Under the pieces are notes generated by a model. That model saw nothing but the letters and a program-made list of their open reading frames with translations. It ran no database searches and was not told the origin of the DNA. From Candidatus Rifleibacterium amylolyticum (GTDB taxonomy: Bacteria; Muiribacteriota; Ozemobacteria; Ozemobacterales; Ozemobacteraceae): 64,000 nt of DNA. The stretch spans positions 1-64,000 of the forward strand of contig JAACJG010000009.1 of assembly GCA_009917695.1 (NCBI GenBank), written 5' to 3'. Shown here one piece after another: positions 1 through 64,000 of this stretch; position 1 is the stretch's first letter; every line of letters begins with the position of its first letter. The position numbers were made by a program, and so were the translations under genes.

Positions 1-104
1 CTTCTAAATTCAAGTGCAGATCCTCTTCCGCCGCGAAGAGCCTTTTTCAGAAACTTTCGTTGTGAATCAGAAAGCTTGACCACAAACTGCTTTTTTCGGC
101 CCAT
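1..104 (-). CDS. IS630-family transposase, N-terminal fragment (runs off the window edge)
   Basis: An open frame begins with ATG at 104 (minus strand) and is still open at base 1, giving 34 residues. They start MGRKKQFVVKLSDSQRK and continue with a Gly-rich stretch and Ala-Leu-Glu. This is the usual start of IS630-type transposases: a short basic lead, a V-x-L-[ST] strand, an E/Q-R helix and the beginning of the helix-turn-helix that binds the inverted repeat. A strong AGGAGG ribosome site lies five bases before the ATG. The DDE catalytic part lies outside the window. The identification rests on this short N-terminus plus the terminal inverted repeat at about 215, so the family is likely and the exact element unknown. 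Confidence 0.62.
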   Translation of the reverse strand, partial: MGRKKQFVVKLSDSQRKFLKKALRGGRGSALEFR

Positions 105-215
105 GATGCCCTCCTTCTGGTGCCCTGCTTTAAAAACAGGGTTCAAAGAAGATGATCGCTCAGATAGGAAAAAAGTACAAGCTTTTTCTTGTGCTTCAAC
201 TTTGACAGACCACTA
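1..215 (-). mobile_element. IS630-type insertion sequence, one end only
   Basis: The transposase fragment is followed upstream by a short noncoding stretch ending at the TA at 214-215. Read inward from there, the terminus is TAGTGGTCTGTCA followed by AAGTTGAA. This resembles the ends of the two MITE-like elements at 12813 and 35242 (TAGTCCTCTGTCA followed by CATTTGAA; 17 of 21 positions agree). TA duplication and CTAG-like targets are known for IS630/Tc1-mariner elements. The other end is outside the window. Confidence 0.5.
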
Positions 216-225
216 GTCCTCTGTC
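204..225. repeat. Near-perfect palindrome at the IS end (two head-to-head termini sharing one TA)
   Basis: The 22 bases are GACAGA-CC-ACTAGT-CC-TCTGTC, palindromic except for the two CC pairs. The left half is the IS630-type terminus. The right half is a second terminus-like sequence, TAGTCCTCTGTC, with nothing recognisable after it. The same arrangement with one extra G recurs at 35406-35428. Confidence 0.6.
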
Positions 226-235
226 TGGTTTAGCG

Positions 236-724
236 TCATTCTTGAAAGACAACCAGCTTTACAGCGGCGGCGGCATCGATTTTAGCAAATTCGTCGAGCA
301 TGATCTGCTTCGACCAATCTTTGCCGCGGTTGCCGGAGCCTGAACCGATCAAAGGAAAGGCCACAGATACGAAGCCCTTTTCTGCAACAATCTGCATGGC
401 AGAGCGCACTGACTGGCGAACCGAATACTCTGTCGCAAACCACAAAAGATTGATGCCGGCAACGTGAATTATGGCTTTGTATGGCAGTTTACCGGCGCCG
501 GTTATGCGGGCACCACCAAGCTCGATCAGGCCCATTCCAGACAACTCACGAAAGGGAGCGAGGCCAGCCTGGCGTTTGATTGCCCCGGAAACGCCCTGTG
601 GCAGCAGCAGCCACCAGGGGAAAATATTGCGGTTCCAGGCGTTTACTATTACTTCAACGTCCTGCTTGAGAAGGTCACCTGCAATTACTTCTGGTGTCAT
701 ATGATCAGCTTTCTTTGACGGCAT
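236..724 (-). CDS. Macro-domain protein (ADP-ribose-binding fold)
   Basis: The 162 residues form a single macro domain. A V-I-A-G-D-L-L strand is followed by V-I-V-N-A-W-N, the position where most macro domains have VNAAN. Next come P-Q-G-V-S-G-A-I (the glycine-rich loop holding the distal ribose/phosphate), a G-x-A-x-x-T-G strand, H-V-A-G, and F-P-L-I-G-S-G-S-G, the second phosphate-binding loop. Such proteins bind ADP-ribose or hydrolyse ADP-ribosyl groups or O-acetyl-ADP-ribose; which applies here is not visible. The Trp-rich insertion NIFPWWLLL after the Asn loop is unlike the common MacroD type. The gene lies alone next to the IS end, and its TGA lies just outside the terminus-like repeat. 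No signal peptide. ATG at 724 has only a weak ribosome site; an inner ATG at residue 9 is possible. Confidence 0.8.
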   Translation of the reverse strand: MPSKKADHMTPEVIAGDLLKQDVEVIVNAWNRNIFPWWLLLPQGVSGAIKRQAGLAPFRELSGMGLIELGGARITGAGKLPYKAIIHVAGINLLWFATEYSVRQSVRSAMQIVAEKGFVSVAFPLIGSGSGNRGKDWSKQIMLDEFAKIDAAAAVKLVVFQE

Positions 725-813
725 TTTCGCCAGTGAAAAAATTCGATTCTTATTGCAAATTCAGTCTGCCGAGATTAATTTGAATGAGTTGATTTTAGCA
801 GATTGCGGGTCAT

Positions 814-1380
814 ATGGAAAACGTCACTCTCATAACGCTCAAATGCTCGAATTGCTCGGCCTCATTGCAGATATCAGACAAGCTTGACCGCTATATCTGC
901 AACTACTGTGGCACTGAGCATGCTCTGCTTCATAATTCAGGCGGCTTTTATTTCAGGCGCCTCGAAGAAAAGCTCGACAACCTCGAAAAAATTACGGAAA
1001 AGGGCAATGCCGAGCTCGCAATCAAGCGCCTGCGCAGCGATCTTACCACCAGAACTCATCAGTATGAAGTCATGATAAAGGAAAAAGACGATCTGATGCG
1101 ACTGCTGGAAAGTCGCCGCTCTGATGCTGTCTCTACCATAATAGTTGCTGCGGTTGCCCAGGCGGCAATACTTACGGTAAATTTTCCATTGCAGATCTAC
1201 AGCGCCGCCCAGCTTGCAGTAGTATTTACGATGATCTATCAACTTTCGCAGATCAGCAAAATCCAGACGGAACGCCAGAAAACTGCAGAAAAATTCAGAC
1301 CTGAGCTCGAACGTATCAGAGACGACATCGACGTCATCGAGATCAAAATCAGAAAAAAGATAAAACTCGCCGACAGCTGA
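814..1380 (+). CDS. Zinc-ribbon, coiled-coil membrane protein of unknown function
   Basis: The 188 residues open with a zinc ribbon: C-S-N-C near residue 11 and C-N-Y-C near residue 29, 15-20 residues apart. A charged, probably coiled-coil stretch follows (about residues 50-98, rich in Glu, Lys and Leu), then two hydrophobic segments at about 102-122 and 126-145 (A-x-L-T-V-N-F-P-L between them) and a basic helical tail. This plan of zinc ribbon, coiled coil and membrane hairpin is seen in many uncharacterised bacterial proteins, and no function can be read from it. It is transcribed away from the macro-domain gene, about 90 bases away, and is followed by a repeat remnant. Confidence 0.6.
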   Translation: MENVTLITLKCSNCSASLQISDKLDRYICNYCGTEHALLHNSGGFYFRRLEEKLDNLEKITEKGNAELAIKRLRSDLTTRTHQYEVMIKEKDDLMRLLESRRSDAVSTIIVAAVAQAAILTVNFPLQIYSAAQLAVVFTMIYQLSQISKIQTERQKTAEKFRPELERIRDDIDVIEIKIRKKIKLADS

Positions 1381-1464
1381 GCTGGGCTATCCGAGAAGAT
1401 CTCGCACGAAGACACAGAGACACAACTGGTTGTTGCTTCGCACATTGAACAGATACTTAAAAAC

Positions 1465-1550
1465 GGTCACTGCGAGGAGACCTTGGTCACCGAAGCAGTC
1501 TCATTGATCAGCGAGATCGCCGCGGCATCTTGCAGATGCCGCGCGATGAC
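1465..1550. repeat. Degenerate GTCATTGCGAGGAG-type hairpin repeat
   Basis: The stretch starts GGTCACTGCGAGGAG and ends GCGCGATGAC, with GAAGCAGTCTC and GAGATCGCCGCGG inside. These are diverged copies of the arms in the cores of the MITE-like elements at 12813 and 35242, here without their termini. It lies between convergent genes (zinc-ribbon protein and DUF3999 protein) and may serve as a transcription end, though no T-run follows. Confidence 0.45.
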
Positions 1551-1592
1551 GAATTTTTTGAAATGACTTCTAGAAGCTGATGAAATGCTTGT

Positions 1593-4382
1593 TCATGGCT
1601 TATCAGATTCGGGAGGGGCTGCCGGCTTTGGCGTTTCAACCGGCTCAGAAGACTTTGCATCAGTGTTCTCTGCAGAAGCTGGCGATTCAGATGCCGGAGC
1701 AGAGGCCTGATCAGCAGATTGCGCGGCGGCAGCCTGAGAGGCTTTTTCGTCTTCGGGAAAAAGCCTGATGATGATCACGATCAGAAGCAGCGTAACAACG
1801 CCGAGAACGGCATAGAGGCCCCAGCCGGTCTCGCTGAAAGCTTCGTCGAACTGGCGTTTGATATCGAGATCACCGTAAAAGGCAGCAGCTTCGCCCAACT
1901 GAATGCGATTTGGCTCGTTTTTCAGCATGTGATCTTTGATCAGAGCCAGATCGTAGACCGGGGCGCGAGCCTTGCTGTTGCCACCGTAAAGCCGGTATTC
2001 ACCAGCCTCAGCCGCATGGAAAAACAGAGATTCAGTATAGTAAGTAGCTTCGACCGAAGAAATCGTGATCGGGCTGTTGTCGCCATGCGCAATAAGAAGG
2101 CGCAGATCGGTTTCACCCTCACGCAGTCCGGAAAGTGGAATCTCCAGCACAGTGCTGCTTTCGCTGCGGCTTGTCCATGGAGTTTTCTTGAATGCCTGCC
2201 AGCCCAGGCGACCTGGTTTGCTGATTTCGAGCACAGCCTCGCGGCTGAACACACCGGAACTGTGAATCCGTATCGACTGCCACTGCTTTGAGGCCGCCGG
2301 AAGTTTGATCTCGCATGTGGTGGCATTAGCCGACTTGTCGTAAACAGGATTTACAAAGATATCGGTTTTGGCCTTCTCAGATGCGCCGGCGAAGAACGGA
2401 ACCTGGCGGTCGTTGCGAACCAGGCGCTGCCCTTTTTTGTTGTCATCGAGCGAAGCCTGCAGATTAAGCCCGAGCTGATAAAATCCCGGGGCTGTAACAG
2501 TAAAAGTCGCGATCCATGAATAGCCGGCATTGTTGAAGGGTGCGCCCTGATCAACCGGTTTCTCAGAAGCTGCAGCGTCGGCAATATCGAGCACCGACCC
2601 GACCGGAATCTTTACCGGAGTCATGTCGAGCAGTTTCTGCTGAATGATCGCAAGATCGTAAGCAGGCGCCCGAACGCCCGGGTTCCCGCCAAAAAGCTCG
2701 TAATCACCGGCTTCATGCGCGATAAAAAACAGATCATTAGCAGTATAAAGTCCGCTGATGCCATATATATCGAGTGGCTGATTGCTGCCATGATCAACAT
2801 GCATGCGAATGTCGGTCTGATCAGCGGGAAAATCCTGCAAACTCAGAGTCAAGGCAGATTCACCATCGCTTCGGTTCTTCCACTGTCGTGTCTGCCAGGG
2901 CTGCCAGCTGACCTTGCCGGCAACATGCCTTTCAAATGTCAGGCTGCGCTCAAATATGCCGCGCGCGTATAAACGCAGGGCATTAAGCTGCGCTCCCTCC
3001 GGCAGCTTTATCAGCCAGGTCGAACGATTGGCGGCCGCATCATAAGACTTTTCTGAAGTCACGGCGAGATGACGAACTTCGCTTCTTCCCAGAAAATATG
3101 GAATCTGAGTCTCATCTTTAACAATTCTCAGCGAATCCTGAAAGCGGTTGAGGCCAATTTTGGCATCGGTAACCAGCTGATAAAAACCGGGGCTGCCGAC
3201 CTTGAATTCCGCTTTAAAGGCATAGCCAGCCGAATTGAACGGCCCACCCCTGAGTGAGTAATTCTTCAGCAGGTTTTCTGAGCGCCATTCACCCTGTTCT
3301 TTGAGGTTGCTGATACTGAGCGGTTCAGGTGTGCGTGAATGTACACCTGGTTCTTCCATGATCAGAACAGGCTTGTCGAGACCGGTTTTAAAAACCCATT
3401 CGCCGGGCTGGTCGACGGCAAAAACCAGGCGCGGCAGTCTTGTCAGCACCTTAATCTGATCGACCCTGCCAAAATAGTCGTCCGACATAAGCCTGATCAG
3501 CATCACCCTCTGTTTCCAGACGCGGGAACAGTCGATCGTAAGCTTGAGCGGTTCGCTGCCGATTGCCGCAACCCTGCCCTGAGTCACCATTTCAAAATCA
3601 CGGCGGCCAAGCTGCATCTTTTCGTAGCCTATTTCCCAGATGCCTTTGAATGGCGCGGCGGTTTTAACTTCCAGCTTTTCGAGAGCAAGACCTGAGCCCG
3701 GCAACATGACACGCAATTCAGAACCGTTATCTATGGCTGCTTCTTCAAAAGAAGGCTGCAGTTCATCGCGCGCATAATCGCTGCCCAGCCTCTTGCCCGT
3801 TACTCTGACGGATCGAACAAAAACCGGAATCTTGGAAAAATCACGATCGTAACCGCTGAAAGTCAGGCGAACGGCCGCGTATGGAGCGGAAGGCACATCA
3901 GCCCATACGGCCAGCGCACCCATATCTCGCTGCACCGCCACACCGGTCGCCAGCATCTGCCATTTTCCATCGAGCAGACACTCGATATCAGCCTTACCAG
4001 CGTAGTTATCATAATCTATTTCGGCTCTGACAAAGTTGTAGGAATAACCAGCTGGCAGCGTAGACTCTATCAGCAACCGGTTGTCATCGAGCAGCTCACG
4101 TTTCTGTGGTTCGAGATCCATGGGCCGGCTTTCACCGATCGAACGCCAGAACAGCTCAAATGCGCGAGAATTGCCATCTGGCCCGAAAAGCGACAAATCG
4201 AGAATATCGCTTCTTCCTTTGCCGGCGTTGATTTCGTGCAGTTCGGCCGGCAGCACAACCTCGACCAGACCGGTGGCTGTTGTCGTGATGCTTCCCTGAG
4301 AATGCCAGTTATCTTCGGCAACAGCGACAGCAGCGGTTACCAGAAAGCCAAGAATGATCATGATTTTGCAGATGTTCTTCAT
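1593..4382 (-). CDS. DUF3999-family exported protein, partner of DUF2339 protein
   Basis: The 929-residue protein has an N-terminal signal peptide (residues 1-22, ending A-V-A-V-A). A large extracytoplasmic beta-rich part follows, then one membrane segment near 865-888 (W-G-L-Y-A-V-L-G-V-V) and an Ala/Pro/Ser/Glu-rich cytoplasmic tail. Length, plan and position directly after a DUF2339 gene match the DUF3999 family; the function is unknown. Two modules of about 210 residues (roughly 390-600 and 625-840) repeat each other: G-F-Y-Q-L, then an I/V-P-[YF]-F strand, then [DS]-L-F-F-x-A-x-E-A-G-[DE]-Y-x-L-[FY]-G-G-N and R-A-P-x-Y-D-L-A. The start follows the TGA of the upstream gene after one base, so translation is probably coupled. 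The downstream side has only the repeat at 1465. Confidence 0.72.
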   Translation of the reverse strand: MKNICKIMIILGFLVTAAVAVAEDNWHSQGSITTTATGLVEVVLPAELHEINAGKGRSDILDLSLFGPDGNSRAFELFWRSIGESRPMDLEPQKRELLDDNRLLIESTLPAGYSYNFVRAEIDYDNYAGKADIECLLDGKWQMLATGVAVQRDMGALAVWADVPSAPYAAVRLTFSGYDRDFSKIPVFVRSVRVTGKRLGSDYARDELQPSFEEAAIDNGSELRVMLPGSGLALEKLEVKTAAPFKGIWEIGYEKMQLGRRDFEMVTQGRVAAIGSEPLKLTIDCSRVWKQRVMLIRLMSDDYFGRVDQIKVLTRLPRLVFAVDQPGEWVFKTGLDKPVLIMEEPGVHSRTPEPLSISNLKEQGEWRSENLLKNYSLRGGPFNSAGYAFKAEFKVGSPGFYQLVTDAKIGLNRFQDSLRIVKDETQIPYFLGRSEVRHLAVTSEKSYDAAANRSTWLIKLPEGAQLNALRLYARGIFERSLTFERHVAGKVSWQPWQTRQWKNRSDGESALTLSLQDFPADQTDIRMHVDHGSNQPLDIYGISGLYTANDLFFIAHEAGDYELFGGNPGVRAPAYDLAIIQQKLLDMTPVKIPVGSVLDIADAAASEKPVDQGAPFNNAGYSWIATFTVTAPGFYQLGLNLQASLDDNKKGQRLVRNDRQVPFFAGASEKAKTDIFVNPVYDKSANATTCEIKLPAASKQWQSIRIHSSGVFSREAVLEISKPGRLGWQAFKKTPWTSRSESSTVLEIPLSGLREGETDLRLLIAHGDNSPITISSVEATYYTESLFFHAAEAGEYRLYGGNSKARAPVYDLALIKDHMLKNEPNRIQLGEAAAFYGDLDIKRQFDEAFSETGWGLYAVLGVVTLLLIVIIIRLFPEDEKASQAAAAQSADQASAPASESPASAENTDAKSSEPVETPKPAAPPESDKP

Positions 4383-4383
4383 A

Positions 4384-7300
4384 TCAGTTCTCCGATTTGT
4401 TGATAAAGCGCTGATAGAGATATGATACCAGCATCAGCACGATCGCCAGGCCGATAAACGAGGCAACTCGATACAGCTGCTCAAGCCTGGCCAGATCGAG
4501 CAGGAAAATCTTACAACAGGTCAGCAGCACAAGCAGCAGAGCGGCCTGGCGCGCCCGCACCACTTTCCATCTGATCCCCGAAAGCAGCAGACCGATCGAG
4601 TAAACCAGCCAGCCAAGGCTGTATCCTAGCTGATGCGAAAGACTGTCGCGCGTCAGCAGGCTGAAAGGACGGCCCTCTTTACCGAACACGCTTGCAATCT
4701 CAATATTGAGCACGTAAAAAACCGCAACAGCTAACGATGTGCCAAAGAAGGCATTCGGCGGCACGCTGCTCACCGGCCAGGTATCATTGTACTGGCGCCG
4801 TGTCAGCCAGATCAGCAGGATGATACAGAATGCGAACAGAACTGTCGGAGAGTTCAACAGTGGCGACATCTCGCCAAACTGGGCACTGAACCTGAACGGG
4901 AACAGTGCCGTTTTGATGAAGCCCAGATAAAGCAGAACCAGGCCGGCCAGTCGGAACGGACGGTCGAGGCGTTTTGGCCAGACCAGCATCAGCAGGCCAT
5001 AGATGATCCAGCCGGCAGCTGAGCCGATTGCCATGCCGGCAGTTTTCGCCTGGAAGATATCGAACGGCTGGCCGGGCTGAAAGATCGTGCTTTTGATGAT
5101 TTTGATCGCAAAGAAGCCGGTAATCAGCAGCATGGCAAGAAACAGGTTCTTGATTGAGATCGAGCTTTCCTGCCATGGCTCCTGTAAGAAAAGGTAGAGC
5201 AGAATTATCATAAGCGGCACGTAGGCCAGCAATCCGAGGTTAAACAGCGGGCTCATGCCGGCAACATAGCTGCCATAGCCGAACGGGAACCAGATCAACC
5301 AGAGCGTTGCCAGAAACAGCAGGATCATGCCGAAAATGCGGATTCCTGAGGGTAAATCCTGATGGCGCCAGAGAACTGCGCCAAACAGGCCCCAGAGCGT
5401 GACATAAACGATGGTCTGCAGCAGGTCGCCGGCCGGCAAAAACTTCAGCGTCGAACCGGCCTGTACCTGCGAACCGGCAAAGACGTCGGCGACGATGAGG
5501 TTGACCAGATAAAAGCCGGTGCCAATCGCCAGCCACATGAAATATTTACTGATACTGTACTGACCAAGATTGTCATCGGGATACGGCGCCAGTCGCACTG
5601 CCGCGAACAGGGCGGCAGTCGCCGCAGCAACCGAGAAAACCGCGGCATTGAGAATGATCATGCTGTTGGCACCCTTCATCTGCGGCAAAAATGATAGCAG
5701 CAGATAGAGACCAACCGGAGCCAGAGCAGCCGAAACCTTGCGCAGGCCGCTATGTTCGACGCGGCGGTTCAGCCACAGCAGCGCTGCCGATTCGAGTACG
5801 AGCACCAGGCCAAGCCAGCCCTTTTCCAGCAGCAATATCGGGGTGGCCGAGAGATAGAACAGCAGGACGCCGCCATGACAGGCCAGAATGCTGTTGCGTT
5901 CAGGTTTGCCGGCGAGCTGGCCAAGCAGCACCTTTACGAACGGCAGCTTGATGAAGGCGAGAAGAACCGGGACCCAGCCAGAGACTTCGCGAGCCCAGAA
6001 GCGGTCGGCTGCGTAAACGATAAAAATTGCCTGTATCAGCTCGAAGATCGGCCAGGCCATCCAGGCGATGCGATATTTGCCGTAATCTTTGTAAACAATG
6101 AACGGCACAACCAACGCGGCGGCCAGCAGCAGAGCCGACCACAGCATGGAGTGCAGATAGAGCGTGCCGGTCAGATCAGGGCGCAGAGCCCAGAATGCCT
6201 GCGCGAACGCACCTGAAAAAAGGGTCATCGCGATCATGATCGAGTAACCCATGCGGCGCGCCATCGTCAGTGTAATCGCGCCGAAACAGAAGAGGGTCAC
6301 CATTCCAGGGTGCGGGTTCAACGGTTTTACAAACGAAAATGCCGTCGCAAGCAAGATAAAAATGCCCATGATCGGCGTCGAACTCATCCATTCAGTCAGC
6401 AGCGGGTTGTTGCGCACACTGGTGCCGGTCACGCGTTCATCGATCTTAAGCGTCTCGCTCCACTGCGCAACCCGCTTGAGAACCCAGAACAGAACCAGCA
6501 CAACAACAGCACCGGCCAGCAGAATCAGCGCATAGACGCCCGAAACATAGATAACCGGCGCAGCCCAGTAAATCCAGAAGGCCGCGGCAAAAACCAGAAA
6601 CAAGGCCATAAAGGCAATCTGCAGAAGACCACCGAACAACAGACTGACGATGATTCCGATCACCTGCAGACCAATAGCCATCGGCCAGAAGAGAGCCGAC
6701 ATTTTCGGCGTAAACAATATCACCAGAAGCATCAGAACCGACATGGCAACCGGGAAAATTCTGAACCACTTCAGCGACAGCCGGTCGATACCGTTGCGGT
6801 GAATCAGCAGAATCGGCCCGAGGCCGCCTGACAGGCCGTAGACAAAGAATGCCAGAAACGCCCAGACGTTGCTGGTCGCTTCAAAACGATAAATTGCCCA
6901 GAAGCCTGAGACAAAAAAGGTCAGGGTTGCATAGGGAATGACCGCCGCCTGCCAGCTGCCATTGCGCAGAGCGAGTGCGACGGCGATGCTGATCGCCGCT
7001 GCCATCATCCACATCGGGGTGCAGCCGGAAAAGCTGTTAACAACTACTGCAGCCATCACCAGAATACTCAGATACAAAATGATCGCTGACCACTTCGTTG
7101 AACTGCTGTTTTGCGGAATCCAGCCGAGTCTGTCGATAAAAACCGAAAACAGTAACAGGTTACCAATCCAGGCCAGACCGATCATGTATGACTCGGGCGT
7201 ATTTGGCGCCAGAAAGGTGGCGCAGGTCAGCGAGAACAGCGTACCAACGGTAGAAAACAATAAAAGAAAGCGTGACTCCAGCCGCTTGATGACCTGATAA

Positions 7301-8508
7301 ATGCCGACATTTACAATGGCAAGATAAACGAACAGAGTCAGCAGGTTCCCGCGACCGGTCGATACCAGCAAAGGCGTGAGATAGGCGCCAATACCGCCGA
7401 GCACTGAAATTGCAACGCCGCGATGAAAGATCGCCAGCACGAAGGCCGCGGCCGAAACCGTTACCAGCGTTATGAAGCCAAGCGGCTTTTCGAGATAGCC
7501 ATAATAAAGCGTTGCTGCAAAAAATACTGAATAGAGAACGCCGATACCACCGGCAGCCAGTGTGTGTCGCATGGTATCGTAGCGCCCACGCTCAAACCTG
7601 AAAGAGCCGGCAATCATGCCAAGACCAACGATGGCACCTATTACCAGGCGCATAATTGGCGAAATCAGGTTTTTATCGATAGAATACTTGACGAAAAACC
7701 CGGCACCGATAAAGAGCGCTATACCGCCCAACCAAGCAAAAAGGTTGGCGCCGGTGAACTGTTCCCAGTCAACGCTGTCTTTAAACTTGTTCCAGCGGTC
7801 ACCCCAGTCGGGTTCGCCAGGATCGCCAGGCCCGGAAGGCCCACGCGGCCCACCTGAACCGCCAGTACCGACGGTTTCGGCCGCGCTGGCTTTTTCGTAT
7901 TTTGGCTTTTGTCGTTTGCCCGCTGCTTCGTACACTGCCGATTCAAGATCAGGCGTACTGACGCCAGCAGCTTCTTCGCGACTGCGTTTCAGCCATTCAT
8001 ATTTGGCATCTTCCGGTCTGAATTCAGCAGCCACAGGCGTTTCAGGCTCGCCGTCAGAAAATATCTGTTCATTCGATTTATCAAGGTCTTGAGCCTCTGA
8101 AGAGGCTGGAGCTGATTCCAGTGGCTTTTCTGGCTCGGGTTGTTTTACATCGCGTCCCTTCTGAGTAAAGCTGAGAGCGGCAAAACCTTCATCTGTAGAA
8201 ACTGGCACCGACTCATCTTTAACAGCAGTTGTAAATCCTGATGCCGGCTTCTCTGTGGGTTCTACATGATCTTCGGCTCTTTCAGGCGCAGCAACATGAG
8301 CTTCTGCAACTGTCTTAGCCTGGGCCGCGCGCGATTGCAATTCCTGGCGCTGCTTATCTTGAGTCTTTTTGAGCGAATTGACTTTGTCGGTGAGGTAGCG
8401 AAGCCTGTTTTCAAGCTCATCGATCTTATCTTCAAGAACCCGCCTGGTACTTGAGATTTTTTCGTAAACAATAAAACCTAAACATACCACCAGCAGAAAT
8501 TCAAACAT
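4384..8508 (-). CDS. DUF2339-family giant membrane protein
   Basis: The 1374 residues start with one membrane segment (residues 1-14) and a coiled-coil region to about residue 70. A long acidic, low-complexity stretch follows to about 240, with a Gly/Pro-rich piece (G-T-G-G-S-G-G-P-R-G-P). From about residue 250 to the end there are some thirty or more hydrophobic helices almost without loops. The first of these, F-T-G-A-N-L-F-A-W-L-G-G-I-A-L, is the characteristic DUF2339 start. Such proteins are predicted inner-membrane proteins of unknown role, commonly followed by DUF3999 genes, as here with a one-base gap. An envelope polymer or stress role has been suggested only by context. Upstream lies a 300-base noncoding stretch. 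Confidence 0.82.
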   Translation of the reverse strand: MFEFLLVVCLGFIVYEKISSTRRVLEDKIDELENRLRYLTDKVNSLKKTQDKQRQELQSRAAQAKTVAEAHVAAPERAEDHVEPTEKPASGFTTAVKDESVPVSTDEGFAALSFTQKGRDVKQPEPEKPLESAPASSEAQDLDKSNEQIFSDGEPETPVAAEFRPEDAKYEWLKRSREEAAGVSTPDLESAVYEAAGKRQKPKYEKASAAETVGTGGSGGPRGPSGPGDPGEPDWGDRWNKFKDSVDWEQFTGANLFAWLGGIALFIGAGFFVKYSIDKNLISPIMRLVIGAIVGLGMIAGSFRFERGRYDTMRHTLAAGGIGVLYSVFFAATLYYGYLEKPLGFITLVTVSAAAFVLAIFHRGVAISVLGGIGAYLTPLLVSTGRGNLLTLFVYLAIVNVGIYQVIKRLESRFLLLFSTVGTLFSLTCATFLAPNTPESYMIGLAWIGNLLLFSVFIDRLGWIPQNSSSTKWSAIILYLSILVMAAVVVNSFSGCTPMWMMAAAISIAVALALRNGSWQAAVIPYATLTFFVSGFWAIYRFEATSNVWAFLAFFVYGLSGGLGPILLIHRNGIDRLSLKWFRIFPVAMSVLMLLVILFTPKMSALFWPMAIGLQVIGIIVSLLFGGLLQIAFMALFLVFAAAFWIYWAAPVIYVSGVYALILLAGAVVVLVLFWVLKRVAQWSETLKIDERVTGTSVRNNPLLTEWMSSTPIMGIFILLATAFSFVKPLNPHPGMVTLFCFGAITLTMARRMGYSIMIAMTLFSGAFAQAFWALRPDLTGTLYLHSMLWSALLLAAALVVPFIVYKDYGKYRIAWMAWPIFELIQAIFIVYAADRFWAREVSGWVPVLLAFIKLPFVKVLLGQLAGKPERNSILACHGGVLLFYLSATPILLLEKGWLGLVLVLESAALLWLNRRVEHSGLRKVSAALAPVGLYLLLSFLPQMKGANSMIILNAAVFSVAAATAALFAAVRLAPYPDDNLGQYSISKYFMWLAIGTGFYLVNLIVADVFAGSQVQAGSTLKFLPAGDLLQTIVYVTLWGLFGAVLWRHQDLPSGIRIFGMILLFLATLWLIWFPFGYGSYVAGMSPLFNLGLLAYVPLMIILLYLFLQEPWQESSISIKNLFLAMLLITGFFAIKIIKSTIFQPGQPFDIFQAKTAGMAIGSAAGWIIYGLLMLVWPKRLDRPFRLAGLVLLYLGFIKTALFPFRFSAQFGEMSPLLNSPTVLFAFCIILLIWLTRRQYNDTWPVSSVPPNAFFGTSLAVAVFYVLNIEIASVFGKEGRPFSLLTRDSLSHQLGYSLGWLVYSIGLLLSGIRWKVVRARQAALLLVLLTCCKIFLLDLARLEQLYRVASFIGLAIVLMLVSYLYQRFINKSEN

Positions 8509-8765
8509 TGCTTGTGTTCTCCAGCTCAGCAGACATGTATTCTTTATGCAGACATTTTAACCAACCATCGCTGATTATGCATTATTTTTTTTAGTATCAG
8601 CAGATGCTTTGCGTATTCGCGATGAGCATTAAGCCTTTGCTGTGCAATTCCCGGTCAGAATCTGCCGTCATTCAACTTGTAAGCATTTTATGGATCCTGC
8701 GACTGCGCTTCGCTTCGCGCAGGATGACTTGAGGCAGGCAGAATAAACCAGTGGTGCCGGGCAAT
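8509..8765. other. Noncoding stretch upstream of the DUF2339 gene
   Basis: No open frame with a ribosome site is visible on either strand. The AT-rich part at about 8575-8600 probably holds the promoter of the minus-strand DUF2339 gene, but I cannot choose a -35/-10 pair. A palindromic repeat sits at 8692-8728 and the terminator of the RRM gene begins at 8766. Confidence 0.4.
8692..8728. repeat. Dispersed palindrome, copy A (ATCCTGCG...CGCAGGAT)
   Basis: GGATCCTGCGACTGCGC is followed after a few bases by TCGCGCAGGATGAC. The arms ATCCTGCG (8694-8701) and CGCAGGAT (8718-8725) pair. Related copies are at 45432-45513 and, in the opposite orientation, 53019-53045. All three are between genes. Confidence 0.6.
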
Positions 8766-8797
8766 AAAAAAACCGCTGCAGCTCTAAGCTGCAGCGG
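8766..8797 (-). terminator. Rho-independent terminator of the RRM gene
   Basis: An 11-bp perfect stem (CCGCTGCAGCT / AGCTGCAGCGG) with a three-base loop is followed on the minus strand by seven T. It begins 18 bases after the RRM stop codon. Confidence 0.88.
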
Positions 8798-8814
8798 CCT
8801 TTATTGGCGGCTAA

Positions 8815-9090
8815 TTAGTAGCGTGAAGGTCTGCGAGGGCGATCTTCGCGCGGCTTGGCTTCATTAACTTTGAGGCCACGGCCGTTGATTTCCTTGTTGT
8901 TCAGCTGAGCGATAGCATTCTGGGCTTCGCTTGCTTCTGGCATTTCTACGAAACCGAAGCCTTTGGATCTGTTGGTTTCGCGTTCAATGATAACATTGGC
9001 GCTAGTAACATCACCGTAGGGTCTGAAAAGTTCTTCAAGTTCGGCGTCACGAATGCTGTAAGGAAGGTTTCCAACGTAAATTTTCATCAC
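8815..9090 (-). CDS. Small RRM-type RNA-binding protein
   Basis: The 91 residues are one RNA-recognition motif plus a short Arg/Pro tail. RNP2 is K-I-Y-V-G-N-L near residue 3 and RNP1 is K-G-F-G-F-V-E-M near residue 43, with the aromatic residues that stack on RNA bases present. This is the size and plan of the bacterial/cyanobacterial Rbp type, which binds RNA as a single domain and is often cold-induced. It is monocistronic: its own promoter at 9187-9216, a leader of roughly 90 bases, a ribosome site AGGAG eight bases before the ATG, and a strong terminator. In the leader GTTCTCC can pair with GGAGAAC, which covers the ribosome site, so translation control is possible. Confidence 0.92.
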   Translation of the reverse strand: MMKIYVGNLPYSIRDAELEELFRPYGDVTSANVIIERETNRSKGFGFVEMPEASEAQNAIAQLNNKEINGRGLKVNEAKPREDRPRRPSRY

Positions 9091-9095
9091 AAATA

Positions 9096-9141
9096 GTTCT
9101 CCTAAGATATTTCACACTTACTCACCTCTATCCCGGAGAAC
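9096..9141 (-). promoter_or_regulatory. Possible ribosome-site-masking hairpin in the RRM leader
   Basis: On the minus-strand transcript GTTCTCC (9141-9135) is complementary over 7 bp to GGAGAAC (9102-9096), which contains the ribosome site. The loop is 32 bases. Two direct copies of TATCCCGG (9129-9136 and 9151-9158) also lie in the leader. The stem is short, so this is only suggestive. Confidence 0.3.
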
Positions 9142-9186
9142 CAAATGCAGTATCCCGGTCAATATCGTTCATAATTGCGTATAACT

Positions 9187-9216
9187 ATATTAGCACTTTT
9201 TGACCACAAAATACAA
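9187..9216 (-). promoter_or_regulatory. Sigma-70-type promoter of the RRM gene
   Basis: On the minus strand TTGTAT (9216-9211) and TAATAT (9192-9187) are separated by 18 bases. The predicted transcript would have a leader of about 90 bases. Confidence 0.5.
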
Positions 9217-9302
9217 GTTATTTTTTATGTTTTTTTTGGCCAGAAACGTCTCTATGAGATAATTGAAGAAATTCACATAAAAATATAGATAAAACAAGAA
9301 AT

Positions 9303-9343
9303 TAAAAAAAATACAGCGCCCTCGACCTTCGAGAGCGCTGTAT
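9303..9343 (-). terminator. Rho-independent terminator of the small secreted-protein gene
   Basis: The stem ATACAGCGC-C-CTCGA / TCGAG-A-GCGCTGTAT has one mismatch and is followed on the minus strand by eight T. It starts about 25 bases after the stop codon at 9369. Confidence 0.85.
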
Positions 9344-9368
9344 TCGGAAAATTCTACTGAATCAGCAA

Positions 9369-9782
9369 TTATTCTGCATCAGGAGCATCTTCGGTAGCTG
9401 CTTCTTCGGTAGTGGGTTCATCATTGATAACCATTTCAGATTCTTTCCATGATGATACTTTGAGAACATCGAGTTCTTCAGCATTGGCAGCTGCAACAAG
9501 TTCGCCTGTTACAGTGACGGTTTTGCCGGCAAGAGCTTCGAGTTCAGCACGTTTGGCAGCGTCAACAACTTCGAGCTTGAAGGTCTTTTCACCCATGTCA
9601 AGAACGATGGTCGATTCAGTCTGGCCAGCTTCAGTATCAGCCGGGGTGACTTCGAGAATGCCATTGAATTCTTCAGCGGCGACTGCTGGTGTAACAGCAG
9701 GTTCAACCACCGGAGCAGCATCCTGGGCGAAAGCAGAAACAGTAAGAAGAACACAGAACAGAGCGATCAACAAATTGCGCAT
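9369..9782 (-). CDS. Small secreted protein of unknown function
   Basis: The 137 residues have a clear signal peptide (residues 1-19, ending V-S-A-F-A). A short Ala/Pro/Val linker follows, then a compact beta-rich core of about 80 residues containing A-G-K-T-V-T-V-T-G-E-L, and an acidic Glu/Thr/Ala tail. The T-V-T-V-T-G strand resembles small OB-like extracytoplasmic proteins that modify or bind ligands, but no specific family can be named. The gene is monocistronic, with an AGGAGG ribosome site and its own terminator. It diverges from the P-type ATPase gene across 343 bases. Confidence 0.68.
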   Translation of the reverse strand: MRNLLIALFCVLLTVSAFAQDAAPVVEPAVTPAVAAEEFNGILEVTPADTEAGQTESTIVLDMGEKTFKLEVVDAAKRAELEALAGKTVTVTGELVAAANAEELDVLKVSSWKESEMVINDEPTTEEAATEDAPDAE

Positions 9783-10125
9783 TTTAATGCCTCCTACAGA
9801 ATTGTAAATAATTGTACCGACTCGGAAAGCCTTATCAGCACCAATATCTTGGGCGCAATTATACTACCGCTTTTGCAATGTACATATTCTGCTTTAACAA
9901 CGTAAAACCTGCCGATTGCCGCTTTGCAAGTTAAATTACCCGACAATCATCTTCGTGCTCAATCAATCATTGATTTTCAAAATGTTTCGACGTCTTTCAA
10001 CAGTGTACATATTTTTTCAGGCTTGCAACCGTCTGCCGGCAAAAGGTATATTTCCCAATAATTACCCACAATAGTAAAATCTCCAGCTTTTACATACCAG
10101 ATGCAACCACTACCGGAGGCCCACT
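9783..10125. other. Divergent control region, secreted protein / P-type ATPase
   Basis: No gene is visible here. The region must carry promoters for both flanking genes. TATAAT on the minus strand near 9860 is a good -10 without an obvious -35. On the plus strand TTGCAA-18-TATATT is at 10023-10052. TGTACATATT occurs twice, near 9876 and near 10004, in the same orientation, and could be a protein-binding repeat. Confidence 0.35.
10023..10052 (+). promoter_or_regulatory. Candidate promoter of the P-type ATPase gene
   Basis: TTGCAA and TATATT are separated by 18 bases and lie 74 bases before the ATG. The ribosome site is GGAGG, seven bases before the ATG. Confidence 0.42.
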
Positions 10126-12810
10126 ATGGAAAAAATCAAGTCAGCCATGCAGTTGGACTGGTCGACAGACACTGCTCAAGGCGCATTAACGGCTTACGAG
10201 ACTTCGAAAGAAGGCCTCAGCTCAGGCGAAGCAGGCAAGCGTTTCGCCAGCTTCGGCAACAATGAGATTGCCAAAGGTAAGCCGACGCCCTGGTATCTGC
10301 TTCTGGCTCGACAATTCGCCAATCCGCTTATTTACATTCTGCTGGCCGCTGCGATAGTCACCATTCTGATGCAACATTACAACGATGTAATAATTATCTT
10401 TGCCGTGCTTATCATTAATGCAGCCATTGGCTTTTATCAGGAACGCAAGGCCGAGCGTGCGATAAACAATATCAAGGGCATGAGTGCGCCGCAATGCCGG
10501 GTCAGAAGAGATGGCAAGGTGGCAGAAATTGCTGCTCTTGAAGTAGTTCCCGGCGACATAATACTGCTCGAAGAGGGCGACAAAATACCTGCCGACGCCA
10601 GAATCATTTCTGAAAGCCGATTGCAGGTGGAAGAAGCAATCTTTACCGGCGAGTCAATTGCGGCCAATAAAACTGCCGAACAACAGACAAAATCATCGGT
10701 GCTGGCTGATCGCCACAATATGCTCTACAGCGGCACTCATGTCACCGCCGGTCGGGGCGAAGCCGTGGTCACTGGAACCGGTATGAACACAGAACTTGGT
10801 AAAATTGCCGGACTGGTTCAAACTGCCGATGAGATACTCACGCCACTGCAAAAGTCGATTGAGACCTTCAGTCATATGGTTATCAAGGTTGTTCTCGGCA
10901 TTTGCAGTATCATTTTCATTTCCAGTTATGTTGTCTGGAAGCAGCCATTCGATGAAGTGCTGCTCAACGCGATAGCAATCGCCGTATCGGCCATTCCAGA
11001 AGGGTTGCCGGTTATAATCACGCTTGTGCTTGCCGTCGGCGTACGTCGCATGGCTCGCCACAAGGCGCTGGTGCGAAAACTTCCAACAGTAGAAACTCTT
11101 GGCTCGGCAACTGTCATCTGCACCGACAAAACCGGCACTTTGACGCGCAATCAGATGGTTGTTACCCGAGTATTCAGCGAAGGCCACAATTTTGAGATTA
11201 CTGGCGAAGGTTACTCATGCGATGGCGAGATAAAAGCTGCAACAGACAACAGCCAGAGCTCTCTTGACAAGCTCATGCAGATTGCGGTCTTGTGCAACAA
11301 TGCCACCCTGACCTATGAAAACAGCAGCTGGCAGATGGTTGGTGATGCAACCGAAGGCGCGCTGATGGCGCTGGCCGGCAAGCGTGCCAAAGAGAATCTC
11401 GAGCTGCGTAAAAAAATTGAACGACTCGCAGAATTGCCGTTTGACAGCCGTATCAAATACATGGTCACGGTTGACAAACTCGACAATGAAGTGGCAGCTC
11501 ACATGAAAGGCTCACTCGAAGCCGTTCTTGAGCGTTGCACTCATGTCCGTGAAAACGGCGGTGTGCGCCCGATAACGGCGGATGATCGCAATAAATTCGA
11601 ACAGCTCAATCTCGAATACGCAACAGCCGCTTTGAGAATAATCGGACTGGCTTATCGAAATCTCGAGAGCAGCACAGACCCGCTGAAGTATGTCGAAGAA
11701 GAGCAGTCAGAATACATTTTCACCGGAATGGTCGGAATTATCGACCTGCCCCGCCCTGAAGCAGTCGAAGCGGTCAGCAGATGCCGCAAAGCCGGCATAA
11801 AAGTCGTAATGATCACCGGCGATCATGCCGCGACCGCCCTGGCTATCGGCAAACAAACCGGAATCTATGACGAAGGCATGAAAACGCTGACTGGTGCGGA
11901 ACTTGCTGCCATGAGTGACGATGACCTCAGAAACATAGTTCTTGATGTCGCTATTTACGCGCGAACCTCGCCAGAAGACAAGATGCGCATCATTCAGGCT
12001 TTACAGTCGCATCGGCACGTGGTCAGCATGACCGGAGACGGCGTCAACGACGCCCCTGCCCTGACCCGCGCCGACATCGGTGTCGCTATGGGCCGAACCG
12101 GCACCGACGTTGCCCGCGAGGCCGCCGGCATGGTTCTCGTCGATGACAATTTTGCTTCAATAGTTGCTGCGGTCGAAGAAGGCCGCATAATCTTCAACAA
12201 TCTGCGCAAAGCCATTGGCTTTCTGGTTTCGACCAATATCGGCGAAGTGCTTATATTCCTGGTCTCATCGCTGCTCGGACTGCCGGCGCCTCTACGGGCT
12301 GTGCAGATACTCTGGGTCAATCTGGTGACAGACGGTACAACTTCAGTTGCGCTCGGCGTTGATCCGGCAGAAGGCGATGAAATGCAGAAAAAGCCACGCC
12401 ACCCCGATGATTCACTGCTGTCCCGTGCGATGCGCTGGCAGGTCGCAGTCGTGTCGCTTCTGATGTGTGTCGGCACTCTTGCCGCTTATCGACTCGGCGC
12501 TGGCATAAACTCTGACGACCCCAGACTGGCTGTCAGCATGGCATTCTGCACAGTTGTATTCTTTCAGCTGTTCAACATTTTCAACTGCCGCAGTTTCGAA
12601 AAATCGCTGCTGACAGTCGGAATTTTCGGCAACATGACTTTGGTCGGCTCGGTCATTCTCGCATTCTGTCTACAGATGGCAGCTATATATGTGCCATTCA
12701 TGCAGAATCTTTTCGGTGTCGTCGGGCTAACGGCAAACCAGCTGCTGACATGTGCCGGCATAGCGTTTACAGTAATTCCGGCAGTAGAAGTCGTCAAAAA
12801 AGTGACGTAA
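10126..12810 (+). CDS. Calcium-type P-type ATPase (P2A-like cation pump)
   Basis: The 894-residue protein has the full plan of a type II P-ATPase. It starts with an N-terminal cation-ATPase domain and two membrane pairs, with T-G-E-S (actuator) near residue 174. P-E-G-L-P starts at residue 291 in TM4, and D-K-T-G-T-L-T has the phosphorylated Asp at 334. T-G-D-G-V-N-D-A-P starts at 636, and the C-terminal membrane domain follows. The calcium-site residues of SERCA pumps are kept: Glu in P-E-G-L-P, N-I-G-E in TM5 and N-L-V-T-D-G in TM6 (from about 732). It should therefore export Ca2+ (possibly Mn2+ or Na+) from the cytoplasm at the cost of ATP. It is a single gene; its stop is directly followed by the MITE-like element at 12813. 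Confidence 0.93.
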   Translation: MEKIKSAMQLDWSTDTAQGALTAYETSKEGLSSGEAGKRFASFGNNEIAKGKPTPWYLLLARQFANPLIYILLAAAIVTILMQHYNDVIIIFAVLIINAAIGFYQERKAERAINNIKGMSAPQCRVRRDGKVAEIAALEVVPGDIILLEEGDKIPADARIISESRLQVEEAIFTGESIAANKTAEQQTKSSVLADRHNMLYSGTHVTAGRGEAVVTGTGMNTELGKIAGLVQTADEILTPLQKSIETFSHMVIKVVLGICSIIFISSYVVWKQPFDEVLLNAIAIAVSAIPEGLPVIITLVLAVGVRRMARHKALVRKLPTVETLGSATVICTDKTGTLTRNQMVVTRVFSEGHNFEITGEGYSCDGEIKAATDNSQSSLDKLMQIAVLCNNATLTYENSSWQMVGDATEGALMALAGKRAKENLELRKKIERLAELPFDSRIKYMVTVDKLDNEVAAHMKGSLEAVLERCTHVRENGGVRPITADDRNKFEQLNLEYATAALRIIGLAYRNLESSTDPLKYVEEEQSEYIFTGMVGIIDLPRPEAVEAVSRCRKAGIKVVMITGDHAATALAIGKQTGIYDEGMKTLTGAELAAMSDDDLRNIVLDVAIYARTSPEDKMRIIQALQSHRHVVSMTGDGVNDAPALTRADIGVAMGRTGTDVAREAAGMVLVDDNFASIVAAVEEGRIIFNNLRKAIGFLVSTNIGEVLIFLVSSLLGLPAPLRAVQILWVNLVTDGTTSVALGVDPAEGDEMQKKPRHPDDSLLSRAMRWQVAVVSLLMCVGTLAAYRLGAGINSDDPRLAVSMAFCTVVFFQLFNIFNCRSFEKSLLTVGIFGNMTLVGSVILAFCLQMAAIYVPFMQNLFGVVGLTANQLLTCAGIAFTVIPAVEVVKKVT

Positions 12811-12812
12811 AC

Positions 12813-12964
12813 TTGTCCTCTGTCACATTTGAGTTCAAGGTTTACCGTCATTGCGAGGAGGGCGTCAGCCCTACGAAGCAATCCCATTGTCAGAGAGATT
12901 GCTTCGTCGCTACGCTCCTCGCAATGACTATTTTAAACACATATTCAAATGTGACAGACGGCTA
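12813..12964. mobile_element. MITE-like element 1 with IS630-like termini
   Basis: About 152 bp lie between the ATPase gene and a pseudopilin gene. The ends are inverted copies: left TTGTCCTCTGTCACATTTGA, right (reverse complement) TAGCCGTCTGTCACATTTGA. Inside lie the arms GTCATTGCGAGGAG...GAAGCAATC and GATTGCTTCGTCG...CTCCTCGCAATGAC, which fold into a long hairpin. There is no coding capacity. The right boundary TA supplies the first two bases of the TAG stop codon of the neighbouring pseudopilin gene. The left TA is mutated to TT. Confidence 0.7.
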
Positions 12965-14476
12965 ATTGCCGGTGAAGCTTTCCTGTTTGATGCGTTTGGC
13001 TTCATCGATCTCTGATTTGTTGTCGATGGCCATTTCTTTGAGCTTTAGTGTTTCTTTTTTGCTTTCGGCCAGACTTTTGAGCTGCTTGGCGCCTTCGTAA
13101 GCCTTGATGGCGTTCTCGTCTTCGCTGCTTGAGTCCATCCAGTCGAGGCTACAGGCATTATATTGCTGCCTGATGAAAGCCTGGTCTCTAATTTCGCGTT
13201 GAACAAGCGCTTCGAATTCATCACTGCCCTCAGGAGCGACAGCCGAAGTTCTGAATTCATCGCGAATTTCTTGTTCGGTACGGTTGAAGGCATCGATCAT
13301 TTTTTTGACATTGTTGGCTTCGGCTTCGGCCTTTTCTTCGTCCGACATTCCTGCCATGGCCTTGTCAATCTGGCGGTCGGTCAATTTCATCTCATAGGCT
13401 CGCTTCTGAAGAGCAGCCTGGCGTTTTATCTCTGGGTCTGTACTGTTGGCGTCAAGAATAGTAGTTCCCGCGTATGATTTCCCGTAAAACTGCGATTCGA
13501 GATTGCCTATCTTGTTGTTGATGCGGGTGAGAACGCCATCAACCTGGTCGGACGGACGGGTTTTGGTTTCTTTGTCGGGTAACGGTCCTTCATCCGGGCA
13601 TCTGATTTTGCCAAGGTCTTCGCGCATCTGTTTAACATCAGCACCTTCATCATTGGACCACCAGCCGATCTGCCACCATCTTTTACCGGTATCAACGTCT
13701 TTGATGCGATCATCAAGCTCAGAGAGATTTTTTTTGGCCTCTTCGATAGCGCCTTCCTGAGTTTCAAGAAGGTCGGCAAGCTGCTCTTCGGTAAGGTTGG
13801 CCAGCGACTGCGCGTTCAATTCTTCGTTAAAAAAGCTGCTGTCAGTTGGTTTGTCGAGCTCTTCGGCAACCTCACTGGCTATGGTCAGCACTTCTTCGCG
13901 TTCTTTGTTGGCCAGCGTATAAAATTCGTCGCGGATAACAGCGGAAGTATGCTGCGAAAATCTTTCTTCGCTGCCTGTTCCCGGGGCTTTTGCCATCAGG
14001 TCGAGAGAGATATCGACGCGGGCTTCGAGATAGGCTTCGTTTTCCTGTTGCGCCTCGGTCAGTTCCTTACAACTCACCCTGATGTTATCAACATTAGTTG
14101 AGAGTGTTTTCTGATAACTGCCGGCAACCTGGCGGCGCAGGATAGGTTTGGCAAAAACATATCTGACTTCTTCGATTTTGTCGGCCGAAAGCTTGGTGTT
14201 ATCGTTTTTATCGACGACATAGCGTTTGAATTCAAGTGTCAGCGGGTCGGCAGTCGATTTGAAGGTTTCGGCTTTGGCGGCTTTCATATCGGCTTTGAAC
14301 TGAGTCAGAATACGTTGCGCATCCATCTGTAGAATCTGGCGCGTGGTAGTGCGCGAAATATGGCGGCGGGCGTAGCTCCAGATGTTCATGGCAGCACCAA
14401 GAACCATGGCAGCCAGAACCGTAGCGACCATAAGTTCTACCAGCGTTATGCCAGATCTTCTGAATTCTTTCATCAT
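12962..14476 (-). CDS. Pseudopilin with a 430-residue C-terminal extension (GspJ/PulJ-like N-terminus)
   Basis: The 504-residue protein has a type IV prepilin N-terminus: a short basic leader, then G-I-T-L-V-E-L-M-V-A with Glu at position +5 after the cleavage glycine, and a hydrophobic helix. This is processed by prepilin peptidase and methylated in the families known. After about 170 residues resembling minor pseudopilins, the protein goes on as a highly charged, probably coiled-coil region (Glu/Lys/Asp-rich, residues about 200-500), unlike ordinary GspJ (about 200 residues). It follows the GspI-like gene after 16 bases with an AGGAGG ribosome site. Its TAG stop is formed at the boundary of MITE-like element 1, so the present C-terminus could be altered from the original. 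Confidence 0.75.
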   Translation of the reverse strand: MMKEFRRSGITLVELMVATVLAAMVLGAAMNIWSYARRHISRTTTRQILQMDAQRILTQFKADMKAAKAETFKSTADPLTLEFKRYVVDKNDNTKLSADKIEEVRYVFAKPILRRQVAGSYQKTLSTNVDNIRVSCKELTEAQQENEAYLEARVDISLDLMAKAPGTGSEERFSQHTSAVIRDEFYTLANKEREEVLTIASEVAEELDKPTDSSFFNEELNAQSLANLTEEQLADLLETQEGAIEEAKKNLSELDDRIKDVDTGKRWWQIGWWSNDEGADVKQMREDLGKIRCPDEGPLPDKETKTRPSDQVDGVLTRINNKIGNLESQFYGKSYAGTTILDANSTDPEIKRQAALQKRAYEMKLTDRQIDKAMAGMSDEEKAEAEANNVKKMIDAFNRTEQEIRDEFRTSAVAPEGSDEFEALVQREIRDQAFIRQQYNACSLDWMDSSSEDENAIKAYEGAKQLKSLAESKKETLKLKEMAIDNKSEIDEAKRIKQESFTGN

Positions 14477-14492
14477 AGCCTCCTGGTGCCGC

Positions 14493-14966
14493 TCAGAACC
14501 TTGTTTCCGGATTAAAAATCAAGGCAAAATCTCGCAAACTGCGCTCGGGCTCAGATGTTGCGTCGCGATTTCCCCGCTCGCGCCAGAATATCTCGGCTTT
14601 GAATGAAATTTCTACCAGCTGGCCAAAATCGTTTTTTGAGGCCTGCATGGTCGCTTCAAGCCAGAATTCCTTGTCTTTTTTCATTTCTTCGATGCTGGCG
14701 AGAGTGTCGGGGTAGAATTCAACCGGCACAGCTACCGGCTCGCCGCCCTGCAACTGGTCGTAGTTCTGCTGGTAGCGCGAGAACGGCACATGCTTGACTT
14801 CTTCGAGGAACTTGGTCAGCAGCCCGGAAGCCTTGGCATAGTTGCCAACCTTCACCGTAGAAACAGCATTTGTACTGACCATGTTTACCAGCGGAATGAA
14901 CGCGATAACAATTATCGCTACGGCAACCAGCACTTCAAGCAAAGACCAGCCTCTGGATCGTTTCAT
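14493..14966 (-). CDS. Minor pseudopilin, PilV/GspI-like
   Basis: The 157 residues begin with a prepilin signature: R-G-W-S-L-L-E-V-L-V-A-V-A-I, with Glu five positions after the Gly, then the usual hydrophobic alpha-1 helix to about residue 30. The C-terminal part is a short globular domain without a recognisable specific fold. Minor pseudopilins of this size prime assembly of type II secretion or type IV pilus fibres in the inner membrane. The start codon overlaps the stop of the 961-residue gene by one base (TGATG), so the two are translationally coupled. Confidence 0.8.
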   Translation of the reverse strand: MKRSRGWSLLEVLVAVAIIVIAFIPLVNMVSTNAVSTVKVGNYAKASGLLTKFLEEVKHVPFSRYQQNYDQLQGGEPVAVPVEFYPDTLASIEEMKKDKEFWLEATMQASKNDFGQLVEISFKAEIFWRERGNRDATSEPERSLRDFALIFNPETRF

Positions 14967-17851
14967 CAGTCTACCTTCCAGGCGTTCCAGCGCGGCGACA
15001 GCGCGAGATAATAGCGACGCGGGTCGTATTTGCCGCTCTGCGGATGCAGGCTGCCAAGTGATGCTCTGACCTTCGAAGCTGAATAATCGACCATCACTTC
15101 ACCGCGCATGCGATGCTTGGCGAATTCGTTGGTTACCCAGTTGCCAACAATATTGAGGCGGGTGTTAGAGCCGAGATAGATGCAGCGATGCGTATAAACA
15201 GAGCCTTCGATCGTAAAGTCGCCTTCGTCGGTCATGATCAGGCCGCCGTTGCGCACAACCAGACTGAAAACCGTCTGCTTTTCGGGTTCTTCGACATACT
15301 TGATGTTACAACCCAGGCTGACGTTGCCGGAGACTACGATCATGCCCTTGCCGGTGACATAGAATGTGTCGCCTTCAGGCGCCTTGAACGAATTGTTGTC
15401 AGCGCCAAGCGAGCCGGCGATGAAGGTTACACCATTGAGCTGCAGCGCCTTTTTACCATCTATAGTGATCATGCGATTCGGCAGATCTTTGATGAAGTTT
15501 TCGGCGCTGGCATAGTAGTAATTCGACTTTTTGGCGAACTGCTCAGGTGAATAGAAGTTTGCCGGCATGTTAATCATATCGCCCGGGTCATACATGGTAT
15601 AAGAAACGTCCGCGGTCATGTCTTCGGCATCGTAAGCCTTCATGAACCACATATTGTAATCATATTTGTTGATGATCTGGTCGGTGAACCAGTATGGCAC
15701 CGGAACCGGCGGGACAAAACACCAGGGCGGCGGGAAAGGCAGCAGCGGCAGGCGGTCCTGCGCAAACAGGCCGACAATAGTCACATGCCACTGTTTGTAG
15801 CGCTTTGCCACCATCCCCTCGATATCGCGCGAAAGCGTGGGATACCAGGTATTGAGACCGAACAGATGTGTTTTATTATCTGACCAGCCGAGAGTCGGCA
15901 GGCAGTAGTAGCTGTTGCGGGTGCCCATCCAGGGCAGCTTCATGCGTGCAAAAGCGTCTACGATCGGGGTAGAACCAAAAGCGACAGCACCTTTGGTAAG
16001 ATCGGTAAGTGAATTGCCGAAAGCTCTGAACGCTACGCTGATACCGAATGTAATGATGTTTGAACTGAGCTTTTCAGGATCAGGCAGAAAGTTGATACTT
16101 TCGGCTTTTTTCTTGAGAAAGTCTTCATGCGACATCTTGTGGGGATCCTGTGTCCACCACTTATAGGAATCGTTGCGGGCCTCGAGGGCACTGCCCTTAT
16201 AGGCATTGCGATGCTCGATGTATTTTGGGTCCTTATGCAGCAATTTGGCTTTGGGTGCGACATCGGAGGTCATCTGAAAGCCATGATTGAAGGCTCCGCG
16301 CGAGAATTTAAGCTCTTTTGGCAGCGGACTGCCCTTTTTACTCTTGACGTTCTTCGAGTTGACCGTCACGTCGAGGTTATAAGAAGCCTTTGAAACGACC
16401 ATGTTCTTGGTGCGGCCCAGCATAAGCAGCGCATCGGCACCGGCCGCCATATTGAGCGCCTTATCGGCAAAACCGCCTTCAGAAAGCTTGGGGCCATCAT
16501 AATGCCCGACCAGCGCGGTATTGATTACCAGCGGTGTGCCGGGAGTTCCGGCATCAACGAAGTCATCAGGCTTGTAGTTAACTCTGATCTGGCCGGGGTG
16601 TTCCTTGCGGGCTTCGCGCGTTTCTTTATTCATGATGCGCTTGGCGCTGTTATTCACATAGAACTGGCCGCCATGATCGTTAAAATTGAAGCGGTCGTTG
16701 TTTATATTCGCGCAGAAAAAGCTGTAAAGCGGCGCCATTGGCTGAATGTCTGAAACCTTGAAATCTTTGGTCGCCTCGATACGGCGTTCAGAAAAAGTCT
16801 CATCGGTAAAGTTGATTCGGGCAACTGAAGTCACCTTGAGCGTTCCATATTTTTCGACATGGCGAGAATAGTCTTCGGGCACTTTTACGCCACCCGGCCA
16901 GAGCTCTTCTTTGCGCATGAAAAAGTCTTTGTCGAACATGACCCGGATCGGATAAAGGTTCGGCTTGTTGAGCAGCCCGTGGAAAAGCGCGCGCAAAAGC
17001 TTGTCGAGAATAAAGAAGTCTTTCAGCCCAATACCGTCGGCGCAGTTCATGGCATCTGCCAGCTGAGTATCCTTGGTGAGGGGCTTGAGGGCGAGATCGA
17101 CAACAGCTGCCGGGTCGATGGTCGCCAGAGTGATATCTGCCTTGATAATCGGAATATGAACCTTGATCGGAATAGTAAAATTAAAAAGCGACAGCCATTC
17201 CGGAAATTCTCCGACAAAGGCTGCCCTGCCCTTGTTTTCAAGAAAGTCTACGATGTCTTTGCGTGCGGTAAATTCGCAGTCAACGCCGGGAACTTCGTAG
17301 TTTCCCGAAGGAAGTGCTTTGGGAGTAACGCGGTAAGCGCTTTCGATCTCAAAAGTGACCTTTACATCATAGTCTTTGATCTTGTCGCCGCCGGCAAACT
17401 TGATCAGATCGTCGACCCAGTCTTCACCTTCGGCTTTGAGGCGAAGGTCAGCGAGAGAGTATTCAACCTTGTTGGGAAAGCCTTCTGCTTCCATGACTGA
17501 GACGTCAAGCTCATCGTCTGCGCCAAGCTCAGCAGCGGCATCGTTGACGTTTCCGCTCTTTACCGGCAACGGATAACGCAACATTATGGCAAAACTTTTC
17601 TGGGTGGCTGTCTGCATAAACGATGAATCATCGTTCATGGCGCGACTCATCATGTGCATGCCGCGCATAATGCCGGTTTCAGCAAGCGAAGCAGCCTGGT
17701 CGCCGCCCAATGCCCTCTTTGACTGGCGCGTGCGCTCTACGGTCGATGAGCCAAAATAAAGCGAAACCGCAAAGATAACGCCAAGTATGGCCACGACCAC
17801 TGCCAGAACATTACCCCTGCGGGCTCTGCCAACCAGTTTTTCCATTTTCAT
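14966..17851 (-). CDS. Very large PilX/GspK-like pilus-associated protein
   Basis: The 961-residue protein starts with a basic stretch, R-R-G-N-V-L-A-V-V-V-A-I-L-G-V, and a hydrophobic helix, then S-K-R-A-L-G-G-D-Q-A-A-S-L-A-E-T-G. The last pattern (A-x-x-x-A-E-[ST]-G after the membrane helix) is typical of PilX and GspK proteins. Known members have 200-350 residues, so this one carries some 600 extra residues. These include a tract of aromatic residues and prolines near 715-735 and a C-terminal region resembling a beta-helix (G-T-x-Y-V-T-G-K-G-M-I-V-V-S-G-N-V). Such right-handed-helix patterns suggest a surface-exposed adhesive part, but that is inference. It lies second in the operon, 46 bases after the TPR gene. 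Confidence 0.68.
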   Translation of the reverse strand: MKMEKLVGRARRGNVLAVVVAILGVIFAVSLYFGSSTVERTRQSKRALGGDQAASLAETGIMRGMHMMSRAMNDDSSFMQTATQKSFAIMLRYPLPVKSGNVNDAAAELGADDELDVSVMEAEGFPNKVEYSLADLRLKAEGEDWVDDLIKFAGGDKIKDYDVKVTFEIESAYRVTPKALPSGNYEVPGVDCEFTARKDIVDFLENKGRAAFVGEFPEWLSLFNFTIPIKVHIPIIKADITLATIDPAAVVDLALKPLTKDTQLADAMNCADGIGLKDFFILDKLLRALFHGLLNKPNLYPIRVMFDKDFFMRKEELWPGGVKVPEDYSRHVEKYGTLKVTSVARINFTDETFSERRIEATKDFKVSDIQPMAPLYSFFCANINNDRFNFNDHGGQFYVNNSAKRIMNKETREARKEHPGQIRVNYKPDDFVDAGTPGTPLVINTALVGHYDGPKLSEGGFADKALNMAAGADALLMLGRTKNMVVSKASYNLDVTVNSKNVKSKKGSPLPKELKFSRGAFNHGFQMTSDVAPKAKLLHKDPKYIEHRNAYKGSALEARNDSYKWWTQDPHKMSHEDFLKKKAESINFLPDPEKLSSNIITFGISVAFRAFGNSLTDLTKGAVAFGSTPIVDAFARMKLPWMGTRNSYYCLPTLGWSDNKTHLFGLNTWYPTLSRDIEGMVAKRYKQWHVTIVGLFAQDRLPLLPFPPPWCFVPPVPVPYWFTDQIINKYDYNMWFMKAYDAEDMTADVSYTMYDPGDMINMPANFYSPEQFAKKSNYYYASAENFIKDLPNRMITIDGKKALQLNGVTFIAGSLGADNNSFKAPEGDTFYVTGKGMIVVSGNVSLGCNIKYVEEPEKQTVFSLVVRNGGLIMTDEGDFTIEGSVYTHRCIYLGSNTRLNIVGNWVTNEFAKHRMRGEVMVDYSASKVRASLGSLHPQSGKYDPRRYYLALSPRWNAWKVD

Positions 17852-17897
17852 AGTTCACCTCTCTGACTTTGAGAGAAAGTCTTCATAATGTATACGA

Positions 17898-18731
17898 TCA
17901 ACCACCGCCACCGCGTTGCACTGAATATGGCGACACCGGTTCGGCCGCCGGAAGATCCTTTGGATACCAGTCTTTGGTCTGGTTCAAACCATTGAGAAAT
18001 TCTTCAAAACTGACATTGGTACCCAGTGTCAGATTCGCTTTGGTCAGCTGCTCGCGCAACTTGCCGGGATCGATCATGCTTATCTGCGCAAACATTTCGT
18101 AAGCGCGCGAAACATCGTCTGCCAGTGGGCCGTAGACCTGAGAAAGTTTCTGGGCTGACAAAGCATAGTTTTTGAAAGCTTCGCGAAATTTTTCTTTGTC
18201 ACCGGTAATGAGATAAACTTCCATCAGTCCACCCCAGGCGTGCAGCTCTTTGAAATGATTGTTGTTGCTGCTGCCAAGAGCTTTGGTATAGGCTTTCTCG
18301 GCGGCGGCCATGTCGCCCTGGTCGAACAAAGAGTTCGCTTCTGAGAGTTGCGGGTCGTCTTCGACCTCAAGCATCTGACGGGTTTCCTTGGGAATATCCG
18401 GCGGCAGATTCAGCCGTCGCGGAACCGACTGCACCTTCGACCAGGCCCGTTCAAGCTCAGCTTCGATCGTCATTTCCTGCGGGTTAACTGCCGGCGCAAC
18501 CGAGCGGGCACGTTCTGCGGCAGCGGTGCGTGAGGTTGAAGTCAGATTGAAGGCAGACTGCTTGCCGGGATCGGCCAGGCTGATTCTGGTGGTGACCGTC
18601 TGCTTATCGCCAGACCGGGCATGAAAAAACAAATAAAGAATCGGTATCAGAAGCAGAATGATACCAGTCACCAGAAACTTGGTATCGCTGATGTCAATTC
18701 TGCTCAATGAATCATTCGAATTGTCTGACAT
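17898..18731 (-). CDS. TPR-containing membrane protein, first gene of the pseudopilin operon
   Basis: The 277 residues have one membrane helix at about 20-38 (F-L-V-T-G-I-I-L-L-L-I-P). The region outside it ends in TPR-like helix pairs (about 125-200; A-x-x-L-F-D-Q-G-D-M-A-A-A-E-K-A-Y-T-K-A-L) and a Pro/Gly tail. TPR proteins of this plan often help assemble pilus or secretion fibres, and position at the head of the operon fits that. No specific family is recognised. It is divergent from the symporter gene across about 280 bases. Confidence 0.65.
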   Translation of the reverse strand: MSDNSNDSLSRIDISDTKFLVTGIILLLIPILYLFFHARSGDKQTVTTRISLADPGKQSAFNLTSTSRTAAAERARSVAPAVNPQEMTIEAELERAWSKVQSVPRRLNLPPDIPKETRQMLEVEDDPQLSEANSLFDQGDMAAAEKAYTKALGSSNNNHFKELHAWGGLMEVYLITGDKEKFREAFKNYALSAQKLSQVYGPLADDVSRAYEMFAQISMIDPGKLREQLTKANLTLGTNVSFEEFLNGLNQTKDWYPKDLPAAEPVSPYSVQRGGGG

Positions 18732-19013
18732 ATCATCTCCTCATTTGTATATTGTACACTATTTTTCTGTAATCAGTAATGGCCACAAGATGATCGTATT
18801 TTCATTTCAGTAATGATTGCACTTCACAACAAGAGTTCAAGCTTTACCGAAAGACCGCGCAGGTTTACATAATTCTTATTGATTATATTGCTTTGCAAAG
18901 TAATTTTTTAAAAAAATCAGTATAAATCAAACTTTTACTCTTGACGCACTGCAACATTTATGAGAAAATCAGGTCATAAAAATATTGCAAGGCAAAATGG
19001 AGGAAAGCAAGCT

Positions 19014-20573
19014 GTGAGTCACACTGCTATGGTATGGTCGGCCCTGATACTTTACGTTTCTATCACCCTTTTTCTGACAATTCGTGGAATGATGCGAACC
19101 AAAGACCTGGCAAGTTTTGCCGTTGGCAACCGCGACATTGGTCCGGCCTGGGTTGGCCTGTCTTTGACAGCACAGTTGACCAGTGTTGCGACCTTTGTCG
19201 TTAACCCCGGCCTTGTTTACACCTACGGCCTCTCGGCACTGCTCGGACTCGGGTTTGCAGCCGGTATGGGAATTATCGCCGGCCTGTGCATTCTTTCCGG
19301 CCCCTTCCGCTCAGTTGGCGACAAGGTCAAAGCCTTGACCATTCCACAGTGGATCGGCGCACGCTACGAGTCAAAATGGCTTCGCATCTTCTTCGCGCTG
19401 ATATCATTGTCATTGATAAGCTTCATCGTTCTTATCGCCGTGGCCATAGCACTGACACTTTTCTCATTGCTGCAGCTCACTGACATCAATCAGACAACCT
19501 GGCTGGTCGTTGGCATCATGGTATTTGTATTCAGCTATACTCTCCTCGGTGGCGCCAATACCTCGACTTACACCAACGCAATTCAGGCCCTGGTAATGCT
19601 GGTTGTAGCTCTTATACTCATCGGCAGCGGTTACGAGCATTTTGCCGGCGAAGGCCTGCTGGCCAAAATTACTGCCACCAACCCGGAACTGACTTCACTG
19701 ACCAATCCCGGATCACTTTATTTCCGTAACTTCTTCGAAGTATTCATCTGCAACTTCATAGTTGGTCTGGCCATCGTATGTCAGCCGCACATTCTCGGCA
19801 AATCGTTGTTGCTCAAAGACGAAAGCCAGATCAAAACATACCTCGCCGTTGCCATAATCGCCGGCACCGCTTTCGTTTCAGTCATGTTCGTCGGACTTTA
19901 CGCCCGGGTCGCGCTCACTGAGGTTGTCAGAGGCGATCTCGTCGTGCCCACCTACATAGCCAGAAGCTTTTCCTCCGGTACACAGGTATTGATCAGCATG
20001 GGTCTGCTCTGCGCCGGCATATCAACGCTCGAAGGGCTTCTGCTTGCTCTCTCGGCCATCTTTTCGAGCGACATCTATCTCACTCTCAGACCAATTAACC
20101 CCGAAACCCGCGAGCAGGATCTCAAAAAAGCCCTTCTCTTCGGTCGCGTAGCACTGGTTCTTGTTGGTATCGGCTGTATTTTTCTGTCGATCTGGCAGCT
20201 GCGCAACCCGACAGGCGGCTCGGTCGCCATATTCGCTCAATATGGCGTCTATCTGCTGTTCACCGCAACCTTTCTGCCAATTGCCTGTGGTCTCTTTCTG
20301 CCAAGCGTTGGCCGAGAACTCATAAGCAAAGGCGTTATCGCATCAACCCTGTTCTATTTTCTGCCCGCGTTAATTCACCGCTTTGCACCTGACGCTCCGT
20401 TTTTCAACATGGCCAACAACCCTGCCATTCTCGCCACCTGCGGCATAGTTGCCGGATGGCTGGTAGTGGCTGCCGGTCTTGCCCTGCAGAAAAAGCCAGC
20501 GATAGCCGCTGCCGGTGCGCCAGTAGAACAGCTGGTGCCAGTCTCAGTCAACCAGGCCGAAAAGCCCGAATGA
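19014..20573 (+). CDS. Sodium:solute symporter (SSF family)
   Basis: The protein has about 12-13 membrane helices and the LeuT-like plan of SSF transporters, with motifs such as A-V-G-N-R-D-I-G-P-A-W-V-G-L-S-L-T-A and G-A-N-T-S-T-Y-T-N-A-I-Q-A-L-V. It should take up a small organic solute with Na+. PutP-, SglT- and pantothenate-type members share these features, and the substrate cannot be read from sequence. I place the start at GTG 19014, ten bases after GGAGG; the longer frame from ATG 18960 has no ribosome site and adds 18 hydrophilic residues. Length is 519 residues from GTG. It is a single gene with its own terminator. Confidence 0.88.
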   Translation: MSHTAMVWSALILYVSITLFLTIRGMMRTKDLASFAVGNRDIGPAWVGLSLTAQLTSVATFVVNPGLVYTYGLSALLGLGFAAGMGIIAGLCILSGPFRSVGDKVKALTIPQWIGARYESKWLRIFFALISLSLISFIVLIAVAIALTLFSLLQLTDINQTTWLVVGIMVFVFSYTLLGGANTSTYTNAIQALVMLVVALILIGSGYEHFAGEGLLAKITATNPELTSLTNPGSLYFRNFFEVFICNFIVGLAIVCQPHILGKSLLLKDESQIKTYLAVAIIAGTAFVSVMFVGLYARVALTEVVRGDLVVPTYIARSFSSGTQVLISMGLLCAGISTLEGLLLALSAIFSSDIYLTLRPINPETREQDLKKALLFGRVALVLVGIGCIFLSIWQLRNPTGGSVAIFAQYGVYLLFTATFLPIACGLFLPSVGRELISKGVIASTLFYFLPALIHRFAPDAPFFNMANNPAILATCGIVAGWLVVAAGLALQKKPAIAAAGAPVEQLVPVSVNQAEKPE

Positions 20574-20586
20574 GCCATTAAAGAGA

Positions 20587-20614
20587 AAGCCCCGGCATAA
20601 TGTCGGGGCTTTTT
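20587..20614 (+). terminator. Terminator of the symporter gene
   Basis: The stem AAGCCCCG-GCA / TGT-CGGGGCTT has a three-base loop and is followed by five T. Convergent ortB ends 29 bases further on, so it may act in both directions. Confidence 0.85.
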
Positions 20615-20642
20615 GCTTATAGATTCAATTGAGTATTTGTGG

Positions 20643-22046
20643 TTAGACCTCTTTGAGGGCGGAGTCGAGCCATTTGAGATCTTTTTTAACGTCGGCGGCG
20701 ACGAAATCGCGGTCGACAGCACTCCATCGGTCGGGAGCAAGCTGTTTAGCCGCGTTTTTGAGATAAGAAATGCGCAGTTTTTCCATATCCTGACGACGAC
20801 CTTTAACCTGGCTGAGGTGCTCAGGAATCACGATGCTTTTGCCGTTAACGCCTTCTTCGGGGTTGCCGCGGCGCACTTCGATGCCCATTTTGCGCGCAAA
20901 GGCCAGCTGTGAATTGTGATGTTTACCGGCGCCGGTGTATTCGGTTTCCTGCACAACGATAATCTGGTCTTCATTCATTTCGCGCGCCAGCGCGACGGCT
21001 CCGGTCACGCTGGTATTGCCGGCCGGGCCACGCTCGATGCCCTCAAGCTTGGCCAGCAGTTCGGTGATATAAAACACTTCGCCCTGGTTTACCAGAACGT
21101 AATCATCCATATAACGCATGCTGCGTGCTGCATTGCGCGGCACATCGACGCGATCGGGCCAGGTCGCGAAAGGTACGCCGAAGCCGGTGTGGCCGGTCGT
21201 GAACGACTTACGATTAAAATCATGGTCAGAAGCCATATGCAGACCAGAAAGATCGACAGAACAGGCGACGATCTGAGCCTGGCAACCGGCAGCCAACATG
21301 CCACGCGCGGTTCCGGTCAGATTGCCACCGCCGGCATGGGTCACCACAACCGCATCAGGATCTTTACCGGCAATATTGCGAATCTGCATTACCAGCTCAT
21401 TGCCAAGACTTTCGACACCCTTGATTCCGAATGGCGTGTAAAGCGAGGCATTGAAATAGCCAGTTTCTTCGAGTGTCAGCAACAGATAATAAAACAATTC
21501 AGGGCCAACCGAGAGTTTAATGACTTCGGCGCCAAAAGCTTCGCATTTACGGCCTTTTTCGACGATTTCTGGCTGGCCGATGCCGTGCGAATCAAAGACT
21601 TCCTGAACGATGATGCAGCGCAGACCGCGCTGGGCCGCCTGCGAAGCGACGGCAGCGCCATAGTTACCAGAAGTCGCGGCGATAACGCCTTTATAACCCT
21701 TTTGCGCTGCAACATAAGCCGAAATCGAGGCGCGGCGAGCTTTAAAACTGCCAGAAGCGTTGGCCGCTTCGTCTTTGAGAAAAATGCGGGCGCCTTTGCC
21801 GGGCGCGCTGATTTTTCTGACGGCGCGGGTCAGATTGTGCAGTTCGAACATCGGTGTATTACCAACTTTGGTTTCTGCCTGAATTCTAATGATATCAGCC
21901 AGCGTGAAACCGCAGTCATTCATCATTCTTTCGTAATCAAAAGCAATCTCGCCCTGGCGGTAAACGTCATAGTCGAGACCCATCGAGGTTTTCATGATCT
22001 CGTTGCGGCGAGCCATCACAGCCTGATATGAAGTATCGCGTGTCAT
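20643..22046 (-). CDS. ortB: 2-amino-4-oxopentanoate thiolase, beta (PLP) subunit
   Basis: The 467-residue PLP enzyme is of the threonine synthase/fold-II type: S-G-S-F-K-A-R-R-A contains the PLP lysine, and A-T-S-G-N-Y-G-A-A-V-A and T-H-A-G-G-G-N-L-T-G-T are the cofactor phosphate and substrate loops. With OrtA it cleaves 2-amino-4-oxopentanoate with CoA to acetyl-CoA and alanine, the last step of oxidative ornithine fermentation as described in Clostridium sticklandii. Its ATG overlaps the ortA stop by four bases (ATGA) with GGGAGG ahead. The ord gene for the previous step lies divergently 620 bases away. Ornithine racemase and the 4,5-aminomutase are not in the window. Confidence 0.93.
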   Translation of the reverse strand: MTRDTSYQAVMARRNEIMKTSMGLDYDVYRQGEIAFDYERMMNDCGFTLADIIRIQAETKVGNTPMFELHNLTRAVRKISAPGKGARIFLKDEAANASGSFKARRASISAYVAAQKGYKGVIAATSGNYGAAVASQAAQRGLRCIIVQEVFDSHGIGQPEIVEKGRKCEAFGAEVIKLSVGPELFYYLLLTLEETGYFNASLYTPFGIKGVESLGNELVMQIRNIAGKDPDAVVVTHAGGGNLTGTARGMLAAGCQAQIVACSVDLSGLHMASDHDFNRKSFTTGHTGFGVPFATWPDRVDVPRNAARSMRYMDDYVLVNQGEVFYITELLAKLEGIERGPAGNTSVTGAVALAREMNEDQIIVVQETEYTGAGKHHNSQLAFARKMGIEVRRGNPEEGVNGKSIVIPEHLSQVKGRRQDMEKLRISYLKNAAKQLAPDRWSAVDRDFVAADVKKDLKWLDSALKEV

Positions 22047-22327
22047 AATTCGCCTCCCAGACCGATATTCAAAAGCTCTTCGACGGTTTCACCAAAGCTG
22101 TGCTCGTAGTGAGGTCTAACGACCTTAAGAGTTCCGCTTACCTTGCGGCCGCTCAGAGTCTTTACCTCGACTTCGCTGCCAACATCGGCGTCGGCGGCCA
22201 GAAATCCGGCGACTTTCATTATATACGGCGTTGCGCGCGTATCTTCGGGCACCTGTGGTGCTCTCTGGTCGGGAGTAAGAAGAATTTTTTCGATTTCAAC
22301 CCAGGTTCCAGCCTGAATTTTACTCAT
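22043..22327 (-). CDS. ortA: 2-amino-4-oxopentanoate thiolase, alpha subunit
   Basis: The protein has 94 residues from ATG 22327, chosen because GGAGG lies seven bases before it; a frame opening 33 bases earlier has no such site. It contains R-A-P-Q-V-P-E-D-T and V-x-G-F-L-x-x-D-A-x-x-G-x-E-V, characteristic of OrtA, the small non-PLP partner of OrtB. The two subunits together thiolyse 2-amino-4-oxopentanoate. First gene of the ortAB operon. Confidence 0.9.
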   Translation of the reverse strand: MSKIQAGTWVEIEKILLTPDQRAPQVPEDTRATPYIMKVAGFLAADADVGSEVEVKTLSGRKVSGTLKVVRPHYEHSFGETVEELLNIGLGGEL

Positions 22328-22667
22328 TTTGCTGCCTCCAGCCATAGATCTGCCAGGCATTCAAATTCGCGACACTCAATCGTAGCGGATTGCTGCGATT
22401 ACGCCTGCCGCTGCTCAGAGACCGAGCGACAATGCCTGCTTTCAGTGCCACATTATAGCACCCGCCCTACAAAGAGCAAGGCCTTTATTATGTTCTTATA
22501 CAAAAGCGGATTGTGTTTGCTTATAACCAACAGAAACTGGGGGTTGCCATACGGAAGTTTTATAGTATACTGCCTCAGAAGCAAGATGAGCTGTTAAGAA
22601 CACAGTTCTTCGCGCAGCAGTCTTCTGGAACTCTTAATAAGATCAAATCAGCAACAGGAGAAATGAT
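22328..22667. other. Divergent control region between ortA and ord
   Basis: No gene is visible in 340 bases. It holds the ord promoter at 22544-22571 and a leader of about 95 bases. I see no known riboswitch. No regulator gene is adjacent. Confidence 0.5.
22544..22571 (+). promoter_or_regulatory. Sigma-70-type promoter of ord
   Basis: TTGCCA, 16 bases, TATACT. The transcript would start near 22578, about 90 bases before the ord ATG. The ribosome site is AGGAG, seven bases before the ATG. Confidence 0.62.
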
Positions 22668-23723
22668 ATGAAGAAAGACAATGTTAAGATTGCAATCTGG
22701 GGTTTTGGTGCAATGGGCAGCGGCATGGCCGAAGTATTGCTGCGCAAGAAAGGCGTAGAAATAGTTGGCGTCTGCGACATTCACCCGGATCGAGTCGGAA
22801 AGAGCATGTTCGAAGTGCTTGGAGTTCCCAGAGGCGATCATAAAGATGTGGTCATACATAGTGAAATAAACAAGGTCATCAGCAAGAAATCGGCTGACGT
22901 CGTTCTACTGGCCACCGACAGTTTTACCAGCAAAGCTTTTGACAAGATCAAACTTATTGTCGAACTCGGCATCAATGTAATATCAACCGCTGAAGAAATG
23001 GCATATCCCAAGGCAAAAGAGCCCAAACTCACTGCCGAAATGGATCGTCTGGCCAAAGCCAATGGCGTCAGCATTCTTGGCACCGGTATCAACCCCGGTC
23101 TGATCATGGATCTGCTCGTAGTTCTAATGTCTGGTGCCTGCACTGACGTTGAATTCGTTAAAGCCGAGCGCGTCAACAGCCTTTCGCCATTCGGCCCGGC
23201 CGTCATGGAAGAACAGGGCGTCGGGATTTCACTCGATGAATTCAATAAAAAATCAAAAGAAGGCCATCTTGCCGGCCATGTCGGCTTTAATGAATCGATC
23301 AGCATGATCTGCGATGCTATCGGCTGGAAACTCGACAAAGCCGTTGAACAGACTATGGCCCCGATCGTTTCGAATGTTCAACGCAAAACCAAATATGCCG
23401 AAGTGAAGCCAGGCGATGTTGCCGGCTGCACCATGAAAGGCTTTGGCTATGTTAACGGGAAACTCGCCGTCGAAATGATTCACCCGCAGCAGATCGAGCC
23501 TGAACTCGAAGGCACTGATACAGGCGACTACGTAGTCATAAAAGGCACACCAAACGTCAACCTGGCCAACAAGCCCGAGATACCTGGCGGCATCGGCACT
23601 ATCGCCATGTGCATCAACATGATTCCGCAGGTAATCAATGCCCGCCCCGGCCTGCACACCATGCTTGACCTGCCGGTTCCACGCGCCATCATGGGTGACA
23701 TGCGCGAACAGATTCACGACTGA
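22668..23723 (+). CDS. ord: 2,4-diaminopentanoate dehydrogenase
   Basis: The 351-residue dehydrogenase has an N-terminal Rossmann fold: I-W-G-F-G-A-M-G-S-G from about residue 10, then D at the end of strand 2 in G-V-C-D-I-H-P, as in NAD(P)-binding dihydrodipicolinate reductase-like enzymes. T-G-I-N-P-G-L is the substrate loop typical of the family. It oxidatively deaminates (2R,4S)-2,4-diaminopentanoate to 2-amino-4-oxopentanoate plus NH3, giving NAD(P)H. The product is the substrate of OrtAB, encoded divergently. In clostridia ord and ortAB are usually in one row, so the divergent layout is unusual. Confidence 0.93.
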   Translation: MKKDNVKIAIWGFGAMGSGMAEVLLRKKGVEIVGVCDIHPDRVGKSMFEVLGVPRGDHKDVVIHSEINKVISKKSADVVLLATDSFTSKAFDKIKLIVELGINVISTAEEMAYPKAKEPKLTAEMDRLAKANGVSILGTGINPGLIMDLLVVLMSGACTDVEFVKAERVNSLSPFGPAVMEEQGVGISLDEFNKKSKEGHLAGHVGFNESISMICDAIGWKLDKAVEQTMAPIVSNVQRKTKYAEVKPGDVAGCTMKGFGYVNGKLAVEMIHPQQIEPELEGTDTGDYVVIKGTPNVNLANKPEIPGGIGTIAMCINMIPQVINARPGLHTMLDLPVPRAIMGDMREQIHD

Positions 23724-23730
23724 CAGAAGT

Positions 23731-23774
23731 TCAAAAAGAACGCCGGCAGAAACACTGGTTTCTGCCGGCGTTCT
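23731..23774. terminator. Bidirectional terminator between ord and the secreted-protein gene
   Basis: A perfect 17-bp stem (AGAACGCCGGCAGAAAC / GTTTCTGCCGGCGTTCT) has a four-base loop. The minus strand continues TTTTT, so it is a strong terminator for the leftward gene and a stem for ord as well. Confidence 0.88.
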
Positions 23775-23787
23775 GCTGAATTCGGAA

Positions 23788-24345
23788 TCAGGGTTGCAGA
23801 TCAGCAGACGAACCATCTTCGCGCGGCTGCGGCCCCGGCACATCAGGCACGGCGAGCGCATCATCAACTGGCGTTGAATCAGGTGCATCATGTTCCTGAC
23901 ATGGACATTTCGCAGCTTCCTGGCGCTCTATCGATCTGAAGGTAGTCCAGACGCCACCTTCATCGCCGCTCTGGTTGTAACCGAGAACCTTGATGCGCAT
24001 ACCACGCTTGAGAAAACCGTCATCGGCGGGGTGGTTCAGCGTAACACTGTATTTTTCCTGTTTTCCCAGCTTCAACCAGGGCATTGAGCCTTCTTCTTGC
24101 ACCAGCTCGCCTTCGGCGACAGCAACGTTACAATCGACAAGTTCAACATTGTAATGAGCCGGAAAAGTTCGATCGCCGCCAAGCGAACCGCTCATACCCC
24201 ACACGCCTTTTTCGGTCGTTTCGGGGACCCATTCAACCACGGCGATCAGGCCTTCGATTTCCAGTTCGGGCTGTGGCGCCATGGGAGCCGCAGACGCAAC
24301 CGCAACCATGAACAGAGAGAACAGAATCACAAATACAGATCTCAT
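23788..24345 (-). CDS. Secreted protein of unknown function
   Basis: The 185 residues have a signal peptide (about 1-19, ending A-S-A). A beta-rich domain follows with E-G-L-I-A-V-V-E-W-V-P-E-T and G-M-R-I-K-V-L-G-Y. The C-terminus is Cys-poor apart from C-P-C, and ends in an Asp/Pro-rich tail. No family is recognised. It begins three bases after the stop of the glycosyltransferase gene, whose last codons overlap its GAGGTG ribosome site, so the two are co-transcribed. Confidence 0.6.
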   Translation of the reverse strand: MRSVFVILFSLFMVAVASAAPMAPQPELEIEGLIAVVEWVPETTEKGVWGMSGSLGGDRTFPAHYNVELVDCNVAVAEGELVQEEGSMPWLKLGKQEKYSVTLNHPADDGFLKRGMRIKVLGYNQSGDEGGVWTTFRSIERQEAAKCPCQEHDAPDSTPVDDALAVPDVPGPQPREDGSSADLQP

Positions 24346-24348
24346 TTT

Positions 24349-26055
24349 TCACCTCATATCAGATAATTTTTCGACGTAGGCATTACCGTTATAGATCATT
24401 GTCTGCACAAACTTTACTGTCGTTTTATCCTTGAGACTCTCAACAAAATCGTTTCTAAAAAACGATCTTACGCTTAATTCGGCATTGTCGGTTCGGGCAA
24501 GTTCACCATAACTGTAGCTCATAACGAACTTTTCGTCGAGCAGCAGGCCTTTGAGAGTATCGTTGGTGAACTGGCTGCCTTTATCTGAGCCAGGCGGCAC
24601 ACCGATCAGAATATCAGGCATCATCTCAAAAAAAAGTTCGCGCTCAAACGAGGCATGATTCTTTTTGCCGATGCGACTGCCTCGATAATGCGCTATTCTG
24701 GTGTGATTGAGCCCAAGAAGATCGGTGATCGTCCCCTTATAGCTGCGGGCAATGCCGCCGGCAGGAATCACTGCCACATCAGGCGTTGGCTGAATATCTT
24801 CAAACAGGCGATTTAAGCGATTACCAAGTTCGATACCCTTCTCGGCTATTCTGAATTCGTTGGCAAGAGGCGATTCCCAACGCCATTGTGAGAATCCGCC
24901 GCCATTGCCCCAGGCGAAAAGGGCGTAGTCAAATGCAGCCAGCACAACCAGAAGAATTGCGCCATGCCGGCAAACACGAGCAAAAAGACCGGTGCCGAAC
25001 GATCTGATTTCGATGAAGAACAACGTCAAAGCAAGGCACAGTAAGGGATAAAGCGGTTGATAAAATCTTGACAACGCAAAATGATCGCCACCGGTAAGTA
25101 CCGGTAAAATGCAGAGCAATAGCACAAATACGGCAAAATGCAGATAAGCCGGCCGCAAATTCTTGTCATCAGATTCATCACCCGACTGTTGCTGCTTAAA
25201 TCTGGTGTAAAAAAGATAAGCCAGAAGCAGAGCAAGGCCGGCGCCGACTATTATGCCGCTGGTGACAAATTCGAATAAGTATTCGAGACCATTTAAGATA
25301 TTGTAAACGAAAGACGGCGACACCTTGGCATACCAGGTATTAGGCAGCGGATAGCCGAAGTAAGCAAGCCGGAAACCGGTCAACACGGCAAGTGTTACAA
25401 AGAACGCAGCCAGCAGCTTTTTTGCATTCGCTGCATCGGCAAGCAAACCTTTTCCTGATCTTTGATGCCAGATAAGCAGCAGAACAACTGGCGTCACCAG
25501 CATGCTTTCGGGCCTGACGAAAACAGAAAGCAACACGGCAAGACCAGCTACTGGCTGGCTCAAAATCGAGTTCGCGGGCATGAGAACGAATATTGCCAGG
25601 ACCGTTATGATAAGACCCCACAGGCAGGTATCCATGAGTGTAATCGTCATCCAGGTCATATATGGAGCCGAAAGTGCGATCATCACAAGGTATGCGGCCT
25701 GAAATGGCAGAGGCCGGCAAGCGGCGGCACGAGCTCTGCCACCGATTGCAGCTGCTGTCAATATATGCGTCAACGACAGCAAAAGCACAGATAAGCACAG
25801 AACAGCTGTTTCTCCGGCTCCAAGTTTAAAAAACATAGCGCACATGAGCATCCAGAGCAGTGAGGTAAAGCCTTCTACCCGCTCAGGGTTATTTGCATAA
25901 ACCATGCCTTTGCCGGCAGCAAAATTTTCTGAATATGAGAAAAATATATTGGCGTCGTCTATGCCAACCGCCGGCCGACCATGAATTTCATAGACCAGCA
26001 GCATCGACAGCACAAGACAGAGAACCAGCACAACGGCCTTGAGAGCTGTTTTCAT
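24349..26055 (-). CDS. GT-C-type membrane glycosyltransferase
   Basis: The 568 residues have about ten membrane helices. After the first helix comes G-I-D-D-A-N-I-F-F-S-Y-S-E-N, with the Asp-Asp pair that holds the metal and sugar donor in GT-C enzymes. Then G-K-G-M-V-Y-A and E-R-V-E-G-F-T-S-L-L-W follow, matching the x-G-x-x-x-[YF]-x-x-x-[EP]-x-V-E-G-[YF]-T pattern of AftB- and mannosyltransferase-like families. It probably transfers a polyprenyl-phosphate sugar on the outer face of the membrane; donor and acceptor are unknown. The soluble C-terminal part (residues about 400-560) is extracytoplasmic. It is co-transcribed with the secreted-protein gene and perhaps with the Sel1 gene 46 bases upstream. 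Confidence 0.75.
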   Translation of the reverse strand: MKTALKAVVLVLCLVLSMLLVYEIHGRPAVGIDDANIFFSYSENFAAGKGMVYANNPERVEGFTSLLWMLMCAMFFKLGAGETAVLCLSVLLLSLTHILTAAAIGGRARAAACRPLPFQAAYLVMIALSAPYMTWMTITLMDTCLWGLIITVLAIFVLMPANSILSQPVAGLAVLLSVFVRPESMLVTPVVLLLIWHQRSGKGLLADAANAKKLLAAFFVTLAVLTGFRLAYFGYPLPNTWYAKVSPSFVYNILNGLEYLFEFVTSGIIVGAGLALLLAYLFYTRFKQQQSGDESDDKNLRPAYLHFAVFVLLLCILPVLTGGDHFALSRFYQPLYPLLCLALTLFFIEIRSFGTGLFARVCRHGAILLVVLAAFDYALFAWGNGGGFSQWRWESPLANEFRIAEKGIELGNRLNRLFEDIQPTPDVAVIPAGGIARSYKGTITDLLGLNHTRIAHYRGSRIGKKNHASFERELFFEMMPDILIGVPPGSDKGSQFTNDTLKGLLLDEKFVMSYSYGELARTDNAELSVRSFFRNDFVESLKDKTTVKFVQTMIYNGNAYVEKLSDMR

Positions 26056-26101
26056 TACTTTCTGGCAACCTGATATCTACAGCGGGAACGAGAGCAGATC
26101 A

Positions 26102-27121
26102 TCAGAGCACGGCTGAGAGGAATTTAAGTACAACTACTATCACAAACACCACGAAGGCACAGCCGAGGCAACCGCCCTGTCCTTCTGGTTCTTCGAGGTC
26201 GGCCAGTTTGTTGCGGGCAGGCAGCGAACCATGGGCTGCAGCCTTTCTGAACCAATATTTGGCTTTGTCGTTGCTCTGCTCAACCCCGGTTCCCATCAGG
26301 TAAAACTCGCCAAGATGATACTGTGCCCGGGTATCGCCGGCGCGAGCCAGTTCCATCATTATCTTGGAAGCAATCTGGTATTCACCATTGCGCAGACTGC
26401 GAAAGGCTTCGTCTATGCTGGGTTTTTTACTGCCTGTCTGCTCAGGAGCAGCCGGGGGGCTGTAAGACATCATATCGGGCTGCAAAGGAACGATTTTTAT
26501 GTCGTCGAGCCGTTCTGCCTTTTTGGGTTTCTTTTTTTCCTGGCGCTCAGGCGTACCGGAACTCAAAAAATCGGCTGTCTCTCTATTGTCGGCAAACGAG
26601 GTCTTAACGACAATTTCAGATGGTTCAGCCGCTTTTGTCTTATGAGCGGCCTCGCGCCTTCTGCTGTCACGACCACTTTCCGCGCTCCTGGCTGTCTCGT
26701 GCGGCTTTTCAGCAGTTCTGTCGGGGGCAGCAAGGCTGGCAGCCGCATCCTTATGCAGATTCTGGCGGGCAATTTTTTCGTCTGCGAGGCCGGGAAAATC
26801 TCCAACATTTACTCGAAAAACCGATGCCCAGAGATCGACGACAGTTTCAGCCAGATGTTTATCATAGCCTTCCATATCGGCAATGTTTTTGACGGTTTCG
26901 GCGACGGCATTCTTATCAACGCGCTGTCCGGCGCGAATGCGTAAGGGTCGCAGCAGATTGGCCAGCAGTGGCTTAAAAATAAAATCAAGATCTTCGCCGG
27001 CTTCGTTGCCAACCTTGCTGAGGATTTTCTCGCGCAGGCGCTCAGGCACCTCGGTAATGGTAATACCGTAGCGGTCGGTCAGTTCGCGCAATGCTTCTGA
27101 CAACTGTTCCAGATGCTTCAT
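26102..27121 (-). CDS. Sel1-repeat protein with C-terminal membrane anchor
   Basis: The 339 residues start with a helical domain (about 1-110), followed by a disordered charged stretch. Near 255-300 lies one clear Sel1 repeat: A-R-A-G-D-T-R-A-Q-Y-H-L-G, then M-G-T-G-V-E-Q, then A-K-Y-W-F-R-K-A-A-A-H-G. The last 25 residues form a membrane helix after G-G-C-L-G-C. Sel1 repeats bind other proteins; the partner is unknown. It is the first gene of a leftward set, about 170 bases from the divergent nuclease-fold gene. Confidence 0.65.
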   Translation of the reverse strand: MKHLEQLSEALRELTDRYGITITEVPERLREKILSKVGNEAGEDLDFIFKPLLANLLRPLRIRAGQRVDKNAVAETVKNIADMEGYDKHLAETVVDLWASVFRVNVGDFPGLADEKIARQNLHKDAAASLAAPDRTAEKPHETARSAESGRDSRRREAAHKTKAAEPSEIVVKTSFADNRETADFLSSGTPERQEKKKPKKAERLDDIKIVPLQPDMMSYSPPAAPEQTGSKKPSIDEAFRSLRNGEYQIASKIMMELARAGDTRAQYHLGEFYLMGTGVEQSNDKAKYWFRKAAAHGSLPARNKLADLEEPEGQGGCLGCAFVVFVIVVVLKFLSAVL

Positions 27122-27229
27122 CGGTCTCTCCCGCGATCGCGCTGATTTGTTTGAAAACAGTTTATCTGCAAAACGGAAAATTTACAACCCGCTTTCAAAA
27201 CAGTTCTGCAAAACTGCGCAGAGCTTTTT

Positions 27230-27258
27230 TTGTAGAATTTGCGGGATTAGGCTATAAT
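27230..27258 (+). promoter_or_regulatory. Promoter of the five-module nuclease-fold gene
   Basis: TTGTAG, 17 bases, TATAAT (a perfect -10). Transcription would start about 25 bases before the ATG, and AAGGAG lies ten bases before it. Confidence 0.62.
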
Positions 27259-27289
27259 GTCATAAAGCCAAGCAAGGAGTCTTAAGAGA

Positions 27290-30200
27290 ATGGCCGACAA
27301 GCCTGACCTTTTTTCACGTCTGTTCAGAAAAACCCAGGAACACAAAAAAAGCATAGAACAGAAAGACAAGCCGGCACCGGTAGCGAAACAGCCGCCAGCA
27401 AAGCCAAACCCTGCGACACCTGCGAAAGATGCCAGACAGGCCGACACCAAAAACAAGGTAGGACTCAGCGGCAGTAAGATCGAGCTTTATCAGACCTGCC
27501 CCAAAAAATTCCATTTTACTTATATTCGCAAGGTTAAAAAGCCTTCAGCGCCGAGTCCACACCTGAGTTTCGATCAAACTCTGCATGCAGCGTTGAGCCG
27601 ATACTACAAAAACCGGCGTGGCGTCGAGCCGTTCAAACTTGACACGCTTTTCGCTCTTCTCGATGAGACCTGGGATCCCCGCGGCTACGAGAGCAAGGAG
27701 CAGGAAAACGAATATCGACACATGGCCGAATCGGCCCTGCGCATTTACTTTGAAAAGTTCTGCCAGACTCCGCCACGTAACATCGAAACCGACTATTTCT
27801 TTAAAGTAGATATCAGTGGCGGCGAATACAGCGGCAAAATCGACCGGGTCGACCGTCACCCGGACGGAACACTTGAACTCATCGACTACAAAAGCGGCAA
27901 GCAACCATACAACGGTGTCGACGAACTTGAGCAGTCTCTGGCGGTGCAGCTGCTGTTCGTTGCAACAGAGAGCATCTGGCCGGGCAAGGTCAAGAAGATC
28001 ACCTTCATCTATCTCAAAGACGGCAGCACGCTCAGTGTCATGCGCAACAACGCAGAAATGGCGCTGGCAGAAAAACGCTACCTGGATATCGGCGAAGCCA
28101 TTTATCAGGGAAAATTCGAACCGGTACGCTCGTCCGCCTGTGGTTACTGTGATTATCAGGATATCTGCCCGGTTGGTCAGATTCCGGCCCTGAATGCCTC
28201 AAAGATCCGAACATTTCTTGACTGCCCGCACAAATACGCGGCAATCTACGTCAAGCACCATAAAACCAGAACAGCCGATGAAGCACCTTCTTTCGACCTG
28301 GCGCTCGACCGCCCGCTGCATGATGCGCTGGCACAGTTTCATCGTGATTACCGCCCCACCCCGAACCGTTCACCCGAGAGCGCGATGTTCTCATTGCTTT
28401 TCAAGGCTATTCCAACCGATCTCCCCGAAGAGATGCAGGATCAGATCAAAAATACCGGCCGCGAATATCTGCAAAACTACCTCAATCACTTTTTCCCCAG
28501 GTCTAAAACCTGGCTGGTCAATGAATTTATCGAGTACAACACCGACACATTCTGTTTTCAGACAACAGTGGACCGCATCGACAGTGAAACTGACGGCAGT
28601 TACACCCTGATCGATTACAAAACCGGCAAGCGCATGCTTACAGCAGCTGAGCTTGCCAATGATCCGCTGACGGCGGCCGTCTGTGCAGCGGCCGACCAGC
28701 GCTGGCCCGGCAAAGTCAAAAGTTTCAGCTGCATCTACCTTCGTCACGGCGAAGAAGTCAGGCTTGAAGTCAATGACATGCTGATCAGAAAAGGCAATCA
28801 ACTGCTCTATTCGATTGGCGAACAGATCAGACAGAAGAATTTCGAACCGCTTGGCGGGCCAGTCTGTGCGACCTGTCCGGTATCCGGCATCTGCGGCGAA
28901 AAGCGCCTGGTCGTTTCGATGTCGAAGATTCAGACCCTGCGCGATTGTGCCAAGCGTTATCAGTTCAGGTATATCACCAAAGCGCCGGTTCCAGACAAAG
29001 AAAAACCTGCTATCGTTCTTTACCAGCTTCTGCAGGCAACCTTACAGGAATACGTCGGCAACGGCCGCCTGCAGGATGCCGGCCTGCTTCTGGAAAAAGC
29101 TTCGACGAGAGTCAACGAAGATCAGAGCCTGAGCCCGACAGCGAAGCAGGATGTATTGAGCAAAGCCTATACTGCCTTTCAGAATATCAACGAAAATTTA
29201 AAAAGCGGATTTCCCAAGATTCATTCCTTAGGCGAGCAGGCTCGAGTTGGCTACGAAGACCTGGTGCTGACGACCAGATTCGACCGGATCGATCTTCTGC
29301 CAAACGGCAACCTGCATGTCGTAATCTACAAGACCGGCAAAAAAGCCATGACCCCGCATGAAGCGCGACTCGATCTCAGTGGCATCTATAACTGGTTCAT
29401 CGCCGACCGGGTGTACCCAGGTCGAGTTGAGCGGCTTTCATATTTTTATCTGATGACCGGCGACGTTGTGCCCTTTACCCCGACCGAGCAGGATATAGAA
29501 CGTCTAAAGCTTACTTTCAGCGAATTTGTCAGGGAAAATCAGGATGCAACCTTTGAGGGTCAGCGCAACCCGCTCTGCCCCTACTGCGATTATGTCGAGA
29601 TATGCGAAGATGCGAAATCGATGCTGTTGTCGCCCAGCAAAATCAACTGTTTCACTTCATGTGCGCTCAAATACCGGATGAAATACATCGACCGTGTTCC
29701 CAAAGAAGCGCGTCCCACACCGAATCTCAGCTTTGACCGTTCGATACACTTTGCCCTGCGCGAGTTTCATGAGAACTATGAACCAGGCCAGTTCAAGAAG
29801 AACCCGTTCAGATCTATCATTAACAAATACTGGATTCGCGACGGTTACAACGATGCCGAAGAAGAAGAACGCTTCAAAGTGCGCGCCAATATGATGCTCG
29901 AAGAATATTTCAAAAGCCTGAATGGCAAAGAAAACCCGGTAATGTTCGAGATGTCGGCGAAATGGAGCTGGAACGGCGTCGACACGGTGGTGCAGATCGA
30001 CCGCATCGACCAGCTTCCCGACGGCAGATATGAAATAATAGATTACAAGACCGGCAAAAAGGTGCCGGATGAGCGTGTTATCAACGAAGATTCGAGCCTG
30101 ATGAACATGTATCTGGCCGCCAGTCAGAAGTGGCCGGGTAAGGTAGCGAAAGTTTCTTACCACTTTCTCTCTAACAACAAACGCTACACACTTGAGCCAA

Positions 30201-31162
30201 CTGATGCCGATATCGTCGCCCACAAAACGAAAATGGCCGAGCTGGTCGCTTTGATCAACAAAAATGAGTTCGAGCCAAACAAAGGCGCACTTTGCGCCTG
30301 GTGTGAATATTACGGCCCCTGCCCGGAATGGAAAATCAAGCCACACGAAATGGCCGGCGAAACACCAGAGCAGTTCAGACAGCGCATCAGGTTGAGCTAC
30401 TCGAAGATGAGTCTGTATCTCAACTGCCCGCGTTCTTATAAAAAGCTCTACATCGACAAGGTGCCGCCAAAACCGCAGCCGTTCTTCAGCTTTGGCACGA
30501 CCATTCACGAAACCTTCGAACGTGTTTACGACCCGATCAATCCGATACCCAAACCTTCTCTGGAGCGGGTTCTCGAGATTTACGATGAAGTCCGTCTGAC
30601 GCACCGTGAAGGCTTCGATTCTGACGCAACTGAAGCGCAATATCGTGAAGATGGCATTCGCCAGATAACCATGTATTACAACCGCTTTATCAAAGATTGC
30701 GAGTTCAAGCCAGCCTACTCGATCGAAGATTATTTTGAGATACCATGCGGAAAATATGCGGTCATGACCGGTTTCATCGATCGCATCGACAAGCTTGACG
30801 ACGGCACTTACGAGATTCTCGACTACAAGACCGAGCCGACCATGCGAACGCAGGAAGCGGTCGATACTGACAAGCAGCTGAGCATTTATTACTGGGCCTG
30901 CGAAGACACACTTGGGCTGAAAATCAGCAAACTGTCACTGCTGATGCTCGATCATGACTGCAAAGTCGAAACTACCCGTACTCGTGACAGCATACCCAAA
31001 GTTATCGAAACTATCGACAAGACGGCTTATGAAATGATTCACGAGAAAGACTTTCTGCCGCGCAAAAACAAGTATTGCAAGAGCTGCGATCATCTGCACG
31101 ACTGCCCGATGCGTGCCGAAGTCGAAGCCGACGAATCACTGATCTCGATGAAAAAATTCTGA
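27290..31162 (+). CDS. Protein of five tandem PD-(D/E)XK (RecB/Cas4-like) Fe-S modules
   Basis: The 1290 residues have a disordered Lys/Pro/Ala-rich N-terminus (1-55), then five modules of about 235-240 residues: roughly 58-295, 300-537, 540-775, 778-1015 and 1034-1275. Each has S-K-I/M-x-x-[FLY]-x-x-C near its start, a His about 30 residues later, [V/I/F]-D-R-[IV]-D, then I/L-D-Y-K, and finally C-x2-C-x5-C. This is the PDDEXK_1 plan with the one-plus-three cysteines that bind [4Fe-4S] in AddB and Cas4 nucleases. Catalytic residues are Asp185/Asp199/Lys201, Asp428/Asp442/Lys444, Asp904/Asp918/Lys920 and Asp1164/Asp1178/Lys1180. Module 3 has Ile679 in place of the second Asp and Gln582 in place of the His. 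There is no helicase domain and no neighbouring helicase or cas gene. It is probably a DNA-binding nuclease; the target and pathway are unknown. Monocistronic. Confidence 0.88.
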   Translation: MADKPDLFSRLFRKTQEHKKSIEQKDKPAPVAKQPPAKPNPATPAKDARQADTKNKVGLSGSKIELYQTCPKKFHFTYIRKVKKPSAPSPHLSFDQTLHAALSRYYKNRRGVEPFKLDTLFALLDETWDPRGYESKEQENEYRHMAESALRIYFEKFCQTPPRNIETDYFFKVDISGGEYSGKIDRVDRHPDGTLELIDYKSGKQPYNGVDELEQSLAVQLLFVATESIWPGKVKKITFIYLKDGSTLSVMRNNAEMALAEKRYLDIGEAIYQGKFEPVRSSACGYCDYQDICPVGQIPALNASKIRTFLDCPHKYAAIYVKHHKTRTADEAPSFDLALDRPLHDALAQFHRDYRPTPNRSPESAMFSLLFKAIPTDLPEEMQDQIKNTGREYLQNYLNHFFPRSKTWLVNEFIEYNTDTFCFQTTVDRIDSETDGSYTLIDYKTGKRMLTAAELANDPLTAAVCAAADQRWPGKVKSFSCIYLRHGEEVRLEVNDMLIRKGNQLLYSIGEQIRQKNFEPLGGPVCATCPVSGICGEKRLVVSMSKIQTLRDCAKRYQFRYITKAPVPDKEKPAIVLYQLLQATLQEYVGNGRLQDAGLLLEKASTRVNEDQSLSPTAKQDVLSKAYTAFQNINENLKSGFPKIHSLGEQARVGYEDLVLTTRFDRIDLLPNGNLHVVIYKTGKKAMTPHEARLDLSGIYNWFIADRVYPGRVERLSYFYLMTGDVVPFTPTEQDIERLKLTFSEFVRENQDATFEGQRNPLCPYCDYVEICEDAKSMLLSPSKINCFTSCALKYRMKYIDRVPKEARPTPNLSFDRSIHFALREFHENYEPGQFKKNPFRSIINKYWIRDGYNDAEEEERFKVRANMMLEEYFKSLNGKENPVMFEMSAKWSWNGVDTVVQIDRIDQLPDGRYEIIDYKTGKKVPDERVINEDSSLMNMYLAASQKWPGKVAKVSYHFLSNNKRYTLEPTDADIVAHKTKMAELVALINKNEFEPNKGALCAWCEYYGPCPEWKIKPHEMAGETPEQFRQRIRLSYSKMSLYLNCPRSYKKLYIDKVPPKPQPFFSFGTTIHETFERVYDPINPIPKPSLERVLEIYDEVRLTHREGFDSDATEAQYREDGIRQITMYYNRFIKDCEFKPAYSIEDYFEIPCGKYAVMTGFIDRIDKLDDGTYEILDYKTEPTMRTQEAVDTDKQLSIYYWACEDTLGLKISKLSLLMLDHDCKVETTRTRDSIPKVIETIDKTAYEMIHEKDFLPRKNKYCKSCDHLHDCPMRAEVEADESLISMKKF

Positions 31163-31178
31163 TTGCTCAGTCTTCAGG

Positions 31179-31207
31179 CCGGCAGTTGCTGAAAATGCGG
31201 CTGCCGG
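31179..31207. terminator. Inverted repeat after the nuclease-fold gene
   Basis: CCGGCAG (31179-31185) and CTGCCGG (31201-31207) form a stem with a 15-base loop and no T-run. It may be a weak or Rho-dependent end for one or both convergent genes. Confidence 0.3.
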
Positions 31208-31217
31208 TCTGGCTGTT

Positions 31218-31370
31218 TCAGGATGTCAGACCCTCATCTGCGTCTAAATCGTTTTTCTCTTCGCGCAAATCGCCTTCTTCTTCAGCCCGGCTTGAAAAAA
31301 TGCCGGCAACAAAGCGCTGAATCTGTTCTGCCAGCTTGTTGCCACTTATCAGCATTGTCCAGGAAAACAT
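31218..31370 (-). CDS. Possible small protein, 50 residues
   Basis: A frame runs from ATG 31370 to TGA 31218: M-F-S-W-T-M-L-I-S-G-N-K, a short amphipathic helix, then an acidic tail (E-E-E-G-D-L-R-E-E-K). GAGGG lies eight bases before the ATG. The acidic composition and ribosome site suggest a real gene, but there is no family match. It is convergent with the nuclease-fold gene. Confidence 0.35.
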   Translation of the reverse strand: MFSWTMLISGNKLAEQIQRFVAGIFSSRAEEEGDLREEKNDLDADEGLTS

Positions 31371-31580
31371 CTTTATTACCCTCTTATTCAGTTACATCAA
31401 ATTTCCGGGAAAGCTTTAAGCAATTATCATGCCAAACCATAAAACAATGTATGATATACACAATATGGCCTGAACAGGGCACATAGATCACGACATGTGT
31501 GTTTGTGCATAAGTTTGGCTGCTGAAAAATTGATCAATAGTGCAAAAATTTGAGCAGTTTTTCTGGCAATACAGACCAGG
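31371..31580. other. AT-rich noncoding stretch after a lipoprotein gene
   Basis: I see no gene or clear signal here. AT-rich parts with several possible -10 boxes (ATGATATAC near 31450) may promote the small frame to the left. Confidence 0.3.
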
Positions 31581-32153
31581 CTATTCGGTAAATGTCATCT
31601 CAAAAGCCAGTGTATTGGTTTTGACGCCGTTGATCGACATATAAAGTATCATCTGGTGCACGCCAAGAGGAGCCCCGTAGATATCCTGAGGCGTAAAGGG
31701 AATTTCTGCCGCCCACTGGCCTGCTTGATTATCAGTACCAATTTTGGTTGGTATGGCAATCGGATCTTTAAAACGCTGATAAAAAGCCTCGGTTTCGGCA
31801 TTGACGGCAAAGCGGCTGGTTGCATTGACTGAATTCAGAAGGCTCGCGGTTTTTGTCGCTGTATCAGAGGCTATAACGCCTACCGGTTCGGTGACGACAT
31901 CCTGAATCGTGCGAACGAAGCCAAGATATGCTGTGGCTGTCGAAACTGCCGATGGGCTTGTCCATTCGCAGCTTAACTTCATTATGCCCCCGGTGGTTTT
32001 TGAGATCGAAGTAGCTACTACCTGAAGCGACTGAATGGTAGGGGTCACATAAGAATAAGGCGGCAAAGGATCTTCGATCTGCCCGGTTTTATCACATCCG
32101 GCCAGAAAAAATGCGAACAGAAGCGCCGTCAGGGCTGTAACTTTTTTTAACAT
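31581..32153 (-). CDS. Lipoprotein of unknown function
   Basis: The protein has 190 residues from ATG 32153 (M-L-K-K-V...). A frame five codons longer lacks a better ribosome site. The lipobox F-L-A-G-C puts the lipid-modified Cys at residue 20. The mature part is beta-rich: Q-S-L-Q-V-V-A-T-S-I and K-L-S-C-E-W-T-S-P, then M-I-L-Y-M-S-I-N-G near the end. That pattern suggests an Ig- or FN3-like sandwich. No family is recognised. The gene is divergent from the M3 peptidase. Confidence 0.6.
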   Translation of the reverse strand: MLKKVTALTALLFAFFLAGCDKTGQIEDPLPPYSYVTPTIQSLQVVATSISKTTGGIMKLSCEWTSPSAVSTATAYLGFVRTIQDVVTEPVGVIASDTATKTASLLNSVNATSRFAVNAETEAFYQRFKDPIAIPTKIGTDNQAGQWAAEIPFTPQDIYGAPLGVHQMILYMSINGVKTNTLAFEMTFTE

Positions 32154-32316
32154 GTCTGATTCCGCCAAGTTGTTATGTATTAGTTATCGGTAGAACCGAC
32201 GCGAAACAAAAGAACAAACAAACCAGCATAAACCAACAGCCATTTTTTGTTGTCATTTATCGGCAAAAATTCTAATATAGAGAAAATTACTCTCACCCAG
32301 GAAAGGAAACACACTA

Positions 32317-34401
32317 ATGTTGTCACCAGCAGAAAATCCCTTGATGGCCAGAAGCGGCCTGCCTGAATTTGCCAAGATCAGACCAGAACAGGTTGTACCG
32401 GCAATGGATGCCACCCTGGCCGAAATAGAAACCCGTCTCCAGGAAATTGAAGCAAATGTAATTCCAACCTGGGATGGCCTGTGCAAACCACTCGAAGAAC
32501 TCGACACTCCCTTTGAATATACCTGGGGTGTGGTTAATCACCTGATCAGCGTCAAAAACTCTGATGATCTTCGCAAAGCGCATCAGGAAGTCCTGCCCAA
32601 GGTTATCAATTTCAGCCTGCGCATGTCACAGAGCAAACCAATATATCAGGGTCTGAAAAAGCTGCGTGAGAGCGAAGAATACAAAAGCCTCAACGATGCA
32701 AAGCAGCGTATCATCGAGAAAAAGATCAAAGCAGCCGAGCATGCTGGTGTTGGACTTGAAGGCGCTGCCAAGGAACGCTTCAACGAAATCGCCAACCGCA
32801 TATCAAAAATCAGCACGGATTTTTCGAACAACGTGCTCGACGCGACCAAAGCCTACGAGTTAATAGTAACTGACAAAGCAGACGTAGAAGGCTGGCCGCT
32901 TAATCTCAAGCAACTGGCAGCCCAGTCATGGGTAAAAGAAAAGGGTGAAAAGAATCAGAAGCCGGATCCGGAAAACGGGCCATGGCGCATAACTCTCGAT
33001 TACCCAAGCTCAGGCCCGTTCATGCAGCACAGCCGAAACCGCGAACAGCGCCGCGAAGTCTATCACAAAATGGTTACCCGCGCCGCCGGTGATAAATTCG
33101 ATAATTCCGGTATTATCGAAGAGCTGCTCAAGCTGCGACGTGAACAGGCTAAGATCCTTGGTTTCACAACCTTCGCCGAACTCAGCCTTGACAATAAAAT
33201 GGCTCCAGATGTAGCTGCCGTGGAAAAGATGTTTGCCGAGCTTGAGACTGCGGCCAGACCATTTGCCGAAAAAGAGCTGGCCGATCTTCAGAAGATCGCG
33301 GCTGAATCAGGTCAGACCGACCCGATACGCCACTGGGATGTCGCTTTCTGGGCTGAGCGCCTGCGTGAAAAGCTTTATGATTATACCGACGATCAGCTGC
33401 GCCCTTATTTCCCGTTGCCGCGAGTATTAGACGGTCTTTTCAGTCTGTCTGAAAGAATTTTTGGTATCAGAATCACCAGATCGACTGACAATACAGTGCC
33501 AAAGTGGCATGAAGAAGTCGAATATTTTGACATCAAAGATGAGAACGGCAAAATGCTTGCTCATTTCTATCTCGACCCTTATTCGCGCCCGGCCGAAAAG
33601 CGTGGAGGCGCCTGGATGAACGAATGTTTCGGTCGTCGCCTCATCGATGGCAAAGTAAGACTACCGGTCATATATCTGGTCTGCAATGGTACGCCTCCGG
33701 TAGAAGGCAGGCCTTCACTTATGAGTTTTAACGAAGTCAGCACGCTGTTTCATGAATTCGGGCACGGAATTCAGGGCATGCTTACCGTAATCGATGAAGC
33801 AGAGGCTGCCGGCATAAATGGCGTCGAATGGGATGCCGTAGAACTTGCCAGCCAGTTCATGGAAAACTGGTGCTACAATAAACCAACGTTGATGGGCATG
33901 GCAAAGCATTATGAAACCGGTGAGAATCTGCCGGACGACCTGTTCGAAAAAATCAAGGCCGCCAAGAATTTCAGATCAGGCTCAGCCATGCTGCGCCAGC
34001 TTGAATTCGGCAAAGTCGATATCTATCTGCATCATCATTTTGATATTGATGGCAATGAATCACCTTTCGATGCTGCCCGCCGCATTGCCAGCCAGACCTC
34101 GATCATGCCGCCTTACGAGCACGAAAGATTTCTGTGCAGCTTCAGCCACATTTTCGCCGGCGGCTACGCAGCCGGCTATTACAGCTACAAATGGGCAGAA
34201 GTCCTCAGTTCAGATGCTTTTGCCGCCTTCGAAGAAGCCGGATTCGACAATGAAAATGCGATTCGCGAACTTGGCCGAAAATATCGCGATACCATACTTG
34301 CCCTGGGTGGCAGCAAGCACCCGACTGATGTTTATCGCATGTTCAGAGGTCGCGACGCAACAACTGCTGCTCTACTCCGCCATTCCGGGCTGAGTGTCTG
34401 A
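32317..34401 (+). CDS. M3-family oligopeptidase (oligopeptidase A-like)
   Basis: The 694-residue zinc metallopeptidase has the H-E-F-G-H motif at residues 479-483 and the third ligand Glu near 509 in A-V-E-L-A-S-Q-F, then M-E-N-W. The C-terminal F-A-G-G-Y-A-A-G-Y-Y-S-Y motif of M3 enzymes is present. Length matches oligopeptidase A (about 680). It is cytoplasmic, has no signal peptide and degrades short peptides, which suits a peptide-fermenting life. AGGAAAGGA precedes the ATG by nine bases. It is followed by the rhomboid gene after 18 bases, probably in one operon. Confidence 0.95.
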   Translation: MLSPAENPLMARSGLPEFAKIRPEQVVPAMDATLAEIETRLQEIEANVIPTWDGLCKPLEELDTPFEYTWGVVNHLISVKNSDDLRKAHQEVLPKVINFSLRMSQSKPIYQGLKKLRESEEYKSLNDAKQRIIEKKIKAAEHAGVGLEGAAKERFNEIANRISKISTDFSNNVLDATKAYELIVTDKADVEGWPLNLKQLAAQSWVKEKGEKNQKPDPENGPWRITLDYPSSGPFMQHSRNREQRREVYHKMVTRAAGDKFDNSGIIEELLKLRREQAKILGFTTFAELSLDNKMAPDVAAVEKMFAELETAARPFAEKELADLQKIAAESGQTDPIRHWDVAFWAERLREKLYDYTDDQLRPYFPLPRVLDGLFSLSERIFGIRITRSTDNTVPKWHEEVEYFDIKDENGKMLAHFYLDPYSRPAEKRGGAWMNECFGRRLIDGKVRLPVIYLVCNGTPPVEGRPSLMSFNEVSTLFHEFGHGIQGMLTVIDEAEAAGINGVEWDAVELASQFMENWCYNKPTLMGMAKHYETGENLPDDLFEKIKAAKNFRSGSAMLRQLEFGKVDIYLHHHFDIDGNESPFDAARRIASQTSIMPPYEHERFLCSFSHIFAGGYAAGYYSYKWAEVLSSDAFAAFEEAGFDNENAIRELGRKYRDTILALGGSKHPTDVYRMFRGRDATTAALLRHSGLSV

Positions 34402-34419
34402 GACCGGCCGGTTTAAATA

Positions 34420-35244
34420 ATGTTTTTTCCGCTGCATGACCAGAACAATTCGCCGGTTAGAATTGTTCCGGTCATCAGTTACCTGCTCATAACATTATGC
34501 TTTCTGGTGCAGCTGTACCAGATGTCGATCGCCTTTTCCAAAGACAGTAAGATAAGGGCGACGCATTTTGTACATCGGCATGGCATGGTTCCCAGTGCTT
34601 ATTTTGCCGGCAATCCGGCTTATCAGATCGGGCCACCCGAATTTCACATGAGTGAAGATATTAAGAGAGCGGAAGCGAACGAAACGGATGCCGGCGACCT
34701 GGAAATGTATGATCTGCTGCACCTGCAGTCTTCTGAGCTTTGGCTCTGGCTGATGCCGGTAACCTGCCTGTTTCTTCATGCCGGCCTGATGCACCTGCTT
34801 ACCAACATCTGGTTCTTCTGGATATTTTCGGACAATGTCGAAGAAAGGTTCGGCGCGCCTCTATTTCTGGTCTTTTATCTGGTAACCGGCATGTTCTCAA
34901 GCGTTGTCCACGCTTACATGAACCAGAACTCGCACATTCCGCTCGTTGGCGCCAGCGGTGCTGTCAGTGCTGTAATGGGTGCCTACGTTGCCCTGTTTCC
35001 GCGGCACCGTGTGACCAGCTACTTCTGCCCGGTCTGGTTCTTCATTCGACGCGTCGATGTTCCGGCAATTCTGGTGCTGGGCCTGTATCTTCTGTTAAAT
35101 ATTCTATCAATGACCAGAACTGTCGGCGGAATAGGGCCAAATGTCGCCTTTGATGCCCACATCGGAGGTTTTATCGCCGGTTTTCTGTTCGCTCACCTGC
35201 ATAAAGCAATGCTGATAACACAAAACCCCGCACCAACAACCTAG
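34420..35244 (+). CDS. Rhomboid-family intramembrane serine protease
   Basis: The 274 residues have about six or seven membrane helices. H-L-L-T-N-I-W is the conserved motif before the active site, G-A-S-G contains the catalytic Ser179, and A-H-I-G-G has the catalytic His247. A long extracytoplasmic loop (about 45-100) precedes the core. It cleaves membrane-spanning substrates; which ones cannot be told. The TAG stop at 35242-35244 is the terminal TAG of MITE-like element 2. The gene ends exactly at this boundary, with P-A-P-T-T as its last residues. No sign of truncation of the catalytic core. Confidence 0.92.
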   Translation: MFFPLHDQNNSPVRIVPVISYLLITLCFLVQLYQMSIAFSKDSKIRATHFVHRHGMVPSAYFAGNPAYQIGPPEFHMSEDIKRAEANETDAGDLEMYDLLHLQSSELWLWLMPVTCLFLHAGLMHLLTNIWFFWIFSDNVEERFGAPLFLVFYLVTGMFSSVVHAYMNQNSHIPLVGASGAVSAVMGAYVALFPRHRVTSYFCPVWFFIRRVDVPAILVLGLYLLLNILSMTRTVGGIGPNVAFDAHIGGFIAGFLFAHLHKAMLITQNPAPTT

Positions 35245-35418
35245 TCCTCTGTCACATTTGAATATAGGTTAAAAACAGTTATTGCGAGGAGCGCAGCGAC
35301 GAAGCGGTATGCCGCAGGCATAAGCCAGCTCTGAGCTAATCTCTCTGACCATGAGATTGCTTCCTGCTTCGGCTATGCCTCGCAGTCGCAATGACATATA
35401 ATGTAGACAGGACCACTA
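35242..35418. mobile_element. MITE-like element 2 with IS630-like termini
   Basis: About 177 bp. The left end is TAGTCCTCTGTCACATTTGA. The right end, read inward, is TAGTGGTCCTGTC, closer to the IS630-type terminus at 215. The core has TTATTGCGAGGAGCG and TCGCAATGAC arms plus GAGATTGCTTC. Element 1 shares this design. Its left TA is the TA of the rhomboid stop codon. No coding capacity. Confidence 0.7.
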
Positions 35419-35428
35419 GTCCTCTGTC
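35406..35428. repeat. Near-palindrome at the right end of MITE-like element 2
   Basis: GACAGG-ACC-ACTAGT-CC-TCTGTC lies here, as at 204-225 but with one extra G. The right half (TAGTCCTCTGTCAC) is again a terminus-like sequence with no element after it. Confidence 0.6.
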
Positions 35429-35473
35429 ACGCAAGCTGTGGCAGGTGGGCAACGCCAAGGCGCCAGGATCTGA

Positions 35474-38311
35474 TCAACTCATTTTTTTGAGATGAACCAG
35501 CGAATACACACACAGAGTGGCAAAGACAATAGGCGCGAGGCACATGTCTGAGATAAAACTCAGAGCAACTACCAGCACAGTGCCTGCCATAGCCGGCAAT
35601 GTGCTGCTGATATGAGTGACGATCTCGACCGAAGTGCCGGTTACCAGTTGTATTATGAAAGTAGAAAACACGAAAAGGGTAATCAGACGAGCCCGGTCGC
35701 GCAGAAAAAGCGTTTCAGATGTTGCAAAAGAATCACGGGCAGGCGTGAGGATCGCTGCCGGTTCCACCAGAAGATATTTAAAATAAGCCGAAGCAAACAC
35801 AGCGATCAATATGAGCATTGCAACCATATTGGCCAGATCGGTGGCGACAGTGCTGGTTTCGGTGACCATTCCTGCTGCCAGCACCGTGCCGCTCATCACC
35901 ATGGCAACAATGAACCAGAGAGCAAGCAGAAGATGCTTTTTAAGCGAACTGGCAAACACTTCATCGTAGAGGTCACCAGCCTTTTCCGCAATTCTTTCGC
36001 GCTCGTATTCACGCCCATGAATGCCATCATCGACCATCAGCGCGATATTGATCTTCCATTCAACCATTATTCCGAGCGTTTTGTAGGCAAGATAAGGTAT
36101 GAAGATAAAAGCAAACACTCCACCAACAAATTTATCAAGATACGAAAACCCAAACAAAACCACTGAAAAAAAGGTAAAAAGAAGCGCCCAGCGGCCAAAC
36201 TGCCAAAGTGTATAAATAGAAAATGCCGCAACATGCTTCTGATAAAGGCGCATGGCGATATCAAAAAATTCGCTGACAGCTGCAGTCTCATCGGGCAGCA
36301 TCGAGAAGCCATGTTCTGGAATGAATGAGCAGAGATTGGCTTCAACCCTGCCAAGATCAGCCATCAACAATGAAGACGTGCGGGCATCAAGATGCGAACG
36401 GCTACTGTAAACCTCGAAGGCAAGAAATGTAAGAATCGCTTCGCGCCGGTGCCTGAGGCTCTGCTGTTCGATTTTGAGCAACTCCTGTTCTGATTTGCGT
36501 TGCGCTTCTTCACTGACTGTGCATTCTGCTGCGCGAGCTGCTGATTCACTGATCAATTCTTCAATATGCTTGAGATCCGCCTCGATAGAATTAAGCGATT
36601 CCAGCGTTTTGTCATCGACAATGCGATTCTGCAGACACTTCTCACCGAGCTGCAGCAGAGCATTACGTTCTGCCTGGGGATTGCGGTCGAAAACTTTCTT
36701 TTCAGGTACTGTTCCAGAATCTCCGCTGACCGAGCGTAACAGCTGCAAGAACCCGGCAAATATCTTATCGAGATTGTTTTCAAAAAACCTGTCGCGACTC
36801 TTCTCAAGCTCGATCTGTTTTCTGGTTTCCTGCAAAAGCAGAATAGATCCACTTACCCGGGCATCGGCGTAATCATTAAGAATCTTAAAAGCGCTGTCAC
36901 GAACTCTCGGGTTATGATCGTGCAGCATTTGTTCGAGAATCGTCACCAGAGCCGGTTCGCGCAGTTGCGACACAACATAAAGAGCACTGCGCTTAAACGC
37001 TTCTCTTCCTTTCGCCAGCATATTTTTGATTTCAACACTGGCATCGACCCGGTTGTACCTGCAAAGTGCCAGCAGGGCATTGGCGACAACACGACTGTAT
37101 CTGTCTTTCAGCAACGGCAGCAGACAATCAAGCGAGGCGCCGGCAGGCAAAGCCGCTGCCACCGCTTCAACCGCATTCGCCCTGACCCTGTCATCATGGT
37201 GAACAAGCAGCCTGCAGGCATGTTCGAAGCCACCGGACAACTTTTTCTCGCGCACAGTGGCCAGCATCATAGATAAAAGGAAAGAATCCTGCTCGCGCTC
37301 AAAGGCCTCCAGAAATGAGTCTATATAGGTTGTCGAAATCTCCTGGCTTAGTCGGCTCAGGGCAATATAACGATGCGCAGGATCGGCGCTGGCGAGCAGT
37401 CGGGCAAACTCCTCATCAGAAGATGATTCTGTCTGCTCTTCCGGTATGACAGCAGCAAAATCCTCATGCGGACTGCTATGTTCCAGTTTACTGAGAATGA
37501 CTGCCGCCACCGGGTTTCCATCTCTTTTTTCGCTCAATATATATTCAAGCGCGCGGCGTCTGACGTCTGGCGACTCATCTTTTAAAGCCATTTGAGCAAG
37601 AGCAACCAGTGACTGCGGCGATTTTATGCGATAAAAGGCATAAGCGGCTGAAGCCCTTGTCCAGAGCTTATCATCCTGAGACATCTTCTTGAGAAGGCTG
37701 AAGAGCGATTGGCCGCCAATTCCCTGTAATGCCCTGACAACATTCGTCTTAACCCGATGATCTTCGTCAGACATGCTGCTGACGACAAAGCGATAAGCTT
37801 CGTCACTTTCGAACATGGCGAGAGCTTCGACAGCGTTAGCCCTTATTCGCGCATCTTCGTGCCTGAGATAAGGTGCTATTACGGCTATGTCTTCAGGGTT
37901 GGCGAAGCGGCCGAGCCCGATAATCATGCTGGCCACAAGCTGCGGCACCGCTTCTGTTCTGAGTGCGTTAAGCACCATAAGCCGCCCGGTTCGATCAGGC
38001 GAAGCAAATACCTTTTTCAGTCCGACTGATCTGGCATGCGGGTCGGCATGCTGCAACAGCTGTTCTACCGACAGCTGTTCAAATGCTTGGGCATCGGGGT
38101 GCTCGCCAGCCTCGGTCGTGAGCCGCTCAAGCGCTTTGCGCGCGAGAAATCTGGTTTCTTCATCACTGTCGTTGCCAGCTATTGTAGTAATCTGCTGAAT
38201 CAGAGATGCGAAACCGCCGCGAACCGCCATCACGATTCCCTGCTGCCGTTCCTGAGCGGCAGAAGACGCAAGCAGTGCTGCTGCGCGCTCTTTGTTCAGC
38301 TCATCAGTCAT
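35474..38311 (-). CDS. HEAT-repeat protein with C-terminal membrane domain
   Basis: The protein has 945 residues from ATG 38311, ten bases after the GH13 stop codon; a longer frame would overlap that gene by over 100 bases. Residues about 20-560 are HEAT/PBS-type repeats of around 31 residues (D-x-x-x-R-x-x-A-x-x-A-L patterns, e.g. D-A-R-I-R-A-N-A-V-E-A-L and D-E-D-H-R-V-K-T-N-V-V-R-A-L). A coiled-coil stretch (about 560-680) follows, then six to seven hydrophobic helices at 720-940. Such a HEAT scaffold tied to a membrane domain suggests a protein-binding platform; no function is known. It is the second gene of an operon with the GlgE-like protein. Confidence 0.72.
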   Translation of the reverse strand: MTDELNKERAAALLASSAAQERQQGIVMAVRGGFASLIQQITTIAGNDSDEETRFLARKALERLTTEAGEHPDAQAFEQLSVEQLLQHADPHARSVGLKKVFASPDRTGRLMVLNALRTEAVPQLVASMIIGLGRFANPEDIAVIAPYLRHEDARIRANAVEALAMFESDEAYRFVVSSMSDEDHRVKTNVVRALQGIGGQSLFSLLKKMSQDDKLWTRASAAYAFYRIKSPQSLVALAQMALKDESPDVRRRALEYILSEKRDGNPVAAVILSKLEHSSPHEDFAAVIPEEQTESSSDEEFARLLASADPAHRYIALSRLSQEISTTYIDSFLEAFEREQDSFLLSMMLATVREKKLSGGFEHACRLLVHHDDRVRANAVEAVAAALPAGASLDCLLPLLKDRYSRVVANALLALCRYNRVDASVEIKNMLAKGREAFKRSALYVVSQLREPALVTILEQMLHDHNPRVRDSAFKILNDYADARVSGSILLLQETRKQIELEKSRDRFFENNLDKIFAGFLQLLRSVSGDSGTVPEKKVFDRNPQAERNALLQLGEKCLQNRIVDDKTLESLNSIEADLKHIEELISESAARAAECTVSEEAQRKSEQELLKIEQQSLRHRREAILTFLAFEVYSSRSHLDARTSSLLMADLGRVEANLCSFIPEHGFSMLPDETAAVSEFFDIAMRLYQKHVAAFSIYTLWQFGRWALLFTFFSVVLFGFSYLDKFVGGVFAFIFIPYLAYKTLGIMVEWKINIALMVDDGIHGREYERERIAEKAGDLYDEVFASSLKKHLLLALWFIVAMVMSGTVLAAGMVTETSTVATDLANMVAMLILIAVFASAYFKYLLVEPAAILTPARDSFATSETLFLRDRARLITLFVFSTFIIQLVTGTSVEIVTHISSTLPAMAGTVLVVALSFISDMCLAPIVFATLCVYSLVHLKKMS

Positions 38312-38321
38312 GTTGCCGTCA

Positions 38322-40382
38322 TCAGGAATTCCAGGCGAAGAAGCAGCATTCTCCCGGCTTAAGCCGGTAATGCAGCTTCTGATCTGAAACCTGAAACTCT
38401 TTGCGATTATGGCTGTCGGCGAGATGATTCTCAAGCCGGCTGCAGTCAGTGTGCAGACACCATTCGAGGCTCACTTCACCGGCCAGCTCATTGTCGAGAT
38501 CACGATTGAAGAGTATCATCGCATGCTGCCCGTCACCACGTCTGATAAAGCTGATCACATCAGCCTGACCGGTCTGAACCATGCAGAACGACTCGCGATC
38601 GCAACGCTCGATGGCAGTAAAATACTGTCGACGCAGCTGAATTACCTTCTGCATGAAACCAAGCATGGGATGACTGCCATCCCACCTGTAGCCGCACAGA
38701 TCAAAAAGTGCGAGTTTGCAGCCCTTAAGACGTTCAAGGTCTTTGTTGGAAAAATCGAGGCCGGTATTGACCGGTATACTTTCGCCGAGTTCCTGACCCG
38801 AATGAATGAATGGCACCGACAAAGGCAACATGGTATTGACGAGAAAGGCATACTTACTGTAAAGCTCGCCACCGGCTCTTTCAGCCGCACGCGGGGTATT
38901 GTGGTTTTCGACGGCACCGAAAAAAGGCAGCGGTACGCCCTGGTTGCCGATATGATTGAGCAGATCATACATGCCGTCACGTCGATACTCTACCCACCAG
39001 GCATAGCCGACTACCGCATTATAGCCGGCATCGACGCTTTCCTGTTTGATTTCGAAATTTTCTGAGAGGAAGGCGAAATCGGGATCGACTGTCCGGGCGC
39101 GGCTGATCAGCTGCTGCATCAGGCTGACCGGAACAGCATGCCCCATATCGACCATGACTCCGTCGATGGCGAATTTGTTCTGATAATAGGGTATCAGATC
39201 GATTATCGTCTGCCAGAGTTCCTTGTTGGCAAGTTCAGGTCGGGCCAACCGATTGTCGTACATTCTGATGGTGTTGTAGGCAATATAGTTGAACTCAGGC
39301 TTTGCCTGGTTTTCATCGACATACATGCGCAGGTAGGTCACGTCACCCCAGGGCGGCTGATTGTCATCCGGCGGCCAGTCAGCAAAGGCGCCAGGTATTC
39401 TGACGCTCGCGTCTTTACCGGTCTGCGCATCTATGCCCTTACCGCGATACTGGTGTTTTTCGTTGAATTTAATGGTTTCTTTTGCCGGAGGCAGCTTGAA
39501 AAAGCTGCGATACTCGGCTGGTGGCGGCGGTAATTCGTTAAAATCACCACTTTTCACCTTATTGTTGATAATTTCAAGTTCCTGTGCGGTGAAAATTGGG
39601 TTGCCGTAATGCCTGGCGGCTACAGCAAGATCAGTCTCGCCAACTTTTCGATCGGCCACATTTTCGTCGATCCAGTAGAACCAGTCCGGGTGTTCAGCGA
39701 TCCAGTCAGAATCTTTGCTGGCGGTTCTAAAAACGAACTCGGCGATCACTCGGATTCCCAGCAGGTGGCAGGCTTCGATAAAGGCACTGAACTGCTCTTC
39801 AACATTCATGTCGAGCAGCGGATCAGCAAGACTGGCTTCGATTCGGTAGGGGTTGCGAATCGCATAGGGCGACCCCAGTTCGCCCTTGTTGCCGTCGTGC
39901 CCGATGGCAGTGACAGGCAACAGATGTATGGTCGTGCAGCCGAGCGCTTTAACATAACCGAGCATGGCAATGGCTTTGAGAAAGGTCCCCGACTCTCGCA
40001 CGCCATCTTTGTTCAGCGTGATATCATTTTTGCCACCACCGAGGGTACCGTCGCCATTATGGTCGTAAGCGGCAGTGAGCCTGACAAAAATATTGAAGAT
40101 AGACTCTGACGCAATCCAGTTGCCGCCGCTGCCATTGCCCAGCTGCGAGTTTAAAGAGCGCAGCGGGTCTATATGTGAAAGCTTGTGTTTTTCAACAGCT
40201 TCAATATGAGACAGATAATACTCACCAGGGTGTACCTGAACCGGATCTTTGCCATCGACAAGATCGCTTCCGGGGTTTACCCACAAAGAAGGGACCAGAT
40301 ACTTGCCATTGAAGGTCTGGCCGGCAAGCCGTTCAAGTTGAGCTTTCATTTTCTGTAGAGGGGATAAAATGTTGTCTGACAT
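38322..40382 (-). CDS. GlgE-like GH13 protein lacking several family residues
   Basis: The 686 residues have a GH13-type (beta/alpha)8 layout. V-D-M-G-H-A-V-P (Asp412 at the nucleophile position) and F-L-S-E-N-F-E (acid/base Glu) align with the GlgE order V-D-N-P-H-T-K-P and F-L-A-E-A-F. However, the Arg two positions before the nucleophile, general in GH13, is Met410. The region-I D-x-x-x-N-H pattern is missing (E-F-V-F-R-T, then E-H-P-D-W-F as in GlgE). In region IV E-N-H-N-T-P-R has Asn where GH13 has Asp. Either the enzyme works differently or it is a non-catalytic glucan-binding protein. No signal peptide. It heads an operon with the HEAT protein. Confidence 0.7.
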   Translation of the reverse strand: MSDNILSPLQKMKAQLERLAGQTFNGKYLVPSLWVNPGSDLVDGKDPVQVHPGEYYLSHIEAVEKHKLSHIDPLRSLNSQLGNGSGGNWIASESIFNIFVRLTAAYDHNGDGTLGGGKNDITLNKDGVRESGTFLKAIAMLGYVKALGCTTIHLLPVTAIGHDGNKGELGSPYAIRNPYRIEASLADPLLDMNVEEQFSAFIEACHLLGIRVIAEFVFRTASKDSDWIAEHPDWFYWIDENVADRKVGETDLAVAARHYGNPIFTAQELEIINNKVKSGDFNELPPPPAEYRSFFKLPPAKETIKFNEKHQYRGKGIDAQTGKDASVRIPGAFADWPPDDNQPPWGDVTYLRMYVDENQAKPEFNYIAYNTIRMYDNRLARPELANKELWQTIIDLIPYYQNKFAIDGVMVDMGHAVPVSLMQQLISRARTVDPDFAFLSENFEIKQESVDAGYNAVVGYAWWVEYRRDGMYDLLNHIGNQGVPLPFFGAVENHNTPRAAERAGGELYSKYAFLVNTMLPLSVPFIHSGQELGESIPVNTGLDFSNKDLERLKGCKLALFDLCGYRWDGSHPMLGFMQKVIQLRRQYFTAIERCDRESFCMVQTGQADVISFIRRGDGQHAMILFNRDLDNELAGEVSLEWCLHTDCSRLENHLADSHNRKEFQVSDQKLHYRLKPGECCFFAWNS

Positions 40383-40465
40383 TATGTCGGCTCCTGATAT
40401 TTGGGCTGATCTTCACCAGAATTCTAGCACAACAAAAAGCCAGCCGGCAGCAAATTCTTTAATTC

Positions 40466-40494
40466 TTTACATCCGTAGATTTATTTATTATTAT
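40466..40494 (+). promoter_or_regulatory. Promoter of the ferredoxin gene
   Basis: TTTACA, 17 bases, TATTAT. It lies 49 bases before the chosen ATG. Confidence 0.55.
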
Positions 40495-40542
40495 GCTTAA
40501 AGTTTTGAATGGAATTTGATAACCATAATCAAGGAGATCGTC

Positions 40543-40713
40543 ATGGCTATTAAGGTTAACGCTGACACCTGTGTTGGATGTGGCGCCTGCATCGGCACCT
40601 GCCCGGTAGAAGTGCTTGAAATGAAAGATGGCAAAGCAATTTACAAAGGCGACGGCTGCATCGAATGCGGAGCATGCGTTTCTTCATGCCCGGTTGAAGC
40701 ACTTTCACTTTAA
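40543..40713 (+). CDS. 2[4Fe-4S] ferredoxin
   Basis: The protein has 56 residues from ATG 40543, chosen because AAGGAG lies seven bases ahead; a frame starting nine codons earlier lacks a ribosome site. It has two cluster motifs, C-V-G-C-G-A-C-x3-C-P and C-I-E-C-G-A-C-x3-C-P, as in clostridial ferredoxins. It carries electrons at low potential, for instance to hydrogenase or from 2-oxoacid oxidoreductases, both usual in amino-acid fermenters. Own promoter and terminator. Confidence 0.96.
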   Translation: MAIKVNADTCVGCGACIGTCPVEVLEMKDGKAIYKGDGCIECGACVSSCPVEALSL

Positions 40714-40718
40714 CTGTT

Positions 40719-40753
40719 AAAAAACCGCCGGCTGAAAAGCCGGCGGTTTTTTT
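40719..40753 (+). terminator. Terminator of the ferredoxin gene
   Basis: AAACCGCCGGCT / AGCCGGCGGTTT form a 12-bp stem with loop GAAA, followed by T residues. On the minus strand a shorter T-run is present, so it may also end the gene that converges from 40772. Confidence 0.9.
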
Positions 40754-40771
40754 ATGTTCGAAAATCTGGTT

Positions 40772-41917
40772 TTACAGGTTATCTATGTAATCTTCGATTG
40801 TCTTTTGCCCATCTCCATTAGTCGAACTCTGATCGCCTTCATCCTGGTCTGATGGGAAATCCGGATTATCAGGTGTCGGCAAAGGTTGTTCTTCACCGCT
40901 GTCATCTGCTAGTTCAGAAGAGGGCTCGCCGCCAGCTTCTGCCGGACTGTCGGTGCCGGGGTTCTGCAGATCGCCGCCGCCCTGATCGTCAGAGGGTTCT
41001 GAAGCACCATACTCTTCGTAGGATCGCACCGGGCTTGCCTCTTTGGCTTTTTCAACCGATGCCAACTCCTTTTCGAGAGCTGATGCCGAGGACTCTACTT
41101 CGGCAAGCTCGGACCTGGCCGCTTCTACTTCTTTTTCCTTTTCAGCGATGTCGTCTTTGAGGCGGCGCCGGCGACGCTCATAAAGAGCGTTATCGCTCAT
41201 GCTGTAAAACAGCCGGTTTGCCTTGTCATATTCGGCCTGCAGATCTTTCAACTCCTGTTCGAGTTGCGGAACACGGTTGGCAAGCTCGTCTTTGGCCTTA
41301 TAGGCCTCTGCCAGATCGGCTGATTTCTGCTGCATTCGGGCGGATTCTTCGCCAAAGCGTTCGACCCGTTCCATTTCGCTCCAGGACTTGAGGCGCTCGT
41401 CGCGCAGGCTGGCCGAAACTTCCTGCTGGTAGTTCTGCTGCACTTCGGCCGACAGCTTCAATCTCTCAATAAGCGCTTCGGTACGATCTTTGATGGCCTG
41501 ATCGCTGACCAGTTCGTAAACTTTCTGATAACAGGCAATCGCCGCCGGGTAGTCAGAATAACAGACGGCATGAACGAAACCCAGAAGTTCAAGAACTTTA
41601 ACGTCTTCTGGTGCGGCTTTGAGTTTTTCCAGGCAATCATTTTTGAGAGCTTCGATCAGACCCTGATCATCGTTGGCGAGAATCGAGCGATCGGTACGTA
41701 TGGCGCGGGCAAACGAATCTATCGCCCCGGCCAGATTGCCGCTTTTCTTCAATTCGAGGGCTTCTTCGAACAATATTTCGGCGTTTTCTTTGCTTGCGGC
41801 ATCGGCAGATTCTTCCTGGGCCCAGCAAGCTTTGACGTGCAAAAATCCGGGCTGGAGTGTAAACAACCCGAAAACGGCTGAAATCAACAAACCGGCACTG
41901 AGTTTTCGCATCAGCAA
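40772..41917 (-). CDS. Exported TPR / coiled-coil protein
   Basis: The 381 residues have a signal peptide (about 1-34, ending C-W-A). One or two TPR pairs follow (about 45-155; A-L-E-L-K-K-S-G-N-L-A-G-A-I-D-S-F-A-R-A-I-R), then a long coiled coil (about 165-310) and a disordered acidic tail rich in Asp, Glu, Pro, Gly. It is probably extracytoplasmic and binds other proteins. No family assignment. Single gene, convergent with the ferredoxin. Confidence 0.62.
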   Translation of the reverse strand: MLMRKLSAGLLISAVFGLFTLQPGFLHVKACWAQEESADAASKENAEILFEEALELKKSGNLAGAIDSFARAIRTDRSILANDDQGLIEALKNDCLEKLKAAPEDVKVLELLGFVHAVCYSDYPAAIACYQKVYELVSDQAIKDRTEALIERLKLSAEVQQNYQQEVSASLRDERLKSWSEMERVERFGEESARMQQKSADLAEAYKAKDELANRVPQLEQELKDLQAEYDKANRLFYSMSDNALYERRRRRLKDDIAEKEKEVEAARSELAEVESSASALEKELASVEKAKEASPVRSYEEYGASEPSDDQGGGDLQNPGTDSPAEAGGEPSSELADDSGEEQPLPTPDNPDFPSDQDEGDQSSTNGDGQKTIEDYIDNL

Positions 41918-41999
41918 CCTCTCTACGATAGTATTATTTCCCTATAATATCACAGCGTCATAAAGACAACAATCAAACATTTTTAAGAACGCAAACGGG

Positions 42000-42028
42000 T
42001 TGACTTGACTGCGGGTCGGTGCTATTAG
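42000..42028 (+). promoter_or_regulatory. Candidate promoter of serC
   Basis: TTGACT, 17 bases, TATTAG, followed by a leader of about 55 bases to the ATG. A second TTGACT overlaps five bases later. Confidence 0.45.
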
Positions 42029-42090
42029 ATAAAAATGCCCAGCAGGAAAGGGATTTTACCGGGCAACAGAATATATAACAGGAGATAACT

Positions 42091-43173
42091 ATGACGAAAA
42101 GAGTTTACAATTTTTCAGCCGGTCCGGCCGTGCTCCCCGAAAAAGTGCTGCAGCAGGCTGCAGACGAAATGCTCAACTATCAGGGTTGTGGCATGAGCGT
42201 CATGGAACTGAGCCACCGCTCATCGACCTATCAGAAGATAATCGATGACGCCGAAGCCGGTCTGCGCAAGCTTATGGACATTCCTGCCAACTACAAGGTG
42301 CTTTTTCTGCAGGGTGGCGCCTCGATGCAGTTTGCCATGATTCCGATGAATTTTGGCATCAACAAGAAGGCTGATTATATCAATACCGGCGAATGGTCGG
42401 GCAAAGCCATTAAAGAAGCGAAGAAGCTTGGGATGGATGTAAATGTAGTCGCCTCTTCTGAAGCCAGCACCTTTTCGTTCTTTCCTGAAGTCGATGTCAG
42501 CAAAGTCAGAAAAGACGCGGACTACCTGCATATCACCTCTAACAACACCATCTATGGCACAAAGTGCATGGAAGCTCCGAAAGTCAGCATTCCTCTGATT
42601 TCAGACATGTCTTCGAACATCATGAGCGAAAAGTTCGATGTCAAAGACTACGCGATGATCTATGCCGGCGCCCAGAAGAACATCGGGCCGGCCGGCGTTG
42701 TCATCGTCATCATCAGAGAAGATATGATCGGCAAAGTCAGTGGCCTGCCGACCATGCTCGACTACAAAACCCACGTCGATGCCGGTTCAATGTTCAATAC
42801 CCCGCCGACCTATGGGATCTATATTGCCAAGCTGGTATTCGACTACATGCTCTCTCTCGGTGGCGTAGCCTATTTCGAAGAGCTTAACAAGAAAAAAGCT
42901 GCGATCGTTTATGAAGCCATCGACAACTCAAAGCTGTTCAAGGCGCATGTCAAACCCGGCAAAGATCGCTCACTGATGAACATTCCGTTCTTCGCCGAAA
43001 AAAACGAACTGAATGACAAGTTCCTCAAAGAAGCCTCAGCTGAAGGTCTGGTAACCCTCAAGGGTCATCGCAGCGTCGGTGGCATGCGCGCTTCTATCTA
43101 CAATGCCATGCCGATCGAAGGCTGCCAGAAGCTGGCCGATTTCATCAAAAAATTCGACAAAGCCAACTCATGA
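42091..43173 (+). CDS. serC: Phosphoserine aminotransferase
   Basis: The 360-residue class V aminotransferase starts N-F-S-A-G-P-A-V-L-P, the usual SerC start. G-G-A-S-M-Q-F binds the PLP phosphate and A-G-A-Q-K-N-I-G-P-A-G has the PLP lysine, Lys196. It turns 3-phosphohydroxypyruvate and glutamate into phosphoserine and 2-oxoglutarate, and can also act in pyridoxine synthesis. Length is as in E. coli SerC (362). An AGGAG ribosome site is present. The serA gene follows 97 bases on, with a stem-loop between them. Confidence 0.95.
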   Translation: MTKRVYNFSAGPAVLPEKVLQQAADEMLNYQGCGMSVMELSHRSSTYQKIIDDAEAGLRKLMDIPANYKVLFLQGGASMQFAMIPMNFGINKKADYINTGEWSGKAIKEAKKLGMDVNVVASSEASTFSFFPEVDVSKVRKDADYLHITSNNTIYGTKCMEAPKVSIPLISDMSSNIMSEKFDVKDYAMIYAGAQKNIGPAGVVIVIIREDMIGKVSGLPTMLDYKTHVDAGSMFNTPPTYGIYIAKLVFDYMLSLGGVAYFEELNKKKAAIVYEAIDNSKLFKAHVKPGKDRSLMNIPFFAEKNELNDKFLKEASAEGLVTLKGHRSVGGMRASIYNAMPIEGCQKLADFIKKFDKANS

Positions 43174-43183
43174 CGTATATTGG

Positions 43184-43213
43184 CGGGGCGCCGTAATGGG
43201 GCGCCCCGTTTTT
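43184..43213 (+). terminator. Intercistronic terminator between serC and serA
   Basis: A 9-bp GC stem (CGGGGCGCC / GGCGCCCCG) is followed by TTTTT, 11 bases after the serC stop. A new promoter or partial read-through is needed for serA; the 57 bases after it are AG-rich and show no clear promoter. Confidence 0.82.
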
Positions 43214-43270
43214 ATTGACTGACAGGCAAAGTCCAAGCCCGGAAAGAAGAAAAGGAAAGGAAACAACAAA

Positions 43271-44200
43271 ATGACCAAAAAAATTCTGGTTGCTACCGAC
43301 AAACCATTCGCTCCTGAAGCCATCAATCTGATGAAAGGCGTAATCGCCGGCAAACCTGATTTTAAAATCGAGCTTCTCGAAAAATATACCGAAGTCGCCC
43401 AGTTCAAAGCTGCTGTCAAAGACGCTGACGCTTTGATCATTCGCAGCGATCTCGCTTCGAAGGAAATAATCGAAGCCGCTGGTCAGCTCAAAATAATCGT
43501 GCGCGCCGGTGCCGGTTATGACAATATCGACCTCGCCGCTGCCACCGAGCACAAAATCGTCGCCATGAACACCCCCGGTCAGAACGCCAATGCCGTAGCT
43601 GAACTGGCTTTCGGCATGATGGTCTATATCGCACGCTGCAAATTCAACGGCAAATCAGGCAGCGAATTGATGGGCAAGAAACTGGGCCTGCATGCTTACG
43701 GCAACGTTGGCCGCAACGTCGCCCGCATCGCCAAGGGTTTTGGCATGGAAGTATACGCTTTCGACCCATTCGTGCCGGCCGAAAAAATCGAAGCTGAATG
43801 CGTCAAGGCCGTAAAATCGGTCGAAGAACTCTACAGCACCTGCCACTATGTTTCGTTGCATATTCCGGCAACCGAACAGACGAAGAAGTCGATCAACTTT
43901 GACCTGCTCAATCGCATGCCCAAAGGCGCAGTTCTGGTCAATACCGCCCGCAAGGAAGTAGTCTGCGAAGAAAGCCTTAAAAAGATTCTGGCCAGCCGCA
44001 ACGATTTCAGATATGTCTCTGACATAGCCCCCGGTTGCGCTGCCGATCTTGAAAAAGACTATGCCGACCGTCTCTATTTCACCCCCAAGAAGCTCGGCGC
44101 CCAGACCGAAGAAGCAAACATCAACGCCGGCGTAGCCGCGGTTAAACAGATCGTCGCCTACTTCGAAAAAGGTGACGTCAGTTTCCAGGTCAACAAGTAA
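43271..44200 (+). CDS. serA: D-3-phosphoglycerate dehydrogenase, short type
   Basis: The 309-residue D-2-hydroxyacid dehydrogenase has R-A-G-A-G-Y-D-N-I-D, the nucleotide loop G-N-V-G-R-N-V, then Asp in A-F-D-P-F and N-T-A-R-K-E (catalytic Arg). There is no C-terminal ACT domain, as in short PGDHs. Normal enzymes have T-P-H-[IL]-G-A; here it reads T-P-K-K-L-G-A (residues 271-277), so Lys stands where the catalytic His is expected, a substitution reported for type III PGDH of the lysine kind (as in Entamoeba). It starts serine synthesis from 3-phosphoglycerate; the next enzyme is the neighbouring SerC. SerB is not in the window. Confidence 0.9.
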   Translation: MTKKILVATDKPFAPEAINLMKGVIAGKPDFKIELLEKYTEVAQFKAAVKDADALIIRSDLASKEIIEAAGQLKIIVRAGAGYDNIDLAAATEHKIVAMNTPGQNANAVAELAFGMMVYIARCKFNGKSGSELMGKKLGLHAYGNVGRNVARIAKGFGMEVYAFDPFVPAEKIEAECVKAVKSVEELYSTCHYVSLHIPATEQTKKSINFDLLNRMPKGAVLVNTARKEVVCEESLKKILASRNDFRYVSDIAPGCAADLEKDYADRLYFTPKKLGAQTEEANINAGVAAVKQIVAYFEKGDVSFQVNK

Positions 44201-44212
44201 GACCCTGTAACG

Positions 44213-44247
44213 AAAAAGCCCGCAGACTTAAGTGTCTGCGGGCTTTT
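44213..44247 (+). terminator. Terminator of serA
   Basis: AAAAGCCCGCAGAC / GTCTGCGGGCTTTT form a 14-bp stem with a six-base loop ending in TTTT. The leftward gene ends at 44262, so it may serve both. Confidence 0.88.
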
Positions 44248-44261
44248 GTATTGATACTGAA

Positions 44262-45221
44262 TCAGACGATCAGGCCGCGGCTTTTGACCTCTTCGTGCTT
44301 ACGTGAAACTCTTGCCAGCATAGCCGGCACAAATTCATTGTCAGCGGTGCTGTTGAGCTTTTTCATGATCAGTGGCATGTTAGCCATATCTTTGAAAACA
44401 ATCGGCTTTTCGATGTAATAGGAGACCGTTTTCTCCTCGCTCATCCACTGTTTTTCTGAATGCGCCAGGCCGCTGTCGGTCTTTTGTCTGAGTATGGCCA
44501 GTGCCCTCTCGATCGCCACACCGCGCACCTTTTTGCCGGTCAACAGCAGAAAATCGAATATGGCTTCGAGGCCACGTGAAAAATCGTATTCGTAAAAACG
44601 CGGAAAAATGATTTTATCCCAGCTGGTGTCTGGGATCTCTTTGCCGGCTGTCGACAGGTATACCTGATGCTTGAGCAGATAGCTCACTGCTTTCTGCATG
44701 TTGGCAGCGTAACTTTCGATGTCCTTGGTAAATTTTGCATATTCGATCATACCCTCAAGCATGACCGTGGTCGAAATCAGTGAACTCTTGCCGCTGCCGG
44801 TATAGGCCGATTCATCACAGTTGAAGCCGCCATCAGGCAACTGGTAGCGCGCCAGCCAGTTTTTTGCCCAGGGAACGTGCGCGAACACATCGAAATCGAG
44901 CTTTGAAGCCACTTTCATCAGGCCGCCGAGGAAGCAGAAGCACATGACTTCGGTGTAGCCGTTTACCGGCCCGTCAACGTCTTCCTCCCGCACCGGAAAG
45001 ACCTTTAGATACTGGCGATCGGCACAGGTCAGCAGTTCTTTGAACGCATCGACCGGCACTTCGGCCAGACGCCCGGTTTCTTCAAGCAGCAAAATGTACC
45101 ACCAGGGTGAATCCCATTTTGGCCAGTATACATCTCTTTCGATCATCAACAGGGCTTTTTCGCTCTGAATTACCGCCCCGACCTCACTAAGTTCATTGGC
45201 TTTCAACACGCCCGAGATCAT
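44262..45221 (-). CDS. Alpha/alpha-toroid protein (prenyltransferase/terpene-cyclase-like repeats), unknown function
   Basis: The 319 residues are helical with a W-L-A-R-Y-Q-L-P-D-G-G-F motif near 125 (QxxDGGF is the hallmark of squalene-cyclase/prenyltransferase toroids), and helix pairs through the rest. No D-x-D-D catalytic motif of class-II cyclases is visible. It may be a non-catalytic toroid or a glycan-active relative. No signal peptide. Single gene. Confidence 0.6.
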   Translation of the reverse strand: MISGVLKANELSEVGAVIQSEKALLMIERDVYWPKWDSPWWYILLLEETGRLAEVPVDAFKELLTCADRQYLKVFPVREEDVDGPVNGYTEVMCFCFLGGLMKVASKLDFDVFAHVPWAKNWLARYQLPDGGFNCDESAYTGSGKSSLISTTVMLEGMIEYAKFTKDIESYAANMQKAVSYLLKHQVYLSTAGKEIPDTSWDKIIFPRFYEYDFSRGLEAIFDFLLLTGKKVRGVAIERALAILRQKTDSGLAHSEKQWMSEEKTVSYYIEKPIVFKDMANMPLIMKKLNSTADNEFVPAMLARVSRKHEEVKSRGLIV

Positions 45222-45323
45222 TTTTCGTTCCTTTACAGATTTTTAACTTCAGAAGCTACAACCAGCATTGAAACACATCTTTTTTGATAATAAGACAAAC
45301 AGTCAAATTTTGGAAGAGATAAC

Positions 45324-45401
45324 ATGCAAATTAATTGCTATTTCGACGAAATTCGCCAAAATACTGAGCACTCAGTTGCAGAATTAAAGCATCATGCTTG
45401 A
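45324..45401 (+). CDS. Possible 25-residue peptide
   Basis: ATG at 45324 runs to TGA at 45401: M-Q-I-N-C-Y-F-D-E-I-R-Q-N-T-E-H-S-V-A-E-L-K-H-H-A. GGAAGAG lies five bases before the ATG. Gene-like composition, but too short to be sure. Confidence 0.2.
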   Translation: MQINCYFDEIRQNTEHSVAELKHHA

Positions 45402-45431
45402 AAGAATTCTTCGGCAATTCTCATTCAGTGA

Positions 45432-45513
45432 GATCCTGCGACTTCGCGCAGGATGACAGTTACGCTAAGTCTTGTCTTTCTGCGCGGAGCTGAAAGGCGG
45501 AGTCGCAGAATCC
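45432..45513. repeat. Dispersed palindrome, copy B (double)
   Basis: GATCCTGCGACTTCGCGCAGGATGAC at its left (in pieces: ATCCTGCG 45433-45440, CGCAGGAT 45447-45454) and GCGGAGTCGCAGAATCC at its right (to 45513) are inverted with respect to each other. The layout is two copies facing each other. Confidence 0.6.
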
Positions 45514-45564
45514 ACATAACGGCGCCTGCTTGTCGGGCGGGAGTTTTCGTATTAGAATGGGCTG

Positions 45565-46410
45565 ATGAGTAAAAATACGACACGCCCCGAATCACCGCTG
45601 GCAAGATTACTGAAGTTTTTCAGATCATATTTGGCGCCGTCTCAGAAGCAAAAGACGAAGGCAGACGAATCTACTGCCGCACCATTGTTCAGGGCTGATG
45701 AACCGACTGCTAAACCTGAACCGGGGCAGCCTGTTTTTGTCGTCTGGGATGCAATAGGTGATGGGCGCGTCGTTGGCGTTTTCGACAATGAAGAACTGGC
45801 ACGGTCGCTGCTGTCGGTTAACCCTCACTATTATCGCTATTACCGCTGCCGTTTCGGGCAACCGACCGATGATGCTGTCGCCTGGCTCGACCAGGCTGGC
45901 AGAGAACATATCAACAACATTATGCAGTTACAGTCGACCTTTAGACTGAGTCTCGATCAGAGCGATCATCTTTATGCCGGCGACGGGCACATTCGCAAAG
46001 CCGATATAAAAGACATTCCTGCCATGGTCGAAATCTGGCTGAGCGCGTCGATCAGAGCCCATAATTTTATCAGCAGCGATTTCTGGCACAAGAACGCCAT
46101 CGAGATGCGCGACAGATATCTGCCTGCCAGTGAAAACTGGGTATACTGCGAAAATAAGCGCGTTCTCGGTTTTGTCGCTTTACAGCAGAACACTCTGGCC
46201 GCACTTTTTGTAACACCTGGTCATCAGGGCCGCGGTATCGGCCGCCAGCTGCTGAATCATGCCAAACAGCAACGCCAAACCTTGTCTTTGACAGTTTATG
46301 AAGCCAACAGCAAAGCTATAGATTTTTACAGTCATCATGGCTTTAAAATGATGATAGCCCAGAAAGACCCGCATACAGGCCATTCTGAGCTACTGATGTC
46401 CTACCCCTGA
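45565..46410 (+). CDS. GNAT-family acetyltransferase with an added N-terminal domain
   Basis: The 281 residues have a GNAT fold in the C-terminal half (about 140-281): I-R-K-A-D-I-K-D-I-P-A-M, then A-L-F-V-T-P-G-H-Q-G-R-G-I-G-R-Q-L-L, where Q-G-R-G-I-G binds the acetyl-CoA pyrophosphate, and N-S-K-A-I-D-F-Y-S-H-H-G-F near the end. The N-terminal 135 residues are basic and contain a short module with V-F-V-V-W-D-A-I-G-D-G. The substrate (amine, protein or toxin) is unknown. It is convergent with the large secreted protein. Confidence 0.85.
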   Translation: MSKNTTRPESPLARLLKFFRSYLAPSQKQKTKADESTAAPLFRADEPTAKPEPGQPVFVVWDAIGDGRVVGVFDNEELARSLLSVNPHYYRYYRCRFGQPTDDAVAWLDQAGREHINNIMQLQSTFRLSLDQSDHLYAGDGHIRKADIKDIPAMVEIWLSASIRAHNFISSDFWHKNAIEMRDRYLPASENWVYCENKRVLGFVALQQNTLAALFVTPGHQGRGIGRQLLNHAKQQRQTLSLTVYEANSKAIDFYSHHGFKMMIAQKDPHTGHSELLMSYP

Positions 46411-46422
46411 GAGGGTTAAGCC

Positions 46423-46444
46423 GCCGGGGCATTGCTACCCCGGC
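46423..46444. terminator. Hairpin between convergent GNAT and macroglobulin-like genes
   Basis: GCCGGGG and CCCCGGC form a 7-bp GC-only stem with an eight-base loop. No T-run follows on either strand, so termination activity is uncertain. Confidence 0.4.
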
Positions 46445-46454
46445 AGCGTCTGCG

Positions 46455-49400
46455 TCAGCGCGGCGGCGGCGCGGCTTCGCGAATCACAGCACCGCTGTTG
46501 TCGGTCATTATGAGGATGGAGAACTTGTCGACATTGTCGAGCTGGCTGGTACTGATCGAGGCGTAGTCGAATTTTCCACGCAGATCAGTGTAGCCATCCT
46601 TGTAGAAATGAACCTGACCGTCCTTGTGTCGGGCATAGACCTTGATGTAGGCGCTTGAGACCGGGCGGCCGTCGTGCAGACCGGCAATCTGAACCTGGCC
46701 ATAAGTCTCGATCATGTTGATCGCCAGAGAATGCGGGTAATAGGCTGCTGACCGGCTCAATCCGCCACCGGTCACCTCGATCAGCATGTTGCGGTCTTTA
46801 TATTGCTCGGGAACTTCGATCGGCGACTGTGCCGCCTTTTCATCGAGAGTAAGCACGAGCGAATGATTCGGTCTGATGATCGAGAACTGCCCACTGACTT
46901 CCTGCACGAAGGGTTTGCGTGAGAACAGCAGTTCGATATCCATGAGATAGAAGTTAACTGTAACCTTCTCGAGGTTGCGGTGACGCAAAGTTACCTTGCG
47001 ATTGTCGATGGCAAGCTCGATGGACGGCTGACTGGCAGCCAGCATGCGTTGCTTCTGCTCGCGGTCTTCATCGTCGGTGAGTTTCGGGCCTGAGCCAGCT
47101 ATTTCGGCAGCCTGGGCGAGAATGTCGGCAAAGAAGTTGCGCCAGCGCACAACCGGGTAATCCTTGTAATTTTCGGCAATCTTGACGGCTTTTTCGGGGT
47201 CACTGTTCGAGAAGGCGAGATAAGCCTCTATATATTGATATTGGATCGTCTCAACAAGTGCCTTGTCAGTGATCTTCGCAAATTGCCGACCGGCATCTTC
47301 GATGCGATCCTGCAGCAGCAGGTAATAGACAACGGCAAGACGGTCGTAATCGCTGAGTTCCCTGCGGTAGCGCAGATCGTAGAGCAACGCCTGATACTGT
47401 GCGGCAAACTGGGCGTTGAGAATCTCACGTTTCTTGCCGAGCTGATAGACACGGGCATTGACCAGCGGCCAGTATTCCTTGTGCTGGTAAGTCTGGCGGT
47501 CAACCGGGTTCACCACCAGCAGATCACTGAAGAAGCTGCTGCCAACCTGGCTGGCAATCGGCGAACCGGCAAGATATTCACGAACTGCCGGCATATCGCG
47601 ATGCGTTATTCCGTAAGACCAGAGTGTGTGGTTGTAAGCGTGACGACTGCGCAACAAATCGAGAGTCTTTTTGAAGAAATCTTCATTCTTCATTCTGAAA
47701 GCGATTTTTTCGAGATCATGACGTTCGACGTTGCCACGGGCAAGGAATTCAAGGACTTCAGCGTCGCTGCCGTGCTGTGAGATCCAGGGCCATGAGGTTT
47801 TGTCGAAACTGGTCAATTCCTTAACCACGTTAAAAACGAATGGCCTGGCCGAAGCAAGCAGCTTCTCGTTCTCGGAGACATGCACCGGGTAATGCTTGAA
47901 TTTGCCAGGATGTGGGAAATAGAAGTAATACTCGGCGGTTTTGGTCGAGAAAGGTTCGAGCTGCAGGTGAATACTGCGAGTATACAGGCTTTGCAGGACC
48001 GGCACGGCGCCGTTGGGGATCTGCATCAGCACATCTACCTTTTTGATCGACGAGGTCGGATTAGTTATAACCACCTGACAGCCATAAACCCTGCGAATCA
48101 GAAATTCTTCGGTCACGAACTTGTCGAAGCGCTGGTTGCGCTCGTAGTAGTAGCGATCGTTGTAGGCGAAGAAGTTCTGACCGGTAAGAATGCTGGCGGT
48201 TTCATCGGCGGCAGTAGCCGGTCTTACTTCCTGGTGGAAAACGACGACGTTGCCGCCGGCTTTTAGCGACATTTTTCCGGCATTGAATTCGGTCTGATGC
48301 TTTTCGGCCTTGAACGGCAGATCGATGACGGCCAGGGCCATCATCATTTCGGCAAAGTTGCCGGTAGCCTCAGCGACATTGGTCGAGACGAACGAGCCGT
48401 TGCCGCGATGACAGGCGTAATCGCGCCAGAAGGCATTGATCTTGATGAGATCGGCGAGCTGCTGCTCGATGGGCAGCTGATAATAGTTGTTTTCAACCCA
48501 CTCTTCGGTGGTATCGACCTGTCTGAACATCTGGCGCACCTGTGCGCGACGGCCGCCCGCTTCCTGCATCTTGGCGCCCTCGAAGCCATCAGCGTAATCA
48601 GCAGCTTCTTCCTTCATTTCGCGCATTATACCAGCTGGCGCTGCTGATGGCGGTGGTGGCGGCGCCATCGGTTTCATCGCCCGCGACTTGGCAACTATTG
48701 AGGACATTGACGGGGCCGCGGACTCTTCCATATCCATTTCCATTTCCATCGGCTCGGGCTCAGCCAGGCTCAGATCATCATACTCATTCTGCGATTTAAC
48801 CGCATCTTCGAACGCAGCCGCGAATCCCTTGTCGTCACCAGTCTCGAGCGCACTACCCTTCAATGCCGTCTTGAACAGGTGATTGAAGCGCTCACGGTTT
48901 TCCGGCAGCAGATCGAAGCTGTCAGTCGAATGGCGCTCGAGCGAAGCACCCTGATCGGGCAGGCGCTGCCCGAGGAGAATGCGCTCGAAGGCGTTGAGGC
49001 GGCTGAATGCCCAGGGTTCGAGATATTCCTTGAGGTCGAGCTGCAGCAGCCATTTGTCGATGAAGGTCTTGTCGCGTTTGTTGGCGATATAAGGCTTCAC
49101 CACGTTGTCAAAGAACTTGCGATCCTTTTTGTAGATGAAGAAATTCAATTCGTGGCAGGAATACTTCGAATAGAGTTCGAGCTTGCGCGCTTCTTCGAGA
49201 GTCGGCCAGCCATTGATGAACGAAAATTCAGTCAACTTTGCATCAGCATTGAGCGCCATGAACAGGCGATACACGGCGGGCAGCGTATCGAACAGTTCGA
49301 TGCGGGTCGTCGTGATGTCTTCGATGGCAAGAGCTTTTTCAGCGGTCAGCGCAGTGATATTTTTCTGTTCGGAAAAATGCTTTTCAGGATCGAAGCCGCG

Positions 49401-52400
49401 TGCCAGGCGAAGATCGCGATGTTTTGCCGCGACTTCCGGAAAGGAGATTTCGCGGTAGGCGACAGCGTACTGATCGACCGCCAGAATCTGCAGGTTATGG
49501 CGCGGGCCGAACTGATTGAGATCGATTTCGAGCTGCCCGTTTTCGTCTGGCTGCAGGTTCGCCAGCAGTATCGATGGTTCTTCAAGAAAGTCAAGATTGA
49601 CGAAGCCCTGCATGCTTGTGGCAGCAGCATCTTTTTTGCGGTTGCGTTCGAGAGACGGGGCTCTCTGAGCAGATGGAGTTACCGCACCGCTCCAGGCGCC
49701 GCCGCCAAGGGCATCTCTGGTTGTCGTTTCGGTCTTGCGCAACGACCATGGGTTCAGAAGTAGTCCAGGGCGCCGTAACATGTTGCCCGGGAAGATCTTC
49801 GAATAACGTCTTTCGAGAATATAGCGATATTCATCGCCGATGTTTCGGCCTGACAGATAACGTGACTCAGGCAGAGAAAGAGCGGTAATGCCAAGCAACG
49901 GCGGCTGCATGGCGGCGAACTCGTCGAAGATCATGAATTCAGGCAGGAATCTTGCCGCAATAACATGCACGCGAATATCACGTCCGGTGTTGGTAAGATT
50001 TACGACCAGCTTGTTTCCGGATGAATCGGGTTTCGCTTCGACAATCTGCAGCGCCATCGGGCGGGTCAACGGCAGGCAGCGACGCTGGCCGACCAGATAA
50101 CCGCGCACCTTCTTCCCTTCGCCGATTTTAATCTGAATGGTATTGAGTGACTGTTTGAGATAGAGCTCAAAGTCGCCGGCCGGCAGGTCTTTGATCAACA
50201 GACCGCGATCTTTGCTGCTGACTTTGCCGGTAAAATCTTCGACATAAGTGCCGCCTCTGACTTCGTAAAGCGAGCAGATGTCTTCGATTTTAAGATCTGG
50301 CGCATCCGGCAACGGCACCACGATCTCGCTGCCAGTTCGTGCACAGATCTGCTCAGGCTGAGTCACCTGATCCTGGCCGGGCGAGAACTGATGGTCATTC
50401 ATGTCAGCCCCGCTCAATCGGACATACTGGATATCTTTGAGGGCGCCGAGATAGACTCTACCACTGTCATCAGTCTGCAGGGTGGTCAGCAGCGTTCGAC
50501 TGGTATAGCGATGCTTGACCTCGACGTTTACCGGAATCTGGGCGCAGGGCTCACCGCTTTTGCCGAGCAGTTCGACAATATGCATTGTGCCGGAACGGCG
50601 CACGAAGAAGCTCTGGGTCTTTTCGCTGCGATCGATCGCGTTTACCGAGAAGCGCCGATCGACATTGAGATCGATCTTTTTGCCCTGGCTGAGATTGTCG
50701 ATTTTGGCGCGGACCGCAAAGTTGATATGGCTGAGCTTTTCGGGAACCTTGAACTCAAAAGTAGACTCTTTGTCGTTGAACAGTTCGAATCCTGAAATTT
50801 CGCGGGTTGACACGACATCTTCGCGATCGGTCGAAGTTATCAGCAGTGCAACTTCTTTGAGCAGGCCGACATCGATCGGCATGCCGTTGAGAGTCAGGGC
50901 CGGGCGGAAAACCAGAGTGGCGGTCTTACCTTCTATCAGCGCCTCGCGGTCGATATGAAAGCTGCCGGTCAGGTTATAGCTTTCAGACTGATGATAAAAA
51001 GTGTGAAGTGCAGCAAAATCGCCCTGTTTAACCACGAACTTGCGATTCTGCGGAGAAGTGCTATAGGGAACATTGATCACACCCTGTTCATCTGGCTTAT
51101 ACTCCTGTCCGGCGAGCATGATTACGGCATCTTCGACCTGCTCACCCTCGTCGTTGAAGATAGTGAAGAGCTGGCCGGCCGGGCCGGAGCGCTCGGCGAA
51201 ATAGAGCTGCCCGCGTCGAATCAGCGCGCGGCTGCTCATGCCGTTTCCGATCAACTCGACGACATAGACTCCGTTATCTTTGAGTTCCGGGAATGCGAAT
51301 TTTTCGACGTGGCGCCGGTGTTCAGGCTGCGGGTATTCGATCAGACGCTCTTCGTTGGCAACCAGGCCGTCGAGATCGATTGCGGTGGTTACTTCTTCCA
51401 TGTTTTCGCGGTAGAAGCTGGAGAGATTGAGCTTATAGATTTTGACGATGAGCTTTTTAACGTTCTTGACGCGGACATCGAGTGAAATCTGATCCTGCGG
51501 TCTGATTACCAGACGGTTTGTTGGCAGCAGATCGAGCTCGATACGCTCTTTGAGTTCTTTAACTTCATGGGCGTTGAGCAGAGAGAACCACTGTTCCATG
51601 TCGCCAATGCCGTTAACGATCTTGGTTTCGGCAAAAATACGGTTGAGATAGTTGGTCTCGATATAGCTCTGAAAAATACCGGTATCGTTCTGATCGACAA
51701 GCAGTGCCTGCAGATAGTCGCGCACGATCGGCTCATCGCTGCCGATACGGTCGAACAGCGTTGATGAACTGTAATTGGCGTTGAGATCGACGCGGAAGTT
51801 GCGACCTTCATTGGTTTCGAGAATTGCCTGTTTGATATAGGAAACCGGACGCGGCAGCTTGAGATATTCGATGAACAGCGCCCTGTCGTAGACGCCGTTT
51901 TTGCGCTTGAGGTCGAGAATATGATAGATCAGGTGCGCTTTGAGCGAGTTGAAAAGTGGTTCGAGCGGCCTAACATATTGATACATATTTTCCAGCAGTT
52001 CGAGCTTGATCTGGTCGTTCTGCTGCCAGTTGGTATCTTCGCCCGGCTGCATCTTGCGCAGATAGGCAAGGACAAAATTGCTGTTTTTCAGCAATTCCGG
52101 CATTTTGCCGGCCAGCTGATCGAGCTGGCTGCGCAGCAGCTGGTTATGAATGTTCATGCTGCCAAAACCACCGCTGTGTTTGTATTTAAGATCATCGACG
52201 ATCATCTGCACCATATTTTTACCCTGCGGGCGCGTCATGCGACGCAGCAGATCACGCCGCTGATCTGGATTCAGGCGTTTTTCGATCATCGCTTCGACGC
52301 CGGCGACTTCGAATCCGCCGAGATCGGAATACTCGCTGAGAGCCTGATTTATGAAGGCATCTGAACTGAAGGCTTTTTCATCGAGAATACTCGGATAAGT

Positions 52401-52781
52401 ACTCTTGCTGACAGTCTGCTCTTTCTGGTGATCGAAGCGCAGGTTAAGCTTTCTTGTTATATGGTCGAAAGCTTTGCCCGGGTCTTTGCCGTAATTGAGT
52501 AATGCCTCTCGGTTGCGGATTTCTTCGACCTGAGAAGTATGGCCATAGCGTTTTATCCACTGTTCGAGAAGTTTTTCGAGCTGCTCGTTTTCGCCGCGCA
52601 GCTGATGATAGAGACACCAGTAATAATAATAGTCTGGAGTTCCCGGGATCAGCTGTTTAAGTGCTTCAGCACGGTCTTCGGCGAGACAGAATTCCTCGTC
52701 GAAACCGATCTCGGCGGCCTGTGCCGAATTAATACAAAGCACGCCGTAGCAAACCAGACAAAGCAGAATCAGAAGTTTCAT
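46455..52781 (-). CDS. Giant exported macroglobulin-like protein
   Basis: The 2108 residues begin with a signal peptide (1-22, ending A-Q-A). Residues about 420-640 look like macroglobulin (MG) beta-sandwich domains: V-R-V-K-N-V-K-K-L-I-V-K-I-Y-K-L-N, then G-V-Y-V-V-E-L. Further beta-rich domains follow, a low-complexity linker near 1340-1400 (M-E-M-E-M-D-M-E-E, P-P-P-P-P), then a mostly helical stretch and C-terminal beta domains. I see no G-C-x-E-Q thioester motif. Alpha-2-macroglobulins in bacteria trap proteases in the periplasm or act with MagABC-type partners; here only the general likeness is clear and function is unknown. Single gene, ribosome site GGAGG. Confidence 0.62.
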   Translation of the reverse strand: MKLLILLCLVCYGVLCINSAQAAEIGFDEEFCLAEDRAEALKQLIPGTPDYYYYWCLYHQLRGENEQLEKLLEQWIKRYGHTSQVEEIRNREALLNYGKDPGKAFDHITRKLNLRFDHQKEQTVSKSTYPSILDEKAFSSDAFINQALSEYSDLGGFEVAGVEAMIEKRLNPDQRRDLLRRMTRPQGKNMVQMIVDDLKYKHSGGFGSMNIHNQLLRSQLDQLAGKMPELLKNSNFVLAYLRKMQPGEDTNWQQNDQIKLELLENMYQYVRPLEPLFNSLKAHLIYHILDLKRKNGVYDRALFIEYLKLPRPVSYIKQAILETNEGRNFRVDLNANYSSSTLFDRIGSDEPIVRDYLQALLVDQNDTGIFQSYIETNYLNRIFAETKIVNGIGDMEQWFSLLNAHEVKELKERIELDLLPTNRLVIRPQDQISLDVRVKNVKKLIVKIYKLNLSSFYRENMEEVTTAIDLDGLVANEERLIEYPQPEHRRHVEKFAFPELKDNGVYVVELIGNGMSSRALIRRGQLYFAERSGPAGQLFTIFNDEGEQVEDAVIMLAGQEYKPDEQGVINVPYSTSPQNRKFVVKQGDFAALHTFYHQSESYNLTGSFHIDREALIEGKTATLVFRPALTLNGMPIDVGLLKEVALLITSTDREDVVSTREISGFELFNDKESTFEFKVPEKLSHINFAVRAKIDNLSQGKKIDLNVDRRFSVNAIDRSEKTQSFFVRRSGTMHIVELLGKSGEPCAQIPVNVEVKHRYTSRTLLTTLQTDDSGRVYLGALKDIQYVRLSGADMNDHQFSPGQDQVTQPEQICARTGSEIVVPLPDAPDLKIEDICSLYEVRGGTYVEDFTGKVSSKDRGLLIKDLPAGDFELYLKQSLNTIQIKIGEGKKVRGYLVGQRRCLPLTRPMALQIVEAKPDSSGNKLVVNLTNTGRDIRVHVIAARFLPEFMIFDEFAAMQPPLLGITALSLPESRYLSGRNIGDEYRYILERRYSKIFPGNMLRRPGLLLNPWSLRKTETTTRDALGGGAWSGAVTPSAQRAPSLERNRKKDAAATSMQGFVNLDFLEEPSILLANLQPDENGQLEIDLNQFGPRHNLQILAVDQYAVAYREISFPEVAAKHRDLRLARGFDPEKHFSEQKNITALTAEKALAIEDITTTRIELFDTLPAVYRLFMALNADAKLTEFSFINGWPTLEEARKLELYSKYSCHELNFFIYKKDRKFFDNVVKPYIANKRDKTFIDKWLLQLDLKEYLEPWAFSRLNAFERILLGQRLPDQGASLERHSTDSFDLLPENRERFNHLFKTALKGSALETGDDKGFAAAFEDAVKSQNEYDDLSLAEPEPMEMEMDMEESAAPSMSSIVAKSRAMKPMAPPPPPSAAPAGIMREMKEEAADYADGFEGAKMQEAGGRRAQVRQMFRQVDTTEEWVENNYYQLPIEQQLADLIKINAFWRDYACHRGNGSFVSTNVAEATGNFAEMMMALAVIDLPFKAEKHQTEFNAGKMSLKAGGNVVVFHQEVRPATAADETASILTGQNFFAYNDRYYYERNQRFDKFVTEEFLIRRVYGCQVVITNPTSSIKKVDVLMQIPNGAVPVLQSLYTRSIHLQLEPFSTKTAEYYFYFPHPGKFKHYPVHVSENEKLLASARPFVFNVVKELTSFDKTSWPWISQHGSDAEVLEFLARGNVERHDLEKIAFRMKNEDFFKKTLDLLRSRHAYNHTLWSYGITHRDMPAVREYLAGSPIASQVGSSFFSDLLVVNPVDRQTYQHKEYWPLVNARVYQLGKKREILNAQFAAQYQALLYDLRYRRELSDYDRLAVVYYLLLQDRIEDAGRQFAKITDKALVETIQYQYIEAYLAFSNSDPEKAVKIAENYKDYPVVRWRNFFADILAQAAEIAGSGPKLTDDEDREQKQRMLAASQPSIELAIDNRKVTLRHRNLEKVTVNFYLMDIELLFSRKPFVQEVSGQFSIIRPNHSLVLTLDEKAAQSPIEVPEQYKDRNMLIEVTGGGLSRSAAYYPHSLAINMIETYGQVQIAGLHDGRPVSSAYIKVYARHKDGQVHFYKDGYTDLRGKFDYASISTSQLDNVDKFSILIMTDNSGAVIREAAPPPR

Positions 52782-53018
52782 AACGCCTCCTCAAAGTCTA
52801 TCTCTGCGCAATACCCGGCCGTCACCAACCAGCAAAAACGACCCGACAGGTATTAATTACACGACGAGTATAACGCAAATTCCCCTCCCCGGATTGAAAA
52901 AAATGTAGAATCTCTCAGACTGAGAACAACTGCTCGGTCATAGAGCAGGAAATACAAATTCCCTCTAATTCCACTGATTTTTGAGCTGCCTGATCTCCAT
53001 CGAGAAGATGGTAAATTA

Positions 53019-53045
53019 TCATCCTACGCGCAGTTGCAGGATCCC
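53019..53045. repeat. Dispersed palindrome, copy C (opposite orientation)
   Basis: Read on the minus strand, GGGATCCTGCAACTGCGCG and TAGGATGAT match copies A and B with few changes. Confidence 0.5.
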
Positions 53046-53090
53046 GAAATGGCAATTCCGCGGGAATTGCTCTTAAAGTTCATACCGAAC

Positions 53091-53119
53091 TTGACATCTG
53101 GATTTATTGGCGCTAGATT
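53091..53119 (+). promoter_or_regulatory. Promoter of the 909-residue lipoprotein gene
   Basis: TTGACA (consensus), 17 bases, TAGATT. It gives a leader of about 45 bases. Confidence 0.65.
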
Positions 53120-53171
53120 AGGCGGCGCAATGCTTCAGATATGAAGTAAATAAAGGGAGGTAACAGGAAAA

Positions 53172-55901
53172 GTGTTAAAGAAGTTCTTTGTTTTGTTCAT
53201 TGTAGGGATGCTCGCCTTCACGGCAGTCGGCTGCACCATTTTTGGTGATTTCGATGATGATGACAACGTGGCCGCATCAACCACCCTGGTTAAAACAGTA
53301 ATCAAGAAACCAGCGGCTGGCGGCGGCAACATTCTTGGCAACCTGAAAGCCGGAATTAAAGGCCAGGTCACAACAGACGTCGTCACAGGCGCTGTGGTTA
53401 CCCTTACTCTTGCCAATGGCAGCGTGTTTACCATGACAGATAATGGCAATGGCGAATACACAGCAACAGTCAGCGGCCTCGAAGGCGCGCCCGGATTCAT
53501 CATCGAAGCCCGCAAAGGTGATCTGCTGGTGCAGAACATGGTCACAGATCTTGCCAATACCGACCTCAGCTCGCCCATAGAAAGCAACCACCTGACGACA
53601 GCTTTTGCTCAGGTAGCTATTTCCGCGGCCAATGTTCTCTCTACTCAGACAGGTGTCAATGTTGCAACACTTGAAGACCTGATTAAAAATGTTACCAGTA
53701 TCACCATAGATTATAGTGAACTCAAACGACAGGTAACTGATGAAGCCAACGTTACCTATGAAAGCTCACGCAATATCGTCACAGTAGCTCTTGCCAATGC
53801 AGATGAGAACACTACCAACTCAGATGCAGGCGCTTCACTTCTTGAAAAAATCATTTCCGGAAGTTTTACAGACCTCAACAGCGATGTATTGACAGACCTT
53901 TCAGAAGCCGCTGGAGTTGAGATTACCACCTCAACAACAACTGACATCTGGGAAGAAAAAGTCACCACGCCGCTGGAAGAAACCGGAGTTCCAACCGTTG
54001 CCCCGGCAACCGATAAAGAAGCGATCGACGCAGCTGCGACAACTTTTGTCAATGCATTCCTGAAGGTTGTCAGCGGTTCAATTCTTACAACTGACGAGAA
54101 AACAAACCTTTCGGCCGTTCTCTCAGAAGACTTCATAATGAACGGCATGACTAAACCTGTTCTGCTGAACACGACTCCGGGTGAAGACGATGACCTCGAC
54201 AGATTTGAAGGTGGCCATTCTCTTGTCAAGATCAATGACAACACCTACCTCATCCACGTTGCCGGAACCGCCTATCTGAAGACTGGTGGTTCGATAAAAA
54301 TCGATTCAGCTGTTGAAGGTTATATCTACAGCGGTCTGACTCCTACAGAATTCAAACTCAACTCACTTGAATCCAATATCAGTGAGTTCCCGGTCATGAT
54401 TTCCCGACAGACTGATGGCAGCTGGAAGATCATGGGTAACCGCATCAAGGTCGATGGAGTAGAAATCGAACTGCAATACGGTCTTGATGTCGACCAGTCT
54501 CGCCAGTTCACCAACTTCTGGCTCCAGCTCGACGACACAACTTCCTTTGAGGTCGAAAGCGTAACTGTCAGCGGTGGCAACATCGAGGGCACTGGCGTTT
54601 CATTAGCCAAAGATGCCACTAACGCTGATTCAAACGCCTGGCACTATTGGGCAACCTACCCAACTGCTACCAATGGTACCGTAACTCACACGTCTCCATA
54701 TCCTTCAGCAGGCTGGACCTATGCGGCAAACTACCATGTTGCAGGAACCGAATACACTTTCACCGTTAAGTTCAAAGACGGAACGACTCAGACCTTTAAA
54801 CATAAAGTGCCTCAGATCCCGACTGGTTACGCTCCTTTCACTGCCACCCAGGTATCAGTCACCATTGCTGACAACAAGCTGAAGCTTACCTGGCCCAAAA
54901 ACGCCAACGCTGCTCTGTTCGACAGCTACTATGTAAGCGTCTGGTGCCAGGAAGAAGGTGGCGACAGCCGCCTGCTCGAATGGGAAACCAGTGATATCAA
55001 CACCGTTTCGACTGAATTTGCTCTGGTCAGCTCAAGCTATGAAATGATCTCCGGCAAAAACTATTCAGTCTCTCTGCACTCTGAACTCAAAAATGGCCTC
55101 TCTCAGCACTTTCACAAAGGCTTCACCGTTCCCGATCAGACCGAAGCCGCTGCTGTGGCGATGTCTCAGGCTCTCAATGCTGGCACCCAGGTAGTTGCAG
55201 CAGCAGTGCAGACCGTTAATCCGCAAATGCCCAGCGCCGGCAGTTTGCGTGCTTCTGACCCGGTAGATGCCAGCACCATGTTCCCCGCAGGCACTTACTT
55301 CTACGCTGTTTACACCGCCTACAATAACCTTGTTAACGTATTCAGCCTGGTTCCTGCTGACACTGCGATCAAGCATCAGCTGATGCAGTTCTTCACCGAT
55401 GCCACTTCTACTAACCCACTGGCTTATCCATTTACATCGACTCCCGCTGGACTCGGAATCATCGTTGGTATCGACAAGGACTTTACCACCGGTGGCAATG
55501 TAAAAATGCATCTGGAGAGTGGCAACCAGGGTCTTGATTTCATGACTGCCGACTCTACGATAACTACACATGGAGAAGGGTTAGTAACCGTTGATCTAAA
55601 TGGAGACAGCCTGGAAGTAGATATGAAGAATATTTCTTGTGACGTTAGCAGAAATGGCTTCACACCAGTCGATGTATTCGGCATGTTTGAGGCCGATCTG
55701 TATTTGAACGGTGAAGTCTTTACAGTTGAAAATCAGACAGCTACTCTCAGAAATGGCCAGTTCGGCGCAAATGGTCTTATTACAGCAGATATCATGGCCG
55801 GAACAACTAAAGTAGCAGCACTCTCAAGAGACACCAGCGGCGCACTGATTCTCACACTGGCGTATGGCACCGCCGATCAGAAGCAAATCACAATAGAATA
55901 A
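53172..55901 (+). CDS. Large lipoprotein with Ig-like modules
   Basis: The 909 residues begin at GTG 53172 with GGGAGG 12 bases ahead. The lipobox T-A-V-G-C gives a lipidated Cys at 21, followed by an Asp-rich linker. Residues about 60-115 look like a carboxypeptidase-regulatory/Ig-like fold (A-V-V-T-L-T-L-A-N-G-S-V-F-T-M-T-D-N-G). Later there are more beta-sandwich segments, with FN3-like strands about 560-640 (W-P-K-N-A-N-A-A-L-F-D-S-Y-Y-V-S-V). Thr, Asn, Ala and Gly are abundant. It is probably a surface or periplasmic binding protein; no ligand is known. Single gene, own promoter and terminator. Confidence 0.68.
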   Translation: MLKKFFVLFIVGMLAFTAVGCTIFGDFDDDDNVAASTTLVKTVIKKPAAGGGNILGNLKAGIKGQVTTDVVTGAVVTLTLANGSVFTMTDNGNGEYTATVSGLEGAPGFIIEARKGDLLVQNMVTDLANTDLSSPIESNHLTTAFAQVAISAANVLSTQTGVNVATLEDLIKNVTSITIDYSELKRQVTDEANVTYESSRNIVTVALANADENTTNSDAGASLLEKIISGSFTDLNSDVLTDLSEAAGVEITTSTTTDIWEEKVTTPLEETGVPTVAPATDKEAIDAAATTFVNAFLKVVSGSILTTDEKTNLSAVLSEDFIMNGMTKPVLLNTTPGEDDDLDRFEGGHSLVKINDNTYLIHVAGTAYLKTGGSIKIDSAVEGYIYSGLTPTEFKLNSLESNISEFPVMISRQTDGSWKIMGNRIKVDGVEIELQYGLDVDQSRQFTNFWLQLDDTTSFEVESVTVSGGNIEGTGVSLAKDATNADSNAWHYWATYPTATNGTVTHTSPYPSAGWTYAANYHVAGTEYTFTVKFKDGTTQTFKHKVPQIPTGYAPFTATQVSVTIADNKLKLTWPKNANAALFDSYYVSVWCQEEGGDSRLLEWETSDINTVSTEFALVSSSYEMISGKNYSVSLHSELKNGLSQHFHKGFTVPDQTEAAAVAMSQALNAGTQVVAAAVQTVNPQMPSAGSLRASDPVDASTMFPAGTYFYAVYTAYNNLVNVFSLVPADTAIKHQLMQFFTDATSTNPLAYPFTSTPAGLGIIVGIDKDFTTGGNVKMHLESGNQGLDFMTADSTITTHGEGLVTVDLNGDSLEVDMKNISCDVSRNGFTPVDVFGMFEADLYLNGEVFTVENQTATLRNGQFGANGLITADIMAGTTKVAALSRDTSGALILTLAYGTADQKQITIE

Positions 55902-55927
55902 AACTCTCCATAGAATATCTCTGCAAG

Positions 55928-55953
55928 GGGCGGGAGTGATCCCGCCCTTTTTA
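55928..55953 (+). terminator. Terminator of the 909-residue lipoprotein gene
   Basis: GGGCGGGA / TCCCGCCC form an 8-bp stem with a four-base loop, followed by TTTTT. Confidence 0.88.
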
Positions 55954-55963
55954 TTTGCCTGAA

Positions 55964-58063
55964 TTATGTTGGCTTAGCGGGATTTGCCAGAGCCTGAGCG
56001 GAGATTTGGCGAAGGGCTTCGATGAGTTCGGCTTTGCTGGTGACGGGTTTGAGACAGCGGTTTTGCTGACAGATCTGCACCATTGTACCCGAGCCGCTGA
56101 GAAGCTCTGTATCGCTGAGCAGAGTTTTTAAACTCTGGTCTGTAGACTCGCCGATAGCGAGCACCAGAACTGAATCAGGCAGATAAAGCTTTTCGATGGT
56201 TTCGACCAGAGGTTCAGCGTCTGAGAGCTTTTTGGCGTGAATCAGAAGGCGTGGCGGCCACTGATAATAACGGCGCAGAGCGTTGAGCAGGGCAGCGGTT
56301 GCCGAGGGTGCACGCAGCATCAGACTGGCTCCATCAGCAAAAATGGCGGTAGCGAGGTCGGTAAAACGACTGTTCCCGGTGATACTGGCGAGCAGAACAC
56401 TGTTGTCGGCAAAGAGCGAACGCGCGGACGGCAGTGCGCCGTCGGTTATATTGCGCGGTCGAAACAGAAGTTTTTCGCCATCAGCTGGCGTCTCGTAATA
56501 AGAGCCCGGCTGGCGGCCGGCGAAAAGAGCGACGGCCTGTTCATGCAGTTCAACCGCCCACTTGAGCCATTCAGAGTTATAGTCACTGCGAAACAACTCT
56601 AACAAGCCGTGAATCAGAAATGCGTAATCTTCAAAAAAGCTGGTGATTTCGGCCTTGCCGCGCCGCCAGCAGCGTAAAAGCCGCCCCGCCGGGCTGACCA
56701 GATTTTTTCTGACAAACAGCGCAGCGCGCCGCGCCGCATCGATAAGATCGGCCCGCGCCAGATAGCGCCCGGCCTGCGCCAGAGCTCCGATCATCAGGCC
56801 GTTCCAACCGGTGATGATCTTGTCGTCGAGCAAGGGCCTGGTGCGCTGCGAACGATAATTTAACAGCCGCTGCCTGAAATCTGCAAGCCTGGGCAAAAAC
56901 TCTGCGACACTCAAACCGGCAACAGCAGCAGCTTCTTCGAGGCTCGAATGCAAATGCAGAATGTTCAGACCATCTTCGAAGTTACCCGAAGGCGTAACAC
57001 CAAAATAATCGGCGAATACCTTTCCCTCGGCCTCGCCAGCCAACTGCATGAATTCTTCGTAAGCAAAAACATAGAAGCGACCCTCATGCCCCTCGCTGTC
57101 GGCATCTTCTGCCGCATAAAATCCGCCTTCCGGGGCGGCAAGATCACGTAGAACGTAGCTGGCTATAGACTCGGCTACTTCGCGGTAAACCGCCTTGCCG
57201 GTCGCCTTGTGAGCCGAAGCATAGCAACGCAAAAGAAGAGCATTATCATAAAGCATCTTTTCAAAATGCGGAACGAGCCAGCGCGCATCGGTGCTGTATC
57301 GGCAGAAGCCGCCGCCGACATGGTCGAAGATACCGCCACGATACATGGCAAGCAAACTGTGCTCGACCTTGTGTAACAGCTCGGCATCGTTTCTGGTTAA
57401 CGCATGATTGAGCAGCAGCTCAAGCAGGTGCCCCATCGGAAACTTGGGAGCGGCAGTAAAACCGCCATAGCGCTGATCATACCCGCCGGCAATTTTTTCG
57501 ACACCGTTCATGACCAGCCTCTCGTCTGGAAAGCTGCATGCGAAGCCTGTATCTTCAACAAAGTGTTCGGCGATTCTGCCGGCGCTGTCTTTCAGTTTTT
57601 GCGGGTTAGTGCGCCACTCTGCTGCCAGTGCAGATAAAATCTCGATCAGCCCTGGCCGACCCTGTTTCTGACGTTTCGGGAAGTATGTTCCGGCAAACAA
57701 CGGTTTCTGATCCGGTGTCAGAATGACGGTCAGTGGCCAGCCACCGCTGCCGGTAAGCGCCTGACAGACATCCATGTAAATATGGTCGATATCAGGCCGC
57801 TGCTCGCGATCGACCTTGATCGCAATATAAGCAGAATTGATCAACGCTGCCACTTCTTCGTCCTCAAAAGACTCGTGTTCCATAACATGGCACCAGTGAC
57901 AGGTCGAGTAGCCTATCGACAAAAATATCAGCCGATTATGCTCTGCGGCAAGCGCAAAAGCCTCGCGGCCCCATTCCTGCCAGTTGACCGGGTTGTTTGC
58001 ATGCTGCAACAGATATGGACTGTTGCTCCCGGCCAGGCGGTTGGTAAGTTTATCTTGTATCAT
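55964..58063 (-). CDS. Thioredoxin-domain protein of the YyaL/spermatogenesis-associated 20 family
   Basis: The protein has 699 residues from ATG 58063 ([11 protein letters not shown]), with AGGAG 11 bases before it; a frame 72 codons longer lacks a ribosome site. The start [21 protein letters not shown] is the family hallmark, then [10 protein letters not shown] is the redox C-x-x-C in a thioredoxin fold. An N-acylglucosamine-epimerase-like alpha/alpha barrel makes up the rest. Members are widespread and conserved; the reaction is unproven. Single gene, promoter region shared with the regulator-catalase pair. Confidence 0.9.
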
Positions 58064-58294
58064 GATATGTTTTACTCCTGTCTTATCAGAATCTAATCTT
58101 ATGTTGCTGCAAGTCAATTTTCGGCTGATTCCGGGCGCGCAGTGCGCGTCAATCACTTTTCTAACGATGACAGGTCGTCGTCTGTCCAGTTCAGCCTGCT
58201 TAAACAAAATTTTTAAATTCTTATTCAAGACTTGAACAGAACCAGCAGCGTACTGACACTCAAAAGCTGCTAAAAACAAGGGTTTTGCACCCTG
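58064..58294. other. Noncoding stretch between the YyaL-type gene and the regulator promoter
   Basis: The region (with the promoter, about 300 bases) has no gene. I see no clear promoter for the leftward YyaL-type gene. Confidence 0.3.
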
Positions 58295-58323
58295 TTGACT
58301 TTGCGAATTACATGCGGTTTAAT
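58295..58323 (+). promoter_or_regulatory. Promoter of the Fur/PerR-type regulator and catalase
   Basis: TTGACT, 17 bases, TTTAAT. TTTA-N-T-N-A-N-TAAA (58318-58330, TTTAATTACTAAA) overlaps the -10 and is partly palindromic; it could be the operator, but it does not match the PerR box well. Transcription would start near 58330, downstream of the only in-frame ATG at 58312. Confidence 0.55.
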
Positions 58324-58362
58324 TACTAAATAGGAATTCATTCTGATTTAGCGAGCAGGATC

Positions 58363-58854
58363 ATAAAACAGCAAGAAGTAAAGACGAGAACAGAGAATTT
58401 TGTTAAACTGTGCCAGGAAAATGGCATCAAGGTTACTCAGCAGCGCATCGAAATTTTTCAAGCAATAGTGCGGGCCGAAGACCATCCTGATGCCGAGAAG
58501 GTTTTCCAGAAACTGCGCAAAAAACTGCCAACGCTGTCGCTCGACACGGTTTACCGCACTCTGGCGCTTCTCAACGATCTCGGCGTCATCACCACTCTTG
58601 GCGGCTCACGCGAAAGAACTAGATTCGACGGCAATCTCGACCATCATCACCATTTTGTCTGTACCTGCTGCGGGCTGACCGCAGATTTTTACAGCGACAA
58701 GCTGAATTCTCTCAAGATGCCGGATTCACTGGCAGACATCGGACAAGTCACGCAGACCCACGTCGAAGTGCGAGGAATCTGCAAAAAGTGCTTAAATAAA
58801 GTGTCCAAACAGATCAAATCTGATAATTCAACCAGAAAGAGGAGTAGAGAATGA
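58363..58854 (+). CDS. Fur-family regulator, PerR-like, start codon unusual
   Basis: The winged-helix/dimerisation protein has the Fur order: [14 protein letters not shown], then [18 protein letters not shown] (DNA-recognition helix), H-H-H-H, a C-T-C-C site and a C-K-K-C site (structural zinc). The homology begins near 58384. No in-frame ATG, GTG or TTG occurs between a TAA at 58327 and the GTG at 58468, which would cut off the first helix. The start may be a rare codon (ATA at 58363, three bases after AGGATC) or the sequence may differ by one base; I show the range from 58363. Its stop overlaps the katA start by ATGA, so the regulator and catalase are translationally coupled. Confidence 0.82.
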
Positions 58855-60305
58855 AGAAAAAACTCACCAACAACGCCGGCGCACCTGTGCCAGACAATCA
58901 GAACGTATTGACTGCGGGAAAACGCGGCCCGATGCTGCTGCAGGATGTATGGTATCTCGAAAAGCTCGCGCAGTTCGACCGCGAAGTTATTCCTGAACGC
59001 CGCATGCACGCCAAGGGTTCGGGAGCCTACGGCACTTTCACCGTAACCCACGACATTACCAAATATACAAAGGCCAAAATCTTTTCGCAGATCGGCAAGC
59101 AGACCGAAATGTTCGTGCGTTTTTCAACAGTAGCCGGCGAGCGCGGCGCTGCCGACGCCGAACGCGACATTCGCGGTTTTGCCATGAAATTTTATACCGA
59201 AGAAGGCAACTGGGATCTGGTTGGCAACAACACTCCGGTCTTCTTTTTGCGCGACCCGCTTAAGTTCCCCGATCTCAATCATGCCGTCAAGCGCGACCCA
59301 CGCACCAACCTGCGCAGCGCCAGAAACAACTGGGATTTCTGGACCAACCTGCCGGAAGCCCTGCATCAGGTGACCATTACCATGAGCGAACGCGGGATTC
59401 CGCTGTCTTATCGTCACATGAACGGCTATGGCAGCCACACATTCAGCATGATAAACGCCAATAACGAGCGCTTCTGGGTCAAGTTCCATCTCAAGACCCG
59501 CCAGGGCATCAAATGTCTGAGCGATCAGGAAGCCGAAGCAGTTATCGGAAAATGCCGCGAAAGCCATCAGCGCGATCTTTATGACAGCATCGAAAAAGGC
59601 GATTTCCCGAAATGGGATATGAAAATTCAGGTTGTTCCCGAAAAAGAAGCTGCGAATTTCAAATTCAACCCGTTCGATCTGACCAAGGTCTGGCCGCACA
59701 AAGAATATCCGCTCATCGACATCGGCTATTTCGAACTTAACAAAAATCCTGAAAACTATTTCGCCGAAGTTGAACAGGCTGCGTTCAACCCGGCCAGCAT
59801 CGTGCCTGGCATCGGCTTCTCGCCCGACAAGATGCTGCAGGGACGCTTGTTCTCTTACGGCGACGCCCAGCGCTACCGCCTTGGCGTCAATCATCATCTG
59901 ATTCCGGTAAACAAGCCGCGCTGCCCGTTCCACAGCTATCATCGTGACGGCGCCATGCGTGTCGACGGCAACCATGGCAGCACCCTTGGCTACGAGCCGA
60001 ACAGTTACGGTGAATGGCAGCAGCAGCCAGAATTCAAAGAACCACCGCTTGAACTTCAGGGTGCGGCCGACCACTGGAACTTCCGTGAAGACGATGACGA
60101 TTACTACACCCAGCCCGGCAACCTGTTCAGAATGATGAGCCCGGCCCAGCAGCAGGTTCTCTTCGACAACACCGGCCGCGCCATGGGCGATGCTCCCGAA
60201 GAAATCAAGATCCGCCACATCGGCAACTGCTACAAAGCCGACCCGGCCTACGGCGAAGGCATCGCCAAAGCCCTCGGCATTCCGATGAGCAAAGTCAACA
60301 AGTAA
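58851..60305 (+). CDS. katA: Monofunctional heme catalase
   Basis: The 484 residues start [14 protein letters not shown], as in small-subunit (clade 3) catalases. H in R-R-M-H-A-K-G-S-G is the distal His, G-N-N-T-P-V-F-F has the distal Asn, and Y in [10 protein letters not shown] is the heme-binding Tyr. It destroys H2O2. The regulator overlaps its start, so peroxide control is likely. Single strong terminator after it. Confidence 0.97.
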
Positions 60306-60322
60306 CTAAGGCACTCTAACCA

Positions 60323-60355
60323 GGCGGTCGGCGCGAACGCGCCGGCCGCCTTTTT
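60323..60355 (+). terminator. Terminator of katA
   Basis: A 13-bp stem (GGCGG-T-CGGCGCG / CGCGCCG-G-CCGCC, one G-T pair) with a two-base loop is followed by TTTTT. The convergent gene ends at 60360. Confidence 0.9.
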
Positions 60356-60359
60356 CATT

Positions 60360-62003
60360 TCAGTCTTTAGATGCTAAAATGTCGGTGATCAGCTGTGCGA
60401 GAATCTCAGGGACTCGCTCGTAGACGTCTTTGAGATAAACGCGCTCGGTCATTTTGTGCAGATCCTTGCCCCAGGGGCCGATGTTGACAACAGGCATGCG
60501 CAGGCTCTGCACGCCTTCGAACGGAATATGATAAATGGTATCCCAGCCGGGGCTGTTGTCGCGAATGGCTTTAACGTCTTCGTCGTTGCCTATCCAGCTT
60601 GCGTAAGACAGATCTGAGATGCCCATAAAATAAGCCTTTGAGGTATATTCGACGCCGTAGCGCTGCAGTGAGATATCGTTTACCCGCCGGGCAAGCTGAT
60701 AACGATCGCCATTATCGAGAAGCACATTGGCAATATGAGGATAATATGGGCCAGAGACTGCGACCACCACTGCCGGGCCTTCGAGGTCAACATAGTCGGC
60801 GGTAAATTCAATCAATCTTATCGTTGCCTCGGGCAGCACGATTTCGTTGCGGCTGAGCAGCTCGTTGAGCAGAAGCTGGTATTCTTCATACAGCACCTGA
60901 AAATGCTCGCCACCTTTTTCCAAGGCCTGATGATGAAGAGTCTTGAAATCAAGCACGCGCGGAACGAAATCCAGTTCTGCTTCTTCATCTTTATTGAGAC
61001 GGCAGAATTCGGAATATGAGCGCAGCATGCGCGTCATGACATCGTCGAGTGCTTTCTGCGAGATTTCGAGCATGGTTTCAAAAACCTGCACCGGCGAACG
61101 TGTAAAAGTCAGCCAGTTGAAGTAGCCGCTGGCAGCATCAGGTATCGAAGCGTCATAAGCCCGCTTGCGATCTTTGAGATTGACCCAGACCGGCGGTGGC
61201 GTAGCGTCATCACCAACCTGATCGCATAATGACACGTTCAATTCGCTCAGACACTGAATCTGAGCCAGAATCAACGAAGGGTTGATGCCATTATAGGGGT
61301 CGCTGATATGGCTGCGCACGCCTTTTACAAAAACAACCGGCATGATCTTGCCGACCGAACCTTCATACATTATCGCCTTATCTTTGACCTGATTGAAATA
61401 AGGCTCAGAATTGATTGTCAGAACATATTCGAGCTCAAAGCGGCGGCGCAGTTCGCACAGCAGTTCTACTGCACTGAGCATGCCCTTCGAAATCGTCTCT
61501 TCATCGGGAACACTGATCAAAAGGATATTGCCGACAAAGTTTTCGAGCTCGCTGAATTCTTCGAGCAAAGCCAGTTGAATCGCGGCACCCGATTTCATGT
61601 CGGCGCAGCCGCGGGCAAACATCCATTCGCCAGATTCAAGGTCTTTCTTTGCTGATCGGCCCAGATTACGGGTCGCGAGCTGCTGCGCCAGTTCATCCGG
61701 GCGCAGGGCACAGTATTTTAGTTTGCCATAATCTTCGATGTCGACGGCATCGTGATGATGCATCAAAACGACAGTTCTGCTCCCCTGCCCTTTTACCATT
61801 GCCCAGACGACCTCGCGATGATGCTGATCGTTCTCGACGCGCCAGGTTCCTACATTGTCGGGGTTATTGGTAAAATAGCTGCGCGATTTGAGCCAGTTCA
61901 GCATTATTTCTTCAATTACCAGCTCATAGCTGGTATTGGTATCGCTGCGCGCGGCTATCAGCCGCAGAAACAAAGGCTCGATCCGTTCCCGTCTGCTGGT
62001 CAT
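60360..62003 (-). CDS. RocB-like M20-family peptidase
   Basis: The protein has 547 residues from ATG 62003, chosen because AGGAG lies five bases before it; a longer frame of ten codons is not supported. M20 zinc residues are seen: H-H-H-D-A-V-D near 85, G-C-A-D-M-K-S-G-A-A and D-E-E-T, with V-S-A-V-E-L. The family is RocB, named for arginine use in Bacillus; its reaction is not settled. It may release amino acids or act in ornithine/arginine supply to the Ord-OrtAB pathway, but that is inference. Single gene, convergent with katA. Confidence 0.88.
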   Translation of the reverse strand: MTSRRERIEPLFLRLIAARSDTNTSYELVIEEIMLNWLKSRSYFTNNPDNVGTWRVENDQHHREVVWAMVKGQGSRTVVLMHHHDAVDIEDYGKLKYCALRPDELAQQLATRNLGRSAKKDLESGEWMFARGCADMKSGAAIQLALLEEFSELENFVGNILLISVPDEETISKGMLSAVELLCELRRRFELEYVLTINSEPYFNQVKDKAIMYEGSVGKIMPVVFVKGVRSHISDPYNGINPSLILAQIQCLSELNVSLCDQVGDDATPPPVWVNLKDRKRAYDASIPDAASGYFNWLTFTRSPVQVFETMLEISQKALDDVMTRMLRSYSEFCRLNKDEEAELDFVPRVLDFKTLHHQALEKGGEHFQVLYEEYQLLLNELLSRNEIVLPEATIRLIEFTADYVDLEGPAVVVAVSGPYYPHIANVLLDNGDRYQLARRVNDISLQRYGVEYTSKAYFMGISDLSYASWIGNDEDVKAIRDNSPGWDTIYHIPFEGVQSLRMPVVNIGPWGKDLHKMTERVYLKDVYERVPEILAQLITDILASKD

Positions 62004-62168
62004 GGTATCTCCTGTCATGTATAAATGCTGCAATAAATGCTCGGACGGTGTCTAGTCATTATAAACAGATTAAGCCGACAACTGCAAATTTGCGGCGGCA
62101 AGAACTGTATTTTGCTGGACAAAGAGATATATTATTGGTAGCAATAAAAAACATCAATCGAGGTAATT

Positions 62169-62549
62169 ATGACTGAAGCGAAAAAAAAAGAACGTGTGGT
62201 AGTTCTGGGTGCGAGCACCAATCCTGAGCGATATTCGAACAAGGCAGTAAAAATGCTGCTCGAACATGGACACGAAGTGGTGCCGGTTCATCCGGTAGCC
62301 CCCGAAATCGAGGGTCTCAAGGTGGTACCGAAGCTGAACCAGGTAACCGGCAAGGTCGATACGCTGACACTTTATCTGTCGCCCGACACACTGACACCGA
62401 TGCAGGCCGACATCATCAAGCTGAACCCTGGCAGAATCATTTTCAATCCCGGCACAGAGAACCCACCACTGATGCAGGAACTACGCCAGCACGGCCTCAA
62501 GGTCGTCGAAGCCTGCACTCTGGTTCTGCTGCGTACCAACCAGTTCTAA
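62169..62549 (+). CDS. CoA-binding-domain protein (YccU-like)
   Basis: The 126 residues have one Rossmann-like CoA-binding fold: V-V-V-L-G-A-S-T-N-P-E-R-Y-S-N-K-A near residue 10, P-V-H-P near 40, then I-F-N-P-G-T-E-N-P and E-A-C-T-L-V-L-L. The family binds CoA and has an unknown physiological role. GAGG lies seven bases before the ATG. Confidence 0.9.
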   Translation: MTEAKKKERVVVLGASTNPERYSNKAVKMLLEHGHEVVPVHPVAPEIEGLKVVPKLNQVTGKVDTLTLYLSPDTLTPMQADIIKLNPGRIIFNPGTENPPLMQELRQHGLKVVEACTLVLLRTNQF

Positions 62550-62880
62550 TAAGAGCAAAACCGTCGATAAAAAACTGCCACTCAAAGATGGCTTTGTTAT
62601 TCGGGCTCTCGGCGGAATCTCATTCGCTACAACTCTCCCCAGACGCAAGCAAAAGGTAAAAAGCTATGGCTTTGCGTCAATACAGCCTGGCTCGGCCGAG
62701 CTGCTCTATCCTGCGCAGCTCGGCATAAGCACATCCTTGTGCAAAAAGTTTTCGCTCATGAGGCCCGGCGCTCGACCTCCTGTCGCGCCGGTCATAATCG
62801 CCATCCTGGCGAAGAAAACCCGCCTGCGCCCTTAGCGTAATACAAAAACAAAGTGTAATGTCTTATGATTTAAGCAAGCA
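62550..62880. other. Noncoding, possibly decayed stretch
   Basis: No intact frame is seen. Inverted repeats such as CCGAGCTG...CAGCTCGG (near 62697-62724) and a stem around 62765-62800 are present. It may be the remains of a small gene or repeat. Confidence 0.35.
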
Positions 62881-64000
62881 TCAATCGAGGGTTTTGATTT
62901 CGGGAAGGTCTGGCAGGGAAATGTCGAGCGAAGAACTGGCGCCTGACGGAGCTGTTTGCGCCGGTTTTGCCGGCTCTTCGGCCGCAAACTTTTCGCGCAG
63001 TTTCTGCTGATTGGCGGCAATCTCTTCGACGAAACGATTTTCGAGCTCCTGTAGAGCCTGAATGCGACTGGCGGTATTGCCGACAAAAAAAGCTTCGTCG
63101 AATTTTTCACCGCCGACCTGGGTCTTTTCGAAGTATTCAAGCTCGGCCAGGCTGCTTTTGAATTCAATCAGATATTCTTCGTATGCGCGCTTGCCCAGCA
63201 GTTCGATTTCCTGGCGCCTGAGATTGAGAAACTCGATGAAACGCGCGACTTTTTGACTCTCGGCTTCTCTGATACGTGGAGCTTCAGCCTTGGCATAAAA
63301 GGTTTTCAGCAGCCGATCGATGCTGCTGAGATGATCATCGAGATACCTTTTACGGGCGGCAAAATTCTGCTGATGCTTTTCTGCGGCCAGTTGATGAGCC
63401 TGATTGATCAGGTTGCGACAATCAGCAGCAGACAACCCCTGAAATGAAGCCAGACTCAGACCATGCACGGGCTGATTTGCCGGCAGCCTGATGCGGCTGA
63501 CCAGATGACTGCGATCGTCGCGTTCGAGCTTGAAGTGATCGAGCATTTCGTCGATACTCAGAGGCTTTTCCTGCTCGGCAGCGGCGGCTATTGCCAGAGC
63601 TTTGACACGGGTGGGAGTATGATACTGCCTGTTGCTTTCGGCTTCGAGACCGGCATGTTTGAGTGTAACCTTGAGCACGCGACTAGGCTGTTCTGACGCC
63701 GGAATCGGCGAATTATAGGAAAGCCGGTAGTGTTTTTTGAGTTTGAGTCGGGTGCTGAGTTTGTCACACAGGTCTGACAACTGATCGGAAGTCGCTGTCT
63801 GCAGATACCAGCCACCGGTTTCAGATGCAATCCCGCCGAGAAATTCAGTATCTATGTCATTGCCAAGGCCAAGAGTAATGACTCTGATATTCTTATCGAG
63901 CGCTGATTTAGTCACTTCGTGTGGTTCATGCCGCGAAAGACGGTGCTGGCCGCTTGGCGTGCTGTCCTGCCCGTCGGTCAGACATACTATGGTTTTGAGA
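62881..64000 (-). CDS. vWA-domain protein, C-terminal part (runs off the window edge)
   Basis: The frame is open from the right edge at 64000 to its stop at 62881 (373 residues visible). The first residues contain V-C-L-T-D-G-Q-D-S, one of the metal-site motifs of von Willebrand A domains, then I-R-V-I-T-L-G-L-G-N-D-I-D and G-G-W-Y-L. After residue 100 a helical, charged stalk follows (Glu/Lys/Leu, about 170-340) with a Pro/Ala tail. The MIDAS D-x-S-x-S start is beyond the window. A GTG at 63915 lies inside the vWA fold and is not the true start. No partner is seen in the window. Confidence 0.8.
   Translation of the reverse strand, partial: LKTIVCLTDGQDSTPSGQHRLSRHEPHEVTKSALDKNIRVITLGLGNDIDTEFLGGIASETGGWYLQTATSDQLSDLCDKLSTRLKLKKHYRLSYNSPIPASEQPSRVLKVTLKHAGLEAESNRQYHTPTRVKALAIAAAAEQEKPLSIDEMLDHFKLERDDRSHLVSRIRLPANQPVHGLSLASFQGLSAADCRNLINQAHQLAAEKHQQNFAARKRYLDDHLSSIDRLLKTFYAKAEAPRIREAESQKVARFIEFLNLRRQEIELLGKRAYEEYLIEFKSSLAELEYFEKTQVGGEKFDEAFFVGNTASRIQALQELENRFVEEIAANQQKLREKFAAEEPAKPAQTAPSGASSSLDISLPDLPEIKTLD

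Follow-up and report, generated by a model that had tools for sequence, protein, structure and literature searches.

The window, i.e. the whole 64,000-nucleotide stretch of DNA analysed here, corresponds to positions 1-64,000 of contig JAACJG010000009.1 (GCA_009917695.1) of Candidatus Rifleibacterium amylolyticum, a member of Candidatus Riflebacteria with a genome of 5.39 Mb. At 27290-31162 (plus strand) it carries a single ORF with an ATG start, coding for a 1290-aa protein made up of five Fe-S PD-(D/E)XK modules. The sequence AAGGAG, which resembles a ribosome binding site, lies 10 nt 5' of the ATG, and a promoter-like TTGTAG-17-TATAAT, a consensus match only, can be read directly upstream (27230..27258, plus strand). 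With a divergent Sel1-repeat gene on one side and a convergent gene of 195 codons (31581-32168) on the other, the five-module gene probably forms a transcription unit of its own. The product of the convergent gene belongs to no known family; it adjoins the five-module gene in genera g1 and g8, and apart from it no conserved operon partner was found beside the five-module gene. There is no helicase, cas or recombination gene next to it either, as the first-pass annotation had stated, and no cas or Argonaute gene was found among the annotated genes of the window. Elsewhere in the window (46455-52781) there is a 2108-aa ORF without a Pfam family.

The five modules in a row, which the first-pass annotation had described from the sequence, were recovered by two kinds of profile. 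The Pfam model PDDEXK_1 (PF12705) matched the protein in five stretches (E 1.1e-128), with 428.8 bits against a cut-off of 22 and against 50 bits for the Cas_Cas4 model. A module HMM placed five domains at residues 56-297, 298-539, 539-776, 777-1015 and 1032-1276; its training set included the five modules of this protein, and independent orthologues show the identical five-domain layout. All twenty cysteine positions listed earlier proved to be exact, and the four cysteines predicted to hold a 4Fe-4S cluster are present in each of the five modules.

The protein starts with a leader (27290..27454, all features here being on the plus strand), which consists of the amphipathic, cationic segment PDLFSRLFRKT and a proline-rich linker. 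Module M1 (residues 56-297; 27455..28180) has its cluster cysteines at 70/284/287/293 and retains the His, the G-x-x-D and the DYK motifs. M2 (residues 298-538; 28181..28903; cysteines 312/526/529/535) and M4 (residues 777-1016; 29618..30337; cysteines 791/1002/1005/1011) both keep the His, the Asp and DYK, and have lost the Gly and Gln motifs. M3 (residues 539-776; 28904..29617; cysteines 553/763/766/772) lies between them and lacks the His and the Asp of D-x-K. A linker that is highly conserved in the alignment, with dN near zero (residues 1017-1029; 30338..30376), leads to M5 (residues 1030-1276; 30377..31117; cysteines 1046/1263/1266/1272), a C-type module with the complete active site (H, GFID, DYK, QLxxY). 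The conserved C-terminal tail (31118..31159) ends with LISMKKF. Pairwise identity among the five modules is 19-29%, thus they do not stem from a recent duplication, in line with the earlier view; recent tandem duplication was also rejected because each module is orthologous across genera.

The upstream His and the catalytic D ... D-x-K are present in M1, M2, M4 and M5, and absent from M3, where across the orthologues Gln or Arg replaces the His, and Ile or Val replaces the Asp. The original description had assigned a His to every module and an altered D-Y-K to M3; the loss of the Asp was correctly seen, but M3 has no His either. When 70 modules from Riflebacteria and their relatives were compared, the four cysteines were conserved in all 70. 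The combination of His, D and D-x-K was complete in 22/22 C-type modules (M5 and its equivalents) and in all seven single-module relatives, but only in 25 of the 41 N-type modules, and in 5/13 of the N-modules of two-module proteins. Judged by these residues the modules are unequal: M5 is intact everywhere, M1 is intact, M2 and M4 are eroded, and M3 is predicted to be dead. The cysteines persist in modules whose active site has decayed, and such Fe-S PD-(D/E)XK modules therefore appear to be kept for roles other than cutting. The dN/dS ratios, where computable, were 0.01-0.13 per module, lowest or near-lowest in M5; many dS values were saturated, so that only the lowness of the ratio is meaningful, and by this measure every module is under purifying selection. 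M3 modelled alone folded with a pLDDT of 85 and a pTM of 0.80, and its best matches in the PDB were the Argonaute-associated Cas4 ACE1, followed by AdnA/AddB/Dna2, thus even the presumably dead M3 keeps the fold of an Fe-S nuclease. M4-M5 modelled together reached a pLDDT of only 56, and this model was set aside.

When 40 genomes of the phylum were compared, the protein proved to be restricted to a single family of Candidatus Riflebacteria; 14 of the 24 genomes sampled from this family have a five-module orthologue. The orthologues are 53-89% identical over all five modules. The five-module form was found in genera g1, g3, g4, g8 and g9 (some copies are split across contig ends), a C-terminal fragment of it in g7, a three-module form (M1, M3, M5) in g11 and a two-module form (M4, M5) in g2, whereas six of the 24 family genomes lack the protein. 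The three-module locus adjoins truA-rplM-rpsI, which is uninformative. In comparisons across genera each module clusters with its counterparts, which indicates that the five-module form is old. The identity over all five modules, the low dN/dS ratios and the fold match of M3 show that the gene is real and conserved, not a chance ORF. An assembly artefact was rejected because independent assemblies have the identical architecture. For an origin from phages or plasmids we found partial matches only, with less than 30% identity and none covering most of the query. On the same strand, out of frame over the five-module gene of G015, runs a 1452-aa ORF (L041 7627-11985), which is probably an artefact of composition.

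A search of 287 genomes with M5 as query identified, in other lineages, two-module relatives of 485-590 aa, at most 52% identical to M5. In the tree M5 and the C-modules of these relatives share a clade (support 98/91), i.e. M5 is a C-type module orthologous to them, and M1-M4 fall among the N-type modules with weak internal support. We infer that the five-module form probably arose by the addition of N-type modules before the C-type module. Elsewhere modules occur singly, in some cases as part of a fusion protein: at L108 5962-7728 a PDDEXK_1 module is joined to a GGDEF diguanylate cyclase domain, and in G291 (L159 1-2217) a module of the PDDEXK kind to a DEAD-box helicase.

The survey of homologue neighbourhoods, which the first-pass annotation had proposed, gave different answers for the two forms. 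In none of the Riflebacteria loci does the five-module gene adjoin com genes, but the two-module relatives do so in 17/21 genomes and in seven of ten families (comEC, comEA, a ComEC-like metallo-beta-lactamase gene, MBL, or a DHH gene). If the chance per family is assumed to be 1-3%, seven of ten would arise by chance with P <1e-8. The order in G116, G287 and G289 is comEC, comEA (helix-hairpin-helix), a separate ComEC-like MBL, the two-module nuclease and a DHH phosphoesterase; the G287 contig begins at the MBL. The nuclease gene is directly upstream of comEC in G271, G294, G295, G297, G068 and G215, and a longer variant of it occupies the same position in G068 and G293. It lies between the MBL and a second comEC in G252, G111 and G391, next to comEA and MBL in G290, and near comEA or an MBL-HHH protein in G281, G145 and G416. 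No com neighbour was seen in the remaining three families (G279, G292 and the f140 pair G171 and G319), the f140 loci ending at or near a contig end. The link of the two-module family to competence is thus well supported. Two side observations concern these clusters. A 1139-aa paralogue with an insert of about 480 aa of no known family in its N-module stands directly before comEC (L107 7053-10472, also L214), and a 574-aa UvrD-like protein is encoded between comEC and the MBL/nuclease genes (L098 2502-4226, L100 11642-13366) in clusters that contain a second comEC.

The genome from which the window comes encodes DprA and two ComEC proteins, a standard one of about 745 aa and a long one of 977 aa. 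The operon of the long comEC (L141 8473-14549, G000:C1) has the order comEC2, comEA, MBL, DHH phosphoesterase, a 138-aa protein and a Clp1/NOL9-type polynucleotide kinase (L141 14941-16230; L148 8623-9876), and contains no nuclease gene, thus it corresponds to the G116 order minus the nuclease. The kinase and the DHH phosphoesterase are unusual partners for DNA uptake. Within the family the long comEC is present in 13/14 genomes with the five-module gene and in none of the ten others (Fisher 6e-6, a value that overstates the association because the genomes are related and not independent). Nine of these ten others keep comEA-MBL or at least MBL. A tree built from the operon proteins places the genomes that lack comEC2 in two distinct groups, which suggests that comEC2 was lost twice independently, each time apparently together with shortening or loss of the nuclease; three-module (G018, G021, G022) and two-module (G006) forms do occur without long comEC. 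The exception, G003, has the five-module gene, and no long comEC or operon-type MBL was found in its fragmented, 9% contaminated assembly.

The explanation we favour, to which we would give roughly an even chance, is that the five-module gene is an expansion, within a single Riflebacteria family, of a family of two-module Fe-S nucleases acting in ComEC-type DNA uptake, with M5, perhaps together with M1, cutting and the other modules mainly binding. The expansion part of this proposal is based on the tree, in which M5 joins the two-module C-modules and stands apart from M1-M4, and the competence part on the com adjacency in other lineages and on the co-occurrence with long comEC in Riflebacteria. 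The five-module protein shows no signal sequence, and cytosolic synthesis is the rule for Fe-S proteins, so it should be cytosolic and meet the strand that leaves ComEC. Its N-terminal segment could anchor it to the membrane: amphipathic, cationic N-termini were found in the Riflebacteria proteins and in G271, G068, G215, G252 and G111, and not in the others, although the amphipathic moment of the leader, reached by 4% of shuffles, is a weak signal. The single strand emerging from ComEC would thread along the modules, stabilised by their Fe-S clusters and mainly binding it, and M5, perhaps also M1, would cut it. The pieces may then pass to the DHH phosphoesterase and the Clp1-type kinase of the com operon, whose genes fit a salvage or end-processing role. 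If so, the protein would either trim or destroy imported DNA (nutrition, policing) and lower transformation, or prepare DNA ends for recombination and aid it. It also speaks for the proposal that Synechococcus becomes strongly more transformable once a Cas4 homologue is lost (PMC7125226), and that a Cas4, ACE1, is the closest fold to M3. Against it stand the absence of com neighbours in all Riflebacteria loci, the shorter forms without long comEC, the case of G003 and the three two-module families with no com neighbour. A more far-reaching reading, which we think rather unlikely, is a dedicated cytosolic receiver present in several phyla and enlarged from two to five modules in Riflebacteria, in which a chain of pseudo-nucleases would grip the ComEC strand and feed it to the terminal nuclease, perhaps under redox control.

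It is possible, if rather unlikely, that the protein is a general repair exonuclease of the RecB/COG2887 type, acting together with separately encoded helicases on the ends of chromosomal DNA, and that the com link is ancestral and now irrelevant in Riflebacteria. The single, unlinked state of the gene in Riflebacteria, the persistence of the shorter forms without long comEC and the AddB/AdnA-like fold would all agree with this, but two AddAB-type UvrD-PDDEXK helicase-nucleases are already encoded in the genome (G000:C6), and the occurrence of the five-module form closely matches that of long comEC. The first-pass annotation had suggested a scaffold for multi-site DNA or RNA processing or for sensing; a DNA-handling array is reasonable, whereas we found no support for RNA processing or sensing. 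A pure binding or sensing scaffold, whose five Fe-S clusters would hold single-stranded DNA and react to the redox state with no important cutting, would explain why all modules keep the four cysteines while many N-type modules have lost catalytic residues, yet we regard it as improbable in view of the invariably complete active sites of the C-type modules and the lowest or near-lowest dN/dS of M5. Improbable too, in our opinion, is a Cas4-like or Argonaute-associated defence nuclease against foreign DNA, which would be in accord with the Cas4 profile matches and with ACE1 as the closest fold to M3, but not with the far better fit of PDDEXK_1, the lack of cas and Argonaute genes among the annotated window genes and the vertical inheritance within one family; an attack on DNA entering by ComEC would be common to this and to the favoured explanation.

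Single Fe-S PD-(D/E)XK nucleases are well known. In the open-access literature we found no description of a tandem form or of a comEC-linked family of such nucleases, thus the two-module family and its proposed competence role are apparently undescribed so far. Each module is a full member of the PDDEXK_1/COG2887 RecB-family exonucleases in fold, motifs and C-x2-C-x5-C signature, but these normally have one module per protein, whereas here there are five, three of them eroded. ACE1 of cyanobacteria (PDB 9iab, 9iac) is the closest solved fold to M3 (TM 0.74), but it is a single domain linked to Argonaute and only 15-17% identical. The nuclease domains of AddB and AdnA/AdnB, matched in sequence and fold, are likewise Fe-S PD-(D/E)XK domains that handle DNA ends, but they are attached to a helicase and occur once per chain; the five-module protein consists of PDDEXK_1 modules without a helicase or helicase-like N-terminal part, and the AddB and RexB models scored far below their cut-offs. 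Cas4, solo-Cas4 and the pfam12705 Cas4-like proteins share the superfamily and the cluster (PMC5704561), and besides Cas_Cas4 the TIGR00372 model (96.8 bits summed over modules, cut-off 65) and PADLOC Cas4 matched, but the best profile is PDDEXK_1 and not Cas4, and there is no cas1/cas2 or other cas gene among the annotated neighbours. The survey of Cas4/pfam12705 contexts describes UvrD, phage and COG1205 contexts, and its main text nowhere uses the terms competence, tandem or ComEC (PMC5704561). The beta-lactamase-like nuclease of ComEC and EndA (PMC8579336, PMC12455585) belong to the same pathway, natural transformation, but have unrelated folds and act outside the membrane on the non-imported strand. 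ComEC passes the other strand to the cytoplasm, where its handling has been described as poorly understood (PMC12455585), and an Fe-S nuclease family encoded in comEC operons is a concrete, testable candidate for this step on the inner face of ComEC.
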